Shown here: piece by piece, positions 1 to 59,547 of the stretch
Numbering within the stretch: position 1 is the first letter of the stretch
Layout: the number at the start of each line of letters is the position of its first letter
Source: a bacterium
GTDB taxonomy: Bacteria > Patescibacteriota > Saccharimonadia > Saccharimonadales > Saccharimonadaceae
Assembly: GCA_030530485.1 (NCBI GenBank)
Contig: JAUMUX010000005.1
Location: forward strand, 1 to 59,547
Direction: 5' to 3'
Length of the DNA: 59,547 nucleotides
Program-made: the position numbers and the translations under genes
The notes under the pieces: generated by a model
Seen by the model: the letters and a program-made list of their open reading frames with translations, nothing else
Databases searched by the model: none
Told to the model about the DNA's origin: nothing

Positions 1-54
1 AATTCAAGTTGTTTGTTATAATAAGAAGGATTTAATTTTGAAAAATCATAAAAA

Positions 55-100
55 CCCCAACAAAAGTCTCAATTTTATTAGTTTAATATTGGGGCTTTTT
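55..100. terminator. Bidirectional hairpin terminator
   Basis: CCCCAA (55-60) pairs with TTGGGG (89-94). It is followed by CTTTTT on the plus strand and by a T-run when read on the minus strand. A TATAAT at 17-22 just upstream suggests a short transcript that ends here before the hypothetical gene at 128; its -35 would lie outside the window. Confidence 0.6.
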
Positions 101-127
101 GTTTTGTCTCAATAAAATGGAGATACT

Positions 128-523
128 ATGATTTTTAAACTTGATGAAAAAAGAAAAAATACAATGAAAGAACGGCTCGGCGAGGCTTGTCAATTTATTG
201 ATGACGAACGCTATTTGCCAATGTTCCGAAATAGACAAAAACGATTCCCCGAGGAATTTGCGAAAAGCGTTGAGCTCGCCAAGAAAGTTAAAAACGGCGC
301 GAGTAAATATTTTGCTCATATTTGGAGTTCTAAAAATCTAAATAAATCACTTGAAATTTTACGCAGCATTATTAATCGTGCTAAATCTTTACTTGCAAAA
401 ATTCGTTTTGAAAAGAAACAGCTAGCTCGAATTAGTAAATCTCAGAAAGGTGCGAATATTTCTTTACGTGAAAGATATATGGAGCTTAAAAATGCTAAAT
501 TAGCTCATAGCTCGCTATTGTAA
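128..523 (+). CDS. Hypothetical basic protein (131 aa)
   Basis: The product is Lys/Arg-rich and mostly helical in appearance, with no signal peptide or membrane segment and no family I recognise. A GGAG sequence five bases before the ATG supports the start. Together with the integrase gene downstream it lies in a stretch (1-1808) that contains no TTCGAA, unlike most core genes of this window. It is therefore probably part of an integrated element that extends off the left edge. A role in the element's biology is a guess from position only. Confidence 0.5.
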   Translation: MIFKLDEKRKNTMKERLGEACQFIDDERYLPMFRNRQKRFPEEFAKSVELAKKVKNGASKYFAHIWSSKNLNKSLEILRSIINRAKSLLAKIRFEKKQLARISKSQKGANISLRERYMELKNAKLAHSSLL

Positions 524-786
524 TTTAAATTTATTTTTTATTGAAATTTGGGTTTCTAACCCTTTCTTTCTTGCGCTTCATTGAAAATATTACAACATAT
601 TATTTTTTATTGTAAAATAGTAAAAAATATTCAAATTACAATGTCAAATAAAATGCTTGCGTTATTTCAGAAATGGAGTCTGCGATGAGATAATTTAATG
701 AAATTTTAATAAAAAAATAAGCCGAAATGGTTTATATAAATGTTGATTTAATTTTATTTATTTTTATATAAAGGAGATTTAGATTT

Positions 787-1659
787 ATGTTTGAAGATTA
801 CTCACCTGCTGAGAAACAGGTTTACCAATACATTGAATGGTGTCAATTTATTGCTAATTTTACCGAAGCAACCATTAGGAGTAAGCGTTCATATTGCTGG
901 AGTTTTATTGAAAAAATGAATATTCACGATATTAAAGAGATCACAGAAAATGAAGTTAACGAATGGGTGCGTTGTCGTCTTTCTGGAGATAAGGGCTTTT
1001 CAAAAATATCAGTGAACGCTTTGAGGTCTGAGAAAATTCAGATAATGGCTTTTCTTAAATGGGTTCATAATACACAGGGTGGAACTAAAATTCGCTTTCC
1101 GTATATAGTTAATCCAAAACCCGAGCCTGTTAACCGTAAATTCTATAGTGGCGCAGAAATAGACGATATGATCGATAAATGTAAAAGCTTAAAATCTAAA
1201 ATGATAATTTCACTCGCTTTTGATACGGGGCTTCGCCGAATTGAGATAGTAAATATCAAATTCTCTGATATTGTAGGAAATCAAATTAAAACTATTGGTA
1301 AAGGTCGAAAACTTGGTTTTGTTTATTTTTCAAATAGAACTAAAAAATTAATTGAACAGTTTTCAAAAACTAACGAATCAGGAGAAATATATTTGTTAAA
1401 AAGACGTGAAGAATGCAGGGCGGAATCTTGCGCTTCCGTCATGACGGAGCAATTAAAACATGAATTGTCTAAAATAGGATACCCTAACTTTCAGATTCAT
1501 GAACTTCGTCACTCTTTCGCTACCGATTTGCAGAAAAAAGGTGCAAGGATTGAAGAAATTCAAAAATTAATGCGCCATGGCGACCCAGCCATCACTCAAC
1601 GATATCTTCATGGACTTGATGGTGTTTTGGGTGATGTTTGGGCTAAGTATAAGGGCTAA
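787..1659 (+). CDS. Tyrosine recombinase/integrase (XerC/D-like)
   Basis: This is a site-specific recombinase of the phage-integrase family, which cuts and rejoins DNA through a covalent 3'-phosphotyrosine. The N-terminal SAM-like core-binding region spans about residues 10-95. The catalytic domain follows with Arg150 in TGLRR, a lysine in GKGRK (about 172-175), His238-x-x-Arg241 in HELRH, His264 in MRHGD and the nucleophile Tyr273 in QRYLH, so the full R-K-HxxR-H-Y set is present. At 290 aa it is of Xer/small-integrase size. A strong AAGGAG ribosome site precedes the ATG. The surrounding DNA lacks the TTCGAA signature of the chromosome, so it is more likely an element integrase than the housekeeping dif recombinase, although the latter cannot be excluded. 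Confidence 0.85.
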   Translation: MFEDYSPAEKQVYQYIEWCQFIANFTEATIRSKRSYCWSFIEKMNIHDIKEITENEVNEWVRCRLSGDKGFSKISVNALRSEKIQIMAFLKWVHNTQGGTKIRFPYIVNPKPEPVNRKFYSGAEIDDMIDKCKSLKSKMIISLAFDTGLRRIEIVNIKFSDIVGNQIKTIGKGRKLGFVYFSNRTKKLIEQFSKTNESGEIYLLKRREECRAESCASVMTEQLKHELSKIGYPNFQIHELRHSFATDLQKKGARIEEIQKLMRHGDPAITQRYLHGLDGVLGDVWAKYKG

Positions 1660-1681
1660 AAACTATTTTACAAAAATAGTC

Positions 1682-1710
1682 TTGACAAAACTGCTAATGT
1701 TTGATATAAT
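1682..1710 (+). promoter_or_regulatory. Consensus sigma-70 promoter
   Basis: TTGACA (1682-1687), 17 bp, TATAAT (1705-1710): a perfect consensus promoter. No open reading frame follows on the plus strand before the terminator at 1828-1854, so it probably drives a small RNA. Confidence 0.85.
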
Positions 1711-1715
1711 GAGAG

Positions 1716-1858
1716 CATAGAAATGAGGAAATAACCTCATCTACACTTTAACAAGCTGGAATAATTCTAAAGAGTTATTTCTGCTTATGTTGATATGTTA
1801 TATCATTTTTCGAATTTTTAGCAACATAAAATCGCCCTTTTCGAAGAGCGATTTCGAT
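1716..1858 (+). ncRNA. Candidate structured small RNA (about 140 nt)
   Basis: The region runs from a consensus promoter to an intrinsic terminator. It holds a hairpin ATGAGG/CCTCAT near the 5' end, an imperfect hairpin around 1757-1783, and an 8-bp helix TTATGTTG (1785-1792)/CAACATAA (1822-1829) closing the 3' part. No plausible coding frame is seen. It does not show features I recognise of tmRNA, RNase P RNA, SRP RNA or 6S RNA. It sits at the boundary between the integrase element and the core chromosome. Confidence 0.5.
1828..1854. terminator. Bidirectional terminator between the small RNA and hpf
   Basis: AAATCGC (1828-1834) pairs with GCGATTT (1848-1854), with T-runs on both flanks. It can end the plus-strand small RNA and the minus-strand hpf transcript. 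Confidence 0.75.
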
Positions 1859-1889
1859 TTTCGAAAATTTTCGAGGCGTTTTCGAAAGT

Positions 1890-2258
1890 TTAGCCGCGTT
1901 TGAGACTGCGTTTGAAGCGCGCCATCACCCCAGCTTTGCCAAGGCGTGGGTTTTTCTCGGTTTTGTAGCGGCGAATTTGGCGGTCGAGTTTAGCCTCAAC
2001 AATATCAATCGCCGCCAAAACGTTCGAACTTTGGTCTTTCGCCACGATAGTTTTATCTGGCACAGTCAAAATCGCCTCAACTTCGTATTTGTTGTCATTT
2101 GCGGCATTAATTTGTTCGATAACAACGCGCGCCGTTACTGATTTTTTGGCGTGACGTGGCAAATATTTGTCTAATTTACCGATATGTTTCTCAGCATATT
2201 TTCGGGTGGTTTCGTCAACTTCGTATTTATTTCCTGTAATCTCAATCTGTGAAATCAT
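1890..2258 (-). CDS. hpf: Ribosome hibernation promoting factor (HPF/RaiA family)
   Basis: The protein binds the 30S subunit in the mRNA/tRNA channel and holds ribosomes inactive during slow growth. It shows the family pattern: an N-terminal strand ISQIEITGNKYEV, the HIGKLDKYLP segment, and a basic C-terminus (DRQIRRYKTEKNP). At 122 aa it is the short form without the dimerising C-terminal domain. I chose the ATG at 2258 because AGAAGGAAA precedes it; an in-frame ATG at 2306 would add 16 lysine-rich residues that do not look like the family. Confidence 0.85.
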   Translation of the reverse strand: MISQIEITGNKYEVDETTRKYAEKHIGKLDKYLPRHAKKSVTARVVIEQINAANDNKYEVEAILTVPDKTIVAKDQSSNVLAAIDIVEAKLDRQIRRYKTEKNPRLGKAGVMARFKRSLKRG

Positions 2259-2332
2259 TCGATTTTCCTTCTTTGATTTAATTATTTTACTCTTAAATTT
2301 TAGCATAAACTCTTTAAAATGTCAATGAAAAA

Positions 2333-2353
2333 GCCCGCCAATTATTAGCGAGC
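2333..2353 (-). terminator. Terminator of the glutaredoxin-like gene
   Basis: GCTCGC/GCGGGC (with one G-U pair) followed by TTTTT. The hairpin begins inside the last codons of the gene. Confidence 0.65.
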
Positions 2354-2614
2354 ATTTAGAACGCTTGCGACCAAGCGAATCTTCTTTGGCACAAAACCAG
2401 CAAAAGGCTCGATTCCAATATCCGCCGTATCCAAGATGGGCGCAGATTTAAAACCGAATTCCGCTTTCAGTTCGTCGATTCTTTCGTCGATAGCTGGGTC
2501 GTTTTCAGTTTCAATATTTCGAATTTCGAAATATTGCAAAACACCAGCCGCCTCAAGATGCTTTTTAGTCATCTTACAGGCAACGCAGTTGTTTTTTAAA
2601 AAAAGTACTGGCAT
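2345..2614 (-). CDS. Glutaredoxin/NrdH-like thiol protein
   Basis: An 89-aa thioredoxin-fold protein with an N-terminal redox motif C-V-A-C (about residues 10-13) after the first beta strand (VLFLKNN). A Thr-rich/Ala-Pro loop follows later (SAPIL, cis-Pro). It probably reduces disulfides, possibly for ribonucleotide reductase, but the partner is not evident here. GGGAGG seven bases before the ATG fixes the start. It is the first gene of a short transcript with its own promoter at 2658-2686. Confidence 0.75.
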   Translation of the reverse strand: MPVLFLKNNCVACKMTKKHLEAAGVLQYFEIRNIETENDPAIDERIDELKAEFGFKSAPILDTADIGIEPFAGFVPKKIRLVASVLNAR

Positions 2615-2657
2615 TCTTCATACCTCCCTTGTTTTATTTAGCCTGAGCTTAAATAAA

Positions 2658-2686
2658 ATTATAGCGCTTTCGCCTAAATAAATCAA
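2658..2686 (-). promoter_or_regulatory. Promoter of the glutaredoxin-like gene
   Basis: TTGATT (2686-2681), 17 bp, TATAAT (2663-2658). Inverted copies of TATAGCG bracket the promoter (arms at 2694-2700 and 2660-2666), so the same segment may also form a weak terminator for serS. Confidence 0.7.
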
Positions 2687-2727
2687 GCAAAAACGCTATA
2701 TTTAGTGTTGTAAAATTTACGGTCGGT

Positions 2728-3987
2728 TTAAATTCGTGCGCGACCGCCCATAAATAGCTTCAGCACTTCTGGCAAAACCAAATCTTCGCCATCTTGGAAG
2801 TTTTCAATCACCGCCACCAAGCAACGCGCGAGCGACACCGCCGTGCCATTCAAAGTGTGAACAACCTGCAATTCGCCGTTTTCGCGGCGCACGCGAATAT
2901 TCAAATTGCGCGCCTGATAATCGGTGCAGTTCGAACAGCTGGTAATTTCGCGATAATTGCCATCCACTGGGCTCCAATATTCGATGTCGTATTTTTTCGA
3001 AGCTGGCGCACCCAAATCACCACTGGCAATGTTTATCACACGATACGGAATGCCGAGTTCTTGATAAATTTCTTCTTCCACCGCCAAAATCTTTTCGTGA
3101 ATCTCAACGCTCTGCTCTGGCAAAGTGTAGGCATACATTTCCAGCTTGTTGAATTGGTGTACGCGGAACAGCCCGCGCGTGTGCTTGCCGTAAGTTCCCG
3201 CCTCTTTGCGATAACAAGGCGAATAACCAGCGTAAAAAATCGGCAAATCTTTTTCATTCAAAATTTCATTCGCGTGATAGCCCGTAAGCGACATTTCAGC
3301 AGTCGCAATCAAGCTCAAATCTTCGTTTTCGATAAAATATTCATCGCTCTGTTCGCTCGAACGCGGCGCGAAGCCAGTCCCCGTGGCAACTTCGCCATTC
3401 ACCATATGCGGAACTGTCATAAAATTGAAGCCCTTAGCGAGGAGTTTTTGGAGTGCAAATTGATAAAGCGCGTTTTCAAGAAGCGCCAAATCGCCCTTCA
3501 AGAAGTAAAATTTCGTTCCTGCAACTTTCGCGCCTCTTTCGAAATCCACCCAGTTTTTCGAATTGGCGAAATCGAGATGGTCGCGCGCACCTTGGCGATT
3601 TTCGAAAAGATGTTCGCCCCAAGTTTTCACCAGTTCGTCTTCGCCCTCTTTGCCGATTGGCACATCAGATTGAAGCACGTTCGGAATAGCGTTCAAGCCG
3701 CGCTGAACTTCCGCCTCAAGATTTCGAAGCTGATTTTCGAATTTCGAAAGCTCTTCTTTAATTTTCTTGCCTTCTTCGATAATCTCTGGCGCTGGTTTTC
3801 CGCCCGCCTTTTTCATCGAAGCCGCAATTTGATTGCGTCGCGCGCGTAATTCGTCGGCTTGCTGATTGATTTTTTTGCGCTCGTCGTCCAAAGCTAAAAC
3901 CGCATCGACATCAGTTTTGTAGCCCTTGGCGAGTGTATCTTTTTTGACTTGCTCTAAGTTTTCGCGAATGAATTTGATGTCTAACAT
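2728..3987 (-). CDS. serS: Seryl-tRNA synthetase
   Basis: A class II synthetase that charges tRNA-Ser. The N-terminal tRNA-binding coiled-coil arm covers about residues 25-105 (rich in Lys/Glu/Arg heptads). The catalytic core shows the TAE serine-binding motif (ATAEMSLTGY), motif 2 (SPCYRKEAGTYGKHTRG) and motif 3 near the C-terminus (VAVIENFQDG). At 419 aa it is of normal length. The start is the ATG at 3987, only 7 nt after a TATAAT, so the mRNA is predicted to be leaderless. Confidence 0.97.
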   Translation of the reverse strand: MLDIKFIRENLEQVKKDTLAKGYKTDVDAVLALDDERKKINQQADELRARRNQIAASMKKAGGKPAPEIIEEGKKIKEELSKFENQLRNLEAEVQRGLNAIPNVLQSDVPIGKEGEDELVKTWGEHLFENRQGARDHLDFANSKNWVDFERGAKVAGTKFYFLKGDLALLENALYQFALQKLLAKGFNFMTVPHMVNGEVATGTGFAPRSSEQSDEYFIENEDLSLIATAEMSLTGYHANEILNEKDLPIFYAGYSPCYRKEAGTYGKHTRGLFRVHQFNKLEMYAYTLPEQSVEIHEKILAVEEEIYQELGIPYRVINIASGDLGAPASKKYDIEYWSPVDGNYREITSCSNCTDYQARNLNIRVRRENGELQVVHTLNGTAVSLARCLVAVIENFQDGEDLVLPEVLKLFMGGRARI

Positions 3988-3994
3988 ACTTTAG

Positions 3995-4023
3995 ATTATA
4001 CCACGAAAAACCACCTCCGTGAA
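3995..4023 (-). promoter_or_regulatory. serS promoter giving a leaderless mRNA
   Basis: TTCACG (4023-4018), 17 bp, TATAAT (4000-3995), then 7 nt to the ATG. The -35 hexamer is the loop of the upstream gene's terminator. Confidence 0.7.
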
Positions 4024-4035
4024 GAGGTGATTTTT
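4008..4035 (-). terminator. Terminator of the VirB6-like gene
   Basis: CACCTC/GAGGTG stem (4029-4024 with 4017-4012), then GTTTTT on the minus strand. It overlaps the serS -35 region. Confidence 0.75.
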
Positions 4036-4042
4036 AGCTATT

Positions 4043-6727
4043 TTATCGCCACCTTCTTGGTGGTCTTCTTGGAGGATTATTATTTCCGTCATCTTCTCTG
4101 AGCGCTCTGGTTAGCTCATTGATAGCTTGAGAAACTTCTTTCGCACTATCGCCTTCGTGTGGAATTTTAATTCCAGCGTCCTCGGCAATCTTCCTCTGGC
4201 CTTCAAGCTGTCCGCCAGAAAGTCCAGCGCGATTTTGGGCATTGCCCACCACAGCAGCGGCTTGCTCGGCCATTGAGTTCTGCTGAGCTTCCGTCCAGTT
4301 GGCTTTGTATTTATTGATGTTGTCCAAAGTTTGCTGATTCCAGCCAGCGCGGTCGTTGGTCGAAGCGTTGAGGTAGGTATCGGCATTTCCAGCGTGCGAA
4401 GCGTAAAGGTCGGCGCCAGAGGTATCTTGCGCTTTACCGTTGACGAAATCACCAAGCGCATTCATCAAAGCTGGGTCGTTGGCTTTAATATCGCCGCCAT
4501 ATTTATCGTTAAGCGTCGTAAAAGCTTCCTTCACCGACTGCGAAGCCATTTGTTCTTTCGTAAGATTCTGGAAGATATTTGTGAGCTGAGCGTATTTATC
4601 TTTGCCCGACATTCGACTGTTTGACATCAAACTTTGAAGCGCGATACCGAGTTCATCGCCGTTATTCGTATCTAAAGCTTTTGCAGCAAAATCAACATAG
4701 GCATTGTTTCCGCCTGAGCCGAATCGTTCGCTCATATCCTTAATACGGGTAGCATTGAGTCCATCGATTTCTTTTTGCTTTTCAGCCTGAAGCTTGCGGT
4801 AAAGTAATTCTTCGCCCCGAGTCGCGGTTCCTGCCGAAACTTTAGCGCCGAGCTCATTGATATTTTCATCGCGTTCAGCATTATTGAGCGATTCTTCATT
4901 CGCTTTAACCCAACGGTCAACCCGACGGCCAAACCTTCCGCCACCTGTGAACCTGCCCACAGCTCTTTTGGTATTGTTACCAATCACTTTATCAATCTTG
5001 CCAAGTCGACCCTTAGCGGCAGATTCCCTGGCGCCAGATGCGATACTGTTGAGTTTTCCAGTAATCGAACCTCCAGTGAGCTTATCGATAGCGGCAAGCG
5101 CGCCTTTAATCACCATAAATACCGAACCTAAACCAATAACCGGTATCAGTCTATACATTACCGATAGAAATATGTTACCATCATTCTCGACAGATGCAAC
5201 CAAAACATCCGAAACAAAGAGCATTCCGCCCATCATCAGCGAACATATCGGGTAAACTATCAGCATTCCCTTCAGCATATTCTTCCAGCGGTTAAAAATA
5301 GATTCTGTGCCTGGCAAGATTGCCGCTGCAAAAGCAATTGGCGAAATAACCACCAAAATCACCACGGCCGCTTGGCGAATTGTTAAAATTGCTAGCATCA
5401 CCAAGATCGAAAGAGCTGCAACAACTAAACTAACGAGAAGTGTCCCCGACATAGCAACAGTAGTCATACCCGCAACAGTACCCGCAGCAAGAACATTAGA
5501 AACTCCGTCAGTAATGCTCTGCCCAAAGTTTGCATCTTTTTCGGTAATATTATACCCAATTTGCGTAAAGAGATTAAATATCCACTGACCAAGCAGGTTA
5601 GAGATATCCACAAATATGACCGCCACCCAATAGGATATATTAACTAAAATAGCAAAGATTATTAAGCGCGGCAGCATCTTCTTAATTCCGTAATTGCTAA
5701 TGCCAATATTGGTAATTTGCGAAATAATCACAATCGTAAATAAAATAACAAAAATTACATTTGCGAGGTTCCTGAATATTTCCCAAGCCTGGTATACAAT
5801 CTGTGCGCCTCCACCAGGATTGTTCTTATATTTACTCTGGTTTTCGTTAGAAAGGTCAAAAATAACGCCTGATTTTATCGCTAAAAAATTCTCTGCTATG
5901 AATTTATATGTCGACCCCACCATTTCACCCAAGAAATTCGTCGTTGGGCAAACAATCCAGCCAATACCATCGACAGCACAAGAGCTGGAGCCCTCGGTAG
6001 CATTTCCTGATACATCGCCACCATCACTATCTGTAGAACCTGTAGGTTTGCCTCCGTCGTCAAGCTTAGAGTTGTTCATACAAAAACTATATCTGTAAGT
6101 TCTTCCGTCTTTTGCGGTCACCTCTACATCTTTTTTAAGGTTAAATCCGTTCTTACAAGATTTGAACTTATCACCACTATTAACCCTATAATAATCTGGC
6201 AAATCGTTTACAGTATTGATAACTATATCTCTAGTGTCTTTATAGTCTGAGCCTACTGCCTGAATGTGGCAGGTGTCTCCACCCGATAAACTAAGCAGCC
6301 ACCAAGTTCCTCCTATTCTAGCGCATTCGTCTTCTTTTATTCTGTTTTTTCTTGCATTTTCACGCGCGCTACTCTTTACTTGGCAGTTAATCATTCCATT
6401 CGAATCTGTAACTTTAGCGTATGAGCTATGGCAAACCTTTGAATTTACCGGTACATAGGATTCAATATTGTAGAGCATATCGCCATAAGTTGTATAATTC
6501 CTAGTTCGTTGATTTGCAACGCCCGATCGAAATTTACAGCCAACGCCGGCATTAGTTCCGATTCCTTCGCCGTCCCATTCACCACCCATGCTAATACAAT
6601 CAGACTTACCGATAACACCAGAATTACTAGTAACGGCGGCGTTAGCTAAAGACACACCAAAAATACAGATACAAAAAATAGCTACTATCGTAATCTTAAC
6701 AATAACACCACTCAAAGCTCTCTTCAT
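4043..6727 (-). CDS. VirB6/TrbL-like polytopic membrane protein
   Basis: An 894-aa protein that looks like the inner-membrane channel component of type IV secretion or conjugation machinery. A signal-like segment (residues about 8-29, ending in LANA) is followed by a cysteine-containing exported region to about residue 250. Next comes a cluster of hydrophobic helices (about 310-560, including VVILVVISPIAFAAAILPG, typical of TrbL/VirB6), and then a hydrophilic Gln/Asn/Ala-rich tail of about 300 residues ending PPRRPPRRWR. No VirB4 or other transport gene lies next to it. Its DNA contains only one TTCGAA in 2.7 kb, far fewer than its neighbours, which suggests transfer or different selection. 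Confidence 0.7.
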   Translation of the reverse strand: MKRALSGVIVKITIVAIFCICIFGVSLANAAVTSNSGVIGKSDCISMGGEWDGEGIGTNAGVGCKFRSGVANQRTRNYTTYGDMLYNIESYVPVNSKVCHSSYAKVTDSNGMINCQVKSSARENARKNRIKEDECARIGGTWWLLSLSGGDTCHIQAVGSDYKDTRDIVINTVNDLPDYYRVNSGDKFKSCKNGFNLKKDVEVTAKDGRTYRYSFCMNNSKLDDGGKPTGSTDSDGGDVSGNATEGSSSCAVDGIGWIVCPTTNFLGEMVGSTYKFIAENFLAIKSGVIFDLSNENQSKYKNNPGGGAQIVYQAWEIFRNLANVIFVILFTIVIISQITNIGISNYGIKKMLPRLIIFAILVNISYWVAVIFVDISNLLGQWIFNLFTQIGYNITEKDANFGQSITDGVSNVLAAGTVAGMTTVAMSGTLLVSLVVAALSILVMLAILTIRQAAVVILVVISPIAFAAAILPGTESIFNRWKNMLKGMLIVYPICSLMMGGMLFVSDVLVASVENDGNIFLSVMYRLIPVIGLGSVFMVIKGALAAIDKLTGGSITGKLNSIASGARESAAKGRLGKIDKVIGNNTKRAVGRFTGGGRFGRRVDRWVKANEESLNNAERDENINELGAKVSAGTATRGEELLYRKLQAEKQKEIDGLNATRIKDMSERFGSGGNNAYVDFAAKALDTNNGDELGIALQSLMSNSRMSGKDKYAQLTNIFQNLTKEQMASQSVKEAFTTLNDKYGGDIKANDPALMNALGDFVNGKAQDTSGADLYASHAGNADTYLNASTNDRAGWNQQTLDNINKYKANWTEAQQNSMAEQAAAVVGNAQNRAGLSGGQLEGQRKIAEDAGIKIPHEGDSAKEVSQAINELTRALREDDGNNNPPRRPPRRWR

Positions 6728-6809
6728 AATGCTTATAGTTTATCACATCTCGGCGGCAAAATAAAGCTTTTGCTTAATTTTTGCTGAAAGATTTTTTGCG
6801 AAAAAAGTG

Positions 6810-6838
6810 TTGACACATCGCGCACGTTTTGATAAAAT
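6810..6838 (+). promoter_or_regulatory. tRNA-Val promoter
   Basis: TTGACA (6810-6815), 17 bp, TAAAAT (6833-6838), ending 10 nt before the mature tRNA. Confidence 0.85.
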
Positions 6839-6848
6839 AGCTACATAT

Positions 6849-6925
6849 GGGTGATTAGCTCAGTTGGCTAGAGCATCTCGTTTACACCGAGAGGGTCTGG
6901 GGTTCGAGTCCCTAATCACCCACCA
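6849..6925 (+). tRNA. tRNA-Val (anticodon TAC)
   Basis: A full cloverleaf: acceptor GGGTGAT/ATCACCC, D stem GCTC/GAGC, anticodon stem TCTCG/CGAGA with loop TTTACAC, and T arm TGGGG/CCCTA with TTCGAGT. The CCA tail is encoded (6923-6925). The anticodon TAC reads GTA and, by wobble, other Val codons. Confidence 0.97.
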
Positions 6926-6938
6926 GAAATTATTTTCG

Positions 6939-6960
6939 AAAATGCCTGCGGGCGTTTTTT
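6939..6960 (+). terminator. tRNA-Val terminator
   Basis: AAAATGCC-TGCG-GGCGTTTT hairpin running into TTTTTT. Confidence 0.8.
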
Positions 6961-6991
6961 ATTTTTCGAAAAACTAAATTCGAAATTCGAA

Positions 6992-7018
6992 AAGCCCACT
7001 TTTAATCAGTGAGCTTTT
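6992..7018. terminator. Terminator of the DUF2207 gene (bidirectional)
   Basis: AAGCCCAC (6992-6999) pairs with GTGAGCTT (7009-7016), with T-runs on both sides. Confidence 0.7.
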
Positions 7019-7042
7019 TGTTTTCAGAATTATTGCGCTGAT

Positions 7043-8860
7043 TTACCAGCCGCCGCCTCCGCCGCCGCCAGCTCCGCCGCCAGAAAATCCGCCGCCACCC
7101 GTGCCACTACCAGATGAAGAAACTGGTGCAGAATAGCTATTTATGGCTGAACTAACCGAGCTAATCGAATTTGCAAAAGTGGCATAATTAAACGCCGAAA
7201 CGCCGTAATACCAATCTGGCGAATAGTCAGTTTCTGCCATTTCGAGCTCAAGCACTTTCGCCCAAGTTTTTTCGAGCCCAAATAGCGCCGCCCAAGGCAA
7301 AAGTTTTTCGAAAAGCTTAATTCGCGAGCCGCCAAATTCCGTCTTGAAGCGCTCCGAATTTTCTAAACTCTGCGCAAACGCCAAGCGGTCTTTTTCAGCC
7401 GTTTTGATAAAAATCTTCAAACCTTCAAAATAATTACGCATTTCGTAGCCGTCTTTCGAAAGAATTGGCAGATAAGCAACGATAAAGAAAACAACCAGCG
7501 GAATAAAATTGAGCACAATCATCAAGACAACCGAAGCGTCGAAAATGCCGAGGTCGCGAAGGATAGGCGCGCCAACAAACAACAGCGCAATCCAGAAAAC
7601 AAGCACGCCTGTCATAATGCGGTTTAGCTTGGTTTTGCGGTTGATTTTATCGTAAAAACGCGTTGAAGTAATATCGCGATTTTGCACCATATTGTAAAGT
7701 GCCGTCGATTGCGATTCGCTGAGTTTTTTCGAAAGGTCGAGCGTGGTTTTTCCGCCCGAAAACAGCTTATCCAGCACTGCCGCCAAATTGGAATTCAGCC
7801 CTTTGTTGTTCAATTTTTTCAGCTCATAAACTTTTTTAGTTCTGCCGAAAGCGGTTTTCTTTTCTTTTTCCACCACACGCAAATTTTGATTAACCGCCAA
7901 AAATAGAATCACCGCGGTCATTTTATTGGTTGAAGGAACCAATTGCGCCGCCTCGATAATATCAATTTCGCTCATTTTTGGTGGCAAATATTGCGGCGGA
8001 GTTGGCTGAGCTGGATTATTCTCGCGAATTTTCTTGATGTATTCACGAATTTTCATCCCCGCAACTACCGAAAACGCCACGAAAATAATCGCCAATATTG
8101 TATTTGCGACCACTGTTAAATCGAGCATTTTATCGGGCTGAGCGAAAGAGTTAGCCTTGAAGCCAATCGCGAAAGTCATATTTTCGCCAACGCCCACATT
8201 TTTGGCGCGAAAAATGAAATCGCCGTTGCTTTCGGCAGAAATATCGCAGTTTTTCGATTCACCAGCCGCGCCAGAATAGCAAGAATATTTCGAGTTGAGC
8301 TTTTGCTGAATTTCCTCGCTCATTTTCACCGCCGCCACCACTTCGCCAAAACTCTGGTGCCACTGTGTGCCGTTCACATTCAAATATAGCGACTGCTCGC
8401 CATCGGTGGTGCGCAAAACGTTATGAAGCTTGTATTTGATAGTGTAAGTTTGCTTGCCCTGCACGTATTTTTTCGAATTGCCGATTCGAAAAATGGTATA
8501 TTCGCCGTTGCGATTAGCCGAAACGCGCTCAGATTCACCATTTCGAAAAGCCTCAATATTGCCGTCGAAAATTTTACGCCCGTCAAATTCATTCGGAATC
8601 GCCCGCTCAATACCGCGATTGATATTATCTTGTTCAAAATTCGCCTCCAGCGTTTCGGTGACTTCCAGCGTCGTATTGCCCTTTTCGTCCGCCTGCAAAA
8701 CGTAATTCGCGGCAAATTTGCTAAATGTCAAATTAGTGTTCGTATCCAGCACTCGCCGATAATTCACCCCTTGGTTTTCCGCCGCCTGCGCCACGCCAGC
8801 AAAGCTCGCCGAAGCCACCACCAACGCACCCAAAATACTAAAAATAAGCTTTTTCATCAT
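7043..8860 (-). CDS. DUF2207-family exported membrane protein
   Basis: A 605-aa protein of the DUF2207/YciQ-like family, whose function is unknown. A signal peptide (about 1-26, ending AQAA) is followed by an extracellular beta-rich domain (about 30-235). A membrane helix (about 250-275) precedes a cytoplasmic part, then two adjacent helices (about 415-465) and a second soluble part. The C-terminus is a low-complexity Gly tail (GGGGFSGGGAGG), a hallmark of the family. The start at 8860 is the first of two consecutive ATG codons, 6 nt after TATAAT, so the mRNA appears leaderless. The gene is rich in TTCGAA, like core genes. Confidence 0.8.
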   Translation of the reverse strand: MMKKLIFSILGALVVASASFAGVAQAAENQGVNYRRVLDTNTNLTFSKFAANYVLQADEKGNTTLEVTETLEANFEQDNINRGIERAIPNEFDGRKIFDGNIEAFRNGESERVSANRNGEYTIFRIGNSKKYVQGKQTYTIKYKLHNVLRTTDGEQSLYLNVNGTQWHQSFGEVVAAVKMSEEIQQKLNSKYSCYSGAAGESKNCDISAESNGDFIFRAKNVGVGENMTFAIGFKANSFAQPDKMLDLTVVANTILAIIFVAFSVVAGMKIREYIKKIRENNPAQPTPPQYLPPKMSEIDIIEAAQLVPSTNKMTAVILFLAVNQNLRVVEKEKKTAFGRTKKVYELKKLNNKGLNSNLAAVLDKLFSGGKTTLDLSKKLSESQSTALYNMVQNRDITSTRFYDKINRKTKLNRIMTGVLVFWIALLFVGAPILRDLGIFDASVVLMIVLNFIPLVVFFIVAYLPILSKDGYEMRNYFEGLKIFIKTAEKDRLAFAQSLENSERFKTEFGGSRIKLFEKLLPWAALFGLEKTWAKVLELEMAETDYSPDWYYGVSAFNYATFANSISSVSSAINSYSAPVSSSGSGTGGGGFSGGGAGGGGGGGW

Positions 8861-8866
8861 GATTTT

Positions 8867-8895
8867 ATTATATCACACTCTCTGTTCTGGTTCAA
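8867..8895 (-). promoter_or_regulatory. DUF2207 gene promoter, leaderless
   Basis: TTGAAC (8895-8890), 17 bp, TATAAT (8872-8867), 6 nt, ATG. The -35 directly follows the T-run of the ldhA terminator. Confidence 0.8.
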
Positions 8896-8918
8896 AAAAG
8901 CCCTCTCAAAGAAGGCTT
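8896..8918 (-). terminator. Terminator of the D-lactate dehydrogenase gene
   Basis: AAGCC/GGCTT stem (8918-8914 with 8902-8898), then TTTTTT on the minus strand. Confidence 0.65.
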
Positions 8919-8924
8919 TAAATT

Positions 8925-9914
8925 CTATTTTGTTAGTTCGTTGTCGCTCACGCCCGCATTTTGGAACGAAATAAGATTTTCGGTAGAAATTTTCACCATA
9001 TTTTTCACCGCAACATCGGTATTAAACGCAATATGTGGCGTCATAATTACATTGGGTAAGTTTTTTAAATCACGATAAATTTCGTCTTGAATCACCTGAC
9101 CGCTCAAATCTTTTTTCAGCAAATGCTTTTCGAATTCATAGACATCGAGCGCCGCTTTCGAAACTTTGCCGCTCACCAAAGCGTCGCGCAAAGCCCTGCC
9201 ATTCACGTGCCCACCGCGCGCCGTATTGATGATAATCACGCCATCTTTCATTTTAGCGATAGTTTCGGCGTTGATTAAGTGGTAATTTTCGTCGGTCAGT
9301 GGTGCGTGAATTGAAATAATATCGCTTTCTGCTAAAACTTCATCAAGCGATTTATATTCTAAAATCCCTTGCGCTTCGGCATTTTCAGCGACATCGTAGC
9401 CAATCACCTTTGAACCAAAAGCTTTAAAAACTCGCGCCGCCGCCCGACCAATATTGCCCGTGCCGATAATCCCCACCGTCATCGTGTTGAGTTCGCGCCC
9501 AATCAAGCCATCCACCGAATAATCTTGCACGCGCGCCCGTCGTAGCGCTAAAGGGATATTTCGCACAATCGAAAGCACCATCGCCACCGTAAATTCAGCA
9601 ATCGCGCTGGGGCTATATTTTGGAACATTCGCCACTTGAACGCCGCACTCTGTCGCTTTCGCCAAATCTAAACCGTCGTAGCCAGCGGTTCGCACGGTGA
9701 AGTTTTTGATTCCCATTTTAGCCATTTCTTGCCAAGTTTCGTTGATTTCTTCGCTCGAAGTATAAACCGAAATCGCGTCAAATCCTTCTGCTAGCTTGAT
9801 AGTTTCGGCGTTTAAATCTTTAGTGGTGGTGGCATATTCGATACTAAATTCGTCCGCAAATTTTTCGAAATACGGCACTTCATCTTTTCGAACACTATAA
9901 GCAATAATTCTCAT
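8925..9914 (-). CDS. ldhA: D-lactate dehydrogenase (D-2-hydroxyacid dehydrogenase)
   Basis: It reduces pyruvate to D-lactate with NADH, which fits the fermentative metabolism expected of this lineage. The NAD-binding Rossmann motif is GIIGTGNIGRA (about residues 148-158). The family signature IIINTARGGHVNGRAL and the catalytic Arg/Glu/His set (NTARGG, LDVYEFE, TPHIAFNT) are visible. At 329 aa it has the usual length. TAAAAT lies 6 nt before the ATG, so the message is predicted leaderless. Other D-2-hydroxyacid dehydrogenases are alternatives, but the overall pattern fits D-LDH best. Confidence 0.88.
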   Translation of the reverse strand: MRIIAYSVRKDEVPYFEKFADEFSIEYATTTKDLNAETIKLAEGFDAISVYTSSEEINETWQEMAKMGIKNFTVRTAGYDGLDLAKATECGVQVANVPKYSPSAIAEFTVAMVLSIVRNIPLALRRARVQDYSVDGLIGRELNTMTVGIIGTGNIGRAAARVFKAFGSKVIGYDVAENAEAQGILEYKSLDEVLAESDIISIHAPLTDENYHLINAETIAKMKDGVIIINTARGGHVNGRALRDALVSGKVSKAALDVYEFEKHLLKKDLSGQVIQDEIYRDLKNLPNVIMTPHIAFNTDVAVKNMVKISTENLISFQNAGVSDNELTK

Positions 9915-9920
9915 ACGCCT

Positions 9921-9949
9921 ATTTTACGCTTTTTTTCTCTAAAAATCAA
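9921..9949 (-). promoter_or_regulatory. ldhA promoter, leaderless
   Basis: TTGATT (9949-9944), 17 bp, TAAAAT (9926-9921), 6 nt, ATG at 9914. Confidence 0.75.
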
Positions 9950-9976
9950 GCCACTTATGCTTATTTTTTCGAAAAG

Positions 9977-9998
9977 AAAACCCCGCTTTTTCGCGGGG
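9977..9998 (-). terminator. Terminator of the 71-aa gene
   Basis: CCCCGC/GCGGGG stem (9998-9993 with 9986-9981), then TTTTC on the minus strand. Confidence 0.75.
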
Positions 9999-10022
9999 TG
10001 TGTGAGATTTTCGAAAAACCAA

Positions 10023-10238
10023 TTATTCGAAAAACGAAAATGCGCGGCAGCCAACGATTCTGCCTTTTTCATCACGAACGGTGTCCGTGGTTAAAAGCAA
10101 ATCGCTGGTATCTCGGCCAGAAGCTTTGGCGGCTTCCGCCGTTACGCGGCTAACGATTAGCCACTTGCCAGTTTCAAATTCTGGCAAGTTGATTGGTGCG
10201 CCGCCTTCAGTAAATTCGTTGTGATATATAAGAAGCAT
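10023..10238 (-). CDS. Hypothetical small protein (71 aa)
   Basis: A small soluble protein with no recognised domain. Its sequence alternates strands and loops (GKWLIVSRVT, LLLTTDTVRDEKG) and has no signal peptide. GAGG before the ATG supports the start. It is a single-gene transcript with a consensus-like promoter (10392-10420), an unusually long leader of about 145 nt for this compact genome, and a strong terminator. Confidence 0.65.
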   Translation of the reverse strand: MLLIYHNEFTEGGAPINLPEFETGKWLIVSRVTAEAAKASGRDTSDLLLTTDTVRDEKGRIVGCRAFSFFE

Positions 10239-10385
10239 ATTTTTATTCCTCTTTTCTATTTTTTGCTTTTCAGCGCCAAACCCGCGAACTTCGTGAATTT
10301 AGCGCCAAAAAGCAATTTTCGAAAAAAGGTTTTTGGTTTTCGAAAATCTAAATGTGCCGATTCGAACTGCGAGAAGCTCAAATCC
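10239..10385 (-). other. Long structured leader of the 71-aa gene
   Basis: The predicted transcript start is near 10385, leaving about 145 nt untranslated. The 3' half can form an interrupted helix, GCTTTT-TG-GCGC with GCGC-TG-AAAAGC (about 10260-10310). It also holds two TTCGAA-containing palindromes. No riboswitch family is recognised. Confidence 0.4.
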
Positions 10386-10391
10386 TTTATT

Positions 10392-10420
10392 ATTTTACCA
10401 TATTTTGGCACTTTAGTCAA
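10392..10420 (-). promoter_or_regulatory. Promoter of the 71-aa gene
   Basis: TTGACT (10420-10415), 17 bp, TAAAAT (10397-10392). Confidence 0.75.
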
Positions 10421-10438
10421 TAGCGAGAATTAGCTTAA

Positions 10439-10465
10439 AAATCGCCCTGTTTGAAAGAGCGATTT
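10439..10465. terminator. lysS terminator
   Basis: AAATCGCC/GGCGATTT-type stem followed by TTTTT on the minus strand. Confidence 0.75.
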
Positions 10466-10470
10466 CTGTT

Positions 10471-11982
10471 TTAGAATTTTAATTCTGGGTAAATATCTTT
10501 GGTGATTTCAGAAATTTCGTGCTTGAGCTGTGGGAAAGGCACACCTTCGCGCGCCGTAACACCTTCGAAAATCCAGAAAACGCGCTCCGAATAACCCATT
10601 CCGCAAGCTGGCGGCATTCCATATTCGAGCATCTCCACAAAGTCGATGTCGAGCATCATCGCTTCGTCGTCGCCAGCGTCGCGCATTTTTTGCTGTTCGG
10701 TAAAGCGATTAAGCTGGTCGATTGGGTCGTTTAATTCGCTAAACAAATTACAAAGCTCCGAGCCCGCAATCACCACCTGCGCGCGCTGCGTTATCTCTGG
10801 GCGCTCAGGGTGAGTTTTTGCCAGAGGCGAAATAAACGTCGGCGTGTTAATCAGCCAAATCGGCCCTGCCACATCTTTGCGAATATTCTTCCAAAGTTTA
10901 TCAATTCCGCGCGCTTTGTTTTCGGTTTGCTCCACTTCTAAACCATTTTCTTGCAATGCCTTTTTCACTTCTTCAAGCGTGCAGTCGTAAGGGTTCAAAC
11001 CGTAGCGCTTTTCGATTGTTTCGGCGTAATCCCATTCTTCCCACTTCTTCGAAAGGTCAACTTCAAATTCGCCCAGCTTAAACTGCAATGTGCCAAAAGT
11101 TTGCTCCAAAACATACTTAAACATTTCTTCTTGGAAAGCCATTCCTTCGCGCCAATCCCAATAAGCCGCATACCATTCCATCGCAACATGCTCTGGCAAG
11201 TGCTCGTCAGAATAATTTTCATTTCGAAAACGCGGACCGAGGTCGTAAACCTTTTCGAAACCTGCACCAAGCAAGCGCTTCAAAGGCAATTCGTGGCTAA
11301 TTCGAAGGTAAAATTGCGCATTATCCAGCGCGTCCATATGCGTCACGAATGGGTTTGCGTCGGCACCACCAGTGGTGTGTTCGAGCACTGGAATATTGAT
11401 TTCGAAAAATCCGCGCGCATTCAAAAAATCACGCGTAGCTTGCCAGAATTTTGAACGGCGCACGAAGCGGTCGCGCACATCAAGGTTGACGTTCATATCC
11501 ACATAGCGGCGGCGGAAACGCTCTTCTTTATTCGTAAAGCCGTCTTGCTCGGTTGGCATCGGTCGGAGCGATTTCGAAAGCAGCTTCAATTCGCGCGTCG
11601 CCACCGAAATCTCGCCCGTTTTCGATTTTATCACTTCGCCATTCGCTTGAATAAAATCGCCTGTGTCAAGCAAATTCAAATCTTTAATACCGATAAAATT
11701 CTGCTCAGCGCTGGTTTCTGCTAAATCTTTTGCTGTAATGAAAAGCTGAATCTTGCCCGAAAAATCGCGCAACACAATAAACGCCAATTTGCCGAATTTG
11801 CGAATGCCCGCAATTCGCCCCGCAACAGATACGGTTTGCCCTTCCATCGCCTCAAAATTATCCACGATTTCCGCCGCCATCGCCGTTCGTTGAGTTTTGG
11901 CCGGAAACGGATTCAAGCCGAGATTCTTAATTTCTTCTAATTTTCGCACGCGCTCTTCGCGCAATTCCTTCATTGTAGCCAT
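10471..11982 (-). CDS. lysS: Lysyl-tRNA synthetase (class II)
   Basis: It charges tRNA-Lys. The N-terminal OB-fold anticodon-binding domain covers about residues 50-150 (VSVAGRIAGIRKFGKLAF). The class II core shows motif 2 (RFRNENYSDEHLPE), the Lys-binding region EHTTGGADANPF, and motif 3 (GCGMGYSERVF, with Arg in the last strand). The 503-aa length is normal. The start could be at 11982 or at the second Met (11973, MKELREER). No T-box or other leader is seen upstream. Confidence 0.96.
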   Translation of the reverse strand: MATMKELREERVRKLEEIKNLGLNPFPAKTQRTAMAAEIVDNFEAMEGQTVSVAGRIAGIRKFGKLAFIVLRDFSGKIQLFITAKDLAETSAEQNFIGIKDLNLLDTGDFIQANGEVIKSKTGEISVATRELKLLSKSLRPMPTEQDGFTNKEERFRRRYVDMNVNLDVRDRFVRRSKFWQATRDFLNARGFFEINIPVLEHTTGGADANPFVTHMDALDNAQFYLRISHELPLKRLLGAGFEKVYDLGPRFRNENYSDEHLPEHVAMEWYAAYWDWREGMAFQEEMFKYVLEQTFGTLQFKLGEFEVDLSKKWEEWDYAETIEKRYGLNPYDCTLEEVKKALQENGLEVEQTENKARGIDKLWKNIRKDVAGPIWLINTPTFISPLAKTHPERPEITQRAQVVIAGSELCNLFSELNDPIDQLNRFTEQQKMRDAGDDEAMMLDIDFVEMLEYGMPPACGMGYSERVFWIFEGVTAREGVPFPQLKHEISEITKDIYPELKF

Positions 11983-12040
11983 AATTATATCGATTTTACC
12001 ATATTTCGCCAGAATTTGCCAGTTTTATTTCCTCAAACCC

Positions 12041-12069
12041 TTGCCAAAAGGTAAAAAATATGTTAGAAT
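12041..12069 (+). promoter_or_regulatory. Promoter of the small gene pair
   Basis: TTGCCA (12041-12046), 17 bp, TAGAAT (12064-12069). Confidence 0.65.
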
Positions 12070-12099
12070 AGTATTTATCCAATAGAAGGAGGCACATTT

Positions 12100-12333
12100 A
12101 TGTCAAGAAGAAATTTTGTTCAAATCATCACCCCTGGTGATGTTTCCCACACTTATGTGGGAAAAGCGCGTAACTTTGCCATTGACGGCAAAGTTAAAGT
12201 TGAAAACGTAGTAAGGTTTAGCTCTAAAAAATATGAGCGCCTCGGAGCAATGGAAGTCGCGAAAAACAGACTTCACGTGCTCAACCCTAATTCAAAGGGA
12301 GATCTACCACTTATCAAGCGCTATGTTGGATAA
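12100..12333 (+). CDS. Hypothetical small protein (77 aa)
   Basis: A basic soluble protein (SRRNFVQIITPGDVSHTYV at the start, KRYVG at the end) of no family I recognise. A very strong AGAAGGAGG precedes the ATG. It forms a two-gene unit with the next gene, from which it is separated by 10 bases, and both lack TTCGAA. Position in an accessory-looking pocket between lysS and proS is the only context. Confidence 0.6.
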   Translation: MSRRNFVQIITPGDVSHTYVGKARNFAIDGKVKVENVVRFSSKKYERLGAMEVAKNRLHVLNPNSKGDLPLIKRYVG

Positions 12334-12343
12334 GGGGGATGAA

Positions 12344-12580
12344 ATGAAACAAAAGTTCAAAAAAGGCGACCTCGTTGAGGTTACCATTGGAAAGAATACA
12401 TTTATCGCGCCTGTTATTGATGTAAATAACGGCGTGATGATAGAGCTTGGTGAACTATACGCAATCGTGAATGAACGATTGTGTAAGTTCGGGCTAAGTG
12501 ATTACTATCACATATCAGCAATCCGAGCGGCCGACAAAAAATCGGCCGCCTATGAGCGCTACACAAGAAGACTTGCGTAG
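12344..12580 (+). CDS. Hypothetical small protein (78 aa)
   Basis: The N-terminus (KFKKGDLVEVTIGKNTFIA) suggests a small beta-barrel such as an SH3-like fold, but this is only a pattern impression. I chose the ATG at 12344 because AAGGGGG lies before it; an in-frame ATG at 12233 would overlap the previous gene. The coding DNA contains a perfect 8-bp inverted repeat (GCGGCCGA/TCGGCCGC, about 12526-12549), which is unusual inside a gene and very GC-rich for this genome. Confidence 0.6.
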   Translation: MKQKFKKGDLVEVTIGKNTFIAPVIDVNNGVMIELGELYAIVNERLCKFGLSDYYHISAIRAADKKSAAYERYTRRLA

Positions 12581-12587
12581 CTACCCC

Positions 12588-12611
12588 ACCCCTCAATTGA
12601 GGGGTTTTCTT
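12588..12611 (+). terminator. Terminator of the small gene pair
   Basis: ACCCCTCAATTGAGGGGT is a perfect palindrome (12588-12605) followed by TTTCTTTTT. Confidence 0.85.
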
Positions 12612-12622
12612 TTTGCAAAATT

Positions 12623-12655
12623 AAATCGCGCCTAGATTTTAAGCGCGATTTTTTC
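12623..12655. terminator. proS terminator (bidirectional)
   Basis: AAATCGCG (12623-12630) pairs with CGCGATTT (12644-12651), with T-rich flanks. Confidence 0.75.
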
Positions 12656-12666
12656 GAATTCGAAAA

Positions 12667-13911
12667 TTATTTAGCGAATTTGGCGAAAAGCTCTTCTTTC
12701 GAAAGCATTTCAACTTCGCCAGATTTGCGCGAAACAAGCTCAAATTTCTCGCTATCCATCAAGCGGTCGGAAACGGTAATTCGATAAGGAATTCCCATTA
12801 GCTCCGCGTCGGCAAATTTTTGGCCAGGCCGCATTGCGCGGTCGTCGAAAAGTACTTCCACGCCTCGCTCGCTTAATTCAGCATAGATTTCTTCCGCCAA
12901 ATTTTGTGATTTTTCGCCAATTTGCACCAAATAAACCTGAGCGGGTGCGACATTCTCTGGCCAAACCAAACCTTTTTCATCGGCAAAATGCTCGGCAATC
13001 AAGCCCATCAAACGGCTCGGGCCAATTCCATAACTTCCCATAAAAACGAACTGCTCCTGCCCTGCCGCATCGGTAAATTTCAAATCCAAAGCCCGCGAAA
13101 ACTTCTCGCCCAAAGTGAAGATATTCCCCACTTCAACCGCTTTCGTCTCGCGCAAATCTTCTTTTTTCAAGCCTAATTCTGCCAAAACTTCATCGGTATA
13201 AACCTCTTCGTTGATGGCGATTTTTTGCTCATCTGAAATGTAAATGGTATCTTCGCCAACGGGGCTAACCGTTTGAAATTCGTGGCTGAATTTCGCAAAG
13301 CTACCGCCACTCGCAAAAGTTTTGTAGGTCAAATCACCCAAACCGAGCTTTTCGAAAATCCGCGCGTACGCTTTCGAAACTTCTTCGTAAAATTCGTCGT
13401 GTTCTTCGCGATTTTTCGAAAGGCTATAAAGGTCTTTCATTAAAAATTCACGACCGCGCATCAAGCCAGATTTACTGCGCAATTCCGCCCGAAATTTGGT
13501 TTGAAATTGATACGGATAAGCTGGTAAATCTTTATACGAATGCACGAAATTCTTCATCATCTTAGTGATTGGCTCTTCGTGAGTTGGCGCAAGGCCAAAT
13601 TCGCGACCATTCGAAAGCCGAGTTTTAAACCAAACGTCCATCACTTCGTCGCTCCAGCGACCAGATGGCGTCCAAGTTTCTGGGCTTTGGAGCGCCGTCA
13701 TATTGATTTCATTTCCGCCAATCGAATTTATTTCTTCGCGGATAACCTGAACGATATTATCAAGAACTTTCTTTCCCAACGGCAAAAAATCATAAACCCC
13801 CGCCATTTCTTTATAGATGAATCCAGCTTGAATTAAAAGCTGTGCGTTTTTGGCCTCTTCGCCAGAAGGAGTTGTTTTGCTGGTTTTTGTGAATAGTTTT
13901 GATAATCGCAT
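12667..13911 (-). CDS. proS: Prolyl-tRNA synthetase, short form without the editing insertion
   Basis: A class II synthetase charging tRNA-Pro. Motif 1 is near the start (FLPLGKKVLDNI), motif 2 is FRAELRSKSGLMRGREFLMKD, and motif 3 is the GSYGIGPSRLMG segment. The anticodon-binding domain forms the C-terminal ~100 residues. Typical bacterial ProRS is about 570 aa with a ~180-aa INS editing domain between motifs 2 and 3. Here (414 aa) that interval is short, so cis-editing of Ala-tRNA-Pro is absent, as in alphaproteobacterial ProRS. It follows greA on the same strand with 8 bases between. Confidence 0.94.
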   Translation of the reverse strand: MRLSKLFTKTSKTTPSGEEAKNAQLLIQAGFIYKEMAGVYDFLPLGKKVLDNIVQVIREEINSIGGNEINMTALQSPETWTPSGRWSDEVMDVWFKTRLSNGREFGLAPTHEEPITKMMKNFVHSYKDLPAYPYQFQTKFRAELRSKSGLMRGREFLMKDLYSLSKNREEHDEFYEEVSKAYARIFEKLGLGDLTYKTFASGGSFAKFSHEFQTVSPVGEDTIYISDEQKIAINEEVYTDEVLAELGLKKEDLRETKAVEVGNIFTLGEKFSRALDLKFTDAAGQEQFVFMGSYGIGPSRLMGLIAEHFADEKGLVWPENVAPAQVYLVQIGEKSQNLAEEIYAELSERGVEVLFDDRAMRPGQKFADAELMGIPYRITVSDRLMDSEKFELVSRKSGEVEMLSKEELFAKFAK

Positions 13912-13919
13912 AATTTTCT

Positions 13920-14381
13920 CTATTTAATCTCTGTAATTTCGTATTGAATTGTGGCTTTTGGGGTTGAAATTTCGACGATTTCACCGAGTTTCTTGCCCAT
14001 CAATTGTTCGCCAATCGGCGATTCGTTCGAAATTTTGCCCTCAAGCGGATTCGCTTCTACTTTGCCCACAATCGCATAGTGAACAATTTTGTTGTTCTCA
14101 AGATTTTTCAAGCTCACCGAATTGCCAAGCCCAACTTGCCCCTTTTCGCCATCGCCGATAATTTCAGCATTTTGTAAAATATGTTCGATTTCTTGAATTC
14201 GACTTTCCGCCAAACCCTGCTTTTTGCGGGCGGCATCATATTCTGAGTTTTCACGCAAATCACCAAAATCGCGCGCTGTCGCAACTTCTTCGGCAATCGC
14301 TTTTCGCTCAGAAATCAGCTGATTTAATTCAGCCTCAAGCTCTTGTTTTCCAATTTTCGTGATATTAAAAACCTGTTTCAT
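13920..14381 (-). CDS. greA: Transcription elongation factor GreA
   Basis: It rescues backtracked RNA polymerase by stimulating transcript cleavage. The N-terminal coiled coil carries the acidic tip DFGDLRENSEYDAARKKQ (about 39-56), with the catalytic D-x-x-E-N residues. The C-terminal FKBP-like domain follows (ISNESPIGEQLMGKKLG). At 153 aa it has the normal length. It lies just upstream of proS on the same strand. Confidence 0.95.
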   Translation of the reverse strand: MKQVFNITKIGKQELEAELNQLISERKAIAEEVATARDFGDLRENSEYDAARKKQGLAESRIQEIEHILQNAEIIGDGEKGQVGLGNSVSLKNLENNKIVHYAIVGKVEANPLEGKISNESPIGEQLMGKKLGEIVEISTPKATIQYEITEIK

Positions 14382-14428
14382 ATTCTTAAAATTATACCAA
14401 ACTGTGTAGCCAAAATCAACCTATAGTT

Positions 14429-15166
14429 TTACATCCAGAGGCTCGGCATCATATAAAGCAGCACGAACGCGAGGGCGTTTTTAAGAAAATGCAAAACTAC
14501 GCCAGCCCAAATTGTATCGGTAAATTTCTCGCGAATGAAGCACATCACCAAGCTCATCGCGAAAGTTGTAATCGCCACATTTAGCTGAAAATGTGCCGCG
14601 CCAAACAAAATACTCACCAAAATCATCGCCAGCCACGGATTGATTTGGCGCAATTCGCCGTAAATAATTCCGCGAAAAATCGTCTCTTCAACAATCGCGG
14701 GTACAATCGCCAAAAAGCAAAAAACCACCATAAATTGATACGGATAAACCAAGCCATAATAGCCCAAATTCTGCTGTTGATTGGCATCAAAATTAGGGAT
14801 AAACTGCCCTGCGAGCTGGGTTAAAGCGCCCGCCAAAATTAGCGAAATTATTAATCCAATTATACCCAGTGCAAAATCGGTAAAGGTGATTTCTTTCGAA
14901 AAACCAATTTCTTTTTTCGAAAGTTCGAAACCAAAAAATCGTTTCGGGATAAAATAAATCGCCGCCAAAACCGAAGAATAAACCAGCGCCGAATACGTGG
15001 CGGTGAACATCGGGTTAGCAATAAGCGCCGTGGGATTTTCAAAAAACTGCGCCAAATAAACCATCGAAAATCGAATCGAAAAAGTCAGCAAAAGATAAGC
15101 CGCTGCTGGGAAAATCAGCCAAAAAACCAATTTCCCCGTTTTAGTTTTGGTGAGCCAATTTTTCAT
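14429..15166 (-). CDS. CAAX-type (CPBP/ABI) membrane protease
   Basis: A multi-pass membrane protein (245 aa, about 7 hydrophobic segments) of the Rce1/CPBP glutamic protease family. It has the EETIFRGIIYGEL motif, a His in FGAAHFQLN and a later His in VVLHFLKNA. Bacterial members act in immunity-protein or signalling-peptide processing; the substrate here is unknown. The start is the ATG at 15166: its A is the last base of the rseP TGA stop, indicating coupled translation. A longer in-frame reading back to 15307 would lie inside rseP. Confidence 0.8.
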   Translation of the reverse strand: MKNWLTKTKTGKLVFWLIFPAAAYLLLTFSIRFSMVYLAQFFENPTALIANPMFTATYSALVYSSVLAAIYFIPKRFFGFELSKKEIGFSKEITFTDFALGIIGLIISLILAGALTQLAGQFIPNFDANQQQNLGYYGLVYPYQFMVVFCFLAIVPAIVEETIFRGIIYGELRQINPWLAMILVSILFGAAHFQLNVAITTFAMSLVMCFIREKFTDTIWAGVVLHFLKNALAFVLLYMMPSLWM

Positions 15167-16332
15167 CAAAAAATCCTTATCAAATCTAAACCAATCACGA
15201 GCACGGTCAAGCCGAGCATAAACCACAAGCCATAAGATAAGATTTTTTCTTCGGTTTCGCGCGTGAGTGGTTTCTTGATAATTCGAAAAATCGCCGCCAT
15301 CAGCCACCGACCGCCGTCAAGAACTGGAATCGGCAGCACGTTCATACACGCCAAACTGAGCGAAATCAGCGCCGTTAGCAAAAGTATTGTTTCGAATCCA
15401 GCTTCAGCCGCCGCCGGGAAAAGAATCCCCAAAATCGAAACCGGCCCTGCAACATTTTTACCCGCCGATTCTAATTTATGATTCGCTTCAGTTTGTGTAT
15501 CAGCGTTTGAGCTAATTTTTTGCGCCAAACCCGTGAAAGTATTCACCAGCATTTCGCCCAGGCTACGGAAAGTTTCCGCCGAAAGCTGGAGCGTTACGCC
15601 CGCGCCAACCAAAGGCGCACTCCAAGTTGAGTGGATTTTAGTGGCGTTTGCGTCGGTCGCCACGCCAAGGTAGCCATTGCCATCGTTATTTTCTGCCCGA
15701 ATTTCAACCGTTTTCTCGATTTTTTTACCCTCGCGCAAAATTTCGACCGCGATTTTTCGCCCAGCATTTTCTTTCGAAATCTGCGAAACCTGCTCAGAGC
15801 TCGAAATTTCTTTGCCGTTCATTTTTAAGATTTGGTCGCCCCGCACCACGCCAGATTGCGCCGCAGGCAAATTTTCAACAACTTGCGTCACGATAATTTC
15901 GCCACCCGAAAGCCGCGCATCATTCGCCAAATAAAACTGATTATCCAGCATTTTTGGCAAGCCAATCCACGCCAGAATCGTGAAAAGCACTATCGCCGTC
16001 AGCCAGTTCATCACCACGCCAGCGAACAAAATCTGGGTTTTCGACCAAAAACTCGCCGCACCATAATCACCCTTTTTCGCCGAAGAATCAAATTCGCCCT
16101 GCAACTTCACATAACCGCCCAGCGGAATCCAGTTAATCGCAATATCGGTGCCTTTTGGCAAAATTTTATCTGTTTTGGCTTTAAATTTGAAAATATTTGG
16201 CGGAAATCCGAGCGCATATTCTTCAATTTTAACGCCATTTTTTTTCGCCGCCAAAGCGTGCCCGAGTTCGTGAAGCCCCACTAAAACGGTCAGCATTATC
16301 AAACCGGTAATTATCCCTAAAATCAATGTCAT
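15166..16332 (-). CDS. rseP: Site-2 intramembrane metalloprotease (RseP/RIP family)
   Basis: It cleaves membrane-anchored substrates within the bilayer. The zinc motif HELGH is at about residues 21-25 in the first membrane helix. A PDZ domain spans about 175-225 (RGDQILKMNGKEI). The second zinc-site motif NVLPIPVLDGG lies in the C-terminal helices. At 388 aa it is of normal length. It overlaps uppS at its 5' end and the CAAX protease at its 3' end, and ends with TGA, evidence that TGA is a stop codon here. The order frr-uppS-...-rseP-...-proS is the widely conserved bacterial one, but cdsA and dxr are missing. Confidence 0.93.
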   Translation of the reverse strand: MTLILGIITGLIMLTVLVGLHELGHALAAKKNGVKIEEYALGFPPNIFKFKAKTDKILPKGTDIAINWIPLGGYVKLQGEFDSSAKKGDYGAASFWSKTQILFAGVVMNWLTAIVLFTILAWIGLPKMLDNQFYLANDARLSGGEIIVTQVVENLPAAQSGVVRGDQILKMNGKEISSSEQVSQISKENAGRKIAVEILREGKKIEKTVEIRAENNDGNGYLGVATDANATKIHSTWSAPLVGAGVTLQLSAETFRSLGEMLVNTFTGLAQKISSNADTQTEANHKLESAGKNVAGPVSILGILFPAAAEAGFETILLLTALISLSLACMNVLPIPVLDGGRWLMAAIFRIIKKPLTRETEEKILSYGLWFMLGLTVLVIGLDLIRIF

Positions 16333-17039
16333 TTTTTCGAATCTCCTCCCATTCTGCGGTCGCGCTTATTAAATCTTTCAATACAAAAATCGATGTCGGC
16401 TGGTGTCATTTCTGGCCAAGTTTTCTCTAAAAAAATCATTTCCGCGTAAGCCATTCGCCAAAGTTGAAAATTCGAAATTCGTTGCTCGCCAGAGGTTCGA
16501 ACCATCAAATCGACTGGCGGAACTTCGGGCGTATAGAGATTTTCGAAAATCGTCTCTTGCGAAATCTGCTCAGGCGAAAGCTCGCTATTTTGCACTTTTT
16601 GGGCGATTTTTTGCACCGCTTCTACAATCTCAAGCTGACCGCCATAATTAAAGCACAGGCAAAGCGTCCCCGCAGTGTTGTTTTGCGTTAGCTTTTCTGC
16701 CCGCTCCATTAGTTTAACGAGGCGTTTCGAAATTTTCTCAGTGCGATTGCCCGCAAAAACAATCTTAATGTTCTTTTCGTGAAGGGTCAAAATCTCATTT
16801 TCGAAATATTTTTCGAAAAGTCGCATCAAATATCGAACCTCTTCTTTGGAGCGATTCCAGTTCTCGGTTGAAAAAATATAAGCGCTCACAAATTGAATGC
16901 CTCGCTCAAAACTGGCTTCGATAATCTGTTTCAGCACTTCAAAGCCGCGCTGATGCCCTTCGAGTGTAGAAAGCTGGCGCGAAGTTGCCCAGCGCCGATT
17001 GCCATCCACAATATAACCCACATGAACTGGTGCCACCAT
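16329..17039 (-). CDS. uppS: Undecaprenyl diphosphate synthase
   Basis: A cis-prenyltransferase making the C55 lipid carrier for cell-wall synthesis. The catalytic Asp lies in YIVDGNRRWA near the N-terminus, the region FSTENWNRS is present, and so is the C-terminal DLMVRTSGEQRISNF motif with the RxSGExRxSNF arginines. At 236 aa it has the usual length. It ends with TGA overlapping the rseP start. No isoprenoid precursor pathway genes are nearby, so substrate may come from elsewhere in the genome or from the host. Confidence 0.95.
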   Translation of the reverse strand: MVAPVHVGYIVDGNRRWATSRQLSTLEGHQRGFEVLKQIIEASFERGIQFVSAYIFSTENWNRSKEEVRYLMRLFEKYFENEILTLHEKNIKIVFAGNRTEKISKRLVKLMERAEKLTQNNTAGTLCLCFNYGGQLEIVEAVQKIAQKVQNSELSPEQISQETIFENLYTPEVPPVDLMVRTSGEQRISNFQLWRMAYAEMIFLEKTWPEMTPADIDFCIERFNKRDRRMGGDSKK

Positions 17040-17054
17040 ACCAAATCCAATCGA

Positions 17055-17609
17055 TTAAATCGTCAAGATTTCTTTTTCTTTATTCTTGAAAGCGGTGTCG
17101 ATTTTATCGTTAAAATTCTTCATCATCGCTTCGAAATCTTTTTCGAAACGCTTTTGCTCGTCTTCGGTGATTTCTTTATCGTCTTTTAATCGTTTAGCTT
17201 CTTTGAGCGCATCTTGGCGAATGTTTCGCAGCGCAATTTTAGCATCTTCCACCTTTTCCGAAGTTTGCTTAACGATTTGCTTACGGCGCTCTTCGGTGAG
17301 CGGCGGAACTGGCACGCGCACCACGCGACCGTCATCACTTGGGTTAAAACCTAAGCTTTGGTCGGCACGAATCGCAGCCGAAATTGCCGAGATATTATTG
17401 GCGTCAAATGGCGTAATTAGAATCATTCCCGCCTCTGGTGCGGTTAGATTCGAAACTTGATTAAGCGGCATTTTTGTGCCATAAACTTCAACCATTACGC
17501 TATCCAGCATACTAGGGTGAGCCCGACCAGTTCGGACTTTTTTCAATTCGCCTTCGTAATGCCCAAAAGCGTGGTTCATTTTTTCTTCAAATTTATCAAT
17601 ATTCAACAT
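17055..17609 (-). CDS. frr: Ribosome recycling factor
   Basis: It splits post-termination ribosomes together with EF-G. The 184-aa length, the N-terminal FGHYEGELKKVRTGRAHPSM (RTGRA motif), the VRVPVPPLTEERRKQIVKQ segment and the long C-terminal helices are all typical. It precedes uppS by 15 bases. The usual companion pyrH is not found between tsf and frr; two unknown plus-strand genes occupy that place. Confidence 0.96.
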   Translation of the reverse strand: MLNIDKFEEKMNHAFGHYEGELKKVRTGRAHPSMLDSVMVEVYGTKMPLNQVSNLTAPEAGMILITPFDANNISAISAAIRADQSLGFNPSDDGRVVRVPVPPLTEERRKQIVKQTSEKVEDAKIALRNIRQDALKEAKRLKDDKEITEDEQKRFEKDFEAMMKNFNDKIDTAFKNKEKEILTI

Positions 17610-17656
17610 AATTCTCCTTTTTTTAATTATAACACAGCTTTTGCTTTTTATTCAAA

Positions 17657-17685
17657 TTGACTTTTTAAAAAATTTATTGTATAAT
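17657..17685 (+). promoter_or_regulatory. Promoter of the 112-aa gene
   Basis: TTGACT (17657-17662), 17 bp, TATAAT (17680-17685). Confidence 0.8.
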
Positions 17686-17729
17686 TGAGATACTAGCTTT
17701 TTAGCTAAGGACTTTAAGGAGGACTGACA

Positions 17730-18068
17730 ATGAACGAAATATCTATTAGAATTAATGAGGCGCGCGAAAGAGACGCGCAGGCTTATCATAAAGAAATCTC
17801 GCAGAAGATCCGAGAAATCTTCGCAAAGCTGAGTAGTGTAGAACTCAAAAACGCTATCGAGCTAACCAAAATCGGCAAAGCTTATATCGTCGAAATGGAG
17901 CTATCGGACTTGTTCAAACAAGAGGATGTGTATTATATCAATAATACATTGAGAATGAGTCCGAGATTCAATTGCGTCAAAAGAATCGCCTTTTTCGAAA
18001 AAGGCGGAAAAAATTTTGCGCGAGTTTGGATTAAAGGTGATGTGAAAAAATTTTTACCCTTAATTTAG
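17730..18068 (+). CDS. Hypothetical protein (112 aa)
   Basis: A soluble alpha/beta protein without a recognised family: a charged helix first (RERDAQAYHKEISQKIREIF), then strands (YIVEMELSDLF, ARVWIKGDV). AAGGAGG precedes the ATG. It has its own promoter and terminator and interrupts the conserved rpsB-tsf-...-frr neighbourhood on the opposite strand. Confidence 0.65.
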   Translation: MNEISIRINEARERDAQAYHKEISQKIREIFAKLSSVELKNAIELTKIGKAYIVEMELSDLFKQEDVYYINNTLRMSPRFNCVKRIAFFEKGGKNFARVWIKGDVKKFLPLI

Positions 18069-18080
18069 CGGTCGGTCAAC

Positions 18081-18106
18081 AACCCCGTCATTTTGGCGGG
18101 GTTTTA
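18081..18106 (+). terminator. Terminator of the 112-aa gene
   Basis: CCCCG (18083-18087) pairs with CGGGG (18097-18101), followed by TTTTAAT. Confidence 0.75.
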
Positions 18107-18109
18107 ATA

Positions 18110-18138
18110 TTGACTTTTTTCGAAAAATATGTTATTAT
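18110..18138 (+). promoter_or_regulatory. Promoter of the 124-aa gene
   Basis: TTGACT (18110-18115), 17 bp, TATTAT (18133-18138). The spacer contains a TTCGAA palindrome. Confidence 0.65.
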
Positions 18139-18173
18139 TAAACCAGTTCTAAACTAAAACAAAAAAGGAAAAT

Positions 18174-18548
18174 ATGAAAACAAAAATTAAAACTGCTCTC
18201 TTAGATTATGAAGATCCGATTTTAGAGCAAAAAATTCAAGTTAAAGTTGAAGAAATGAGCACTGGCGATGTGGCGGTTCGGGTGCGTTTACCAGAGGAAA
18301 AAAACTTCTTTCGTGGCGTTAAATTCAGCGAAAAGGTCAAGCTCGAAAAGCTCAAAAACGGTAAATGGATAAAAAACTTGCATGCTAAATTTGGCGCTGG
18401 CGCTGAAGAAATGTTTGGCGTAAAGGAAATCAACGAAATGAGCGAGCTCGAAAATCGCGATATTCGAATTATCGCTGCTGTCGAAAAAATGCTAACTTCG
18501 AAAACCAGCAAAAAACTTCAGCCAAAACTAAAAAAAGCTCGTATTTAA
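18174..18548 (+). CDS. Hypothetical basic protein (124 aa)
   Basis: A lysine-rich soluble protein, with a beta-rich N-terminus (KIQVKVEEM, VAVRVRLPEE) and a basic tail (SKKLQPKLKKARI). There is no signal peptide, membrane segment or recognised motif. AAAGGAAAA precedes the ATG. It stands alone between a promoter and a bidirectional terminator shared with tsf. Confidence 0.6.
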   Translation: MKTKIKTALLDYEDPILEQKIQVKVEEMSTGDVAVRVRLPEEKNFFRGVKFSEKVKLEKLKNGKWIKNLHAKFGAGAEEMFGVKEINEMSELENRDIRIIAAVEKMLTSKTSKKLQPKLKKARI

Positions 18549-18550
18549 AA

Positions 18551-18582
18551 AATATCGCCTCTACTCAAGGGGCGATATTTAG
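18551..18582. terminator. Bidirectional terminator (124-aa gene / tsf)
   Basis: AATATCGCC (18551-18559) pairs with GGCGATATT (18571-18579). Confidence 0.8.
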
Positions 18583-18595
18583 TTTAGCTAAAATC

Positions 18596-19192
18596 TTACT
18601 CAGTTACACCAAGTTCAATACGTGAGAATTGGCGAACAACGATATTTTCACCAAGTTTTGCAACAGTTTCTTTCAAGAATTGTTCAACAGTTTTGCTGTC
18701 GTCCATGATGTAATTTTGCGAAAGTAGCACTTTTTCGGCAAAATATTTCTTCACCTGACCTTCAACAATTTTGGCCGCAATTTCAGCTGGTTTGCCTTCT
18801 TTTGCTACGCGCTCTTCAGCTTCAGCTTTAACGCGCTCCATTTCAGCAGCTGGAATATCTGCTTCAGTGGCATAAACTGGGCTCATTGCCGCAATTTGCA
18901 TTGCAATTTGGTGCGCAAAGTTTTTGAAATCTTCAGTTCGCGCCACAAAGTCAGTTTCGCAGTTTACTTCTACAATCACGCCTATTCGACCACCGTGAAC
19001 GTAAGCCTCTACCAAACCTTCACGTGCTTCGCGGTCGCCCTTCTTTTCAGCTTTTGTCAAACCTTTTTTGCGAAGTGCTTCAAGCGCTTTGTCAAAGTCG
19101 CCGTCGGCTTCAACCAATGCTTTTTTGGCGTCCGTCAAACCAAGACCTGTCAATTCTTTGAGTTTTTTAATTTCTTCAACAGAAATAGCCAT
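18596..19192 (-). CDS. tsf: Elongation factor Ts
   Basis: A guanine-nucleotide exchange factor for EF-Tu. The N-terminal UBA-like domain (IKKLKELTGLGLTDAKKAL) and the TDFVARTEDFKNFAH core motif are clear. At 198 aa it is the short form with a single core domain, as in Thermus, compared with about 280 aa in E. coli. It follows rpsB on the same strand. Confidence 0.96.
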   Translation of the reverse strand: MAISVEEIKKLKELTGLGLTDAKKALVEADGDFDKALEALRKKGLTKAEKKGDREAREGLVEAYVHGGRIGVIVEVNCETDFVARTEDFKNFAHQIAMQIAAMSPVYATEADIPAAEMERVKAEAEERVAKEGKPAEIAAKIVEGQVKKYFAEKVLLSQNYIMDDSKTVEQFLKETVAKLGENIVVRQFSRIELGVTE

Positions 19193-19266
19193 TTTTATCC
19201 TTTCGAATTTAGATTTTCGAAAATCACCCGCCGTTTCGAAAGCTGGAGCGATTTTCGAAAAGTGAA

Positions 19267-19959
19267 TTATTTATCAGTTTTAGCTTCTTTAACAGCTTCG
19301 GCAAAGTAATCAAGCAAGAGCTTCACGCCTTTGATTGCGTCGTCGTTTGCAGGGATTACGTAATCGATACCTGTTGGATTGACATTTGTGTCAACCAAAG
19401 CTACCACCGGAATATTCAAAGTTTTAGCTTCGCGAATTGCGTTTGCGTCCGCGATTGCGTCAGTTACAAAAACAATTCCTGGGCGACCCATCAAATCTTT
19501 AATTCCGCCGTATTTTGTGTTCAAAGCTTCGATTTCTTCAGCGTAGCGTTGAACTTCAAGCTTCGAATAGCGTTTAGCAAGCTCGCCACTTTCCATTCGC
19601 TTTTCCAACGTCTTCAACTTTTTAATCTGTTGATTGATTGTAGCTGAGTTTGTAAGCATTCCGCCAACCCATCGTTCAACAACGTATGGCTGATTTACGC
19701 TTTCCGCAGCTTCGCGAACTGAATCTTTCACTTGTTTTTTAGTTCCCACAAAAAGAACTTTTCGACCAGATTCAACTGTTTTTGTGATAACTGGTAGAAC
19801 TTCTTCAAGCGCTTCAACAGTTTTAGTTAAATCAATGATGTGGCTATCTTGGCGCTTGCTGTGAATATAAGGCGCCATTTTTGGGTGCCAGCGTGAAGTT
19901 TTGTGACCAAAATGAACGCCAGCCTCAAGCAATTGCTTGATGTCAACTTTTACAGACAT
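19267..19959 (-). CDS. rpsB: Ribosomal protein uS2
   Basis: A 30S subunit protein. It shows the typical start (IKQLLEAGVHFGHKTSRWHPKM), KTVEALEEVLP, VERWVGGMLTN and ALVDTNVNPTGIDYVIPAND segments; 230 aa is normal. AAAGGAG precedes the ATG. The leader contains a long stem (19978-20034) that could serve autoregulation. Confidence 0.97.
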   Translation of the reverse strand: MSVKVDIKQLLEAGVHFGHKTSRWHPKMAPYIHSKRQDSHIIDLTKTVEALEEVLPVITKTVESGRKVLFVGTKKQVKDSVREAAESVNQPYVVERWVGGMLTNSATINQQIKKLKTLEKRMESGELAKRYSKLEVQRYAEEIEALNTKYGGIKDLMGRPGIVFVTDAIADANAIREAKTLNIPVVALVDTNVNPTGIDYVIPANDDAIKGVKLLLDYFAEAVKEAKTDK

Positions 19960-19977
19960 ATAACTCCTTTGTCTTCA

Positions 19978-20034
19978 TTTTTGGGCGATTTTCGAAAGTT
20001 CGAATTAAAATTTCGAAAGGAATTCTCCCAAAAA
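19978..20034 (-). promoter_or_regulatory. Stem-loop in the rpsB leader
   Basis: TTTTTGGG pairs with CCCAAAAA (20034-20027 with 19985-19978), enclosing TTCGAA palindromes and ending about 10 nt before the rpsB ribosome site. It could be an S2 autoregulatory structure; no known motif was matched. Confidence 0.4.
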
Positions 20035-20085
20035 TTGTTTCATTAAATTTATATACTTTTTTATTCTATCATATTTTGCGCAAAA

Positions 20086-20107
20086 AGAAAAGAGGCATCT
20101 GCCCCTT
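20086..20107 (-). terminator. Terminator of the APNTG surface protein gene
   Basis: AAGGGGC/GCCTCTT stem with TTTCTTTTT on the minus strand. Confidence 0.65.
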
Positions 20108-20125
20108 TCCATGATTTTTTTCGTT

Positions 20126-21085
20126 TTAGAATTTCTTTAGTGCAACTGCTGAAGCCGCGGTCAAGATTGTGGCGAATAAACCAGCCAAAGCAGCTTCGAA
20201 ATTTCCCGTTCGTTGCACGCCAGTATTTGGTGCTTGAAGAGCTTGCGATTTAAATTCCTCTGAAGTTGCGATTTCGGTTGCTTTTTCGGTCTTTTCTGCT
20301 TCTTTTTGAGGTTCAACCTTTTCAGCTGGCTTAGGAAGTTCGATAGTCAAAGCTGCTATAGTCGAAGCACGAGTAAGCCTCTTCACATCTTCGTTAGAGT
20401 TTTTAATCTGATTCTCATCGCCCGAAGCTTTAGCCTCTTTCGCTACTTGAGCAGCCTTTGCTTCTTTTTCGATGTCATCATTTACAGCTTGTTGCTTAAT
20501 TTTCCATTCTTGAGCGTTTTTAGCTAAAATGAATGAAAGTTCAGAATTAGTATGGTCTAATTCGAAAGCTTTATTATAAGTTGCCCGTGCTTGAATGCGA
20601 ATTCGTCGAGTCGATTTGGCGCCAAGATTTTCTAAATCTCCTGTTGCTGTTTTGCTTAGAGTGTCACCGTTTGCGTCAGTGATTTTGTTGATATCAATAA
20701 ATGCAGAAAATCGAAGTAAACCGTCCAAGCCAGATTCAACTCCATCAGATAGTGAAATTTTCACGCTATTATTTGTAGTTTCTACGTTAATTTTAGAAAG
20801 ACTGCCAATTGCGTTCAAAAAAGTATCTTCGTCGGCAACTACTGTTGTTTGCGGGAATTCATAATTGAAAAATTCCTTCAAAAATTCAGCTTTATTTTTT
20901 CCAGCTTCGGCTAAATCTACACCATTTAGCTTTGCGTTTTCGCTAAATGTGATATTTAAAACTTTCTCTTCTGCTTTGATATTAGCCTTGAGTGTAGCCG
21001 ATTCTGCCGCGCTTGCCGATGAAGACAAACCAATTAGCGATAAAAATGTCGCAAGTATTATAGCTACTGTAACTTTTTTATTCAT
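20126..21085 (-). CDS. Exported protein with a sortase-like C-terminus (APNTG)
   Basis: A 319-aa protein with a signal peptide (about 1-26, ending SASAAE) and a predicted extracellular beta domain (about 30-185). A Glu/Lys/Ala-rich region (about 200-270) follows. The C-terminus APNTG is followed by a hydrophobic helix and KKF. That order (motif, hydrophobic stretch, basic end) is the layout of sortase substrates, with the first Leu of LPxTG replaced by Ala. No sortase gene is in the window. Function otherwise unknown. Confidence 0.65.
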   Translation of the reverse strand: MNKKVTVAIILATFLSLIGLSSSASAAESATLKANIKAEEKVLNITFSENAKLNGVDLAEAGKNKAEFLKEFFNYEFPQTTVVADEDTFLNAIGSLSKINVETTNNSVKISLSDGVESGLDGLLRFSAFIDINKITDANGDTLSKTATGDLENLGAKSTRRIRIQARATYNKAFELDHTNSELSFILAKNAQEWKIKQQAVNDDIEKEAKAAQVAKEAKASGDENQIKNSNEDVKRLTRASTIAALTIELPKPAEKVEPQKEAEKTEKATEIATSEEFKSQALQAPNTGVQRTGNFEAALAGLFATILTAASAVALKKF

Positions 21086-21191
21086 AAAACTCCTTTAATT
21101 TTATATCTCACCTTAAAGATACTCTCTATCGTTTTTTTTTGCAAGCATGAGCTTAATGTTTTATAATATACTTTTTCGAATTTCGAAAGAT

Positions 21192-21220
21192 TTGCTTTTT
21201 TCGAAACAATCTGCTAAAAT
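21192..21220 (+). promoter_or_regulatory. rpmE promoter
   Basis: TTGCTT (21192-21197), 17 bp, extended TGC-TAAAAT (21215-21220), then 9 nt to the ATG; at most a few untranslated bases. Confidence 0.7.
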
Positions 21221-21229
21221 AGAAAAGTT

Positions 21230-21550
21230 ATGAAAAAGAATTTACATCCAACCGAATATCGCCCTGTCGTATTTAGCGACGAGGTGGCTGGATTTGCTTT
21301 CTTGACTCGCTCAACAGCAGATTCAAAAGAAACTATCAAATGGGAAGACGGCAACGAATACCCACTTGTAAAAATGCACATTTCGAGTGCTTCTCACCCA
21401 TTCTTTACAGGTGAAGAAAAAATCATCGACACCGAAGGTCGTGTTGACCGCTTCAAACGAGCCCAAGAAATGGCTGAAGCTCGCAAAGAAGCCTTGGCAA
21501 ACAAAGCCAAAAAACAAGCTGCTGAAAAAGCTAAAAAAGCTGAACGATAA
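21230..21550 (+). CDS. rpmE2: Ribosomal protein bL31, type B (zinc-free)
   Basis: A 50S subunit protein. It begins [15 protein letters not shown] and carries [21 protein letters not shown]. It lacks the CxxC zinc residues of type A L31, so it is the zinc-independent form. A Lys/Ala-rich tail of about 30 residues (to 106 aa) extends beyond the usual ~85-90 aa. Confidence 0.93.
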
Positions 21551-21563
21551 TTCGTTCAAAAAG

Positions 21564-21594
21564 AAAATCTCGCATTTGGTTGCGAGATTTTTGT
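21564..21594. terminator. Bidirectional terminator (rpmE / ung)
   Basis: AAATCTCGCA pairs with TGCGAGATTT (21581-21590), T-runs on both sides. Confidence 0.8.
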
Positions 21595-21598
21595 TTTG

Positions 21599-22261
21599 CT
21601 ACTTCACCCGCCAATCAATCGGCGATTCGCCGTGCTGTTCTAAAAATTTATTCGTTTTCGAAAACGGTTTTGAACCGAAAAATCCGCGCCGCGCCGAAAA
21701 TGGCGAAGGGTGTGCACTTTCGATTTTCAGGTGTTTCGGGTTGGTTATTCGCGCGCCAACTTTTTGAGCGTGCGCACCCCATAAAATAAGCACCAAAGGC
21801 TTTTCGAAATCGTTCAAAAAATCCAAAATATGTTCCGAAAATTCCATCCAGCCAAAATCCGCATGACTGGCGGGCTGCCCCTTTTCCACGCTAAAAGAAG
21901 TGTTCAAAAGCAGCACGCCTTGCTCCGCCCAAGATTCCAAAAAACCGTGATTCGCAGGTGCAATCCCTAAATCGTCTTGCAGTTCTTTATAAATATTTTG
22001 TAAACTCGGTGGAATTTTCACGTCCTTCTTAACCGAAAAACTCATTCCGTGCGCCTGCCCCACGCCGTGATAAGGGTCTTGCCCGATAATCACCACCTTG
22101 GTTTTTTCGAGCGGGCACTTTTCGAAACACGAAAAAATCTCTTCGCGCACGGGGAAAACTTGTTTATTTTGCCGTTCGTGTTCAACTTTTTGCCACAAGG
22201 CTTTAAAGTATGGCTTCGCCGCTTCGTTTTCGATAAATTCGCGCCAAGTTTTTGGTTCCAT
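21599..22261 (-). CDS. ung: Uracil-DNA glycosylase
   Basis: It removes uracil from DNA, starting base-excision repair. The catalytic motif GQDPYHG (about residues 61-67), NTSFSVEKGQPASHA, and the HPSPFSARRGFFGS motif are all present. The predicted length is 220 aa. The ATG at 22261 is preferred because TAAAAT ends 6 nt before it; a TTG two codons upstream is the alternative. Its promoter overlaps that of prfA on the other strand. Confidence 0.96.
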   Translation of the reverse strand: MEPKTWREFIENEAAKPYFKALWQKVEHERQNKQVFPVREEIFSCFEKCPLEKTKVVIIGQDPYHGVGQAHGMSFSVKKDVKIPPSLQNIYKELQDDLGIAPANHGFLESWAEQGVLLLNTSFSVEKGQPASHADFGWMEFSEHILDFLNDFEKPLVLILWGAHAQKVGARITNPKHLKIESAHPSPFSARRGFFGSKPFSKTNKFLEQHGESPIDWRVK

Positions 22262-22267
22262 ACCCAA

Positions 22268-22296
22268 ATTTTAACATAACTTTTTTCTATTTACAA
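22268..22296 (-). promoter_or_regulatory. ung promoter, leaderless
   Basis: TTGTAA (22296-22291), 17 bp, TAAAAT (22273-22268), 6 nt, ATG at 22261. Confidence 0.65.
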
Positions 22297-22297
22297 C

Positions 22298-22326
22298 TTT
22301 AATTTTAGCCCGTTTTCTGATATAAT
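22298..22326 (+). promoter_or_regulatory. prfA promoter, leaderless
   Basis: A weak TTTAAT (22298-22303), 17 bp, TATAAT (22321-22326), 8 nt, ATG at 22335. Confidence 0.6.
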
Positions 22327-22334
22327 TGTTCTGT

Positions 22335-23414
22335 ATGCCAAAAATTGATTTAAATCTTGATAAACTAAAAACTGAACGAGAGGAAATTCAGGCTTTTTTG
22401 AGCGAACCAAATGCTTTTTCGAAGCCCGATTTTTCTGCCAAAAATAAGCGTTTCACAGAACTTGAAAAAATTATTGAGCGCGGGCAATTGCGCGAAAATC
22501 TCGAAAAAAACCTTGAAGAAGCGCGCGAACTTGCCAATCTCGAAACTGGCGAGCTTGCCAAACTTGCCAAAATGGAAATTATCGAAAATGAAGAAAAACT
22601 TTCGAATTTAGAGCAAGAACTTTTCGAAATGCTTCTGCCAAAAGACCCAAACGACGAGAAAAACGTGATCGTAGAAATTCGCGCGGGCGCGGGTGGCGAC
22701 GAAGCTTCTCTTTTCGCTAGCGAATTATACCGCATGTATTTGCGCTATTGCGAGCAAAATGGCCTAAAAACCGAACTTTTGAGCGAATCCGCCAACGACG
22801 CGGGCGGCTATAAAGAAGTTGTTTTTGGCGTTAAGGGCGATGCTCCTTATTCGAAATTAAAATTCGAAAGCGGCGTTCACCGTGTGCAGCGCATTCCTGC
22901 CACCGAATCGCAAGGTCGAATCCACACTTCAACCGTCACGGTGGCGGTTTTGCCTGAAGCTGAAGAAACCGACATCGAAATCGCGCCAAATGATATTCGC
23001 GTGGATGTTTTCCGCAGCGGCGGACACGGCGGACAAAGCGTAAATACCACCGATTCAGCCGTGCGAATTACTCACTTGCCAACTGGAATGGTGGTGACCA
23101 ACCAAGACGAAAAATCGCAAATCAAAAACCGCGAAAAAGCGATGGGGATTTTGCGCGCGCGCCTTCTTCAAGCTAAAATCGACGAAGAAAACGCCAAACT
23201 CACCGCCGAGCGCCGCAGTTTAATCGGCTCGGGCGACCGCTCGGAGAAAATCCGAACCTACAACTTCCCGCAAGACCGCATCACCGACCACCGCATTGGC
23301 TTTTCGCGCAGCAATATACCCGCCGCGATGAACGGGCAAATTGCTGATATTGTCGAACATTTGCAAGCTGCTGAACTTGAATTTTTGGCTGCCAACGCCT
23401 CGGAAAACAACTAA
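22335..23414 (+). CDS. prfA: Peptide chain release factor 1
   Basis: It terminates translation at UAA and UAG. The PxT-type codon-recognition motif ([13 protein letters not shown]) distinguishes it from RF2 (SPF). The catalytic GGQ is in [14 protein letters not shown]. The N-terminal helical domain covers about the first 100 residues. An upstream TTG (22326) is in frame, but the ATG at 22335 sits 8 nt after TATAAT. prmC, which methylates the GGQ glutamine, follows 3 bases downstream, so substrate and modifier form one operon. Confidence 0.96.
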
Positions 23415-23417
23415 TTT

Positions 23418-24260
23418 ATGCAAGAAACTATCGAATCTTGGCTAAAAAAAGCCGCCGAAAAACTTAAAAATGCTCAAATCGAAAGTACCCAGCTTGACGC
23501 TGAGCTGATTTTGGCGCGAGTTTTAGGCGTTAATCGCACTTTTCTTCATTCGCATTCAGAGAAAAAAATCCCAAAAACCAAGCTTTTTCACGCCAACAAC
23601 TGGCTAAATCAACGCGCCAAACGAGTGCCGTTGGCTTATATTTTTCACGAAAAAGAGTTTTTTGGTAGAAATTTTTACGTCAATTCAGACACGCTAATTC
23701 CTCGTCCCGAAACCGAAACAATGGTCGATTTGGTCAAAAAAATAGCAGATAAGGCGGATATTTTGCTTGACGTCGGCACTGGTTCTGGCATTATTCCGAT
23801 TTCAATTTGCGCAGAGTTTAATCAAGAAATCAGCGTTGCTGCCAGCGATATTTCGCTTCAAGCGCTCGCCGTGGCGAATCTGAATGCAAAAAAATTGCTT
23901 GGCAAAACTATTCCGCTTTTCGAATCTAATTTGCTCGAAAAAATCCCCCAGAATTTGCTTGAAAAAATCACTATCATCACCGCCAATCTGCCTTATGTTG
24001 ACCGCGAATGGATAGATTCAGCTTCGCCAAATGAGCTCCATTTTGAGCCCCAAAATGCGCTTTATGCAGAAGAAAACGGCTTGCTACTTAATAAATTACT
24101 TCTTACACGAGCCGCTAATTTGCCTGAATTAAAATTTATTTTGCTTGAAGCCGACCCTGAGCAATTCGATGCGCTAATCGAACACGCCCAGAAATTCGAA
24201 TTTAAACTTTTCGAAAAGGCTAATTATACGTTGGTTTTTCGAAAAGCTCTTTCGAAATAA
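23418..24260 (+). CDS. prmC: Release-factor glutamine methyltransferase (PrmC/HemK) with an NLPY motif
   Basis: It methylates the GGQ glutamine of release factors using SAM. The N-terminal helical domain (about 1-75) is followed by a Rossmann domain with motif I LDVGTGSGIIPIS. The catalytic motif IV reads NLPY (ITANLPYVDREW) instead of the usual NPPY. At 280 aa the length is normal. The substitution changes a residue near the amide-binding site; whether activity is altered is unknown. It lies directly behind prfA. Confidence 0.92.
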   Translation: MQETIESWLKKAAEKLKNAQIESTQLDAELILARVLGVNRTFLHSHSEKKIPKTKLFHANNWLNQRAKRVPLAYIFHEKEFFGRNFYVNSDTLIPRPETETMVDLVKKIADKADILLDVGTGSGIIPISICAEFNQEISVAASDISLQALAVANLNAKKLLGKTIPLFESNLLEKIPQNLLEKITIITANLPYVDREWIDSASPNELHFEPQNALYAEENGLLLNKLLLTRAANLPELKFILLEADPEQFDALIEHAQKFEFKLFEKANYTLVFRKALSK

Positions 24261-24267
24261 CTAATCT

Positions 24268-25461
24268 TTACACTCCAGAGTAAGCGTCGAGCGTAGCCGT
24301 TAGCTCAAGCTCTTTACCGTCGCGAACTACGGTTAATTTAACTGTGTCGCCAGGCTGATATTCTGCCACCAGACTCGAGACACTTCCAGCTGAGCCAATT
24401 TTAACTCCATTGACTGCCGTGATAATATCGCCCTCTTTGACGCCCGCTTTTTGCGCTGCCCCGCCATTTTTTATCACGCTACCACTCTTGGATTGAACCC
24501 AAGCTCCAGAGTTAGTCGAAAGATTATTCTCTTTCGCGACCGCCGCCGTAACTGGCGTATAGCTAATTCCCAAGCTTGCTCGGCGCGCCGTGCCGTTTTC
24601 AATCAAAGATTTAAGCATTCCTTTTGCCGAAGAAATCGGTAGCGCAAAACCAATTCCCTGCGCATCCGTCACCACGGCTGTGTTAATACCAATCACCTGA
24701 CCTTGCGCATTCACCAACGGGCCGCCAGAATTACCAGAGTTAATAGCGGCATCGGTTTGAATCATATCCGAAAGAGTTTCAGCATTGGCGCCAGTTCCAT
24801 CACTCGAAGCAGTCACCGTGCGGTTCACACCAGAAATAATCCCGCGTGTCACCGTTCCGTCATATTGTCCTAGCGCATTGCCGATAGCAATCACCTCTTG
24901 ACCAATATTTAGCGTCTTCGAATCACCAAGTTCGGCGGGTTGTAAATTCGAAACACCATCGATTTTTAGATACGCGATGTCATTTAGCGGGTCTTTCGCC
25001 ACCACTCGAACCTTATTATAAGTTGTGCCATCCGAAAGTATCACGCTAATATTCGAAGAATTTTCCACCACGTGTTTATTTGTAATGATATAGCCGTCAG
25101 CAGTTGCAATCACGCCCGTTCCAGCGGTTGCCGTTCCAGATGATTTATAGAAAAAACTCGACGAAGATTGCGCTTTACCGACAATCGAAACCACACTTTT
25201 CGAAAGCTTTTTAGCCACTTGCTCAATCGAACTGCTCTCTCCGCCCTTAAACGACGACGAATTACCGTCAGTCGAGCTATTTAAGCTACTGCTCGAAGAA
25301 GAATTTTGTTTCGAAAGCATTCTCGAAATAACAATTCCTCCACCAGATATTGTCCCTAAAGCAACAATCATCATTATCGCCACTAATGCTGGGTTGAATG
25401 GTTTCTTAACGCGTTCAACCTGTTTATTTTTATATTTTACTGCGTTTTCTTCATTCTTCAT
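24268..25461 (-). CDS. htrA: HtrA/DegP-like membrane-anchored serine protease
   Basis: An envelope quality-control protease. A cytoplasmic N-terminus and one membrane helix (about 28-50) are followed by a Ser/Asn-rich linker. The trypsin-like domain has catalytic His in TNKHVVE, Asp in NDIAYLKI and Ser in GNSGGPL. One PDZ domain (about 300-390, GVKEGDIITAVNGVKI) completes the 397 aa. The layout with a single PDZ resembles Gram-positive HtrA. It is transcribed alone, convergent with prmC. Confidence 0.92.
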   Translation of the reverse strand: MKNEENAVKYKNKQVERVKKPFNPALVAIMMIVALGTISGGGIVISRMLSKQNSSSSSSLNSSTDGNSSSFKGGESSSIEQVAKKLSKSVVSIVGKAQSSSSFFYKSSGTATAGTGVIATADGYIITNKHVVENSSNISVILSDGTTYNKVRVVAKDPLNDIAYLKIDGVSNLQPAELGDSKTLNIGQEVIAIGNALGQYDGTVTRGIISGVNRTVTASSDGTGANAETLSDMIQTDAAINSGNSGGPLVNAQGQVIGINTAVVTDAQGIGFALPISSAKGMLKSLIENGTARRASLGISYTPVTAAVAKENNLSTNSGAWVQSKSGSVIKNGGAAQKAGVKEGDIITAVNGVKIGSAGSVSSLVAEYQPGDTVKLTVVRDGKELELTATLDAYSGV

Positions 25462-25503
25462 AATGAAATTTTAACAGCCTTTCCTTAATTTAAGCTTAAA
25501 CTT

Positions 25504-26283
25504 TTAATTGCGTGGAATTGTTGAAAAGAAAATAATCAAGAGAAGGCAAATCGAAACCGTAAAAGCGGTTGGCACGAATAAATCACGCACCGATTTTTCG
25601 CTATTTTTCGAAATCGAAATCGCTTCGAAAGCCAAGAAACTTACCACCGTGGCGATAATCGAGGCTTGTGGAACGATAAAAGCAAAAATCGAATTGAACG
25701 CCAGCGTGTAGCCAATCAGCAAAAAGTTCAACACCCAAACCATCTCGGCAAGAATCATTCCCCAAAACAGACTCAGCAATTCAAGATTTTGGTTTTCTTT
25801 GTTCGACAAAATATGGCGAAAAGTTGCGTAGCCAATCAAGAAAGCCAAGAAAACGGTGAGTTCAGTTGGCCAAGCGTAAGAAATCGAAAATAGCGCCGTT
25901 AGACCAAAGAATACCGCGAGCAAAGATTGTGTTTTGACCATCAGTTCGCTGGAGCGAGGCTTAATAATCAAAATCCAGATGATGAAAAATAGCACCAAAA
26001 ATGCTTGAGAAAGCCAATATTCGACCCCTGTTGAGAACATCAAAACCACCATTCCAAGCGAGAAAATCAAATCCACCAGGTTCGATTTAACATTTGCCGT
26101 CCAATAGCGTGGTCGCACCGCAAAAGTTCGCCATTTCGAAATAATCACCAAACCAATCGCGATAAGTGGCGTTTTTGTGATATAAATCGAAAGCCAACTC
26201 ACCAAAACCAAAGAAATATTCAAGAAAATATGCGCAATTGTGCTCGCCAAAGAATGCTTTTTAGAAATCCTAATAAAATCCAT
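25504..26283 (-). CDS. Hypothetical multi-pass membrane protein (260 aa)
   Basis: About eight hydrophobic segments with short charged loops cover most of the protein; no catalytic motif is recognised. The ATG at 26283 is preferred because a TGC-TATAAT lies 9 nt upstream, and because the in-frame ATG at 26322 would fall inside the lepB promoter. It is divergent from lepB with overlapping promoters. Confidence 0.65.
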   Translation of the reverse strand: MDFIRISKKHSLASTIAHIFLNISLVLVSWLSIYITKTPLIAIGLVIISKWRTFAVRPRYWTANVKSNLVDLIFSLGMVVLMFSTGVEYWLSQAFLVLFFIIWILIIKPRSSELMVKTQSLLAVFFGLTALFSISYAWPTELTVFLAFLIGYATFRHILSNKENQNLELLSLFWGMILAEMVWVLNFLLIGYTLAFNSIFAFIVPQASIIATVVSFLAFEAISISKNSEKSVRDLFVPTAFTVSICLLLIIFFSTIPRN

Positions 26284-26292
26284 AGTAAATAT

Positions 26293-26301
26293 ATTATAGC
26301 A
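26293..26301 (-). promoter_or_regulatory. Extended -10 of the 260-aa membrane protein gene
   Basis: TGC-TATAAT on the minus strand (TATAAT at 26298-26293), 9 nt before the ATG. No good -35 is visible, consistent with an extended -10 promoter. Confidence 0.55.
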
Positions 26302-26324
26302 CACTCTGCCCAAAATAAACATAA

Positions 26325-26353
26325 TTGAAAAAATATTTTGTTCATGCTAAAAT
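26325..26353 (+). promoter_or_regulatory. lepB promoter, leaderless
   Basis: TTGAAA (26325-26330), 17 bp, extended TGC-TAAAAT (26348-26353), 6 nt, ATG at 26360. Confidence 0.8.
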
Positions 26354-26359
26354 AAAATA

Positions 26360-26977
26360 ATGAAAAGTAATTTTTGGCAGAGACATCAAAACCTCGGCGA
26401 CCTTTTGGGGATTTTCTTCTTTATTTTCTCGGTAACAATTGGCGTAATTTTGATAAATTCTTTTATTTTTCAAAGTTTTACAGTAGTCGGCTCAAGTATG
26501 GAGCCTACTCTTCACGATGGCGATAAAGTCATTATTAGTCGGCTGCAAAGCACTTGGGCGAACCTAACCAACACACCCTACACGCCAAAACGCGGCGAAA
26601 TTATCGTTTTTCAGAATCCAAATTACACTACTGGCATGCGTGACCAATATATTATTAAGCGCGTGATTGCTTTTGCGGGCGAAAGGGTGCGCGTGAAAGA
26701 CGGCAAAATTACCGTCTATAATAACGAGCACCCCGAGGGCTTCAACCCCGATGACAACTTTAGCGGTGAGCCAAAAAATTATACAAGCCACGATGGCGAA
26801 TGGACTGTGCCAAAAAATGAAATCTTTGTTGCGGGAGACAACCGCGATGGCAATCATTCCTACGATTCTCGCAGCGGTCTTGGCACCATTCCTCTATATA
26901 AAATTGTCGGGCCAGTTGCTTTTCGAATCTTCCCATTCAATAAAATTCGAAACTTTGAATACTCGCAAAATTATTAA
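26360..26977 (+). CDS. lepB: Signal peptidase I
   Basis: It cleaves signal peptides on the outer face of the membrane. A single N-terminal membrane helix (about 17-38) precedes the catalytic Ser46 in VGSSMEPTL and the catalytic Lys in QYIIKRVIA (about residue 100). The GDNRDGNHSYDSR box is present. At 205 aa it is the short Gram-positive-type enzyme. It would process the secreted proteins encoded in this window. Confidence 0.95.
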   Translation: MKSNFWQRHQNLGDLLGIFFFIFSVTIGVILINSFIFQSFTVVGSSMEPTLHDGDKVIISRLQSTWANLTNTPYTPKRGEIIVFQNPNYTTGMRDQYIIKRVIAFAGERVRVKDGKITVYNNEHPEGFNPDDNFSGEPKNYTSHDGEWTVPKNEIFVAGDNRDGNHSYDSRSGLGTIPLYKIVGPVAFRIFPFNKIRNFEYSQNY

Positions 26978-26992
26978 GCTTCAGCCCAACTA

Positions 26993-27022
26993 AAAATCTC
27001 GCAAGCTCTGCGAGATTTTAAT
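26993..27022. terminator. Bidirectional terminator (lepB / parB)
   Basis: AAAATCTCGCA (26993-27003) pairs with TGCGAGATTTT (27009-27019). Confidence 0.8.
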
Positions 27023-27909
27023 TATTTCGAAAGGATTTTTTCAAGCCGTTTGAGCTCTTCTTCGCTCTTAAATTTAATCACGATTTTGCCCGAACCGCGC
27101 GCCGAAGTTTTGATGTCTACATCTGCACTCAAGCGTTTCGAAATATTTTTTACCGTCTTTTCGAAAGGCATTTTGTCTAATTTTTTTGGCTCAATTTGCC
27201 CAGATTTTTGTGATTCCTTTTTATAGTTCACCAAAAATTGTTCAATCTTACGCGCCGACCAGCCTTCTTTCAAAATCTTTGGCAAAATTTCAAGCACCGT
27301 TTCTTTATCAATTTTGAGCAGCGGACGAACTTGCCCCTCTTTAAGCTCACCATTTGCCACGTGTTTTTTCACTTCGTCAGGCAAATTGAGCAGCCGCAAA
27401 GTGTTCAAAACCGCACTTTCGCTGCGGCCACCAACGCGCTCACCAATTTGCTTAGCTGTTAAATTAAATTGTTCACGCAATTTGAGGTAAGCAGTTGCCG
27501 TTTCAAGCACGTTCAAATCTGAACGCTGGAGGTTTTCAATCAAGCTTAATTCAAGCCGATTTTGGTCGGAAAGCTCGCGCACAATCGCTGGGATTGTCTC
27601 AAGCCCCGCAATCGTGGAAGCCCGAAAACGCCGTTCGCCCGCAACAATTTCGAATTTATCACCCTTTGGAATCACCACAATTGGCTGCAAAACGCCGTGA
27701 ATTTTAACCGAATTTGCCAGCGCACTGAGTGCCTCTTCGTCGAAATGGCGGCGTGGCTGATTTGGGTCAGCTACGATTTTCGAAAGTGGAATTTCTTGCA
27801 ATTTCGAAATTTCGTTGTCGATTCCCAATGTTGAATCGAATTGGTCGTCAATCAATAAATCTGTTGGAATTAGCGAAGAAAAACCCCGCCCTAAACCTTT
27901 TTTCGCCAT
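27022..27909 (-). CDS. parB: Chromosome-partitioning protein ParB
   Basis: A CTPase clamp that binds parS sites and spreads on DNA for chromosome segregation. The N-terminal CTP-binding domain has VADPNQPRRHFDEEAL and the GERRFRAS box, followed by ENLQRSDLN and the helix-turn-helix (TAKQIGERVGGRSESAVLNTLRLLNLP). The C-terminal dimerisation part is at about 240-295. It overlaps parA by one base. Confidence 0.95.
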   Translation of the reverse strand: MAKKGLGRGFSSLIPTDLLIDDQFDSTLGIDNEISKLQEIPLSKIVADPNQPRRHFDEEALSALANSVKIHGVLQPIVVIPKGDKFEIVAGERRFRASTIAGLETIPAIVRELSDQNRLELSLIENLQRSDLNVLETATAYLKLREQFNLTAKQIGERVGGRSESAVLNTLRLLNLPDEVKKHVANGELKEGQVRPLLKIDKETVLEILPKILKEGWSARKIEQFLVNYKKESQKSGQIEPKKLDKMPFEKTVKNISKRLSADVDIKTSARGSGKIVIKFKSEEELKRLEKILSK

Positions 27910-28682
27910 TATTTACCTTCACCTTCTATTCGCTGAATAATTTCTTTACTCACATTTTTATACGCACGCGCACCTTTCGAAAAACGGTCATAAACGCCCA
28001 CAGGCACGCCGTGGCTTGGTGCTTCAGCTAAGCGAATGTTGCGCGGAACTGGTGTCGAAAAAACTTTGCCCGGGAAAAATCGCTTAATTTCTTCATAAAC
28101 TTGCGAGCCCAAAGTGGTGCGTGAATCAACCATCGTTGGCAAAACGCCCAATAATTCCAAATTTGGATTCATACCTTTTTTCACTAATTTCATACTTTCC
28201 AGCAGTTGGCCAAGCCCTTCCATCGCATAAAATTCAGCCTGAACAGGCAAAATAAGGTAATCGCTGGCGATGAAGCCATTCACCGTAAGCAAGCTCAAAC
28301 TTGGTGGCGAATCAATAATCACATAATCGAAAGATTCATTCACGCTGGCGAGCGCATTTTTAAGCTTCGAAAATCGCCCTTTCTCTTTCGCAAGCTCTAC
28401 CTCGGTATTTGCCAAAACAGGAGTCGAAGGCGCAACTTTCAGGTTTTCCCACTCAGTATCAAGAATTACTTCACGCAAGAATTTATCGCCAGAAATCACG
28501 TCGCTCACGGTATTTTCGAGCGAATTTTTGTCAATTCCTAAGCCGCTGGTCGCATTACCTTGCGGGTCGAAATCCACCAGTAGTGTTCGAAAACCCATTT
28601 TTGCCAAATAATACGAAATATTGATGGCGCTGGTAGTTTTTCCTACTCCCCCTTTTTGATTTGTTATCGAAATCACTTTCAT
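27909..28682 (-). CDS. parA: Chromosome-partitioning ATPase ParA (Soj)
   Basis: A deviant Walker-A ATPase (KGGVGKTT at residues 10-17) that works with ParB to segregate chromosome origins. The Walker A' motif (VDFDPQGNATSG) and Walker B (YVIIDSPPSLS) are present; 257 aa is normal for Soj. TATAAT lies 8 nt before the ATG (leaderless). parAB usually lies near oriC, but dnaA is not in the window and I see no clear parS site. Confidence 0.95.
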   Translation of the reverse strand: MKVISITNQKGGVGKTTSAINISYYLAKMGFRTLLVDFDPQGNATSGLGIDKNSLENTVSDVISGDKFLREVILDTEWENLKVAPSTPVLANTEVELAKEKGRFSKLKNALASVNESFDYVIIDSPPSLSLLTVNGFIASDYLILPVQAEFYAMEGLGQLLESMKLVKKGMNPNLELLGVLPTMVDSRTTLGSQVYEEIKRFFPGKVFSTPVPRNIRLAEAPSHGVPVGVYDRFSKGARAYKNVSKEIIQRIEGEGK

Positions 28683-28690
28683 ATAGTATT

Positions 28691-28720
28691 ATTATACCAC
28701 ACTTTTACCATAAGCAACAA
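28691..28720 (-). promoter_or_regulatory. parAB promoter, leaderless
   Basis: TTGTTG (28720-28715), 18 bp, TATAAT (28696-28691), 8 nt, ATG at 28682. Confidence 0.65.
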
Positions 28721-28740
28721 AAAAGCTCAAAATACGCCTC

Positions 28741-28769
28741 TTGATTTTCGCCCTTCTTTATGCTAAAAT
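28741..28769 (+). promoter_or_regulatory. rplU promoter
   Basis: TTGATT (28741-28746), 17 bp, extended TGC-TAAAAT (28764-28769). A short leader of about 24 nt carries a GAGGA ribosome site. Confidence 0.75.
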
Positions 28770-28799
28770 AGTTAAGATATTAAATTTAACGAGGATTTT

Positions 28800-29114
28800 A
28801 TGAAAAAAGCAGTCGTAAAAGTTGGCGGTAAGCAATTTATCGTTAGCGAAAAAGAGACCCTTCTGGTGGACCTCCTCCCGCAAGGAACAAAAGAGCTCAA
28901 ACTCGACGCTTTGATGCTAATTGATGGCGACAAAGTGGAAGTTGGAACTCCTGTTGTGAAAGGCGTGAAAGTTTCCGCTAAAGTTGTTGACGAACTTGTT
29001 AAGGGTGAAAAAATCCGTGTGATTCGCTACAAAGCTAAAAAGCGTGTTCACAAAGAAAACGGACATCGTCAAAAATACACAAAGATTGAAATCGCTTCAA
29101 TCGCAACCAAATAA
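28800..29114 (+). CDS. rplU: Ribosomal protein bL21
   Basis: A 50S subunit protein. The start KKAVVKVGGKQFIVSEKE and the C-terminal block KAKKRVHKENGHRQKYTKI are diagnostic; 104 aa is normal. The usual partner rpmA (bL27) does not follow; a terminator does. Confidence 0.96.
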   Translation: MKKAVVKVGGKQFIVSEKETLLVDLLPQGTKELKLDALMLIDGDKVEVGTPVVKGVKVSAKVVDELVKGEKIRVIRYKAKKRVHKENGHRQKYTKIEIASIATK

Positions 29115-29136
29115 TAAAAGGCGGCCAGCCATCTTG

Positions 29137-29172
29137 AAATAGCCCATTCACTCACTCTCGGGCTATTTTATT
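29137..29172 (+). terminator. rplU terminator
   Basis: AAATAGCCC (29137-29145) pairs with GGGCTATTT (29160-29168), then TATTTT. Confidence 0.8.
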
Positions 29173-29231
29173 TTGCTTTCGAAATGCTTTTCGAAAAATT
29201 GTGCGACATATCATTTTTTCGCCAAAAATAA

Positions 29232-29259
29232 ATAAAACCCCGCATCGACGAGGTTTTAT
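29232..29259 (-). terminator. Terminator of the LPQTG surface protein gene
   Basis: ATAAAACC/GGTTTTAT stem on the minus strand followed by TTATTT. Confidence 0.7.
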
Positions 29260-29275
29260 TTTCGAAATTTAGCAA

Positions 29276-30637
29276 CTATTTTTTCGAAATTTTCGATTTG
29301 ATTTGTTCGATTTTCGAAGAAACTTGTTCTTTAATTCCGCTTGCTGAAATTTTTGCACCTTTCAGTTCTTGGCGACTTCGCATATAGTATGCAATTCCGC
29401 TGGTGAGTGCAATCACCGCAATAATCATCGCAGCAGCTTCAGCTGGACCAGTTTGTGGAAGTTCGCTTGGAATCTCCGCACATTCAGGGTCGTTTTTCTC
29501 CAAATGAGTTTTGCCTACAATCTGACATTTATCTTTCTCTTCTGAAGTACAATCACGCGTAACAGTCACGTTGGCAGTATCGCTTTTTGTGCCGTTATCG
29601 GTAACAACTTGAGCAGTATTAGTTAAAGTATTTGCGCCACAAACCAATTTTGAGGCATCGACAGTTGCACTGAAAGTCAATGTTGCGGTGGCTCCGTGGG
29701 CATAATTACCAATATTCAAGCCTTTATTCACGAGCTCATCTGGCAAGTTTTTACCAGTTGGGTCGCTTTTAGTGCTGATATGCACCGAACCTGGCACGAG
29801 CGAAAGCCCAGTTGGCAACAAGTCTTTTACCAAAACATTATTCTGGTTGATCGAACCTGTGTTTGAATAAGTAATTTCGAAATCAACTTTTTCGCCTGCC
29901 TTCACGCTTTGGCTTTTCGCAAAATTATTTGCGCCATTTTTCGAAACGGTTTTCGAAACTTCGAAATCAGCATAATCGGCTTTAAATTTATAAACTACGC
30001 TTGAGCTATATTCGGTACAGCCAGGAATCATTCCGTTTAGTGAGCTATAACCGAGCAATGCGCCATTTCCGAAAAGCAATTCGCCCGAAATATTTTGGCC
30101 ATTCACGGCACCGTTATTGGTAATCACGGCTGAACCTTGTACATATCGCAAAGCCACAGTTCGTGAGCTTGAAGTTAGGGTTGCTTCGTCATAAACATGT
30201 AGTGGGTTGGCGTTGCTTGCCGAAATCGTGCTCACTACTCGTGCAGTTGTGCCTTTTTGGATAGTTGAAGGCAAAGTTGCTTTCATTTTTACATCCAAGG
30301 CGATACCTTTGTAGTTATTTTCTTTTGAATTTAATGTGCTTGAAGCGTTATTGTGAACGTAAGTCCAAACTTCATATTCTTTGCCTGGCTGAATGTCGAT
30401 TTTATCAACATAATTGCCAACGCCAGCTTCTCGGATTCGCACAAAATTTCGTTCATCACCGATATGTGGATTATTTGTAATCGAGTTGAACGTTACATAA
30501 GACGCTGGTTTTTCGGCCGTAAAAGTTGTGCGCTCTGGGCCGTAAGCATTCACCAAACTTGAGGCGAAAGCCGAGACTATGGCCACGCTAAGCGCGACCA
30601 ATAGTCCTGTTTGTTTAAAATTTTTTGTTATTTTCAC
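29276..30637 (-). CDS. LPQTG-anchored surface protein with a DUF11-like repeat
   Basis: A predicted sortase-anchored cell-surface protein (453 aa). A signal peptide covers about residues 8-32 (VALSVAIVSAFASSLVNA). Beta-sandwich regions follow, then a DUF11-type domain (VDFEITYSNTGSINQN, VKDLLPTGLSLVPGSV). A Cys pair region and then LPQTG, a hydrophobic helix and a basic tail end the protein. I chose the GTG at 30637: GGAG lies 8 bases before it and the next residues read as a signal peptide. A longer ATG start at 30706 would overlap the upstream gene. A host-contact role is plausible but not shown. Confidence 0.8.
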   Translation of the reverse strand: MKITKNFKQTGLLVALSVAIVSAFASSLVNAYGPERTTFTAEKPASYVTFNSITNNPHIGDERNFVRIREAGVGNYVDKIDIQPGKEYEVWTYVHNNASSTLNSKENNYKGIALDVKMKATLPSTIQKGTTARVVSTISASNANPLHVYDEATLTSSSRTVALRYVQGSAVITNNGAVNGQNISGELLFGNGALLGYSSLNGMIPGCTEYSSSVVYKFKADYADFEVSKTVSKNGANNFAKSQSVKAGEKVDFEITYSNTGSINQNNVLVKDLLPTGLSLVPGSVHISTKSDPTGKNLPDELVNKGLNIGNYAHGATATLTFSATVDASKLVCGANTLTNTAQVVTDNGTKSDTANVTVTRDCTSEEKDKCQIVGKTHLEKNDPECAEIPSELPQTGPAEAAAMIIAVIALTSGIAYYMRSRQELKGAKISASGIKEQVSSKIEQIKSKISKK

Positions 30638-30650
30638 TTTTTTGTCTCCG

Positions 30651-32648
30651 TTATTGGTTTTGTTGAGCGGCTCGAACTTCATCGGCGGATAGTTCTGTAC
30701 CATCACCCATCACCAAATTATTGTTTGCCTGTTCGGCAGCCTGTTGAGCGGCTTGCGCTTCAGCAGCTTGCTGTTGAGCCTGCAAGTTTTGTTCGGCAGC
30801 CTGCTGAGTGGTCATCATATCACCACCGTAAGCTGGAGGTGTTTCATAGCGATATTGATTATCTGCTGGGTTATTTTGAGTAGCCCCTTCTGCTGGAATT
30901 TCAGCATTTGCTGTTCCAGGCGTTACGCTTGGGTCAATATTATTAGCCGCTTCGCTTGGCGTAACTGGCTCAGTTACCTCGCCTGGCCCCATAATGGTTT
31001 GGTTGGCGTGAACAGATGGGTTCTCCAAGTCATAATCTTTTGGCGCTAAAGGTGGAGTTTCCGGTTCTTCCGGTGGGGTTTCCGGCGGCGTTCCAGGAGG
31101 CGTCTCTGGAGGTGTTTCCGGTGGAGTTTCGGGTGGCGTCTCCGGCGGAGTGCCTGGAGGCGTTTCTGGTGTAGGAGCTGGTGGAATATTTTCAAATGGC
31201 ACGTATGGAGTTTGCCAAGTGGTTCCAAATTCCGCTTTTACAATCATCTGCCTACATTCATCACGAACCGAAACCGTTTCGCCGTTCTTCAATTTAACTA
31301 CGCGGTAAGTTCCGCCAAATTGCCCTTCAGAGTGAACGTAATTTTGTTCCCCGTTGACATACATCGAGTAGAAGTAATCTGAACCGAGATTTTCTTTCGA
31401 AATCACTTCCGAACCTTCGAAATATTTTTCGAAAGCTTCGTTCAGCTTCTTAAAGGCTTCTTGGTCACCATCGCGAACCGAATCAACCAACGAATCAACT
31501 TCTGCGCCCGAAATTCCAAGATATTCACGCGCCGCAGCTTCGTTATTTACAAAGAATTGGCCCATAAATTCGATGTCATCTTCATTGTGATTTTCGATAA
31601 TCTGCTTCTGATATTCTTCGTTCGAAAGTTCAGAGGTTGAAGTTCCAATCGAGTAGGCATTTTCTTTGCCCTCTTGGTTGTAATTGTTATTTTCAGAATC
31701 GTATTTACCATTTTTGAAAGTTTCGCCCGATTTTGTAAGGGTAGCTTCCCAGCCAGTTCCGCTAAAATCTTCGGTTGAAGTTTCTGTTTTGGTTTTAGTT
31801 TCTTGCTCAGTTTTTGGCTGATTAGACTCTTCGGCGCGTTTTTGGTTTCCGCCAAAAGCCGCCTTTCCAACTCCGAACAGCGTAGCGCCTAAAGCAATCA
31901 CTGCAACTACTTTTTTACCCAATTTCTTGAGCTTTTCGCGACGCGTCATTCGTTCGCCTCTTTCAACATTCACTTTTTGTTCTGCTGAATTTTCAGCCTT
32001 TTCAGCTCGCTCGATTTCACCCAATGCAAGATGGGTTTTGAGCATTGTTTCGTTTTCTTCGGGGCTTAATTCGCCGGCATTTTCTTTGCGGAATCGCGCA
32101 AGTTCTTCTGGTGAAGCGCCGTTGGCTAACATTTCGTCGAATTTTTCTTTGATAGCTTCGCTTTTTACCGCTTCTTCTACTTTCGAATTGTTTTCGATAT
32201 TCGATTCGACAATTTTCGATTCAAGCTCTTCAGCTGTTGGCGCTTTTGGCTCAAAGCTCCAGCTTGCAGTTTCGGCTTGGTTTTGCTCGTTATTGTCTGA
32301 GCGCCTTGCTTCTAAATCTTTTTTCCAATTCGAAATGGTGTCTTTAATTGCTTGACTCTCTTCAGCCTCTTTAATCTGCTGACGCGCACCTTCGCCTAGG
32401 CCAAATTCGTCACCACCGATTTGGTAGAGGTCAACCTCGTTGCTTTCGAAAGGCGTTTCGAAAGATTCCCAAGCTTGAACAGGCTCCTGTCCTTCAGGTC
32501 GAGTAAGTTCATCCAGCTTCTGAATATCTCCAGAACCCAAATCATCCCAAGAAGTTTCGCCCAAACGGCGCAATTCATCCCATTGCGTCTGCTTCGCTTC
32601 CTGACTCTGATTATGAATAAACTCTTTAGCTCGCTTATTCTTTTCCAT
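30651..32648 (-). CDS. Membrane protein with a proline-rich wall-spanning region (665 aa)
   Basis: No family recognised. A long charged Glu-rich N-terminal part (about 1-240, no signal peptide) precedes one membrane helix (about 246-265, KKVVAVIALGATLFGVGKAA). An exported domain (to about 480) is followed by a Pro-rich tract of repeated ETPPETPP/GTPPETPP units (about 490-530) and a Gln/Ala-rich end. The topology suggests N-in/C-out, with the Pro-rich stretch crossing the wall. AAGGACC precedes the ATG. It is followed 13 bases later by the LPQTG protein gene, so the two are probably co-expressed. Confidence 0.7.
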   Translation of the reverse strand: MEKNKRAKEFIHNQSQEAKQTQWDELRRLGETSWDDLGSGDIQKLDELTRPEGQEPVQAWESFETPFESNEVDLYQIGGDEFGLGEGARQQIKEAEESQAIKDTISNWKKDLEARRSDNNEQNQAETASWSFEPKAPTAEELESKIVESNIENNSKVEEAVKSEAIKEKFDEMLANGASPEELARFRKENAGELSPEENETMLKTHLALGEIERAEKAENSAEQKVNVERGERMTRREKLKKLGKKVVAVIALGATLFGVGKAAFGGNQKRAEESNQPKTEQETKTKTETSTEDFSGTGWEATLTKSGETFKNGKYDSENNNYNQEGKENAYSIGTSTSELSNEEYQKQIIENHNEDDIEFMGQFFVNNEAAAREYLGISGAEVDSLVDSVRDGDQEAFKKLNEAFEKYFEGSEVISKENLGSDYFYSMYVNGEQNYVHSEGQFGGTYRVVKLKNGETVSVRDECRQMIVKAEFGTTWQTPYVPFENIPPAPTPETPPGTPPETPPETPPETPPETPPGTPPETPPEEPETPPLAPKDYDLENPSVHANQTIMGPGEVTEPVTPSEAANNIDPSVTPGTANAEIPAEGATQNNPADNQYRYETPPAYGGDMMTTQQAAEQNLQAQQQAAEAQAAQQAAEQANNNLVMGDGTELSADEVRAAQQNQ
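31062..31172 (-). repeat. Short tandem repeats encoding the Pro-rich tract
   Basis: Degenerate 12- to 15-nt units encode repeated T-P-P-E/G-T-P-P peptides in the 665-aa protein. Copy number may vary between strains. Confidence 0.7.
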
Positions 32649-32741
32649 TTTTGGTCCTTGTTTATTTTATATTTTTTACTCTTCAATTTTAACATAAGCA
32701 TAATAAAAAGTCAAGCTTTTCACCTGACTTTTTTATCGATT

Positions 32742-33206
32742 TTAGGCTGATTTTCGAAATCCAAAGGTCATTCCCAATGCCTTGCTGATTTTCGAAAGCT
32801 TTTTCGAAGGCTCTTCTTTGCGCTCTTCTTGCTTAATTTGCGTAATTTCCTGCGCAAGCGACTCTTGGGTGCGATTTCGATTTTCGTTCAAGGCGATAAA
32901 CCCTTCTCGCCCTTCGAATTGTGCAAAATTAGCCGCATAATCTTCGAAATAAATCGCGTCTTGCTGCACTTCTCGCTGGCGACCGTCGAAGAAGCTGGCG
33001 TTTTCACGATTCGAATTTTCTGCTTTTTCGTAAATATCCAAAATCGTCTCGAGATTTTCCGCCTGATTTTTCTCGCGCGCAGATTCAATTTCGGCACGTT
33101 TTTCGCGCGAAAATTGCTGGTCGTTCAAATGCTCAAGCGAAAGCGTCTCGAATTCTTCGAAATTATCTCGAGATGATTCGTAATTATTTATCTTAAAATT
33201 TTCCAT
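32742..33206 (-). CDS. Hypothetical charged protein (154 aa)
   Basis: A hydrophilic Glu/Asn/Arg-rich, helix-dominated protein without signal peptide, membrane segment or known motif. It is encoded directly downstream of ileS but has its own consensus promoter (33262-33290), set within a perfect inverted repeat. It precedes the surface-protein genes on the same strand, so it may belong to that module. Confidence 0.6.
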   Translation of the reverse strand: MENFKINNYESSRDNFEEFETLSLEHLNDQQFSREKRAEIESAREKNQAENLETILDIYEKAENSNRENASFFDGRQREVQQDAIYFEDYAANFAQFEGREGFIALNENRNRTQESLAQEITQIKQEERKEEPSKKLSKISKALGMTFGFRKSA

Positions 33207-33244
33207 TTTTTTGTTTTGCCTTTGGTTTTTCTTTTTTGTTTTAA

Positions 33245-33280
33245 AAATAACTTATGCTCGTATTATAGCATAAGTTATTT
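33245..33280 (-). repeat. 14-bp perfect inverted repeat over the -10: ileS terminator and/or operator
   Basis: AAATAACTTATGCT (33245-33258) and its exact complement (33267-33280) flank an 8-bp centre. On the minus strand the hairpin is followed by TTATTTTTAA, so it may end ileS transcription. The same repeat covers the -10 box and start site of the next promoter, as an operator would. Confidence 0.7.
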
Positions 33281-33290
33281 CGCTTGTCAA
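33262..33290 (-). promoter_or_regulatory. Consensus promoter of the 154-aa gene
   Basis: TTGACA (33290-33285), 17 bp, TATAAT (33267-33262), extended by TGC. The -35 begins 9 bases after the ileS stop codon. Confidence 0.85.
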
Positions 33291-33298
33291 TATTTCGA

Positions 33299-36196
33299 TT
33301 AAGCTTTTTTAAGTGAAATCTGCGCTTCTTCGCCCTCAATTTTAACGGTTTGCGTAAAATCAAGCTCAACGTTCGAAATTTCTGCTTTTTCAGCCAAAAC
33401 TTCTTTCGAAATTTCTTGTTCAAATTTATTGAACGCGTCGATTAAATCTTTATTTTTAGATGAAAAATGCAGTTCGATTCGGTCGTCAACATTCAATCCT
33501 GCTTTCTTGCGAGTTGCCTGAATGTGGCGAATAATTTCGCGCATCAAGCCTTCCGCACGAAGTTCGGGCGTTAATTCGAAATCGAAATCAACATTTTCGC
33601 TACCAAATTCGACATTTTTCACGTTCAATTCTTCCATCAAAATTGGCACAAAATCGAAAGTCTCAGCGTTTTTTGGCACTTTCACGCTCGCCAAAGGCTG
33701 ACGAATCTTCACGCCATTTTTCGCCCGCAGTGCCAAAGCCTCGTTTACATATCCGCGAACTTCCGCCATTTTTGAAAGCAAATCTTCATCAATTTCGCCA
33801 GCCGCTGGCCAATCTTTCAGATGAACCGAACCATCGCCAACCATTTTACCCCAAAGTTCTTCCGCCAAAAACGGCACAAACGGCGCTAAAATCAGCGCAA
33901 GATAACTCAAAACATAGTGCAGCGTTTGGTAAGCTTGAAGCTTGTCGGCGCCATTTTCGCTCTTCCAGAAACGACGGCGCGAACGGCGCACAAACCAGTT
34001 TGAAGCGTCATCCAAAAATGGCAAAACGCCTTCAAGCGCGCGCGGAATATTGTATTCGTCCATATTTTTGGTGATTTCATTTCGAAGTTCGTGCACACGG
34101 CTCACAATCCATTTATCGAGTGGGTTTTCGAGATTTTTCGAAGGGTCTTTAAGCTCGCCGTTAAATTCCCAACCGTCGACGCTGGCATACATCGTGAAGA
34201 AATCATACATATTCCAAATCATCGAAAGCTTGCGCGCTACATCTGAAACATCTTTATCGTGCAAAGCAAAATCTTCGCCATTCAAAAGCGGGCTGGTGAG
34301 CAACAAAAAGCGCAAACTATCAGCCGAATATTGGTCCATCAATTCATTCGGGTCGGTGTAATTTCCTAAAGATTTACTCATCTTTCGGCCATCATTTCCA
34401 GCAACAACACCGGTCGTAATCACATTTTTGAAGGCATTCTTACCAAACAAAGCAGTATTTACCGCATGAACATAATAGAACCATGCGCGAACCTGGCCAA
34501 TGTATTCAACGATAAAATCACCTGGGAAATTCTTTTCGAACTTCTCTTTATTTTCGAACGGATAATGGAACTGCGCAAATGGCATTGAGCCACTTTCAAA
34601 CCAACAATCAAGCACCTTATCAATTCGAGTGTATTTTTCACCATCAATTTCAAAAGTGATATCATCGACCCAAGGTCGGTGATAATCTTCAAGTTCTACA
34701 CCACTCAATTCTTTAAGTTCAGCATAAGAACCAACTACGCGAATCTTTCCACTTTCGGATTTCCAAACTGGCATTGCTGTCGCCCAGAAACGATCGCGCG
34801 ATAGATTCCAATCTGGTGCAGCTTCAAGATTTTTTTCGAAACGGCCGTGCTTCAAATGAGCTGGGAACCAATTGATACTTTCATTCTGCTCGAGCATTAA
34901 TTCTTTTTGACCTTGAATATCAAAGAACCAGCTTGGGTGTGCGCGATACATTAAACGCTGGCCAGTCCGTGGATTGTGTGGGTATTCGTGCCGAATGTAA
35001 TCAATCTTCCAAACCACGCCACGCTCTTTCAGAATTTTGGCAAGTGGCTTATTAAATTCCCACACATCTTCACCGGCAAATTCACCGTCAATATATTTTC
35101 CATATTCATCTAAGACGTGGAAAACTGGAATTCTATACTTTTTACCAAAGTTGAAGTCTTCTTCACCATATGCTGGTGCCGAGTGAACGATTCCCGTTCC
35201 GCTTTCGAGAGAAACGTAATCTGCGCCCCATACTCTATAAGCATTCTCTTCACCTTCGCCAGAATATTTCGAATCTTCAAAAAGTGGTTCATAGCTCAAA
35301 CCAATCAGTTCCGCACCATCGATCAAATTGACAATTTCGAAAGGAATTGGTTGCTTTTTCTCGTCAACAAAAACTTTCTCGAGCAAGTCTTTCGCTAAAA
35401 TAAAGAATTCATCACCAACTTTTACCTTTGCGTAAGTAATTTCAGGATTAACAAACAAGCCCATATTTGCTGGCAAAGTCCAAGGAGTTGTTGTCCAGGC
35501 GAGCATTGCAGTTTTATCTTTTGAACCTTCTGCATCTTCGAAATCTTTCAACCAAAACTTCACAAAAACGCTTGGGTCGGTCACAGTTTTATAGGCGTCG
35601 TTATCCATGGTAACTTCACTTTTCGAAAGTGGAGTTGCCCACGCCGTGTCATACATCAAAACGCGTTCACCTTCGTAAATTTTACCCTTTTCATAAAGAG
35701 TCTTGAACGCCCACCAGACAGACTCCATAAAATCTTTATCCATCGTTTTGTAAGCATTTTTAAACTCAACCCAACGACCAATACGATCAATCGTATTTTC
35801 CCAAAGTGCCGCATTCGAAACCATGCTTTCGCGCGCAGTTGTGATATATTCGGCAAGCGAAATTTTTTCACCAACTTCATGGCGAGACTTAATGCCGAGT
35901 TTTTTCTCGACGAAATTTTCGGCCGGTAAACCGTGCGTATCCCAGCCCCAACGGCGTTCAACTTTTTTACCCTGCATTGTTTGATAGCGCGGCACGGCAT
36001 CCTTCACGATTGAACTAAGTAGCGTTCCGTGGTGCGGCACGCCCGTAATAAACGGTGGGCCGTCATAAAACACAAAGGTATTGTCTTCACTGCGATTTTC
36101 GACCGACTTTTCGAAAGTTTTTTCTGCTTTCCAGCGCGCCAAAACATCGGCTTCATATTCTTTTGCTCTTCTTCTTGAGTTTGCTTGAAATTTCAT
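33299..36196 (-). CDS. ileS: Isoleucyl-tRNA synthetase (eukaryote-like, type 2 signature)
   Basis: A class I synthetase charging tRNA-Ile. The HIGH-like motif is in GVPHHGTLLSSIVKD, and KMSKS in GRKMSKSLGNYTDP. The RRWGWDTHGLPAEN block resembles eukaryote-like IleRS, the type often less sensitive to mupirocin. The CP1 editing domain lies between. At 965 aa it is near normal. Its ATG shares a base with the stop codon of the DUF262-HNH gene, so it is the third gene of a T-box-led operon. It contains about 14 TTCGAA sites, against 2 in the two genes before it. Confidence 0.96.
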   Translation of the reverse strand: MKFQANSRRRAKEYEADVLARWKAEKTFEKSVENRSEDNTFVFYDGPPFITGVPHHGTLLSSIVKDAVPRYQTMQGKKVERRWGWDTHGLPAENFVEKKLGIKSRHEVGEKISLAEYITTARESMVSNAALWENTIDRIGRWVEFKNAYKTMDKDFMESVWWAFKTLYEKGKIYEGERVLMYDTAWATPLSKSEVTMDNDAYKTVTDPSVFVKFWLKDFEDAEGSKDKTAMLAWTTTPWTLPANMGLFVNPEITYAKVKVGDEFFILAKDLLEKVFVDEKKQPIPFEIVNLIDGAELIGLSYEPLFEDSKYSGEGEENAYRVWGADYVSLESGTGIVHSAPAYGEEDFNFGKKYRIPVFHVLDEYGKYIDGEFAGEDVWEFNKPLAKILKERGVVWKIDYIRHEYPHNPRTGQRLMYRAHPSWFFDIQGQKELMLEQNESINWFPAHLKHGRFEKNLEAAPDWNLSRDRFWATAMPVWKSESGKIRVVGSYAELKELSGVELEDYHRPWVDDITFEIDGEKYTRIDKVLDCWFESGSMPFAQFHYPFENKEKFEKNFPGDFIVEYIGQVRAWFYYVHAVNTALFGKNAFKNVITTGVVAGNDGRKMSKSLGNYTDPNELMDQYSADSLRFLLLTSPLLNGEDFALHDKDVSDVARKLSMIWNMYDFFTMYASVDGWEFNGELKDPSKNLENPLDKWIVSRVHELRNEITKNMDEYNIPRALEGVLPFLDDASNWFVRRSRRRFWKSENGADKLQAYQTLHYVLSYLALILAPFVPFLAEELWGKMVGDGSVHLKDWPAAGEIDEDLLSKMAEVRGYVNEALALRAKNGVKIRQPLASVKVPKNAETFDFVPILMEELNVKNVEFGSENVDFDFELTPELRAEGLMREIIRHIQATRKKAGLNVDDRIELHFSSKNKDLIDAFNKFEQEISKEVLAEKAEISNVELDFTQTVKIEGEEAQISLKKA

Positions 36197-37383
36197 TACT
36201 TATTTCCTTTCGCTCTATTATGTGATTTACATAGCATTTCACAATTCTCTATTGAGGTCGCACCACCCTTGCTCCAAGCGCTGACGTGATCAGCATCCAT
36301 TTCATTTAGCTTCCATATTTTTGCCTTGTTAGCATCGTGGCCGATTGCGCAATAAGAACAGTTTGATATACCTTTTTCTTCTGCAATTTTGGTCTGCTTT
36401 TTGTAAACAGTTTGTTTAGTGGCATCATCAAACACCCTAACCTCAAGTAACTTCGTGTCACCGAGATCACCTTTCTGTCCAGAATACAATCCCAAAACAT
36501 ATTCAAAGATCCCCTTACGACTTTTTACAAATGGGTCACCATATAACTCACTAACTTTTGCGGAAATTTGGTCAGAGTCATAAGAAAACTTGTGATATTC
36601 TTCATATAGCCTTCCCCATTCCAGACCACGCATTTCTTTCTCGACTTGATCAAAGGTGTTTGACACCCAGTTCAGCACTGTATCAAAATAAGTCTTCGTT
36701 TCTGCAATAGAATTATCAAATCTATGCTGTGACATATATTCTGAGGCTGCCACCCCTTTTGCTGTCGCAATCCACTCCAGCGCCACATGCCAAAAATCCT
36801 GACGCTTGGCGTCACCATTAATATATGCACTCCACATAGCAATCTTTGAACTGCCGGAGTTTGAAAAAGTTTCCTTACCTAATGTCACAAAAGGTCCGGA
36901 ATAAATAGCATTTAGCAGTTCCTGCTCATTAAGCGGTACACCAACAATGTTAATCGTCTTAAACCATTCCTTGATTTCACTCTCCGTGCCTTCGCATTCA
37001 TATACCAAAAGCTCTGTTTCTAATATCTTCTGGTGCAAATCATGTGGTAAAGAATCAAAATGCGTCTGATTACCATTGCGCATAATCGAGAAGCGCCCTT
37101 CAATAAATCGACCAATCGAGGTAATTCGTTGCTGCCCATCCAAGACTTCCAGCTTGCCATCCTCTAATTTATTAAAATATATTAAACCAATTGGGTAGCC
37201 TTTTAATATAGATTCAATAACTGCAACATCTTTCTTGCCGTCAGCATAAATATAATTACGCTGATACTCTGGTTGAATTGTCAGCTTACCGCTCAAGCCA
37301 AACAAACCCTTTCCCTCAAACTCATTATAGGTAAAGCCTTTAGTAACCTCGGCAATGGTATATTTTTTTAGATTAGCAATCAT
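36196..37383 (-). CDS. DUF262-HNH nuclease (GmrSD-like restriction component)
   Basis: A 395-aa protein with an N-terminal DUF262 domain (DGQQR at residues 82-86, a conserved NTP/DNA-handling motif of this family) and a C-terminal HNH endonuclease domain. The HNH part is CSYC at about 342, [12 protein letters not shown] at about 366-377 and a final [12 protein letters not shown]262/HNH proteins are found in type IV and other restriction systems. It starts 2 nt after the methyltransferase stop and has AAGGAG 7 nt before its ATG. It runs into ileS with a one-base overlap. No TTCGAA occurs in the gene, which supports acquisition. Whether it cuts modified or unmodified DNA cannot be told. Confidence 0.85.
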
Positions 37384-37385
37384 TT

Positions 37386-38708
37386 TTATGCTCCTTTTCT
37401 ACGTATTGTGACTCTTGCATATGTAATTTTCCCATTAATTTTACCTTCCGCATTTTTTATTAGTCCTGGTATAGAGGTGGCGTATGAGTATTCTTGCATA
37501 TTTCTTTTGTCCGTCAACATAGGCTCTCTCCCCGTTGGCTGCTGGATGCCTGAGTTCTTCGAATGAGTATTCTGAAGTACGGCTGGACGACAACTCTCTC
37601 TCTCTCTCTCTCTCTCGACGGAAACGACTAAGTCCTTTCCGTCGTCACCCTTTCGAAAGGCAACTATCTCAAACTGATCTGGATTATACTTGTCCAGGAA
37701 TGAAATAGGCACACCCATCACGCCGGCATAATCACTTGGGATTGCATCTGTAAACGATACTTCAATCGCATCATAGTTATCATACTTTTTATAACACACA
37801 TCACTTCCAATCACTTTCTTGTTGAATTTCCTATTTTCCGCCATAGTCATCAACCGTAATTCCTGATGACGTTTGCCGTGGTCTAGATTTGTAAACCAGC
37901 GAATACCCTTAATCCTTATATATTTTCGTCCATATTCATCAATCCTCCAACCGGCGGCTGTTATAGGGTAACTTTCTGGTACCATAAACTCCCTGTCACC
38001 ACTTGATATCGTTGGCCCAAGCCAAGTCTTATTCTCCATAATTTTTGGAAAAAATTCTTTATACGTAATTGCGTTCATATTGCCAATAATCAAAAACTTC
38101 TTATCGTGCTCAAATAGCTGTGCCACATATTCACGAAATAGCGAGAACGGCGGATTAGTCACCACGATATCAGCTTGCTTCAGTAGCTCGACACATTCTT
38201 TTGAGCGAAAATCGCCTGGTAGGAAATCATCATCACCTTTCAGTGACTTGCCGCCACCGTTAGCCTGAATAATTTTTTTAATATCCTCTAGGTCGTATAT
38301 ACCGTCACCATTTTCGTCAGCCACTTCAGTAATCTCAATCACCCGACCTTTTGTCTCGCCATCTTCAGTTGTTGTATTAGTCTGCGGTGCAGATTTCTTA
38401 ACTAGAGAAATCTCTTTATCCGGCATATCTGGCAAAAGTGCAACTTGCAGCTCGGTTCCTGCCACTGGTGAATTAAAGTAACTAGTAGCAACCAATTTCT
38501 TGATGCCATAGGCGTTGAACTTGTTTGCGAAGAATTTGAAAAAGTTGCTTTCGTACGGGTCGTCGCAATTGAGGTACACAACCTTGCCACGGAACACATC
38601 CGGGTTGTAGTCAATATACGCTTGGACTTCCTTTTGGATGTCTTCGTATTGCGTATAGAACTCATCATTACGAGCTTTCTTTGCTGATGTAAGATTATTA
38701 TTCGCCAC
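37386..38708 (-). CDS. EcoRI-family adenine-specific DNA methyltransferase with a GA-repeat switch
   Basis: An N6-adenine methyltransferase resembling the EcoRI methylase family. The N-terminus [16 protein letters not shown], the [15 protein letters not shown] segment and catalytic motif NPPF (185-188) are typical. Translation appears to start at GTG 38708. A (GA)11 tract (37594-37616) encodes alternating Arg-Glu at about 365-372. In the present frame the protein ends at 37386 with [13 protein letters not shown]. Loss of one GA would end it at 37441 after [10 protein letters not shown]. Gain of one would end it at 37514 after PYFRILIRR. Each frame therefore carries the same type of C-terminal strand. 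It is the first gene behind the T-box leader. Confidence 0.88.
37398..37579 (-). repeat. Three 79-bp-spaced copies of the methyltransferase C-terminal motif, one per frame
   Basis: On the minus strand, copies of a TAyxxxAGAatactcATxCG-type segment begin at 37579, 37500 and 37421. The spacing is exactly 79 bp each time, which is 1 modulo 3, so the copies fall in three different reading frames. Translated in their own frames they give [16 protein letters not shown] and YARVTIRR. The DNA between copies is strongly diverged. Confidence 0.75.
37594..37616 (-). repeat. Dinucleotide repeat (GA)11 in coding sequence
   Basis: A pure 23-nt GA/CT tract inside the methyltransferase gene. Tracts of this length are prone to slippage in 2-nt steps, each of which shifts the frame. 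It is the only long dinucleotide tract I noticed in the window. Confidence 0.9.
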
Positions 38709-38743
38709 TATTATTTATGCCTTTTTCTTAATTTTAATATAAA

Positions 38744-38780
38744 AATCACCTCTTTTGACTTCGAGAATCCGCTGGAGGTG
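38744..38780 (-). terminator. Terminator of the T-box leader
   Basis: CACCTC (38780-38775) pairs with GAGGTG (38752-38747), followed by ATTTTTATATT. The 5' arm lies in the loop of the antiterminator hairpin, so the two structures compete. Confidence 0.65.
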
Positions 38781-38946
38781 TTTCAAACGGACGATACCAT
38801 CTCGATTCCAAAAGAAGTGATTCTTTTAGCCCTTAATTTTAGCTTTTACGGAGCTTTCCCGCCCAGTTCTAATCAGTTTTCGAAACCTTTCTTCTGGGAG
38901 CTTCGCGGTTGATAGCCGCTCATTCATCAAAATAAAACGCTTTTAT
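38744..38946 (-). promoter_or_regulatory. T-box riboswitch (tRNA-Ile-sensing) with ultrashort Stem I
   Basis: Stem I is GCGG (38919-38916), a 7-nt loop CTATCAA, and CCGC. The loop holds ATC, an Ile codon, followed by A. A Stem II-like helix CCCAG/CTGGG (38898-38894 with 38866-38862) follows. The antiterminator has helix A1 CGAGA/TCTCG (38804-38800 with 38766-38762), a 7-nt bulge TGGTATC (38799-38793) and helix A2 GTCCG/CGGAT. This is the T-box layout, and TGGT would pair with the ACCA end of tRNA-Ile. The specifier in a terminal loop matches the ultrashort ileS T-boxes known from Actinobacteria. It precedes methyltransferase, DUF262-HNH and ileS. Confidence 0.8.
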
Positions 38947-38952
38947 GATTTT

Positions 38953-38981
38953 ATTTTATCAAAATTTAAAGATATTTTCAA
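38953..38981 (-). promoter_or_regulatory. Promoter of the T-box/methyltransferase/nuclease/ileS operon
   Basis: TTGAAA (38981-38976), 17 bp, TAAAAT (38958-38953). Transcription should start near 38946, just before Stem I of the T-box. Confidence 0.8.
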
Positions 38982-38984
38982 GCT

Positions 38985-39103
38985 TTTAAATGTTTTATTT
39001 ACTGATATAATGTTGATATTTTTATTTTTTGTCACAACTGGAACAAATTATATAATTGCCTAACAATTTAGGATATAGTCAGCCATTAATATAATACACT
39101 TGA
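38985..39103. other. AT-rich intergenic segment without a recognised gene
   Basis: Between the T-box promoter and the terminator of the thioredoxin-like gene. A plus-strand TATAAT (39005-39010) is present but no reading frame follows. Confidence 0.4.
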
Positions 39104-39105
39104 AT

Positions 39106-39136
39106 AGTAAAAACACGCTAATTTTTTAGCTTAGTG
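39106..39136 (-). terminator. Terminator of the thioredoxin-like gene
   Basis: CACACTAA pairs with TTAGCGTG (one mismatch), followed by TTTTTAC on the minus strand. The stem starts within the last codons. Confidence 0.65.
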
Positions 39137-39391
39137 TGCGTAGTATGCAACTTCATTAATTAACGGTAAGGGTCGCCCGCGCCACATCTGTAAAAGTCGG
39201 CCATCATCGGCGATTGCTAAGATCGTCGGATATTCAACAATATCATAAGCTTGCAAAAAGAAGATATTTTCGCGCTCTTCTGGGTTTCGAACTTCGATTT
39301 CGAAGCCTGTTCGACGTTCGAACTCGTCTAAATACTCGCGCATTTCGCGTGCGTGGTCGCTCTCTTCTTTATAAATTGCGATTACTCTCAT
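39131..39391 (-). CDS. Thioredoxin-fold protein without the CxxC motif
   Basis: An 86-aa protein with a thioredoxin-like pattern: a first strand RVIAIYKEES, a long helix, then AYDIVEYPTILAIADDGRLL with the cis-Pro (YPT) loop and WRGRPLPLINEV. The CxxC pair is absent (residues after the first strand read ESDHAREM), so it is probably not a redox enzyme. It follows nrdR by one base and ends the ftsA-ftsZ-nrdR transcript. Confidence 0.65.
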   Translation of the reverse strand: MRVIAIYKEESDHAREMREYLDEFERRTGFEIEVRNPEERENIFFLQAYDIVEYPTILAIADDGRLLQMWRGRPLPLINEVAYYAH

Positions 39392-39392
39392 T

Positions 39393-39824
39393 TCACTCCT
39401 TAATTTTGGCTAAAATTTCCTCAAAATCTTCTACTGTTTCAAAACCATTAAAAACACTCGCGAAACGAATATACGCAACTTTATTGGTTTTGAGCAGAAT
39501 TTCGAGCACCAATTCGCCAATTTCGCGCGAAGAAACTTTTTTCGACCTGCGAATTAGTTCATTTTCAACACGATTGATGATTTCTTCAACCTGAAAATCC
39601 GAAATAAATTTACCAATCGAGCGAATAATCGAACTTTTGAGCTTCTCGCGCGAAAAATCCTCTTTACCGCCGTGCGATTTCGTCACGATAATCCGCGGTT
39701 TTTCGATTCGTTCATAAGTAGTAAACCGCACTCCATCTGGCGCAACACGTCGCCGACGTATCATTTGTCCGTCGGACGACATTCGGCTTTCGAGCACTTT
39801 AGTTTCTTCGAGCGTATATTCCAT
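39393..39824 (-). CDS. nrdR: NrdR-like transcriptional regulator lacking the zinc ribbon cysteines
   Basis: NrdR represses ribonucleotide reductase genes; its ATP-cone senses (d)ATP and its zinc ribbon binds NrdR boxes. The family alignment is clear: KVLESRMSSDGQMIRRRR and RFTTYERIE at the N-terminus, then the ATP-cone (about 45-135). The usual MxCPxC and RRRRxCxxC cysteines are replaced (MEYTLE, RRRRVAPDG), and the whole protein has no Cys. The ATG at 39824 follows AGAGG by 5 nt; upstream GTG/TTG codons are less likely. DNA binding must be altered or zinc-independent. Confidence 0.88.
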   Translation of the reverse strand: MEYTLEETKVLESRMSSDGQMIRRRRVAPDGVRFTTYERIEKPRIIVTKSHGGKEDFSREKLKSSIIRSIGKFISDFQVEEIINRVENELIRRSKKVSSREIGELVLEILLKTNKVAYIRFASVFNGFETVEDFEEILAKIKE

Positions 39825-39832
39825 CAACACCT

Positions 39833-41059
39833 CTATTCTTTATTTTTGCGATTGCGGCGACGAATAAACGCAGGAACGTCGTTTTCGTCGTCGTCCAATT
39901 CTGGCGTATTCCAGAGGCTCGTGCTTGGCAAATCGCTAGCAAAATCTGTGGCAGAATTTTCTTCTTCTTGAAGACTTAAATCAATTTTATCCGCAAGCTC
40001 TTGGTCTACTTCTTCAGAGTTTGAAGTTTTTTCGTCTTCCAAATTAAATGTTTGCGAAATTGCATTTTCGATTGAATTATTCGAAAGGTTGTCATCTTCA
40101 TATTCGCGGTCGAAGCCTGTAGCGACCACAGTGATAATCAATTCGTCTTCCAATTCAGGTTTGAGCGTTGCACCGAAAATAATGTTCGCATCTGGAGCAA
40201 CCGCGCCAGTAATCGCTTCGGCAGCTTCCTGAATTTCGCTCATGCTCATATCATAGCCACCCGCCACGTTGAAGAGCACACCTCGTGCGCCATCAATCGA
40301 AACTTCAATCATTGGGCTTTCGATAGCTTGTTCGGCAGCTTTAATTGCACGATTTTCGCCACTTGCGCGACCAATTCCCATCAAAGCCGAGCCCGCATTG
40401 CTCATAATCGATTTTACGTCGGCAAAGTCGAGGTTAATAAGACCGTGCTCAGTGATAAGTTCGGAAATTCCCTGCACACCTTGACGTAGCACGTCGTCAG
40501 CGATTTTGAAAGTTTCAAGCAGCGGCATATTGCGGTCGATAGTTTGGAGCAATCGGTCGTTAGGGATTGTAATTAGCGTATCCACAACACCCGCGAGTTT
40601 TTCAATCGCCCAATCGGCGTTTCGTTTGCGTTTCGCTCCTTCAAAGCTAAATGGTCGAGTTGCTACACCAATTGTCAAAATCCCCATCTTGCGGGCAATT
40701 TCTGCTACAACGTGCCCCGCGCCAGAACCAGTTCCACCACCTGCGCCAATCGTGATAAACGCCATATCGGCATCTTTAAGAGCCTCCTCGATTTCTTCAC
40801 GAGATTCATTCGCAGCACTTTCTCCCACAATCGGGTCTGCTCCGGCGCCAAGACCATTCGTTACCTCTTTACCCAAGTGAATTTTAGTGTCGGCTTTCGA
40901 ATTATACAGCGCCTGCGCATCGGTATTCATTGCGATAAATTCGATATTCGAAAGACCCACGTCCTTCATTCGATTCACCGCGCTTCCTCCCGCGCCACCG
41001 ATTCCTACTACCTTAATTTTTGCAAAAGTCTGAACTTCGTCTGGTTTAATCTCTGGCAT
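39833..41059 (-). CDS. ftsZ: Cell division protein FtsZ
   Basis: The tubulin-like GTPase that forms the division ring. The GTP-binding signature reads GAGGGTGSGAGHVVAE (about 103-118; the usual second Thr is Ser). The N-terminal VGIGGAGGSAVNRM and the T7 loop region LINLDFADVKSIMSNAG are intact. An acidic linker follows residue ~320, and a C-terminal peptide (DVPAFIRRRNRKNKE) resembles the conserved FtsA-binding tail. At 408 aa it is of normal length. AAGGAG precedes the ATG; a TATAAT (41084-41079) lies just after the ftsA stop. Confidence 0.97.
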   Translation of the reverse strand: MPEIKPDEVQTFAKIKVVGIGGAGGSAVNRMKDVGLSNIEFIAMNTDAQALYNSKADTKIHLGKEVTNGLGAGADPIVGESAANESREEIEEALKDADMAFITIGAGGGTGSGAGHVVAEIARKMGILTIGVATRPFSFEGAKRKRNADWAIEKLAGVVDTLITIPNDRLLQTIDRNMPLLETFKIADDVLRQGVQGISELITEHGLINLDFADVKSIMSNAGSALMGIGRASGENRAIKAAEQAIESPMIEVSIDGARGVLFNVAGGYDMSMSEIQEAAEAITGAVAPDANIIFGATLKPELEDELIITVVATGFDREYEDDNLSNNSIENAISQTFNLEDEKTSNSEEVDQELADKIDLSLQEEENSATDFASDLPSTSLWNTPELDDDENDVPAFIRRRNRKNKE

Positions 41060-41089
41060 AAATACTCCTTATTCCTCCATTATATCATT

Positions 41090-42295
41090 TTATTTATTTC
41101 GTTTAAAGATTTTTGCAAAAAACCCTTCGTGAAACCTATCGTGCCGTTTTTCTTGAGCTCCGTTCTTCATATCTTCAAGCATCAATCCCACAGCTACCGC
41201 AAATTCTGGATTTTTTATATCTTTCGAAATCGTGCTGCTGATTTCGATTTTACCAATCTGCGAAGCCAATTCGAGAGTTTTCTTCGAATATTGCGCCAAA
41301 TTTTTTAGATTAGCGCCGCCACCGACCAGCACAACACCGTTCGGCAATTGCTTTGCGCATCCCGCCTTTTTAAATTCTTTCTGAATTTCTTCGAAGATTT
41401 CCTCAAGCCGTGCGTCCACAACTTCGTCAATTTCTATTGTGCTGAAACTGTAGTGCTCGTGGCCATTTTTGACCATAATATCTTTCGAATCTTCTCGAAT
41501 ACCGGCAAACGCGTGCTTGATTTTGATTTCTTCGGCAATTTCTGGCGTAACTTTTAAGCAAATCGCTAAATCGTTCGTGATATTGTTGCCACCAATCGGA
41601 ATTACGCGCAAATATTGCAAATAGCCGTCTTCGAAAATCGCCACACCAGTGGTTGTAGCGCCAAAATCAACTACCGCCACGCCATTTTCTTTCTGCTTAT
41701 CGCTCAAAACGGCATTCGAAGCCGCCAAAACACTCGGCATAATCCGCGAAATTTCGATTTGTGTTTGTTCCGCCACCTGGCGAAGATTATTGATGTGCGG
41801 CACCAAGCCAGAAACCACATTCGCCCGAACTTCAAGCCGTGTTCCGTGCATACCAAAAGGGTCGGATATGCCATCTTGACCATCTAAAATGTAATCGTAA
41901 GGTATAAATTCCAAGATTTCTCGATTAGCAGGGATTTTCCCGATAGTTGAAACTTCTTCAAGTCGCTCAAGGTCGCCCTCTGAAACTTCTTGGTTCGAAG
42001 AAGTTAAAGCCACCATACCGTCGGTTTTGGTGCTCAAAATATGGCTACCATTCAGGCTAAAAGCCGCTTTATCAATCTGATAACCGCTGGTTCGCTCCGC
42101 CTCGCCAAGCGCCTCATCAATCGCCTCGGCTGGGCCGCTTAGGTGCGAAATCACACCTTTTTTCATACCTGTATTTTCTTTTACGCCAACCCCCACAATC
42201 GTTGGCTCATTTTCGGAATTCAAACTGGCTACCACAACACGAATCGTGGTTGTCCCAACATCAACCCCTGCTATATATCGAGAATTCTCATTCAT
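41090..42295 (-). CDS. ftsA: Cell division protein FtsA
   Basis: An actin-like ATPase that tethers FtsZ to the membrane. It shows the phosphate-1 motif VDVGTTTIRVVVA, the SHI motif region (SLNGSHILSTK), phosphate-2 (VVDFGATTTGVAIF) and the adenosine motif VLVGGGANL. The C-terminus (FFAKIFKRNK) could be the amphipathic membrane-targeting helix. The ATG lies 6 nt after TATAAT, so the mRNA is leaderless. It heads ftsA-ftsZ-nrdR-thioredoxin-like. Confidence 0.95.
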   Translation of the reverse strand: MNENSRYIAGVDVGTTTIRVVVASLNSENEPTIVGVGVKENTGMKKGVISHLSGPAEAIDEALGEAERTSGYQIDKAAFSLNGSHILSTKTDGMVALTSSNQEVSEGDLERLEEVSTIGKIPANREILEFIPYDYILDGQDGISDPFGMHGTRLEVRANVVSGLVPHINNLRQVAEQTQIEISRIMPSVLAASNAVLSDKQKENGVAVVDFGATTTGVAIFEDGYLQYLRVIPIGGNNITNDLAICLKVTPEIAEEIKIKHAFAGIREDSKDIMVKNGHEHYSFSTIEIDEVVDARLEEIFEEIQKEFKKAGCAKQLPNGVVLVGGGANLKNLAQYSKKTLELASQIGKIEISSTISKDIKNPEFAVAVGLMLEDMKNGAQEKRHDRFHEGFFAKIFKRNK

Positions 42296-42301
42296 AGTTA
42301 T

Positions 42302-42330
42302 ATTATAACGTTAATGCTATTTTTTCGCAA
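42302..42330 (-). promoter_or_regulatory. ftsA promoter, leaderless
   Basis: TTGCGA (42330-42325), 17 bp, TATAAT (42307-42302), 6 nt, ATG at 42295. Confidence 0.75.
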
Positions 42331-42346
42331 GAGAAAAACACTTATA

Positions 42347-42380
42347 AAATAAAATCGTTAGCGGTTAAACTAACGATTTT
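42347..42380 (-). terminator. tRNA-Thr/Tyr terminator
   Basis: AAAATCGTTAG pairs with CTAACGATTTT (42380-42370 with 42361-42351), then ATTTTAT. Confidence 0.8.
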
Positions 42381-42389
42381 GATAATTTC

Positions 42390-42475
42390 TGGTGCTGGGG
42401 GAAAGATTCGAACTTTCGAAGGCATCTGCCGGCAGATTTACAGTCTGCTGTGTTTGACCGCTTCACTACCCCAGC
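42390..42475 (-). tRNA. tRNA-Tyr (anticodon GTA)
   Basis: A class II tRNA with acceptor GCTGGGG/CCCCAGC, anticodon stem GCAGA/TCTGC with loop CTGTAAA, a long variable arm, and T arm GAAAG/CTTTC. The CCA end is encoded. Confidence 0.96.
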
Positions 42476-42491
42476 ATACAAAAAATGTATC

Positions 42492-42568
42492 TGGAGCCAC
42501 CTTTCGGATTCGAACCGAAGGCCTGCTGTTTACAAAACAGCTGCTCTAACCAGCTGAGCTAAGGTGGC
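42492..42568 (-). tRNA. tRNA-Thr (anticodon TGT)
   Basis: Acceptor GCCACCT/AGGTGGC, anticodon stem GCTGT/ACAGC with loop TTTGTAA, T loop TTCGAAT. CCA is encoded. It lies 16 nt upstream of tRNA-Tyr on the same transcript. Confidence 0.96.
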
Positions 42569-42587
42569 AAAAACCAAATACTTTTTA

Positions 42588-42616
42588 AGTATACACGAAG
42601 AAAAATCAAAACGCAA
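42588..42616 (-). promoter_or_regulatory. tRNA-Thr/Tyr promoter
   Basis: TTGCGT (42616-42611), 17 bp, TATACT (42593-42588). Its upstream part GCTTGCGTTTT is shared with the tRNA-Phe promoter. Confidence 0.75.
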
Positions 42617-42635
42617 GCCCTTTTTTAAAATCTAT

Positions 42636-42661
42636 CAAAAATCGACCCTTGCGAGTCGATT
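42636..42661 (-). terminator. tRNA-Phe terminator
   Basis: AATCGACTC/GGGTCGATT stem (42661-42653 with 42648-42640), followed by TTTG. Confidence 0.7.
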
Positions 42662-42680
42662 CAGATTTTTGATAATTTCG

Positions 42681-42756
42681 TGGTGGCTCCTCCCAGACTT
42701 GAACTGGGGACACAAGGCTCTTCAGGCCTCTGCTCTACCAACTGAGCTAAAGAGCC
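42681..42756 (-). tRNA. tRNA-Phe (anticodon GAA)
   Basis: Acceptor GGCTCTT/AGGAGCC, anticodon stem GAGGC/GCCTT with loop CTGAAGA, T loop TTCAAGT. CCA is encoded. Confidence 0.95.
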
Positions 42757-42767
42757 ACGCTTATATC

Positions 42768-42796
42768 ATTATATATGAATCGATTCAAAAACGCAA
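42768..42796 (-). promoter_or_regulatory. tRNA-Phe promoter
   Basis: TTGCGT (42796-42791), 17 bp, TATAAT (42773-42768). The -35 begins 3 bases after the stop of the CDF transporter gene. Confidence 0.8.
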
Positions 42797-42798
42797 GC

Positions 42799-43647
42799 CT
42801 ATTTTTCGATTAGCTCGATTGTCGAATCTATCACGCTGAAATTTGCCAAAATTCGTGAAATTGAAGTTCGAATTCTATTTTTCGAAAAGCCCTTCGCGAT
42901 AAAAATTCGTGCTGTAAAAATATTTTGTTCACCGTCGAGGCTCCAATAATGCGCTTTTTCGATTTTTTGCACACCTTCGATTTTCGAAATTTGCTTTTCG
43001 ATTTTCGAAAATTCCGCTTCGCTCGGCGTCGCCACCATTATCAGTTTAAAAATCTGCCGTAAATTACCAAAAACGCTCCAGCAAACAATCAAAAGCACCA
43101 CCAAAGACATCACGCGGTCGAGCCAATGATAACCCGTCCACCACATCAAAATTGAGGTCAAAAAAGTGAGCACCCAGCCTAAAACGTCTTCCAGAAGATG
43201 CACAAAAACCGAACGCTCCAGCACGCCTTTTGCGCCATAAACTCGCCAAGCGGCAATTAAATTCACCACGATTCCGCCGATTGAAAGAAGCAAAATTCCG
43301 CGCGCATTTACGTATCCGTGCTCGTGCGTAGCGAAAAATTCATAAATTAGCGCGTTCGCAATTTGCCATGAACCGACTAAAATCACCGCCGAATTTAAAA
43401 TCGCGCCAAAAATCACAATTCGGCGAAACCCGTATGAATATTTCGCGGTCGTCTTGCGGTGCGAAATTTTATTTATTACCAGCGAACCAGCCAGCGTGAT
43501 GGCATCGCCCAAATCGTGGATTGCGTCGGCGATAATCATTTTTGAATTAAACAAATTTCCGAAAAAAAGCTCAACCGCAAAAAATGCCAGATTCAGCACC
43601 ACCGCCAAGGTTAAATTTTGATTCGTTTTTCGATGAGAATGCGCCAT
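42799..43647 (-). CDS. Cation diffusion facilitator (CDF) metal transporter
   Basis: It exports divalent metal ions (Zn, Mn, Fe or Co) in exchange for protons. Six hydrophobic segments are visible. The second-helix metal site reads DAIHDLGDA (HDxxD in place of the zinc-type HDxxD/DDxxD set), with a partner in HLLEDVLGW in helix 5. A cytoplasmic C-terminal domain (about 205-282) ends the protein. The N-terminus is His-rich only at MAHSHRK. Substrate cannot be fixed from sequence; 282 aa is normal. Confidence 0.88.
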   Translation of the reverse strand: MAHSHRKTNQNLTLAVVLNLAFFAVELFFGNLFNSKMIIADAIHDLGDAITLAGSLVINKISHRKTTAKYSYGFRRIVIFGAILNSAVILVGSWQIANALIYEFFATHEHGYVNARGILLLSIGGIVVNLIAAWRVYGAKGVLERSVFVHLLEDVLGWVLTFLTSILMWWTGYHWLDRVMSLVVLLIVCWSVFGNLRQIFKLIMVATPSEAEFSKIEKQISKIEGVQKIEKAHYWSLDGEQNIFTARIFIAKGFSKNRIRTSISRILANFSVIDSTIELIEK

Positions 43648-43695
43648 TTTAATCCCAATTCAGTTTTCGAAAATCTTTTTTCGAATTTCGAAAAA

Positions 43696-44466
43696 TTATT
43701 CGAGCGTTAGAATTTCCACTCCGTCTTTCGTAACCAAAACTGTGTGTTCAAAATGCGCCGAAAGCGAACCGTCGCGCATTAAAACATCCCATTCGCTGTC
43801 GGTGCCGTTGAAAATCACGTCGCCTTTGCCAAGCGAAGTCATCGGCTCGATACAAAATGTGTCGCCCTCTTGAAAAGCCACGCCTTTGCCAGCTTTGCCA
43901 AAATTCGGAACCTCGGGCGCCATATGCATCTTCAAGCCCACGCCGTGCCCAACTAATTCGCGAACATTGCCAAGCTTCGATTTTTTCAGCGATTTTTCTA
44001 CCGCTGCACCAATATCGCCAGTTTTCACGCCAGGCTTCACCACCGCAATTCCCGCTGCCAGCGCTTTTTGCGTATCATTCAAAAGATGTTTCACTGCGCC
44101 TTTTGGCTCCTCGCCAATTACAGTAGTCACGGCAGAATCGGTCATCATTCCCTTGTATTCAATCACCATATCGAATTTCACCACATCGCCTTTTTCGAAA
44201 GGAATATCGTTTGGCGCGCCGTGAACCACACAATCATTCACCGAAATACAAACTACACCAGGAAAATTCACCTCTGGCGTTAGATATGCTGATTTAGCGC
44301 CGTATTCTTGAATTTTCTTGCGCGCGAAAGCATCGACTTCCAAGCCAGTCATTCCAACTTGGGCAAATTCGGTAAGTTCGCGTAAAATTCGCGCCAAAAT
44401 CTTTCCACCCTCGCGCATTGCTTGAATTTGCGCCTCAGTTTTATTGCCCGTAATTAAAGCGCACAT
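43696..44466 (-). CDS. map: Methionine aminopeptidase, type I
   Basis: It removes the initiator Met after deformylation by Def (also in this window). The metal ligands are visible: Asp in FDMVIEYKG, Asp in MMTDSAVTT, His in ELVGHGVG, Glu in FCIEPMTS and Glu in FEHTVLV. At 256 aa it is the short type Ia form. Its start overlaps the last codons of adk by 13 bases, indicating coupling. Confidence 0.95.
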   Translation of the reverse strand: MCALITGNKTEAQIQAMREGGKILARILRELTEFAQVGMTGLEVDAFARKKIQEYGAKSAYLTPEVNFPGVVCISVNDCVVHGAPNDIPFEKGDVVKFDMVIEYKGMMTDSAVTTVIGEEPKGAVKHLLNDTQKALAAGIAVVKPGVKTGDIGAAVEKSLKKSKLGNVRELVGHGVGLKMHMAPEVPNFGKAGKGVAFQEGDTFCIEPMTSLGKGDVIFNGTDSEWDVLMRDGSLSAHFEHTVLVTKDGVEILTLE

Positions 44467-44999
44467 GCTTCAATCTCCTCCATAATGCGGTCGTGAACTT
44501 GCCCAACCGTGCCAGTTCCATCAATGTGAGCAATGCGCACGCCATTTTCGTTAAAATAATTCAAAACAGGATACATTTCTTGGCGATAAATCCGAAGGCG
44601 CTCGTCGATGACCTCTGGCGTATCGTCAAGCCGACCGCGAATTTCAAGCCGTCGCATCAATTCGCTACGTGGCACCTCAAGCACAATCACAAGGTCAATC
44701 GCCCGACCATGCAAAGATTCATTCTCAACCAGCCATTTCGCCTGAGCAAGCTGACGTGGGTATCCATCTAAAATCACCTTCTTCACTTTATCACCCGCGC
44801 GAGCCAAGGCTTCACTCATCACACGATTTACAATTTCAGGATCAACCAATTTCCCCGTGCTCATCTGTGCAAGAAGCTCAGGGTCTTTGCTGTCGCGCAA
44901 AAGCTGCCCCGCACCAAGCCAACGCCAATCATTTCGCGCCGCTAATAGATTTCCTTGAACACTTTTACCAGCCCCCGCTGGACCAAAAAATACAATCAT
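44454..44999 (-). CDS. adk: Adenylate kinase
   Basis: It interconverts AMP, ADP and ATP. The P-loop reads GPAGAGKSVQ (usual GxPGAGKGTQ), LDGYPRQ replaces LDGFPR, and RGRLDDTPEVIDERL contains the conserved Arg/Asp pair. At 181 aa the LID is short and has no zinc cysteines. The adk-map order is the one seen in many ribosomal operons, although secY and infA are not here. A related nucleoside monophosphate kinase is possible. Confidence 0.88.
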   Translation of the reverse strand: MIVFFGPAGAGKSVQGNLLAARNDWRWLGAGQLLRDSKDPELLAQMSTGKLVDPEIVNRVMSEALARAGDKVKKVILDGYPRQLAQAKWLVENESLHGRAIDLVIVLEVPRSELMRRLEIRGRLDDTPEVIDERLRIYRQEMYPVLNYFNENGVRIAHIDGTGTVGQVHDRIMEEIEACAL

Positions 45000-45062
45000 T
45001 AAGTTCCTTTTGTTTTTAAGTTATATCCTTTTTATATTATAGCATAAAGCAATCAAGAATGC

Positions 45063-45090
45063 TTGACTTTTATTATTTTCTGTATATAAT
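45063..45090 (+). promoter_or_regulatory. Promoter ahead of the pseudogene
   Basis: TTGACT (45063-45068), 16 bp, TATAAT (45085-45090). Confidence 0.6.
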
Positions 45091-45129
45091 CGTTTCGATT
45101 AACTATACATCAAACTGCGGAACTTATGA

Positions 45130-45343
45130 GTGTTTTTCAAAAAATTCATAGCCGAAATTATAGATAATCCAAGTATCGAATTGGTAGATTTTTCAAAAAA
45201 TTTATCAATACTGTTCGCTCAAGATTTTCAGAACAAAAGAAATAGGATTTGATATACAAGAGTATTCGGATTATTTCATAAAAATACCTTTAGAGGAAAG
45301 AAAAAAGCTTGCAGATAAACTTATATCTGACTGGGGAATTTAA
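45130..45343 (+). pseudogene. Frameshifted remnant of an unknown small gene
   Basis: Reading from GTG 45130 gives a protein-like sequence (FFKKFIAEIIDNPSIELVDF) that stops at 45250. The +1 frame continues sensibly as KEIGFDIQEYSDYFIKIP and ends at TAA 45343. The two parts together would give about 70 aa, so a single-base change seems to have broken a small gene. A good promoter and a terminator flank it. The family is not recognised; the size and acid-rich character would fit an immunity or antitoxin protein. Confidence 0.55.
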
Positions 45344-45344
45344 T

Positions 45345-45378
45345 AAACGACCGTCTAAAATAAACGGTCGTTTTCTTT
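45345..45378. terminator. Bidirectional terminator (pseudogene / yqeY)
   Basis: AAACGACCGT (45345-45354) pairs with ACGGTCGTTT (45364-45373), T-rich flanks. Confidence 0.8.
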
Positions 45379-45815
45379 TAATTTAATTCTTCTTTTACGA
45401 TTTTCGAAAGTAGTGCGCCATCGGCAGAATTACCGAATTTTACTTTCGAAATGCCCATAATTGCGCCCATTTGCTTGATTGACTTTTCTTCTAATTTTGC
45501 AATTTCAGCACGCACAAATTCGCGAATTTCTTCTTCGCTCGCCATTTCTGGCAAATATTTCGAAAGAATTTCCGCTTCTTTAAGCTCATTTTCGGCGCGA
45601 TCTTCATCTAAAAGTACGGCGGCTTCTTTGCGCTTTTTTACTTCTCGTGCTACCACGGCTTCAATTTCTGAATCGTTCAAGCCTTCTTCACGCTTATTTT
45701 TGGCAACTTCCTCGTTCAAAATTGCAGCTTTCAAACCTTTAATCGTATTTGAAGCAAAGCTATCTCGCGCCAACATTGCGGTTTTTAAATCTGCGTTAAT
45801 CTGTTCTTTTAGCAT
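45378..45815 (-). CDS. yqeY: YqeY/GatB-domain protein
   Basis: A 145-aa helical protein of the YqeY family, related to the tail domain of GatB. Typical pieces are LKTAMLARDSFASNTIKGLKAAI, LLDEDRAENELKEAEIL and MGAIMGISKVKFGNSADG. The family may act in tRNA-dependent amidation or tRNA binding; the role is not established. I chose ATG 45815 because AAAGGAA precedes it. It follows rpsU, the common bacterial arrangement. Confidence 0.88.
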   Translation of the reverse strand: MLKEQINADLKTAMLARDSFASNTIKGLKAAILNEEVAKNKREEGLNDSEIEAVVAREVKKRKEAAVLLDEDRAENELKEAEILSKYLPEMASEEEIREFVRAEIAKLEEKSIKQMGAIMGISKVKFGNSADGALLSKIVKEELN

Positions 45816-45867
45816 TTTATTCCTTTCTTTAAAAACAAAATCCAGCCCTTCGACTGGAGTTTGCATT

Positions 45868-46086
45868 TTAGCGAATACCTAATCGCATTTTCATCGTTTT
45901 TTCAGCTTTGCGCTGATTTCGGATAATCGCTTTTTTGCGTCGTTCAGACTTGCTGATTGGCTTGCTAAATCGCATTCCAGCCTTGGCTTCACTCAAAACT
46001 CCGCTTTGTAGAACTTTGCGATTAAAACGACGAATAATGTTTTCGTTCGCTTCTTTCTGGTCTTTACGTGTTACACTAATACTCAT
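45868..46086 (-). CDS. rpsU: Ribosomal protein bS21
   Basis: A small basic 30S protein (72 aa) near the anti-Shine-Dalgarno end of 16S rRNA. NENIIRRFNRKVLQSGVL and the Arg/Lys-rich SKSERRKKAIIRNQRK stretch are typical. A promoter-like TTGCTT, 17 bp, TAAAAT lies about 10 nt before the ATG. yqeY follows 52 bases downstream. Confidence 0.93.
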   Translation of the reverse strand: MSISVTRKDQKEANENIIRRFNRKVLQSGVLSEAKAGMRFSKPISKSERRKKAIIRNQRKAEKTMKMRLGIR

Positions 46087-46131
46087 ACTGTTTTATATTT
46101 TATCAAAGTCTTTCAAAAAAAGCAAGCGAAA

Positions 46132-47166
46132 TTATTTTAGCTCTGACTGCTCTCGGTAAAAATCAATCCACACCGTTAATAATCTATCTTCAGAATAATA
46201 ATCTGAAATTTCTTTTGATTTTTCTTTAAATTCTCTGAGTTTTTCTGGTTTTTTAGAAATGTCTTTAACAACTTTGTTCATTTCTTCAAAATCTTTTCCG
46301 CAAAGATATTTTCCATTCAGAATGCTTTTATATAAATCCAAGTCTCGCAGCATTATCGGCGCCCCACAGCTTGCCGCTTCTAAGATTGACATCGGGAAAA
46401 GCTCAGCATAACTTGGCAAAAGAAATAAATCACAACTCGCATAAAACTTTCTAATCTCTTCGCGCGGAATAATTCCAAGAAATTTTAAGTTTTTTGGTGG
46501 GTTTTCAACCATTTTTTTGTAGCGTTCATAACCACTAGTGATTTTACCGAAAGAAAAACCGCCAGCCCAAACAAATCTAACTTTAGGATTATTTTTTGCT
46601 AACTTCACAAAATCGTCAATTCCTTTTCGCTGTTGAACTTGACCAACGCCAAAAATCACAATATCATCTTTTTTCCAACCTTGCAATTTTCGAAAATTCT
46701 CACGGTCTTTTTTATCCAAAGGCGACCATTTATCTTTTGCAACAAAATTAGGGATATAGGTAATCTTCTCGCGGTCGATGCCAATTTTAACCAATTCTTC
46801 CTTAAAGTCCGGGTTTACAACCACCAAGTGGTCCATTTTATCATAAAATTTAACCAAATATTTCTTAACTATCTTTTCAGCAATTGATGGCATATCTAAA
46901 CTTCCGTCAAGCGTATCTGGAATTAGGTGCACATAACCAATTCGACGGCCAGTGTATCCTTTAAATTGTGCAGCCATATAAAAATGCGGGTCAATTGTAT
47001 GAAAATGGGTTATGTCTGGATTTTTTGCGCGAAGTGTTTTGGTAATTTTTAACTCATTTTTTGCGCGATTTTCAAGAAGATTCATAAGCTCAAGGTAAGC
47101 GCCGCCAACACCTTGACCGGCAACCTTGTCTGCAGAACTCATCATATTCACATGGATTTTACTCAT
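46132..47166 (-). CDS. Glycosyltransferase, GT4 family
   Basis: A retaining glycosyltransferase with two Rossmann-like domains (GT-B). The C-terminal nucleotide-sugar site is visible as GVGQVQQRKGIDDF, VWAGGFSFGK, and the ExxxE-type segment SYAELFPMSILEAASCGAP (about residues 260-278). It probably adds a sugar to a surface glycan or lipid; the acceptor is unknown. The ATG at 47166 follows TATAAT by 6 nt, so the message is leaderless. The promoter lies in the 3' end of recJ. Confidence 0.88.
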   Translation of the reverse strand: MSKIHVNMMSSADKVAGQGVGGAYLELMNLLENRAKNELKITKTLRAKNPDITHFHTIDPHFYMAAQFKGYTGRRIGYVHLIPDTLDGSLDMPSIAEKIVKKYLVKFYDKMDHLVVVNPDFKEELVKIGIDREKITYIPNFVAKDKWSPLDKKDRENFRKLQGWKKDDIVIFGVGQVQQRKGIDDFVKLAKNNPKVRFVWAGGFSFGKITSGYERYKKMVENPPKNLKFLGIIPREEIRKFYASCDLFLLPSYAELFPMSILEAASCGAPIMLRDLDLYKSILNGKYLCGKDFEEMNKVVKDISKKPEKLREFKEKSKEISDYYSEDRLLTVWIDFYREQSELK

Positions 47167-47172
47167 AAGCCA

Positions 47173-47201
47173 ATTATACACTTCTCCTTTCCAAATGTAA
47201 A
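47173..47201 (-). promoter_or_regulatory. Glycosyltransferase promoter, leaderless, inside recJ
   Basis: TTTACA (47201-47196), 17 bp, TATAAT (47178-47173), 6 nt, ATG at 47166. Confidence 0.75.
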
Positions 47202-48820
47202 ATCTGCCCTTCAACGCTTTTTCGCCCTTGCCATTCGTTTAAACCGAGCGAGAAAATCACGTCAATTTCTTCATCAATTTCAGCAAAAAACTCTTTGGGC
47301 GCGTTGAATTTTAGCATTTTCATCTCGCGCGCGCCATCAGTTAAAGTTAATTTTAAGTGCTGTTTTTGTTCGCCCATTTCTTGCCGAGCCACTACTCGCG
47401 CATTTTTGATTTCGAAAGTCGGCTCTTCATTGCCTTTTCCAAACGGCTCAAGAAGCGAGATTTTTTCGAAAAGTTCCAGCGAAATCGGCGCAAAATCTTC
47501 AAGCTGAATATCCACCTGCGGCAAGAGTTTTTCGAGCTGATTTTGGAGCTTCAACGAGCGATAAAAATCATTCACGCTTTTTCGAAAATCATCAATTTTC
47601 GAAGTTGGCAAAGTCACGCCCGCCGCCGCATCGTGCCCGCCGCCCTTGATAATAATTTCGCTGGCATTTTGCACCGCTTGGCTGGCGGAAAAATCACCAA
47701 AGCTACGCGCCGAGCCCTTCGCCACTTCGCCTTCAATCGAAATCACGAAAACTGGCTTTTTGAAGCGCTCCAGCAAACCGCTCGCCACAATGCCGATAAT
47801 TCCATCGTTGAAGTTTTCGTCTGCGACCACCAAAACATCGTCATTTTCGAAAGTCGCCGCTTTTCGAATTGCAATTTCGAGCGCTTCGTGCTGAATTTTG
47901 CGTCGCTGCTCATTCAAATCATCCAAACTTTTTGCTTTTTCGAAAGCCAAAAACGGGTCGGTTTCAAGCATTAAGTCAAGCGCTTTTTCAGCTGTTTCGA
48001 GCCTTCCCGCTGAATTAATCCGCGGGCCGATGATAAAGCCCAAAGTTGAGCTTTTTGGCTCTTTCACCCCTGCAAAAGCCAACATCGACTTCAGCCCAAC
48101 GCGGCGAGTTTTCGAAAGAACCTTCAAACCCCAAAACGTATTTTGGCGATTTTCGAGAGTCTGCTCCATAATGTCGCAAACCGTGCCAAGCGAAACCATA
48201 TCAAGCAGCCACTTTTCCTGCCCAAGCGGCAAGCCGTCGAGCTTAGTTTGCAGCGCCTGCACGAGCTTAAAAGCCACGCCAACGCCCGCGAATTTTTCTG
48301 CTTGCGGATATTGATTTTCCTTCCGACGCGGGTTCACCACCGCCACCGCATTCGGCTGAATTTCGGCGATATTATGGTGGTCTGTCACGATGGTATCAAT
48401 CCCAAAACCTTTCGCAAAATCAATTTCAGCGTGATTTAAACTTCCGCAATCCACCGTCAAAATCAAATTCGTGCCGCGCTCAGCCAAAATCTTCACCCCG
48501 CGCTCGTTCATTCCGTAGCCATCTTTGAAGCGGTCGGGCAAAAAATAATCCACATTTCGAAAACCGAATTTTTCGAAAGCGGTTAAAATCACCGTCGAAG
48601 CCGAAACTCCATCAACATCATAATCGCCATAAACCGTAATTTTTTCTTGATTTTTGTGCGCCCGCAAAAGTCGCTCCACCGCCTTTTCCATATCGGGCAG
48701 CAAAAAAGGGTCGTGCTGGTTTTCATAATTCGGATTTAAAAAAGCTTCGCGGTTCTCTTTCGAAATTCCGCGATTAGCCAAAATTTGCTCAAAAATTTGT
48801 TCCGCTTCCAAGAGCATCAC
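47174..48820 (-). CDS. recJ: Single-stranded-DNA 5'-exonuclease RecJ
   Basis: It degrades single-stranded DNA in recombination and repair. The DHH phosphoesterase motifs are YGDYDVDGVSAS, VDCGS and VTDHHNI. DHHA1 follows (GGGHDAAAGVTL) and an OB-fold ends the protein (ARVVARQEMGEQKQHLKL). At 548 aa it is close to the normal ~560-580. It starts right behind the wHTH gene, so they share a transcript. Confidence 0.94.
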   Translation of the reverse strand: MMLLEAEQIFEQILANRGISKENREAFLNPNYENQHDPFLLPDMEKAVERLLRAHKNQEKITVYGDYDVDGVSASTVILTAFEKFGFRNVDYFLPDRFKDGYGMNERGVKILAERGTNLILTVDCGSLNHAEIDFAKGFGIDTIVTDHHNIAEIQPNAVAVVNPRRKENQYPQAEKFAGVGVAFKLVQALQTKLDGLPLGQEKWLLDMVSLGTVCDIMEQTLENRQNTFWGLKVLSKTRRVGLKSMLAFAGVKEPKSSTLGFIIGPRINSAGRLETAEKALDLMLETDPFLAFEKAKSLDDLNEQRRKIQHEALEIAIRKAATFENDDVLVVADENFNDGIIGIVASGLLERFKKPVFVISIEGEVAKGSARSFGDFSASQAVQNASEIIIKGGGHDAAAGVTLPTSKIDDFRKSVNDFYRSLKLQNQLEKLLPQVDIQLEDFAPISLELFEKISLLEPFGKGNEEPTFEIKNARVVARQEMGEQKQHLKLTLTDGAREMKMLKFNAPKEFFAEIDEEIDVIFSLGLNEWQGRKSVEGQILHLERRSV

Positions 48821-49138
48821 CTATCTTTTGGTATTTTCTAAATATCGTGGCGCGCGGGCAACGTTTTGCTGCGCGCGAACTTTCATCACAATCGCCTGAA
48901 GCTCTTTAAAAAATAGAAAATCCGTATTTGCCGAATATACAAAAGTATTCTTCTTTTTTTGCCTTGAAACAAAGCCCGCTTTTTCAAGTTTTGCAAGTTC
49001 GCGCTGAATATTACCTGGGTCTTCCTTCAAAAGGCTCGCCAAGCCGCGCGTGTGCATTTTGATGGCAGGATAAGTCACGAAAAAAACAACGATTTTTCGC
49101 TTAACTCGTGATGTAATAAAAATATCCAAATCTGCCAT
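48821..49138 (-). CDS. Winged helix-turn-helix transcriptional regulator
   Basis: A 105-aa DNA-binding protein: helices (RVKRKIVVFFVTYP), the recognition region (LASLLKEDPGNIQRELAKLEKAG) and a wing (SRQKKKNTFVYSAN), similar to ArsR/MarR-like wHTH proteins. No metal or ligand residues are obvious. GGAGAGGGAAG precedes the ATG at 49138; the upstream in-frame ATG (49183) gives an unconvincing N-terminus. It heads the recJ transcript. Confidence 0.75.
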   Translation of the reverse strand: MADLDIFITSRVKRKIVVFFVTYPAIKMHTRGLASLLKEDPGNIQRELAKLEKAGFVSRQKKKNTFVYSANTDFLFFKELQAIVMKVRAQQNVARAPRYLENTKR

Positions 49139-49190
49139 TCTTCCCTCTCCATCTATTTTAGCGAATTTTCGCCAAATTCGCAAGCTTATT

Positions 49191-49847
49191 TTATTGCCAA
49201 TTCAGAATTATATCGTTAATTTTTTTAATAATTTCTTCGCGATTCGGAATTTCATTCTCGTCGTAGTAATGATTAGTTGAAATATAATTCGCCTTGCCGT
49301 CCAAAATGTGGATTTCATCAACCTGAATGTGCAATCGGTCAATCGCCTCAACACTCGCCACTGGCGCAACTGCAATAATTTTTTGATGGTCAATCGGTTT
49401 AATAAAATCGAAAACCACTTCAAGCGAAGTTTTATCTGTAAAACCGTCCGAAACCAAAATCAAGTTTCGCCCCCGCAACAAATCCAATTCTATCGTTCCG
49501 CCATCGCCAATCAAGCGGTTAATTTTCTGGAATTTTTCCCGTTTTTGCTGCTCAAAAAGCCCAAAATATTCATCGCGATAGCCTTCAAATTCGCCATTGC
49601 TCATAAACGAATTTTGCAAAAAATTACCATTCTGCGAAACCGAGCCCAAAACCAAACTTTCGCCAGGAATTTCAATTTCTTCGCTAATCAAAAGCGTCAA
49701 AACCGAGTGCAAACACGCCGCAATCGGCTCGCCCACCAAAACGCCACCTTCGTTTAAAGCAATCACCGCACAATCTTCGAAGCGATATTTTTCGAAAAGC
49801 TCGTCCGCCAATTTATTCCCCGCCAAATTTCGATTTTCAAAATACAT
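49191..49847 (-). CDS. Phosphoribosyltransferase-like protein
   Basis: A 218-aa protein resembling type I phosphoribosyltransferases: a first strand with AVIALNEGGVLVGEPIA, a flexible hood, and the PRPP loop-like LILVSDGFTDKTSLEVVFD (the usual DDxxxTG acid pair becomes SDGFTDKTS). The substrate is unknown and the changed PRPP loop may mean altered activity. The ATG at 49847 is 6 nt from TATAAT. An upstream in-frame ATG at 50087 would overlap priA on the other strand. Confidence 0.65.
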   Translation of the reverse strand: MYFENRNLAGNKLADELFEKYRFEDCAVIALNEGGVLVGEPIAACLHSVLTLLISEEIEIPGESLVLGSVSQNGNFLQNSFMSNGEFEGYRDEYFGLFEQQKREKFQKINRLIGDGGTIELDLLRGRNLILVSDGFTDKTSLEVVFDFIKPIDHQKIIAVAPVASVEAIDRLHIQVDEIHILDGKANYISTNHYYDENEIPNREEIIKKINDIILNWQ

Positions 49848-49871
49848 ACTTTTATTATAAAATAAAAGTAT
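49846..49871. promoter_or_regulatory. Palindromic divergent promoter between the PRTase-like gene and priA
   Basis: ATACTTTTATT (49846-49856), ATAA, AATAAAAGTAT (49861-49871): 11-bp perfect arms. The minus-strand -10 TATAAT (49859-49854) and plus-strand -10 TAAAAT (49858-49863) overlap. They lie 6 and 8 nt from the two ATG codons, which are only 24 bp apart. Confidence 0.7.
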
Positions 49872-51839
49872 ATGAAATTCCACTATGAAATTGCGCCAAT
49901 TAAAATTATCCGCGCCGAGAGCGACTTTTTTACTTATGCTTCGGCTGAAAAATTGGCGATTGGCTCGGTGGTTGAAATTCCTGTTGGCAAGCGAAAAATG
50001 GTGGGTGTGGTTTGGCAAAAAACCAACCAGCCCGATTTCGAAACTCGCGAAATTCTTCGTGTTATTTCTGCACCGTTGCCTGAGCACATTTTAAGGCTCG
50101 CAAAATGGATGAGCGAATATTACGCAACGCCGCTGGCGCAAGTTTTGAGCGGAATTTTACCCAGCGGAATTTCGAAAAATCGCCGTCAAAATTCGAAAAG
50201 CCAAAATGCGATTTCGAAAAAAGATTTTTCAGCCCGAACAAATTTTTTATACAACGAACAACAGGTTGAAGCGATTGAAAAACTCGATAGTATCGCCAAA
50301 GGAACTGTGCTCTTGCACGGAATTACGGGTTCTGGAAAAACCGAAATTTACATCAATCAAGCCAAAAAAACGCTCGAAAAAACTCACAAATCAGCAATCA
50401 TTTTAGTGCCTGAAATCGCCCTAACTTCGCAACTGGTTTCGAATTTCGAACGTGAATTTTCGAACATAAAAATTATTCACTCGCGCCAGACTGAAGCCGA
50501 AAGGCACAAAGTTTGGCTCCAAATTCTAAACGAAGAAAAGCCGCAAATCGTCATCGGCGCGCGTTCCGCACTTTTTGCGCCAGTTCGTAATCTTGGTTTA
50601 ATCGTGATTGATGAATGCCACGAGCCAAGCTTCAAGCAAGAAAATACGCCCAAATATTCCGCCCTGCGCGCCAGCAGTTTTTTGGCTTCGGAGTTCAATT
50701 TTAAAGCTATTTTTGGCTCGGCAACTCCGCTAATTGAAGATTATTTTTTGGCAAAAACCGCCCAGCAAAAAGGCGGAAATGACATTTTAGAATTAACCGA
50801 ACTCGCCAAAAAAGAAGCTCGCAAGCCTAAAATTGAGATTGTTAATTTAGGAAATAAAGAAACGCATAAGCATCGCTTTTTTTCAAATAAATTACTCGCC
50901 GAGATGAAGCAAACTTTAGCCGAAAATAAGCAAGTTTTGCTTTATCATAATCGCCGCGGCTCGGCTTCAACAACACTTTGCCAAAATTGTGGCTGGCAGG
51001 CGCTTTGCCAGAATTGTTTCCTCCCGATGACGCTCCACGCCGATAAACACCGCTTGATTTGCCATATTTGCGGCAAGCAAGAAAAAGTGCCTTTGGTTTG
51101 CCCTGTTTGCGGTGAGCCTGAAATTATTCACAAGGGAATTGGCACCAAAATGATTGAAGAAGAAGCCAAAAAACTTTTTCCTAATCACAAAATTGCAAGG
51201 TTTGACGCGGATAGCGAAAATGATAAAACTGTCGAAAAAATCTACTCGCAAATTGTATCTGGTGAGATTGATATTTTGATTGGCACGCAAGTTATCGCTA
51301 AAGGTTTAGATTTGCCAAAACTCAAAACGGTGGGCGTGATTCAAGCGGACGCGGGCTTAGCGTTACCCGATTTCACCTCGCGCGAACGGAATTTTCAGCT
51401 TCTTGCGCAAGTTGCTGGGCGAGTTGGTCGCCATTCGCAAGACTCCAGCGTGATTGTGCAAACTTACCAACCCGAAGCCGAGTCGATTCAATTTGCGCTC
51501 AATCAAGATTTTAGCGGTTTTTATAATTTCGAAATTCGAAATCGCGAGCGGCAAAATTATCCACCTTTTGTTTATTTACTGAAGTTGACTTGCGTTTATA
51601 AAACCGAAGGCTCGGCCGTTCGAAATTCGCAAAAAGCAGCCCGCGAAATTCGAAAAAATTTTTCGAAAGATGTACAGATTTTTGGCCCAACGCCCGCTTT
51701 TTATGAGCGCATTGGCGAAACTTATCGCTGGCAAATTGTAATCAAAAGCAAAAAACGCGCCCAACTTTTAGAGATTGCGCGCGAATTTCAAAGCAAACCG
51801 CAATGGCGCGTCGACTTAGACCCGCCGGGGTTGATTTAG
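49872..51839 (+). CDS. priA: Primosomal replication-restart helicase PriA
   Basis: A 3'-5' helicase that reloads the replisome at stalled forks. The N-terminal DNA-binding domain (about 1-105) is followed by Walker A GITGSGKTEIY and the DExH motif VIDECHEPSF. The zinc-binding cysteine array is CQNCGWQALCQNC, ICHICG and CPVCGEP, and the GTQVIAKGLDLP helicase motif follows. At 655 aa it is slightly short of the usual ~730-800. priA-def-fmt is a conserved order; here a minus-strand accessory cluster splits it. Confidence 0.95.
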   Translation: MKFHYEIAPIKIIRAESDFFTYASAEKLAIGSVVEIPVGKRKMVGVVWQKTNQPDFETREILRVISAPLPEHILRLAKWMSEYYATPLAQVLSGILPSGISKNRRQNSKSQNAISKKDFSARTNFLYNEQQVEAIEKLDSIAKGTVLLHGITGSGKTEIYINQAKKTLEKTHKSAIILVPEIALTSQLVSNFEREFSNIKIIHSRQTEAERHKVWLQILNEEKPQIVIGARSALFAPVRNLGLIVIDECHEPSFKQENTPKYSALRASSFLASEFNFKAIFGSATPLIEDYFLAKTAQQKGGNDILELTELAKKEARKPKIEIVNLGNKETHKHRFFSNKLLAEMKQTLAENKQVLLYHNRRGSASTTLCQNCGWQALCQNCFLPMTLHADKHRLICHICGKQEKVPLVCPVCGEPEIIHKGIGTKMIEEEAKKLFPNHKIARFDADSENDKTVEKIYSQIVSGEIDILIGTQVIAKGLDLPKLKTVGVIQADAGLALPDFTSRERNFQLLAQVAGRVGRHSQDSSVIVQTYQPEAESIQFALNQDFSGFYNFEIRNRERQNYPPFVYLLKLTCVYKTEGSAVRNSQKAAREIRKNFSKDVQIFGPTPAFYERIGETYRWQIVIKSKKRAQLLEIAREFQSKPQWRVDLDPPGLI

Positions 51840-52171
51840 AGGTTCAAAATATTCTCTTTTATATAATTAAAATAACTTTTTAATGCTTCATTTTTAGAAA
51901 TTTCACCACTTTTTATTTTTGAAATGTCCTCAAACATAAAGCCAGTTAATTCGCCAAATTCTACCACGCTTGGCGAAAATTTATTGTCGGAATTCGAAAA
52001 GCCTCGCCCTTCCGAAATCATTTTGTTATAATAATCTTTTGCGAGATATTTAATACCCTCATTATTTTCAGTTTCGAAAAATATCATCGCGAGATAAATT
52101 AAAGCAATGAATAATTCTCTGTCGTTTTTTGAGTTTACTGATTTTAAGAAATTATCAACTTTTTCTTTCAT
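51836..52171 (-). CDS. Hypothetical protein (111 aa), third gene of the accessory cluster
   Basis: A helical, acidic-to-neutral soluble protein (FLKSVNSKNDRELFIALIYLAM, KSGEISKNEALKSYFNYIKEN) of no recognised family. It overlaps the priA stop by four bases on the opposite strand. No clear ribosome site precedes the ATG, and a terminator-like hairpin ends only a few bases upstream. Size and context resemble immunity proteins, but this is conjecture. Confidence 0.55.
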   Translation of the reverse strand: MKEKVDNFLKSVNSKNDRELFIALIYLAMIFFETENNEGIKYLAKDYYNKMISEGRGFSNSDNKFSPSVVEFGELTGFMFEDISKIKSGEISKNEALKSYFNYIKENILNL

Positions 52172-52175
52172 AACA

Positions 52176-52202
52176 TTAAAAACGGAGACTATTCAACCTC
52201 CG
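52176..52202 (-). terminator. Terminator-like hairpin between the second and third accessory genes
   Basis: CGGAG pairs with CTCCG (52202-52198 with 52187-52183), then TTTTT. It overlaps the stop codon of the second gene. Confidence 0.6.
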
Positions 52203-52470
52203 CTAAAATTGCCCAACCCTCGCTTGTCATATATTTTATGTTGCCGCTACTATCTTTTTTGTAATTCTTAATTTTTTTACCATATTCTAATATTTTCTTC
52301 GGGAAAAAAATATTGAGGTCGTGGTCATTAAAATAATCGGTTATAATTAGGACATATTTTTTAAAAAAATAGATTTTTTGATCCGGAATATTAGCATCAA
52401 AATGTTCATCTAAAATACAGCCTAATTCTACGCCAAACTTTTTCTCGATATTTTTAATTATTTCATCCAT
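52189..52470 (-). CDS. Hypothetical protein (93 aa), second gene of the accessory cluster
   Basis: A soluble alpha/beta protein (IEKKFGVELGCILDEHFDAN, DIPDQKIYFFKKYVLIIT-like strands, then WAILAEVE at the end). No family is recognised. AGGAGGG precedes the ATG. No TTCGAA occurs in the gene. It lies between two terminator-like hairpins, so its expression depends on read-through from the repeat-spaced promoter at 52860 unless a promoter was missed. Confidence 0.6.
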   Translation of the reverse strand: MDEIIKNIEKKFGVELGCILDEHFDANIPDQKIYFFKKYVLIITDYFNDHDLNIFFPKKILEYGKKIKNYKKDSSGNIKYMTSEGWAILAEVE

Positions 52471-52483
52471 ATTTCCCTCCTGG

Positions 52484-52514
52484 CAAAAAATAAACTTAGC
52501 AGATAAATGCTAAG
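52484..52514 (-). terminator. Terminator after the first accessory gene
   Basis: CTTAGCA pairs with TGCTAAG (52514-52508 with 52501-52495), followed by TTTATTTTTT. Confidence 0.75.
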
Positions 52515-52532
52515 CTAAAGTTGGTATAAAGA

Positions 52533-52781
52533 CTATTTCTTATCCTTTCCGCTATCTCCCCAGTTCATAGCGCCACTATTACTGTCGTAGCTAGGGCTAT
52601 CTTTACTTTCACCTGGTTCGCGAAGATAATCAAGAGAAGAGTCTTTAACTACAGCATGTCCGTGGTCTGGGCCGTCAGGCTCACCCTGTCCACCATAGTA
52701 AATGTCTACTCTAGTAGAGTCATCGTTATTACCCTCTACAATCTTAGCATCTTTTCCATCGAAAATTCCAAAAAATGACAT
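52533..52781 (-). CDS. Hypothetical Gly/Asp-rich protein (82 aa), first gene of the accessory cluster
   Basis: A small acidic protein (MSFFGIFDGKDAKIVEG, YYGGQGEPDGPDHGHAVV, then a Ser/Asp/Gly-rich tail). It has no signal peptide and no recognised domain; the GPDHGHAVV segment looks like a conserved core. AAGAAGG lies 8 nt before the ATG at 52781; a GTG at 52790 is an alternative. It is the gene directly controlled by the promoter whose spacer is a GTAT repeat. Confidence 0.6.
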   Translation of the reverse strand: MSFFGIFDGKDAKIVEGNNDDSTRVDIYYGGQGEPDGPDHGHAVVKDSSLDYLREPGESKDSPSYDSNSGAMNWGDSGKDKK

Positions 52782-52784
52782 CGT

Positions 52785-52850
52785 AGCCACCTTCTTTCTT
52801 TAAGGTGCGGAGCGCACGTCGCTCATCGAGAAATCCACCAATCAGGATTT
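52785..52850 (-). other. Hairpins in the leader of the accessory cluster
   Basis: The leader can form AGAAATCC/GGATTTCT and GAGCG-ACGTG-CGCTC hairpins before the ribosome site. They may stabilise the message; no riboswitch is recognised. Confidence 0.4.
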
Positions 52851-52859
52851 CTGCTACTA

Positions 52860-52893
52860 ATTATAGTATGTATGTATGTATGTATGTTGTCAA
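52860..52893 (-). promoter_or_regulatory. Phase-variable promoter: tetranucleotide repeat as spacer
   Basis: TTGACA (52893-52888) and TATAAT (52865-52860) are both perfect, but the spacer is 22 bp and consists entirely of GTAT repeats (plus-strand reading). Loss of one 4-bp unit gives an 18-bp, near-optimal spacer. The present length should be weak or off. Confidence 0.75.
52866..52887. repeat. (GTAT)5.5 microsatellite
   Basis: Twenty-two bases of perfect tetranucleotide repeat between the -35 and -10 hexamers of the accessory-cluster promoter. Confidence 0.9.
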
Positions 52894-52900
52894 GTGTTTT

Positions 52901-52929
52901 TTGCTTTTCATATATAAAAATGATATAAT
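52901..52929 (+). promoter_or_regulatory. def-fmt promoter, leaderless
   Basis: TTGCTT (52901-52906), 17 bp, TATAAT (52924-52929), 7 nt, ATG at 52937. Confidence 0.7.
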
Positions 52930-52936
52930 ATAACCA

Positions 52937-53518
52937 ATGAAAAAAGAAGATATTATTACCTTACCTAACCAAAATTTGCGCAAAAAAGCTGAGCGCGTGC
53001 ACGTAATTACAGATGAAATTCGCGAGATTATTCAAGATATGGTTAACGCCAGCCTGGACTGGGAAAAGGCTCACCCGCACGAGATTTCGGCTGCATTGGC
53101 GGCGCCGCAAATCGACAAACTTTACAAAATTATCATTGTGCGAAGCGATTTAGACGACAAAAACAATCAAGATTTCACCGCTTTAATCAACCCCGAAATT
53201 ATCAAATTCGAGGGCGAAACCACTGAAGATTTCGAAGGCTGCCTTTCGATTAAAGGAATTTATGGCTTGGTGCCGCGAGCTTCAAAAGTGCGCGTCAAAG
53301 CGCTGGATATTCAAGGCAACGAAGTGCGAGTTAAGGCTGAAGGCTTTCTGGCGCGCGTTCTTCAGCACGAAATCGACCACACCAACGGCGTTCTTTTTAT
53401 CGACCACATTCGCGACAAAAAAGACGCGTTTTATCGCTTAGATGAAAACGGCGAACTTCAGCCACTCAATTATGAAAAAGAAATCGCAAATAACTCCGAG
53501 CTTTGGGAGGATTTGTAG
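52937..53518 (+). CDS. def: Peptide deformylase
   Basis: It removes the N-formyl group from nascent proteins. The three motifs are present: an ALAAPQID version of GxGLAAxQ, EGCLSIKG, and the metal-binding HEIDHTNG. At 193 aa it has the usual size. The first motif departs from GVGLAAPQ in its first residues. fmt follows directly, pairing formylation of Met-tRNA with deformylation. Confidence 0.94.
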   Translation: MKKEDIITLPNQNLRKKAERVHVITDEIREIIQDMVNASLDWEKAHPHEISAALAAPQIDKLYKIIIVRSDLDDKNNQDFTALINPEIIKFEGETTEDFEGCLSIKGIYGLVPRASKVRVKALDIQGNEVRVKAEGFLARVLQHEIDHTNGVLFIDHIRDKKDAFYRLDENGELQPLNYEKEIANNSELWEDL

Positions 53519-54403
53519 GTGAAAAATCCTATAATTTTCTTCGGGACTGAAGATTTTTCGGCTGTTTCGCTACAAAAACTAATCGATGAAAATTTCGAAA
53601 TCGCTGGAATTATCACCAAACCAGATTCGAAAAAAGGTCGCGGACAAAAACTGCAAGCGCCAAAAGTTAAGCAGATTGGCAAAAAATTTAATATCCCTGT
53701 TCTGCAGCCCCAAAAAATGAGCGAAATTATCGATTTTGTGCAAAAATTCGAAAATCCCGTAGGTGTTTTAGTTTCGTTCGGGCGCATTATTCCGCAAGAA
53801 ATCATTGATTTATTTACGCCAGCAATCGTGAATATTCACCCTTCGCTTTTACCAAAATATCGTGGGCCAAGCCCAATTGAAAGCGCGATTCGAAATGGCG
53901 ATTCGAAAACTGGCGTCTCGCTAATGAAACTTTCGAAAAAAATGGATGCTGGCGAAGTTTATTCACAGGAAGAAATTCAGCTTTCGAAAACTGAAACTGC
54001 GCGTGAGCTTTACGCTCTTTGCGGCAAAATTGGCGCCGAAATGCTGGTGCGCGATTTGCCCAAAATTATTTCTGGCGAACTGCGGGGCGAAAAGCAAGAC
54101 GAATCAAAAGCAGAATATTGTCATCTTCTTCAAAAAAATGATTCATTTTTGCAGCCCGAAGTTCAAACCGCAAAGGAAGCTGAGCAGCAAATTCGAGCTT
54201 TCGAAATCTTTCCGAAAAGCAAAATTAAGCTTGGTGAATATTTAGTAATCGTAAAAACCGCGGAAGTGGTCGATTCTAACCCAGAAGATTCTCCTCTGAC
54301 GCTAAAATTCGCTGATGGCAAGTTCTTAGCGATAAAAACGCTCATCACTCCAAACGGCAAAGAAACAACCGCTACGAGCTTCATAAACGGCTATAAATTA
54401 TAA
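53519..54403 (+). CDS. fmt: Methionyl-tRNA formyltransferase
   Basis: It formylates initiator Met-tRNA with 10-formyl-THF. The N-terminal start IIFFGTEDFSAVSL, the catalytic Asn/His region VNIHPSLLPKYRGPSPIE and the Asp in KMDAGEVYSQEE are present. The C-terminal OB-like domain is at about 205-294. It starts at GTG directly after the def stop codon. At 294 aa it is slightly short of ~315. Confidence 0.94.
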   Translation: MKNPIIFFGTEDFSAVSLQKLIDENFEIAGIITKPDSKKGRGQKLQAPKVKQIGKKFNIPVLQPQKMSEIIDFVQKFENPVGVLVSFGRIIPQEIIDLFTPAIVNIHPSLLPKYRGPSPIESAIRNGDSKTGVSLMKLSKKMDAGEVYSQEEIQLSKTETARELYALCGKIGAEMLVRDLPKIISGELRGEKQDESKAEYCHLLQKNDSFLQPEVQTAKEAEQQIRAFEIFPKSKIKLGEYLVIVKTAEVVDSNPEDSPLTLKFADGKFLAIKTLITPNGKETTATSFINGYKL

Positions 54404-54428
54404 AACCGCAGTAGAGTGCGGTTTTATT
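54402..54428. terminator. Bidirectional terminator (fmt / DUF5663-like gene)
   Basis: AAAACCGCA (54402-54410) pairs with TGCGGTTTT (54417-54425), T-runs on both sides. Confidence 0.8.
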
Positions 54429-54430
54429 TC

Positions 54431-54844
54431 TTAGCCGATAATTCTACTGATATTTTGTCGCAATTCTTGCTTCATTTCATCCATCACTATCGCTACAAGC
54501 TGCTGAAAATCTGGGCGATTAACCTGTAGCCACTTCATCGCTGCATATTCGCCGATTATCTGCGCGCTTTCTTGACCGTTGTTTTGGGCTACAAAAGCTT
54601 GGTAAATTTCATCATTTTGATAATTTGGCGCATTGCTGAGCACCCAGTTTTGGATATAATCTGAATCACCGTCAACGATTAGCTCAAACTCATCAAGCTT
54701 TTCTTCAGAAATTCCATCCGAAATTCGTTCACCAACCCGCACTTCAACCTCTTCTTGAATGTGCTTTTTAAATTCTTCTTGCTCTGCAAGGGGCATTTGA
54801 TTTACGCCGATTTCGTTAAAAAAATTATCGTCTAATTGAAACAT
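54431..54844 (-). CDS. DUF5663-like protein (137 aa)
   Basis: The N-terminus (FQLDDNFFNEIGVNQMPLAE, then HIQEEVEVRVGERISDGIS and EKLDEFE) matches my memory of DUF5663, a family common in Patescibacteria and of unknown function. The C-terminal part (VNRPDFQQLVAIVMDEMKQEL) is helical and typical of this group. No signal peptide or membrane segment. It is a single-gene unit. Confidence 0.65.
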   Translation of the reverse strand: MFQLDDNFFNEIGVNQMPLAEQEEFKKHIQEEVEVRVGERISDGISEEKLDEFELIVDGDSDYIQNWVLSNAPNYQNDEIYQAFVAQNNGQESAQIIGEYAAMKWLQVNRPDFQQLVAIVMDEMKQELRQNISRIIG

Positions 54845-54950
54845 TTTTTTCCTTTACTTAACTACCTACCAGTTTAACATAAGCGAAATTTTTTTTCAAA
54901 TTTTTAGCTAAATTCAAACCTCGCCTAAATATTTTAAGCGAGTTTATTTT

Positions 54951-56738
54951 TTACGCTTGAAGTTTTCGCGCTACAACCTCTCGAGTGAAGAACTCAAGTT
55001 GGTCACCAATTTCAAGCTGAATTTTCTTTTGAGTTTTAATCGAAAGGCCACACATTTCGCCTTCGAGCACATCTTTCGCTTCTTGCTGCTGACGCTGAAC
55101 GCTCGAAATTTCAACTTCGGCAATTTGCTCACTGCCACGCTTCACCCGTGCCAACAAGCCAGCATACACACGCCCAGAAGTTACTTCTCCACCCGCAATA
55201 ATCTCTTCTTTCATCGTGCGGAAAACACCTTTCACTTCCAAAGCCCCAATTTCGTTCTCGACCACTTCTGGCGCCAAGAGCTTTTCCATTTCGTTGCGCG
55301 CATCGTCTAAGAGTTCATAAATAACTTTGTAAATTCGCACTTCAACGCGGTCGCGCACGGCAATCTTTTTCACAGCAGAAGGTAGTTCAACGTTAAAGCC
55401 GTAGATAATCGTATTTTCGCCAGCTGAAGCCAAATGAATATCGTTCTCAGAGATATTACCAATTCCCGATTTAACAATATTTAGATTCACCTCACCACCA
55501 GTCTCAATCAGTCGCAAGCTATCCGAAACAGAGGTCAGAGAGCCCTGCACGTCTGCTTTAATCACAATATTTAAATCTTTCGCGTCGTGTTTTTGATTCA
55601 TCATTTTTAGCAAATCAGCACCCGTTACGTTAGCGGTAGCAGCATTGCGGTCAGCTTCAATTTTCGCCTGTTGAGAAAGATTTCGCGCGGTTTTTTCATT
55701 CTTCACAACCTTAAAAATATCGCCAAACTGAGGAAGCTCCTTAAAACCAGTCACTGTAATTGGCGTTGACGGTCCAGCCTCTTTAATTCGCTCACCCTTG
55801 TAATCGAGCAAGGTGCGAATCTTGCCGTAGGTTACGCCAGCGACCAAAAAATCGCCTTGTTTAATATCGCCCTGCTCAACCAGCAAAGATACAACAGAGC
55901 CTTTTCCAACTTCCATATGTGATTCAATCACCAAACCTTCAGCCGGAATGCCAACATCAGCCCGAAGCTCTTCCATATCTGCCGTCAAAAGAACCATATC
56001 AAGTAAATTATCAATTCCATCGCCAGTTTTAGCCGAAATCGGAACCATAATCACATCACCGCCCCACTCTTCAGCCATCAAATTGTGTTCCGCCAACTGA
56101 CCTTTCACGAGGTCTGGGTTGGCAGTGTCTTTATCCATCTTATTGATAGCCACCACAATCTTTGCATTTGCATTCTGGGCAAAACGAATCGCTTCCACGG
56201 TTTGAGGCTTCACGCCGTCATCAGCTGCTACCACAATAATCACTACGTCTGTTAGAGTTGCGCCGTGTTGCCGAAGCGCTGCAAAAGCTTCATGCCCGGG
56301 CGTATCCAAAAGTGTAATCGCCCGACCATTACGGATAGTTTGGTAGGCCGAAATATGCTGTGTAATTCCGCCAGCCTCGCCCGTAACCGTCTTGGTGCCC
56401 AAGATAGTGTCTAGCAAAGTAGTTTTTCCGTGGTCAACATGCCCCATAACAGCAACGATTGGTGCACGCGGTACGGCGTTTTCTGAGATTTCATGAAGTT
56501 TATTGATTCGCGAAGTTACGTCGTCGGATTTTTCTTTTTTACGCAGCTCAACGCCTTCCAAGCCTAATTCTTCAACGATAATCGTAGCGGTCTCAAAGTC
56601 GATTCGCTGGTTGATAGTCGCCATAATCCCATTTTTGAACAACTCGCCAATCAAGGCTGTAACAGATAGGTTCAAAGCCCCCGCCAGCTCATCCACAGTA
56701 ATTGAATCAGTGATATTAACAATTTTTTTCTCTGCCAT
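54951..56738 (-). CDS. infB: Translation initiation factor IF-2 (short form)
   Basis: A GTPase that delivers initiator tRNA to the 30S subunit. After a short N-domain (about 1-85) the G domain starts with GHVDHGKTTLLDTI. DTPGHEAFAALR (G3) and NKMDKD (G4) follow, then domains II-IV to the C-terminus (GDQLEFFTREVVARK). At 595 aa it lacks the long linker region of many bacterial IF-2 proteins (700-900 aa). It is separated from rpsA by 114 bp containing a repeated TTCGAA palindrome. Confidence 0.96.
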   Translation of the reverse strand: MAEKKIVNITDSITVDELAGALNLSVTALIGELFKNGIMATINQRIDFETATIIVEELGLEGVELRKKEKSDDVTSRINKLHEISENAVPRAPIVAVMGHVDHGKTTLLDTILGTKTVTGEAGGITQHISAYQTIRNGRAITLLDTPGHEAFAALRQHGATLTDVVIIVVAADDGVKPQTVEAIRFAQNANAKIVVAINKMDKDTANPDLVKGQLAEHNLMAEEWGGDVIMVPISAKTGDGIDNLLDMVLLTADMEELRADVGIPAEGLVIESHMEVGKGSVVSLLVEQGDIKQGDFLVAGVTYGKIRTLLDYKGERIKEAGPSTPITVTGFKELPQFGDIFKVVKNEKTARNLSQQAKIEADRNAATANVTGADLLKMMNQKHDAKDLNIVIKADVQGSLTSVSDSLRLIETGGEVNLNIVKSGIGNISENDIHLASAGENTIIYGFNVELPSAVKKIAVRDRVEVRIYKVIYELLDDARNEMEKLLAPEVVENEIGALEVKGVFRTMKEEIIAGGEVTSGRVYAGLLARVKRGSEQIAEVEISSVQRQQQEAKDVLEGEMCGLSIKTQKKIQLEIGDQLEFFTREVVARKLQA

Positions 56739-56761
56739 ACAACCTCCTCTGGTTTTATTTT

Positions 56762-56830
56762 CATACCCTGAACTTCGAAAACCGATTTTCGAAATTGTGA
56801 TTTTTTCGAAACCGATTTTCGATTATTCAA
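56762..56830 (-). repeat. Two copies of a TTCGAAA(A)CCGATTTTCGA palindromic unit
   Basis: The rpsA-infB intergenic region holds two near-identical palindromic units about 35 bp apart. They may form hairpins in the leader of infB. Confidence 0.55.
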
Positions 56831-56852
56831 CGCAAGAATTTATTTTTGCGAA

Positions 56853-57917
56853 TTATTTTGCCAAACTTAGCGAAATTTTGCGACCTTCTTTATCAATATC
56901 AATCACTACAAACTCTTTACGTTCATTTAGAGTGAAGATATTTTCTGGGTTCACATCATTGCCTTTGCCAAGTTCTGAAACGTGCACAAGCGCTTCGATG
57001 GCTGGTGAAATCTGAACGAATGCGCCAAATGGCGTAATTCGAGTCACTGTGCCTTCAACTTTTGCGCCTTTTTTGAATTGTTCAACCTCTGAAATCCATG
57101 GGTCTTCAGTAAGCTGTTTCATTGAGAGGCTCAAGCGGTCTTTGTCGATAGCAATAATTTTTGCCTTAATCGAATCACCAACTTTCACGTAATCTTTTGG
57201 ATTGTTTACTCGTTCCCAAGAAATTTCTGAAATATGCACCAAGCCTTCGATTCCTTCAATATTGATAAATACTCCGAAATCTACAACGCCAGTCACTACA
57301 CCAGAAACATCGTCGCCGATTTTCATACTTTCGAAACGTTCGTTGAGACCATCTTTGATAGCTTCTTTTTCCGAGAAAATAAGCTTGTTAGTTTTGCGGT
57401 CTGCGTCCAAAATTCGCACAGCGATTGGTTTGTCGATTAGCGCGTTCAAACGACTCAAAATTTCGTCTTTATCGCTAGCACCAACTCGTGGATAGTGTTC
57501 TGCTGAAAGCTGCGAAACAGGCAAGAATCCGCGGATTCCTTCATATTCAACCAGCAATCCACCACGGTTAGCATCGAACGGCACGATTTCGATAATTTCG
57601 CCCGATTCGAGCTTCGCAAGAACTTCTTCCCAGCCGCGTTCTTTAGCAGCTTTTCGAAGCGATAGAAGCGACATACCATTGTCGAGCTCCGTATCAACTA
57701 CACTTGCAGTCACAGTTTCACCAACAACTAAATTGCGTGAATTTCCTGCTTCTCGGCGTGGAACAAATCCCACGCCTTTTGCACCTAAGTTAATCAAAAC
57801 TTCGTGCTTGCGAACCGAAAGAATTACACCTTCGATTGTTTCTCCTTGATTTAGTTGGTTTGCGCTCTCTGGAGCAGACGCCAACAATTCGTCCATCGTA
57901 ATTTTGGCTTTTGCCAT
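56853..57917 (-). CDS. rpsA: Ribosomal protein bS1 (four S1 domains)
   Basis: It helps load mRNA on the 30S subunit. Four S1 OB-fold domains are visible: about 25-95 (GVILSVRKHEVLINLG), 105-175 (GGLLVEYEGIRGFLP), 195-265 (GVVTGVVDFGVFINIEGIEG) and 280-350 (GTVTRITPFGAFVQISPAIEA). At 354 aa it is the four-domain Gram-positive-like form rather than the six-domain proteobacterial one. A GGAAGGAG/AAAGGA ribosome site precedes the ATG. S1 matters here because many messages appear leaderless. Confidence 0.95.
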   Translation of the reverse strand: MAKAKITMDELLASAPESANQLNQGETIEGVILSVRKHEVLINLGAKGVGFVPRREAGNSRNLVVGETVTASVVDTELDNGMSLLSLRKAAKERGWEEVLAKLESGEIIEIVPFDANRGGLLVEYEGIRGFLPVSQLSAEHYPRVGASDKDEILSRLNALIDKPIAVRILDADRKTNKLIFSEKEAIKDGLNERFESMKIGDDVSGVVTGVVDFGVFINIEGIEGLVHISEISWERVNNPKDYVKVGDSIKAKIIAIDKDRLSLSMKQLTEDPWISEVEQFKKGAKVEGTVTRITPFGAFVQISPAIEALVHVSELGKGNDVNPENIFTLNERKEFVVIDIDKEGRKISLSLAK

Positions 57918-58029
57918 AAGTCCTTTAAGACTCCTTCCTTCATTGTATTTCTTTGAACACTTTTAAAAGCGCTCATAGATTACGTCTATTTTATCATTTT
58001 TTCAAGATAAAATCAAGCAGTTTGGCGGG

Positions 58030-58058
58030 TTGAAAAATAGACCAGTTTACCTTAAAAT
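58030..58058 (+). promoter_or_regulatory. Promoter of the metallopeptidase-like gene, leaderless
   Basis: TTGAAA (58030-58035), 17 bp, TAAAAT (58053-58058), 6 nt, ATG at 58065. Confidence 0.8.
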
Positions 58059-58064
58059 ATATCT

Positions 58065-58529
58065 ATGCAACAAGGTCGAAAAAATCTAAATTTTGTCGAA
58101 ATTTTAGCCAAAGATTTTCCGCAATTCAATTTCGAAAGCGCAGATGATTTCCATTGGAATTTCGAAACGCAAACGATTTTTTTCGAACCAAATAGCTCAA
58201 ATTTCGAAGCTCAAATTTTGCACGAAATTGGCCATGGTATAGACCAGCATGCAAATTTTTCTTTAGATATTGAACTTCTCCAGATGGAAAATCAGGCTTG
58301 GGAAACTGCACGCGAAATCGCCGCCGAATACGGCCTCAAAATAAGCCAAAATTTGGTTGAAAAACATCTCGATAGCTATCGAGACTGGCTTCATCGGCGA
58401 AGCCTCTGCCCAAATTGTTTCGTTAATGGGTTTCAGCAGAGCGATTTATCTTATAAATGTCCAGCTTGCGGCACAATTTGGAATGTTAATGACTCCCGTT
58501 TTAAAAGCCTGAGACGCACAAAAAAATAG
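58065..58529 (+). CDS. HEIGH zinc-metallopeptidase-like protein with a zinc ribbon
   Basis: A 154-aa protein with a HEIGH motif (ILHEIGHGIDQH, about residues 51-62), typical of zincin peptidases including ImmA/IrrE-like proteins, and a downstream Glu-rich helix (ENQAWETAREIAAEYG) that could supply the third ligand. The C-terminal part has CPNC and CPAC pairs about 20 residues apart, a zinc ribbon. No signal peptide. The combination is unusual; substrate and role are unknown. Confidence 0.7.
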   Translation: MQQGRKNLNFVEILAKDFPQFNFESADDFHWNFETQTIFFEPNSSNFEAQILHEIGHGIDQHANFSLDIELLQMENQAWETAREIAAEYGLKISQNLVEKHLDSYRDWLHRRSLCPNCFVNGFQQSDLSYKCPACGTIWNVNDSRFKSLRRTKK

Positions 58530-58556
58530 ACTTTCTGCAAAGAAAAGTCTATTTTT
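58522..58556. terminator. Bidirectional terminator (metallopeptidase-like / KGG gene)
   Basis: AAAATAGACTTT pairs with AAAAGTCTATTTT, T-runs on both sides. Confidence 0.8.
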
Positions 58557-58566
58557 ATTGATAGTT

Positions 58567-58821
58567 TTAAGCAACTCGTCGAACTTCGATTACCGATTCT
58601 TCAGTTTCCTGATTCATCGTAATCGCATTTTTCGCAGGACCACGGCGACTAATTCGCCCACCTTTACGTCCAGCCTCTACGGCAAGTTCTCGGTTAGCGG
58701 CAAATCCACCAGTAGTTCCATTTTGGCCACCCTTTTGGCCAATTCGCGAATAAAAATCCGCGCCGTATTTCTCTTTATTTGTTGCGGCAGCCTTAGCGCC
58801 ACCTGCTTTTGTTCCAGCCAT
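58567..58821 (-). CDS. KGG-motif stress protein (Con-10/GsiB-like)
   Basis: An 84-aa hydrophilic Gly/Ala/Lys-rich protein with GQKGGQNG and AGRKGGR, the KGG repeats of general-stress proteins such as YciG/GsiB. These are associated with stress or desiccation; the mechanism is unclear. AAAGGAG precedes the ATG. A consensus promoter (58873-58901) drives it alone. Confidence 0.75.
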   Translation of the reverse strand: MAGTKAGGAKAAATNKEKYGADFYSRIGQKGGQNGTTGGFAANRELAVEAGRKGGRISRRGPAKNAITMNQETEESVIEVRRVA

Positions 58822-58872
58822 TTAATCTCCTTTGTTCTGTTATTCTAATCTTTCTTGCTGATTATGTTTTAA

Positions 58873-58901
58873 ATTATATCACGTTTTAGCTTTTTTGTCA
58901 A
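58873..58901 (-). promoter_or_regulatory. Promoter of the KGG protein gene
   Basis: TTGACA (58901-58896), 17 bp, TATAAT (58878-58873): perfect consensus. The leader is about 45 nt. Confidence 0.85.
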
Positions 58902-59096
58902 TATTTACATAAGTAGTTTTTTATTATATTGTAAAGTTTTCTATTTTAGCGAGTTCTTTTGACTTCTTTTTATCGTTCTTAAAATAATATCTGCATAATT
59001 ACACCGCTTCTACATAACCTTATATATCTCAGCACACAGCAGCATCCCCTGACATTATTTTCGAGCTTCCTCTACAGGAACATTATTTAAGACACG
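58902..59096. other. Intergenic segment without a recognised feature
   Basis: Between the KGG gene promoter and the rRNA terminator. AT-rich; I see no reading frame, repeat or RNA gene in it. Confidence 0.5.
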
Positions 59097-59127
59097 AAAA
59101 AACCCCACCGATTAGGAGGGGTTTTTT
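59097..59127 (-). terminator. rRNA operon terminator
   Basis: AAAAAACCCC pairs with GGGGTTTTTT around a short loop; it ends the minus-strand rRNA transcript 5 bases after 5S. Confidence 0.85.
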
Positions 59128-59131
59128 ATAA

Positions 59132-59239
59132 TTCGGCACCGTGCTATTTTCCCGCTTTCGCAGTATGCTCGCCGCTACTGGGCTTAACTTCTGTGTTCGG
59201 AATGAGAACAGGTGTTTCCCCAGCGCCATGGGCACCGAA
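59132..59239 (-). rRNA. rrf: 5S ribosomal RNA
   Basis: Terminal helix TTCGGTGCC/GGTGCCGAA (59239-59231 with 59140-59132) with two G-U pairs. The core AACACCTGTTCTCATTCCG, the GAACACAGAAGTTAAGC segment and the GCGAGCATACTGC-like loop are typical of bacterial 5S. It follows the 23S gene on the minus strand. Confidence 0.95.
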
Positions 59240-59300
59240 ATAAGGTTTTGAGCTTCAACTCGCCACAAATTTCCTAAGCGGTGAGCCAAAACCTCATTTC
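59237..59300 (-). other. Processing stem in the 23S-5S spacer
   Basis: GAAATGAGGTTTTG (59300-59287) pairs with CAAAACCTTATTTC (59250-59237), one G-U. It abuts the 5S 5' end and probably guides precursor cleavage. A second hairpin (TCTTGGCATTA...TAATACCAAGGA) lies just upstream. Confidence 0.55.
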
Positions 59301-59436
59301 GATGTCCTTGGTATTATTCGGTAATGCCAAGATTTTAGATTGACTAGCGACTATCCTTGATAATCACCAAATACTAGTTAAGTCTATCACATTCACGCCA
59401 ATAATGCAAGATTATTTTAGTGAATGTAAACATAAA

Positions 59437-59547
59437 AAGGTCGATGGACTATTAGTACGCTTCGGCTAGCCTGTTACCAGGTTTACACCTTACGCCTATC
59501 AAACAGATCATCTTTCTGTGTCCTAGGATTCCTGATCTTGGAGTCAG
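59437..59547 (-). rRNA. rrl: 23S ribosomal RNA, 3' end (partial)
   Basis: Read on the minus strand, the segment contains ACCTGGTAACAGGCTAGC, GAAGCGTACTAATAG and TCCATCGACC, the conserved 3' end of 23S rRNA. The gene continues past the right edge of the window. The exact 3' end is estimated. Confidence 0.93.

Follow-up and report, generated by a model that had tools for sequence, protein, structure and literature searches.

Here we show, by comparison with related loci, that an EcoRI-family adenine DNA methyltransferase gene of a Saccharimonadaceae bacterium has a cassette-per-frame architecture, in which three homologous tails, one in each reading frame, stand behind a single dinucleotide repeat. 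We think it probable that this gene and the nuclease gene that follows it form a three-state phase-variable restriction–modification locus, in which the tail sets recognition and the nuclease takes its target from the methyltransferase. In the mechanism we propose, replication slippage at the repeat (in 2-nt steps here) would shift translation into one of the three cassettes, each of which ends in the terminal beta-strand needed by the fold, such that a complete methyltransferase would be made in every frame. The tail would be one of two variable recognition segments, and slippage would then change the DNA sequence that is methylated. With less assurance, we suggest that the nuclease, which combines GmrSD_N and HNH domains, would have no matching recognition site of its own and would receive its target from the methyltransferase. 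If the nuclease is targeted in this way, modification and restriction would change together and the switch would not be suicidal.

Three tails in three reading frames

The features of the locus are collected in Table 1, with positions given in the window, the whole stretch of DNA analysed (59,547 nucleotides).

Table 1. Features of the methyltransferase–nuclease locus, with positions in the window.
Feature	Position	Strand	Remarks
GmrSD_N (DUF262-type) + HNH nuclease, 395 aa	36196..37383	-	PF03235 E 9.5e-23, PF01844 E 5.8e-8
EcoRI-family adenine DNA methyltransferase gene, current frame	37386..38708	-	440 aa, GTG start
Conserved anchor before tails	37665..37715	-	invariant or near-invariant columns, 67-sequence alignment
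(GA)11 slippage tract inside tail	37595..37616	-	pure repeat; TRF: 37594-37616
Tail c1, 12 units	37514..37594	-	same type as M.EcoRI-like single enzymes, FRKGxDxKDL...PYFRILI
Tail c2, 10 units	37441..37593	-	homologous unit in L146 (same frame order) and L139 (NPANGERPYVNGKKLYARILIRRKA)
Tail c3, 11 units, current frame	37386..37592	-	homologous unit in G283/L012, L138, L146

The methyltransferase matches the Pfam family EcoRI_methylase (PF13651; E = 7.5e-131) over residues 5–438, C-terminus included, and covers positions 1–345 of the 345 in the profile. PADLOC places it in the class MTase_II (E = 9e-103), the NPPF catalytic motif is invariant in the family alignment, and a comparison with NCBIfam gave no matches. 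The tract inside its tail is the sole site with at least nine GA units in the whole assembly (656,503 bases). Elsewhere in the window, a (GTAT)5.5 repeat at 52866-52887 lies between genes, some 50 bp ahead of an ORF resembling peptide deformylase (52937-53518, + strand), and is possibly a promoter-length switch; a degenerate 12/24/48-bp tandem repeat at 31051-31171 is probably a low-complexity coding repeat.

In simulated slippage, the present 11 GA units give a protein of 440 aa (stop at 37386), 10 units one of 421 aa (stop at 37441) and 12 units one of 398 aa (stop at 37514), and each reads into a tail with a version of the terminal strand Y.RILIRR. These strands begin 15, 94 and 173 nt past the tract, at 37579, 37500 and 37421, a spacing of exactly 79 bp. 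Between the current-frame (c3) stop and the nuclease ATG (37383) there are 2 nt, and the other two stops lie 57 and 130 nt upstream. An earlier note on this DNA had proposed that GA slippage selects among three C-termini, and its coordinates for the tract, stops and strand starts, as well as the 79-bp spacing, were all reproduced to the base.

The strand motif [YF].R[ILV].[IVL] has 37 matches among the 119,090 codons that the six frames of the window contain, and at this rate (3e-4 per codon) it would be very unlikely by chance for the strand to appear, within some 70 codons, in each of the two other frames. The alignments with relatives described below are sufficient alone to exclude a chance origin of the tails: they show all three, instead of a single one, to be homologous to C-termini of the family. 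The proposal of three homologous C-termini is thus strongly supported by the relatives, with slippage the presumed means of selecting among them.

Occurrence of the layout in related loci

Thirteen related loci share the layout, with a tract at the corresponding spot followed by tail cassettes in different frames; ten have all three frames filled, and three have two filled frames and an off frame. The array is carried by seven other genomes of the window's taxonomic family (G119, G234, G237, G278, G283, G320, G330). The tract is of GA type in G234, G278, G283, G320 and G330 and of AAGC type in G119, while the G237 assembly has a gap exactly at the tract, where the G119 assembly likewise breaks. 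Three-state arrays were also found on virus-catalogued contigs (L139 with (CA)21, L146 with (GAACA)7 and L189 with A9), as were the two-state loci L138, L147 and L163; L223 has the appearance of a two-state locus whose tail is less perfect, and the tract of L136 is decayed. The suggestion that such a methyltransferase can never be switched off therefore holds for the window and ten relatives, in which all three frames reach the terminal strand and no tract length is left without a full product, but it does not extend to at least three others (L138, L147 and L163), in each of which two frames have tails and the third is off, nor, it seems, to L223.

In a class-wide sample, arrays were found in the window's own family only, and the remaining arrays come from virus-catalogued contigs. 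Plasmid and phage collections contain members of the methyltransferase family, with no array among those inspected; a query made of c2 plus c3 gave no matches against plasmids, and a search with the GA-plus-PYFR pattern returned already known loci only.

The frame of the third cassette is open throughout the coding of the first two in the family arrays. A copy of the GVPITFLDKYNP anchor opens each of cassettes 2 and 3 in G119, G234, G237, G278, G320 and G330, whereas these cassettes are compact in the window and G283. No two cassettes share a frame in any array observed; with frames assigned at random, three distinct frames would have P = 2/9 per array, and they are seen in 11 of the 11 three-cassette arrays, which are only partly independent.

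The tract units (GA/AG, CA, AAGC, GAACA and A9) are 1, 2, 4 or 5 nt long, none a multiple of 3. In L146 the three cassettes of the window recur in unchanged order and with the same 79-bp spacing, and a pentanucleotide stands in place of GA. This comparison, together with the range of unit lengths, indicates that the slippage site gets replaced and the cassettes persist.

The units also bear on the level at which slippage would occur. If it took place mainly in transcription or translation, each cell would hold all three isoforms and methylate a broader set of sites, an isoform mixture that the absence of an off state would fit; the tract of L189 is A9, and tracts of this type are known to slip in transcription. 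GA, CA, AAGC and GAACA units, however, are typical DNA-slippage repeats and not classic transcriptional slippage sites, and the tract differs in length between the sister loci G278 and G330. We consider slippage mainly in transcription or translation improbable.

In an AlphaFold model of the current-frame protein, the core is mostly above pLDDT 90, residues 373–424, which cover the frame-specific linker, are disordered, and the terminal strand (432–437) is docked, with a block pLDDT of 89. On this model, a long linker would be tolerable provided that the strand is supplied. In the anchored-cassette arrays, additional GVP anchors are present in states 2 and 3. The model of L189 docks the first anchor and places only the last strand from cassette 3, at lower confidence; its alignment favours the first anchor, and the model is uninformative on anchor choice. 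Among solved structures, a sequence search gave spurious matches only and a fold search of the structure library nothing close, and so the tail cannot be placed on DNA.

Evidence for use of the out-of-frame cassettes

All three states occur among the assemblies: c1 in G278 and G320, c2 in G283 and G330, and c3 in the window and G234. The tract lengths are taken from assemblies and are possibly one unit off, which affects the state called and not the architecture. Constancy of the repeat number, which the earlier note had named as evidence against a switch, is not what the assemblies of relatives contain: the number of GA units is 6, 7, 8, 9, 11 or 13, a variation between species that includes the sister loci G278 and G330 (nucleases 97% identical), where 9 and 13 units respectively bring different tails into frame.

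The G278–G330 pair differs at codon positions 1/2/3, counted in each cassette's own frame, by 1/1/14 in c2 and 2/2/11 in c3, next to 11/6/77 in the core and 12/4/113 in the nuclease as reference regions. Cassette 3 is conserved in its own frame despite being out of frame in both loci. Between the window and L146 the corresponding counts are 7/1/15 for c2 and 3/2/12 for c3, and a comparison of the window with G283 gives the same own-frame tendency towards third positions. These counts indicate that the unused cassettes are under purifying selection, each in its own frame. When cassettes 1 and 2 were recoded synonymously, on the codon usage of genes in the window, the frames of c2 and c3 remained open together in 2.8, 5.3, 0.9, 5.2, 1.8 and 1.8% of trials at six loci, which are partly non-independent.

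A decaying gene end, in which remnants of a duplicated tail match by chance and the non-current frames are functionless, would agree with the linkers between tract and cassettes, which are of low complexity and predicted to be disordered. It is nevertheless extremely improbable given the same layout in unrelated contexts, the open frames, the own-frame purifying selection and the replacement of repeat units. Chance or decay was rejected on the relatives, own-frame selection and recoding.

Tails as exchangeable modules

Family tails turn hypervariable 3' of the conserved anchor, and a comparison of 119 members shows this hypervariability in the segment that separates QFEI from the terminal strand. 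Array cassette types recur as the only tail of ordinary family methyltransferases, other phyla included, e.g. GCSYxYGxP in Paraclostridium (L042) and HTYSGD in a Bacteroidetes MAG (L041). The c1 type is also found in M.EcoRI-like single enzymes (L140-L164, L217, L219), to whose tails that of the window is likened by sequence alone. At L217 (1241-2656; Helicobacter phage Pt11509_1), an R.EcoRI-like gene adjoins an EcoRI-like methyltransferase annotated as two pieces.

The exchange of tails as modules can be seen directly. L053 and L016, from the same genus, are 95% identical up to the anchor, directly after which the tails swap and are unrelated. Nucleases that are 97–99% identical adjoin unrelated tails (L038/L039, L025/L106, L084/L106), and similar tails stand on cores 44–55% identical, several with nucleases only 38–44% identical. 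L053 (G000:C9:34871-35893) is the second EcoRI-family methyltransferase of the window genome; it carries one tail and is accompanied by a GmrSD_N-type nuclease of its own.

In these comparisons the tails behave like recognition modules, and a change in methylation specificity upon tail switching appears to be the best supported of the consequences suggested in the earlier note. A second variable segment lies between WLG and W[FY]TN, at about residues 231–271 of the window methyltransferase; it is diverged between loci with near-identical nucleases, stays outside the switch in arrays, and may contribute the second half of recognition. In L038/L039, the strong divergence consists of the tail and the segment between WLG and WFTN. 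Because cores near swapped tails often differ in this segment also, the site may be set by the tail only in part.

The position of the stops invites another reading, in which nuclease expression depends on the distance from stop to nuclease (2, 57 or 130 nt), the tails serving only to complete the fold. The c3 frame alone ends beside the nuclease start, and the c3 stop lies past or at that start in G119 and G237. For such a coupling, however, plain stop codons would be enough, and homologous, independently conserved and diversified cassettes would be unnecessary; the cassette types, moreover, are also found in enzymes with one tail and are swapped in modular fashion, and the nuclease has its own AAGGAG ribosome-binding-like site, which sits inside the end of c3. 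This reading seems to us improbable, and we retain a switch of specificity as the likely role of the tails.

The partner nuclease

PADLOC assigns the partner nuclease to the class REase_II (E = 1.2e-86). A nuclease of the GmrSD_N–HNH type, scored by the DGQQR motif, lies downstream of 71 of the 111 family methyltransferases with enough flank. In L041 and in L048, a tandem pair of EcoRI-family methyltransferases that differ in their tails has one common downstream GmrSD_N-type nuclease; this layout is a second way to pair one nuclease with several tails.

Since each array has one nuclease with three tails, and near-identical nucleases adjoin unrelated tails, the nuclease probably reads no fixed site of its own. 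Methyltransferase-guided restriction would be the simplest fit to this pattern, with a modification-dependent nuclease as the main rival. In the latter case the tail switch would alter specificity and the nuclease would act independently, either as a type IV-like, modification-dependent enzyme that cleaves phage DNA bearing foreign modifications or by sparing DNA whatever the tail. GmrSD and BrxU, which have the same N-terminal domain, are modification-dependent (PMC12707154), and a nuclease identity that does not track the tail is also expected under independence. The tightness of the pairing, the filing of the nuclease by PADLOC as a type II REase, and a C-terminal domain that is HNH (PF01844) and not DUF1524 all argue against independence, which we judge unlikely; we prefer a nuclease guided by its methyltransferase.

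The combination of a constant nuclease (97–99%) and a varying, putative recognition segment is as in type I and type III systems, but these have HsdS, or Mod/Res with a helicase motor, where the present locus has GmrSD_N-HNH and PF13651.

Comparison with known systems

Phase variation of C-termini has been described in Helicobacter canadensis and Neisseria gonorrhoeae, in which a repeat at the 3' end shifts the frame and expression is kept (PMC2823697, PMC5320596). The likeness lies in a frame-shifting repeat near the 3' end, with three frames considered; in the window, too, a non-triplet repeat near the 3' end alters the C-terminus, with expression presumed from the open frames. The tails in those species are mostly short, undescribed as homologous and of unknown effect, and follow poly-G or poly-C, whereas those of the window are homologous fold-completing cassettes, conserved across loci with five repeat kinds.

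In the type I system NgoAV, a poly-G tract in hsdS1 changes specificity from GCAN8TGC to GCAN7STCA via the C-terminal part (PMC9577141). Repeat slippage there alters restriction–modification specificity through the C-terminal part of the specificity protein, as we propose here, but there hsdS1/hsdS2 are truncated or fused to give two specificities, and many strains are predicted to be inactive; the product of the window gene, in contrast, is a type II-like methyltransferase of one chain, and the gene ends in a stack of three cassettes. Phase-variable Mod enzymes of phasevarions (ModM, ModS) also have a repeat in the methyltransferase gene, and recognition-domain alleles on a conserved backbone (PMC6902483, PMC8125046). 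Slippage turns them on or off, whereas in the window it would select among tails, with the repertoire held inside one gene end.

M.EcoRI belongs to the same methyltransferase family, and the c1 tail is of its type, but the EcoRI system lacks a repeat, has a single tail and uses another nuclease. GmrSD and BrxU (DUF262-DUF1524) share the GmrSD_N domain with the partner nuclease, which differs in having an HNH C-terminus (PF01844) where GmrSD has DUF1524 and in forming a tight operon with a methyltransferase. We found no report of a cassette-per-frame system in the open-access literature, a scope that leaves subscription papers and preprints outside. C-terminal phase variation was already known; a stack of homologous cassettes that fills all three frames seems to be a new form of it.

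Implications

Phase variation by repeats is usually told as a matter of on and off; here the frameshift would be a three-way selector, and one complete ending per frame has been built repeatedly, with different repeats. Whether this amounts to a reusable device, in which three cassettes behind any non-triplet repeat give three targets and no off state, with the nuclease following, is a generalization for which we see the case as evenly balanced. For annotation, the architecture predicts errors, as two of the three tails in each array would be invisible to gene callers.

The arrays offer natural tests of whether a small C-terminal tail sets DNA specificity in EcoRI-family methyltransferases, and of whether the methyltransferase guides its GmrSD_N-HNH nuclease. 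If the proposed mechanism is true, one mutation would retarget a whole restriction system, and small-genome bacteria, as well as the carriers represented by virus-catalogued contigs, would possess a self-diversifying anti-phage restriction at almost no genome cost.
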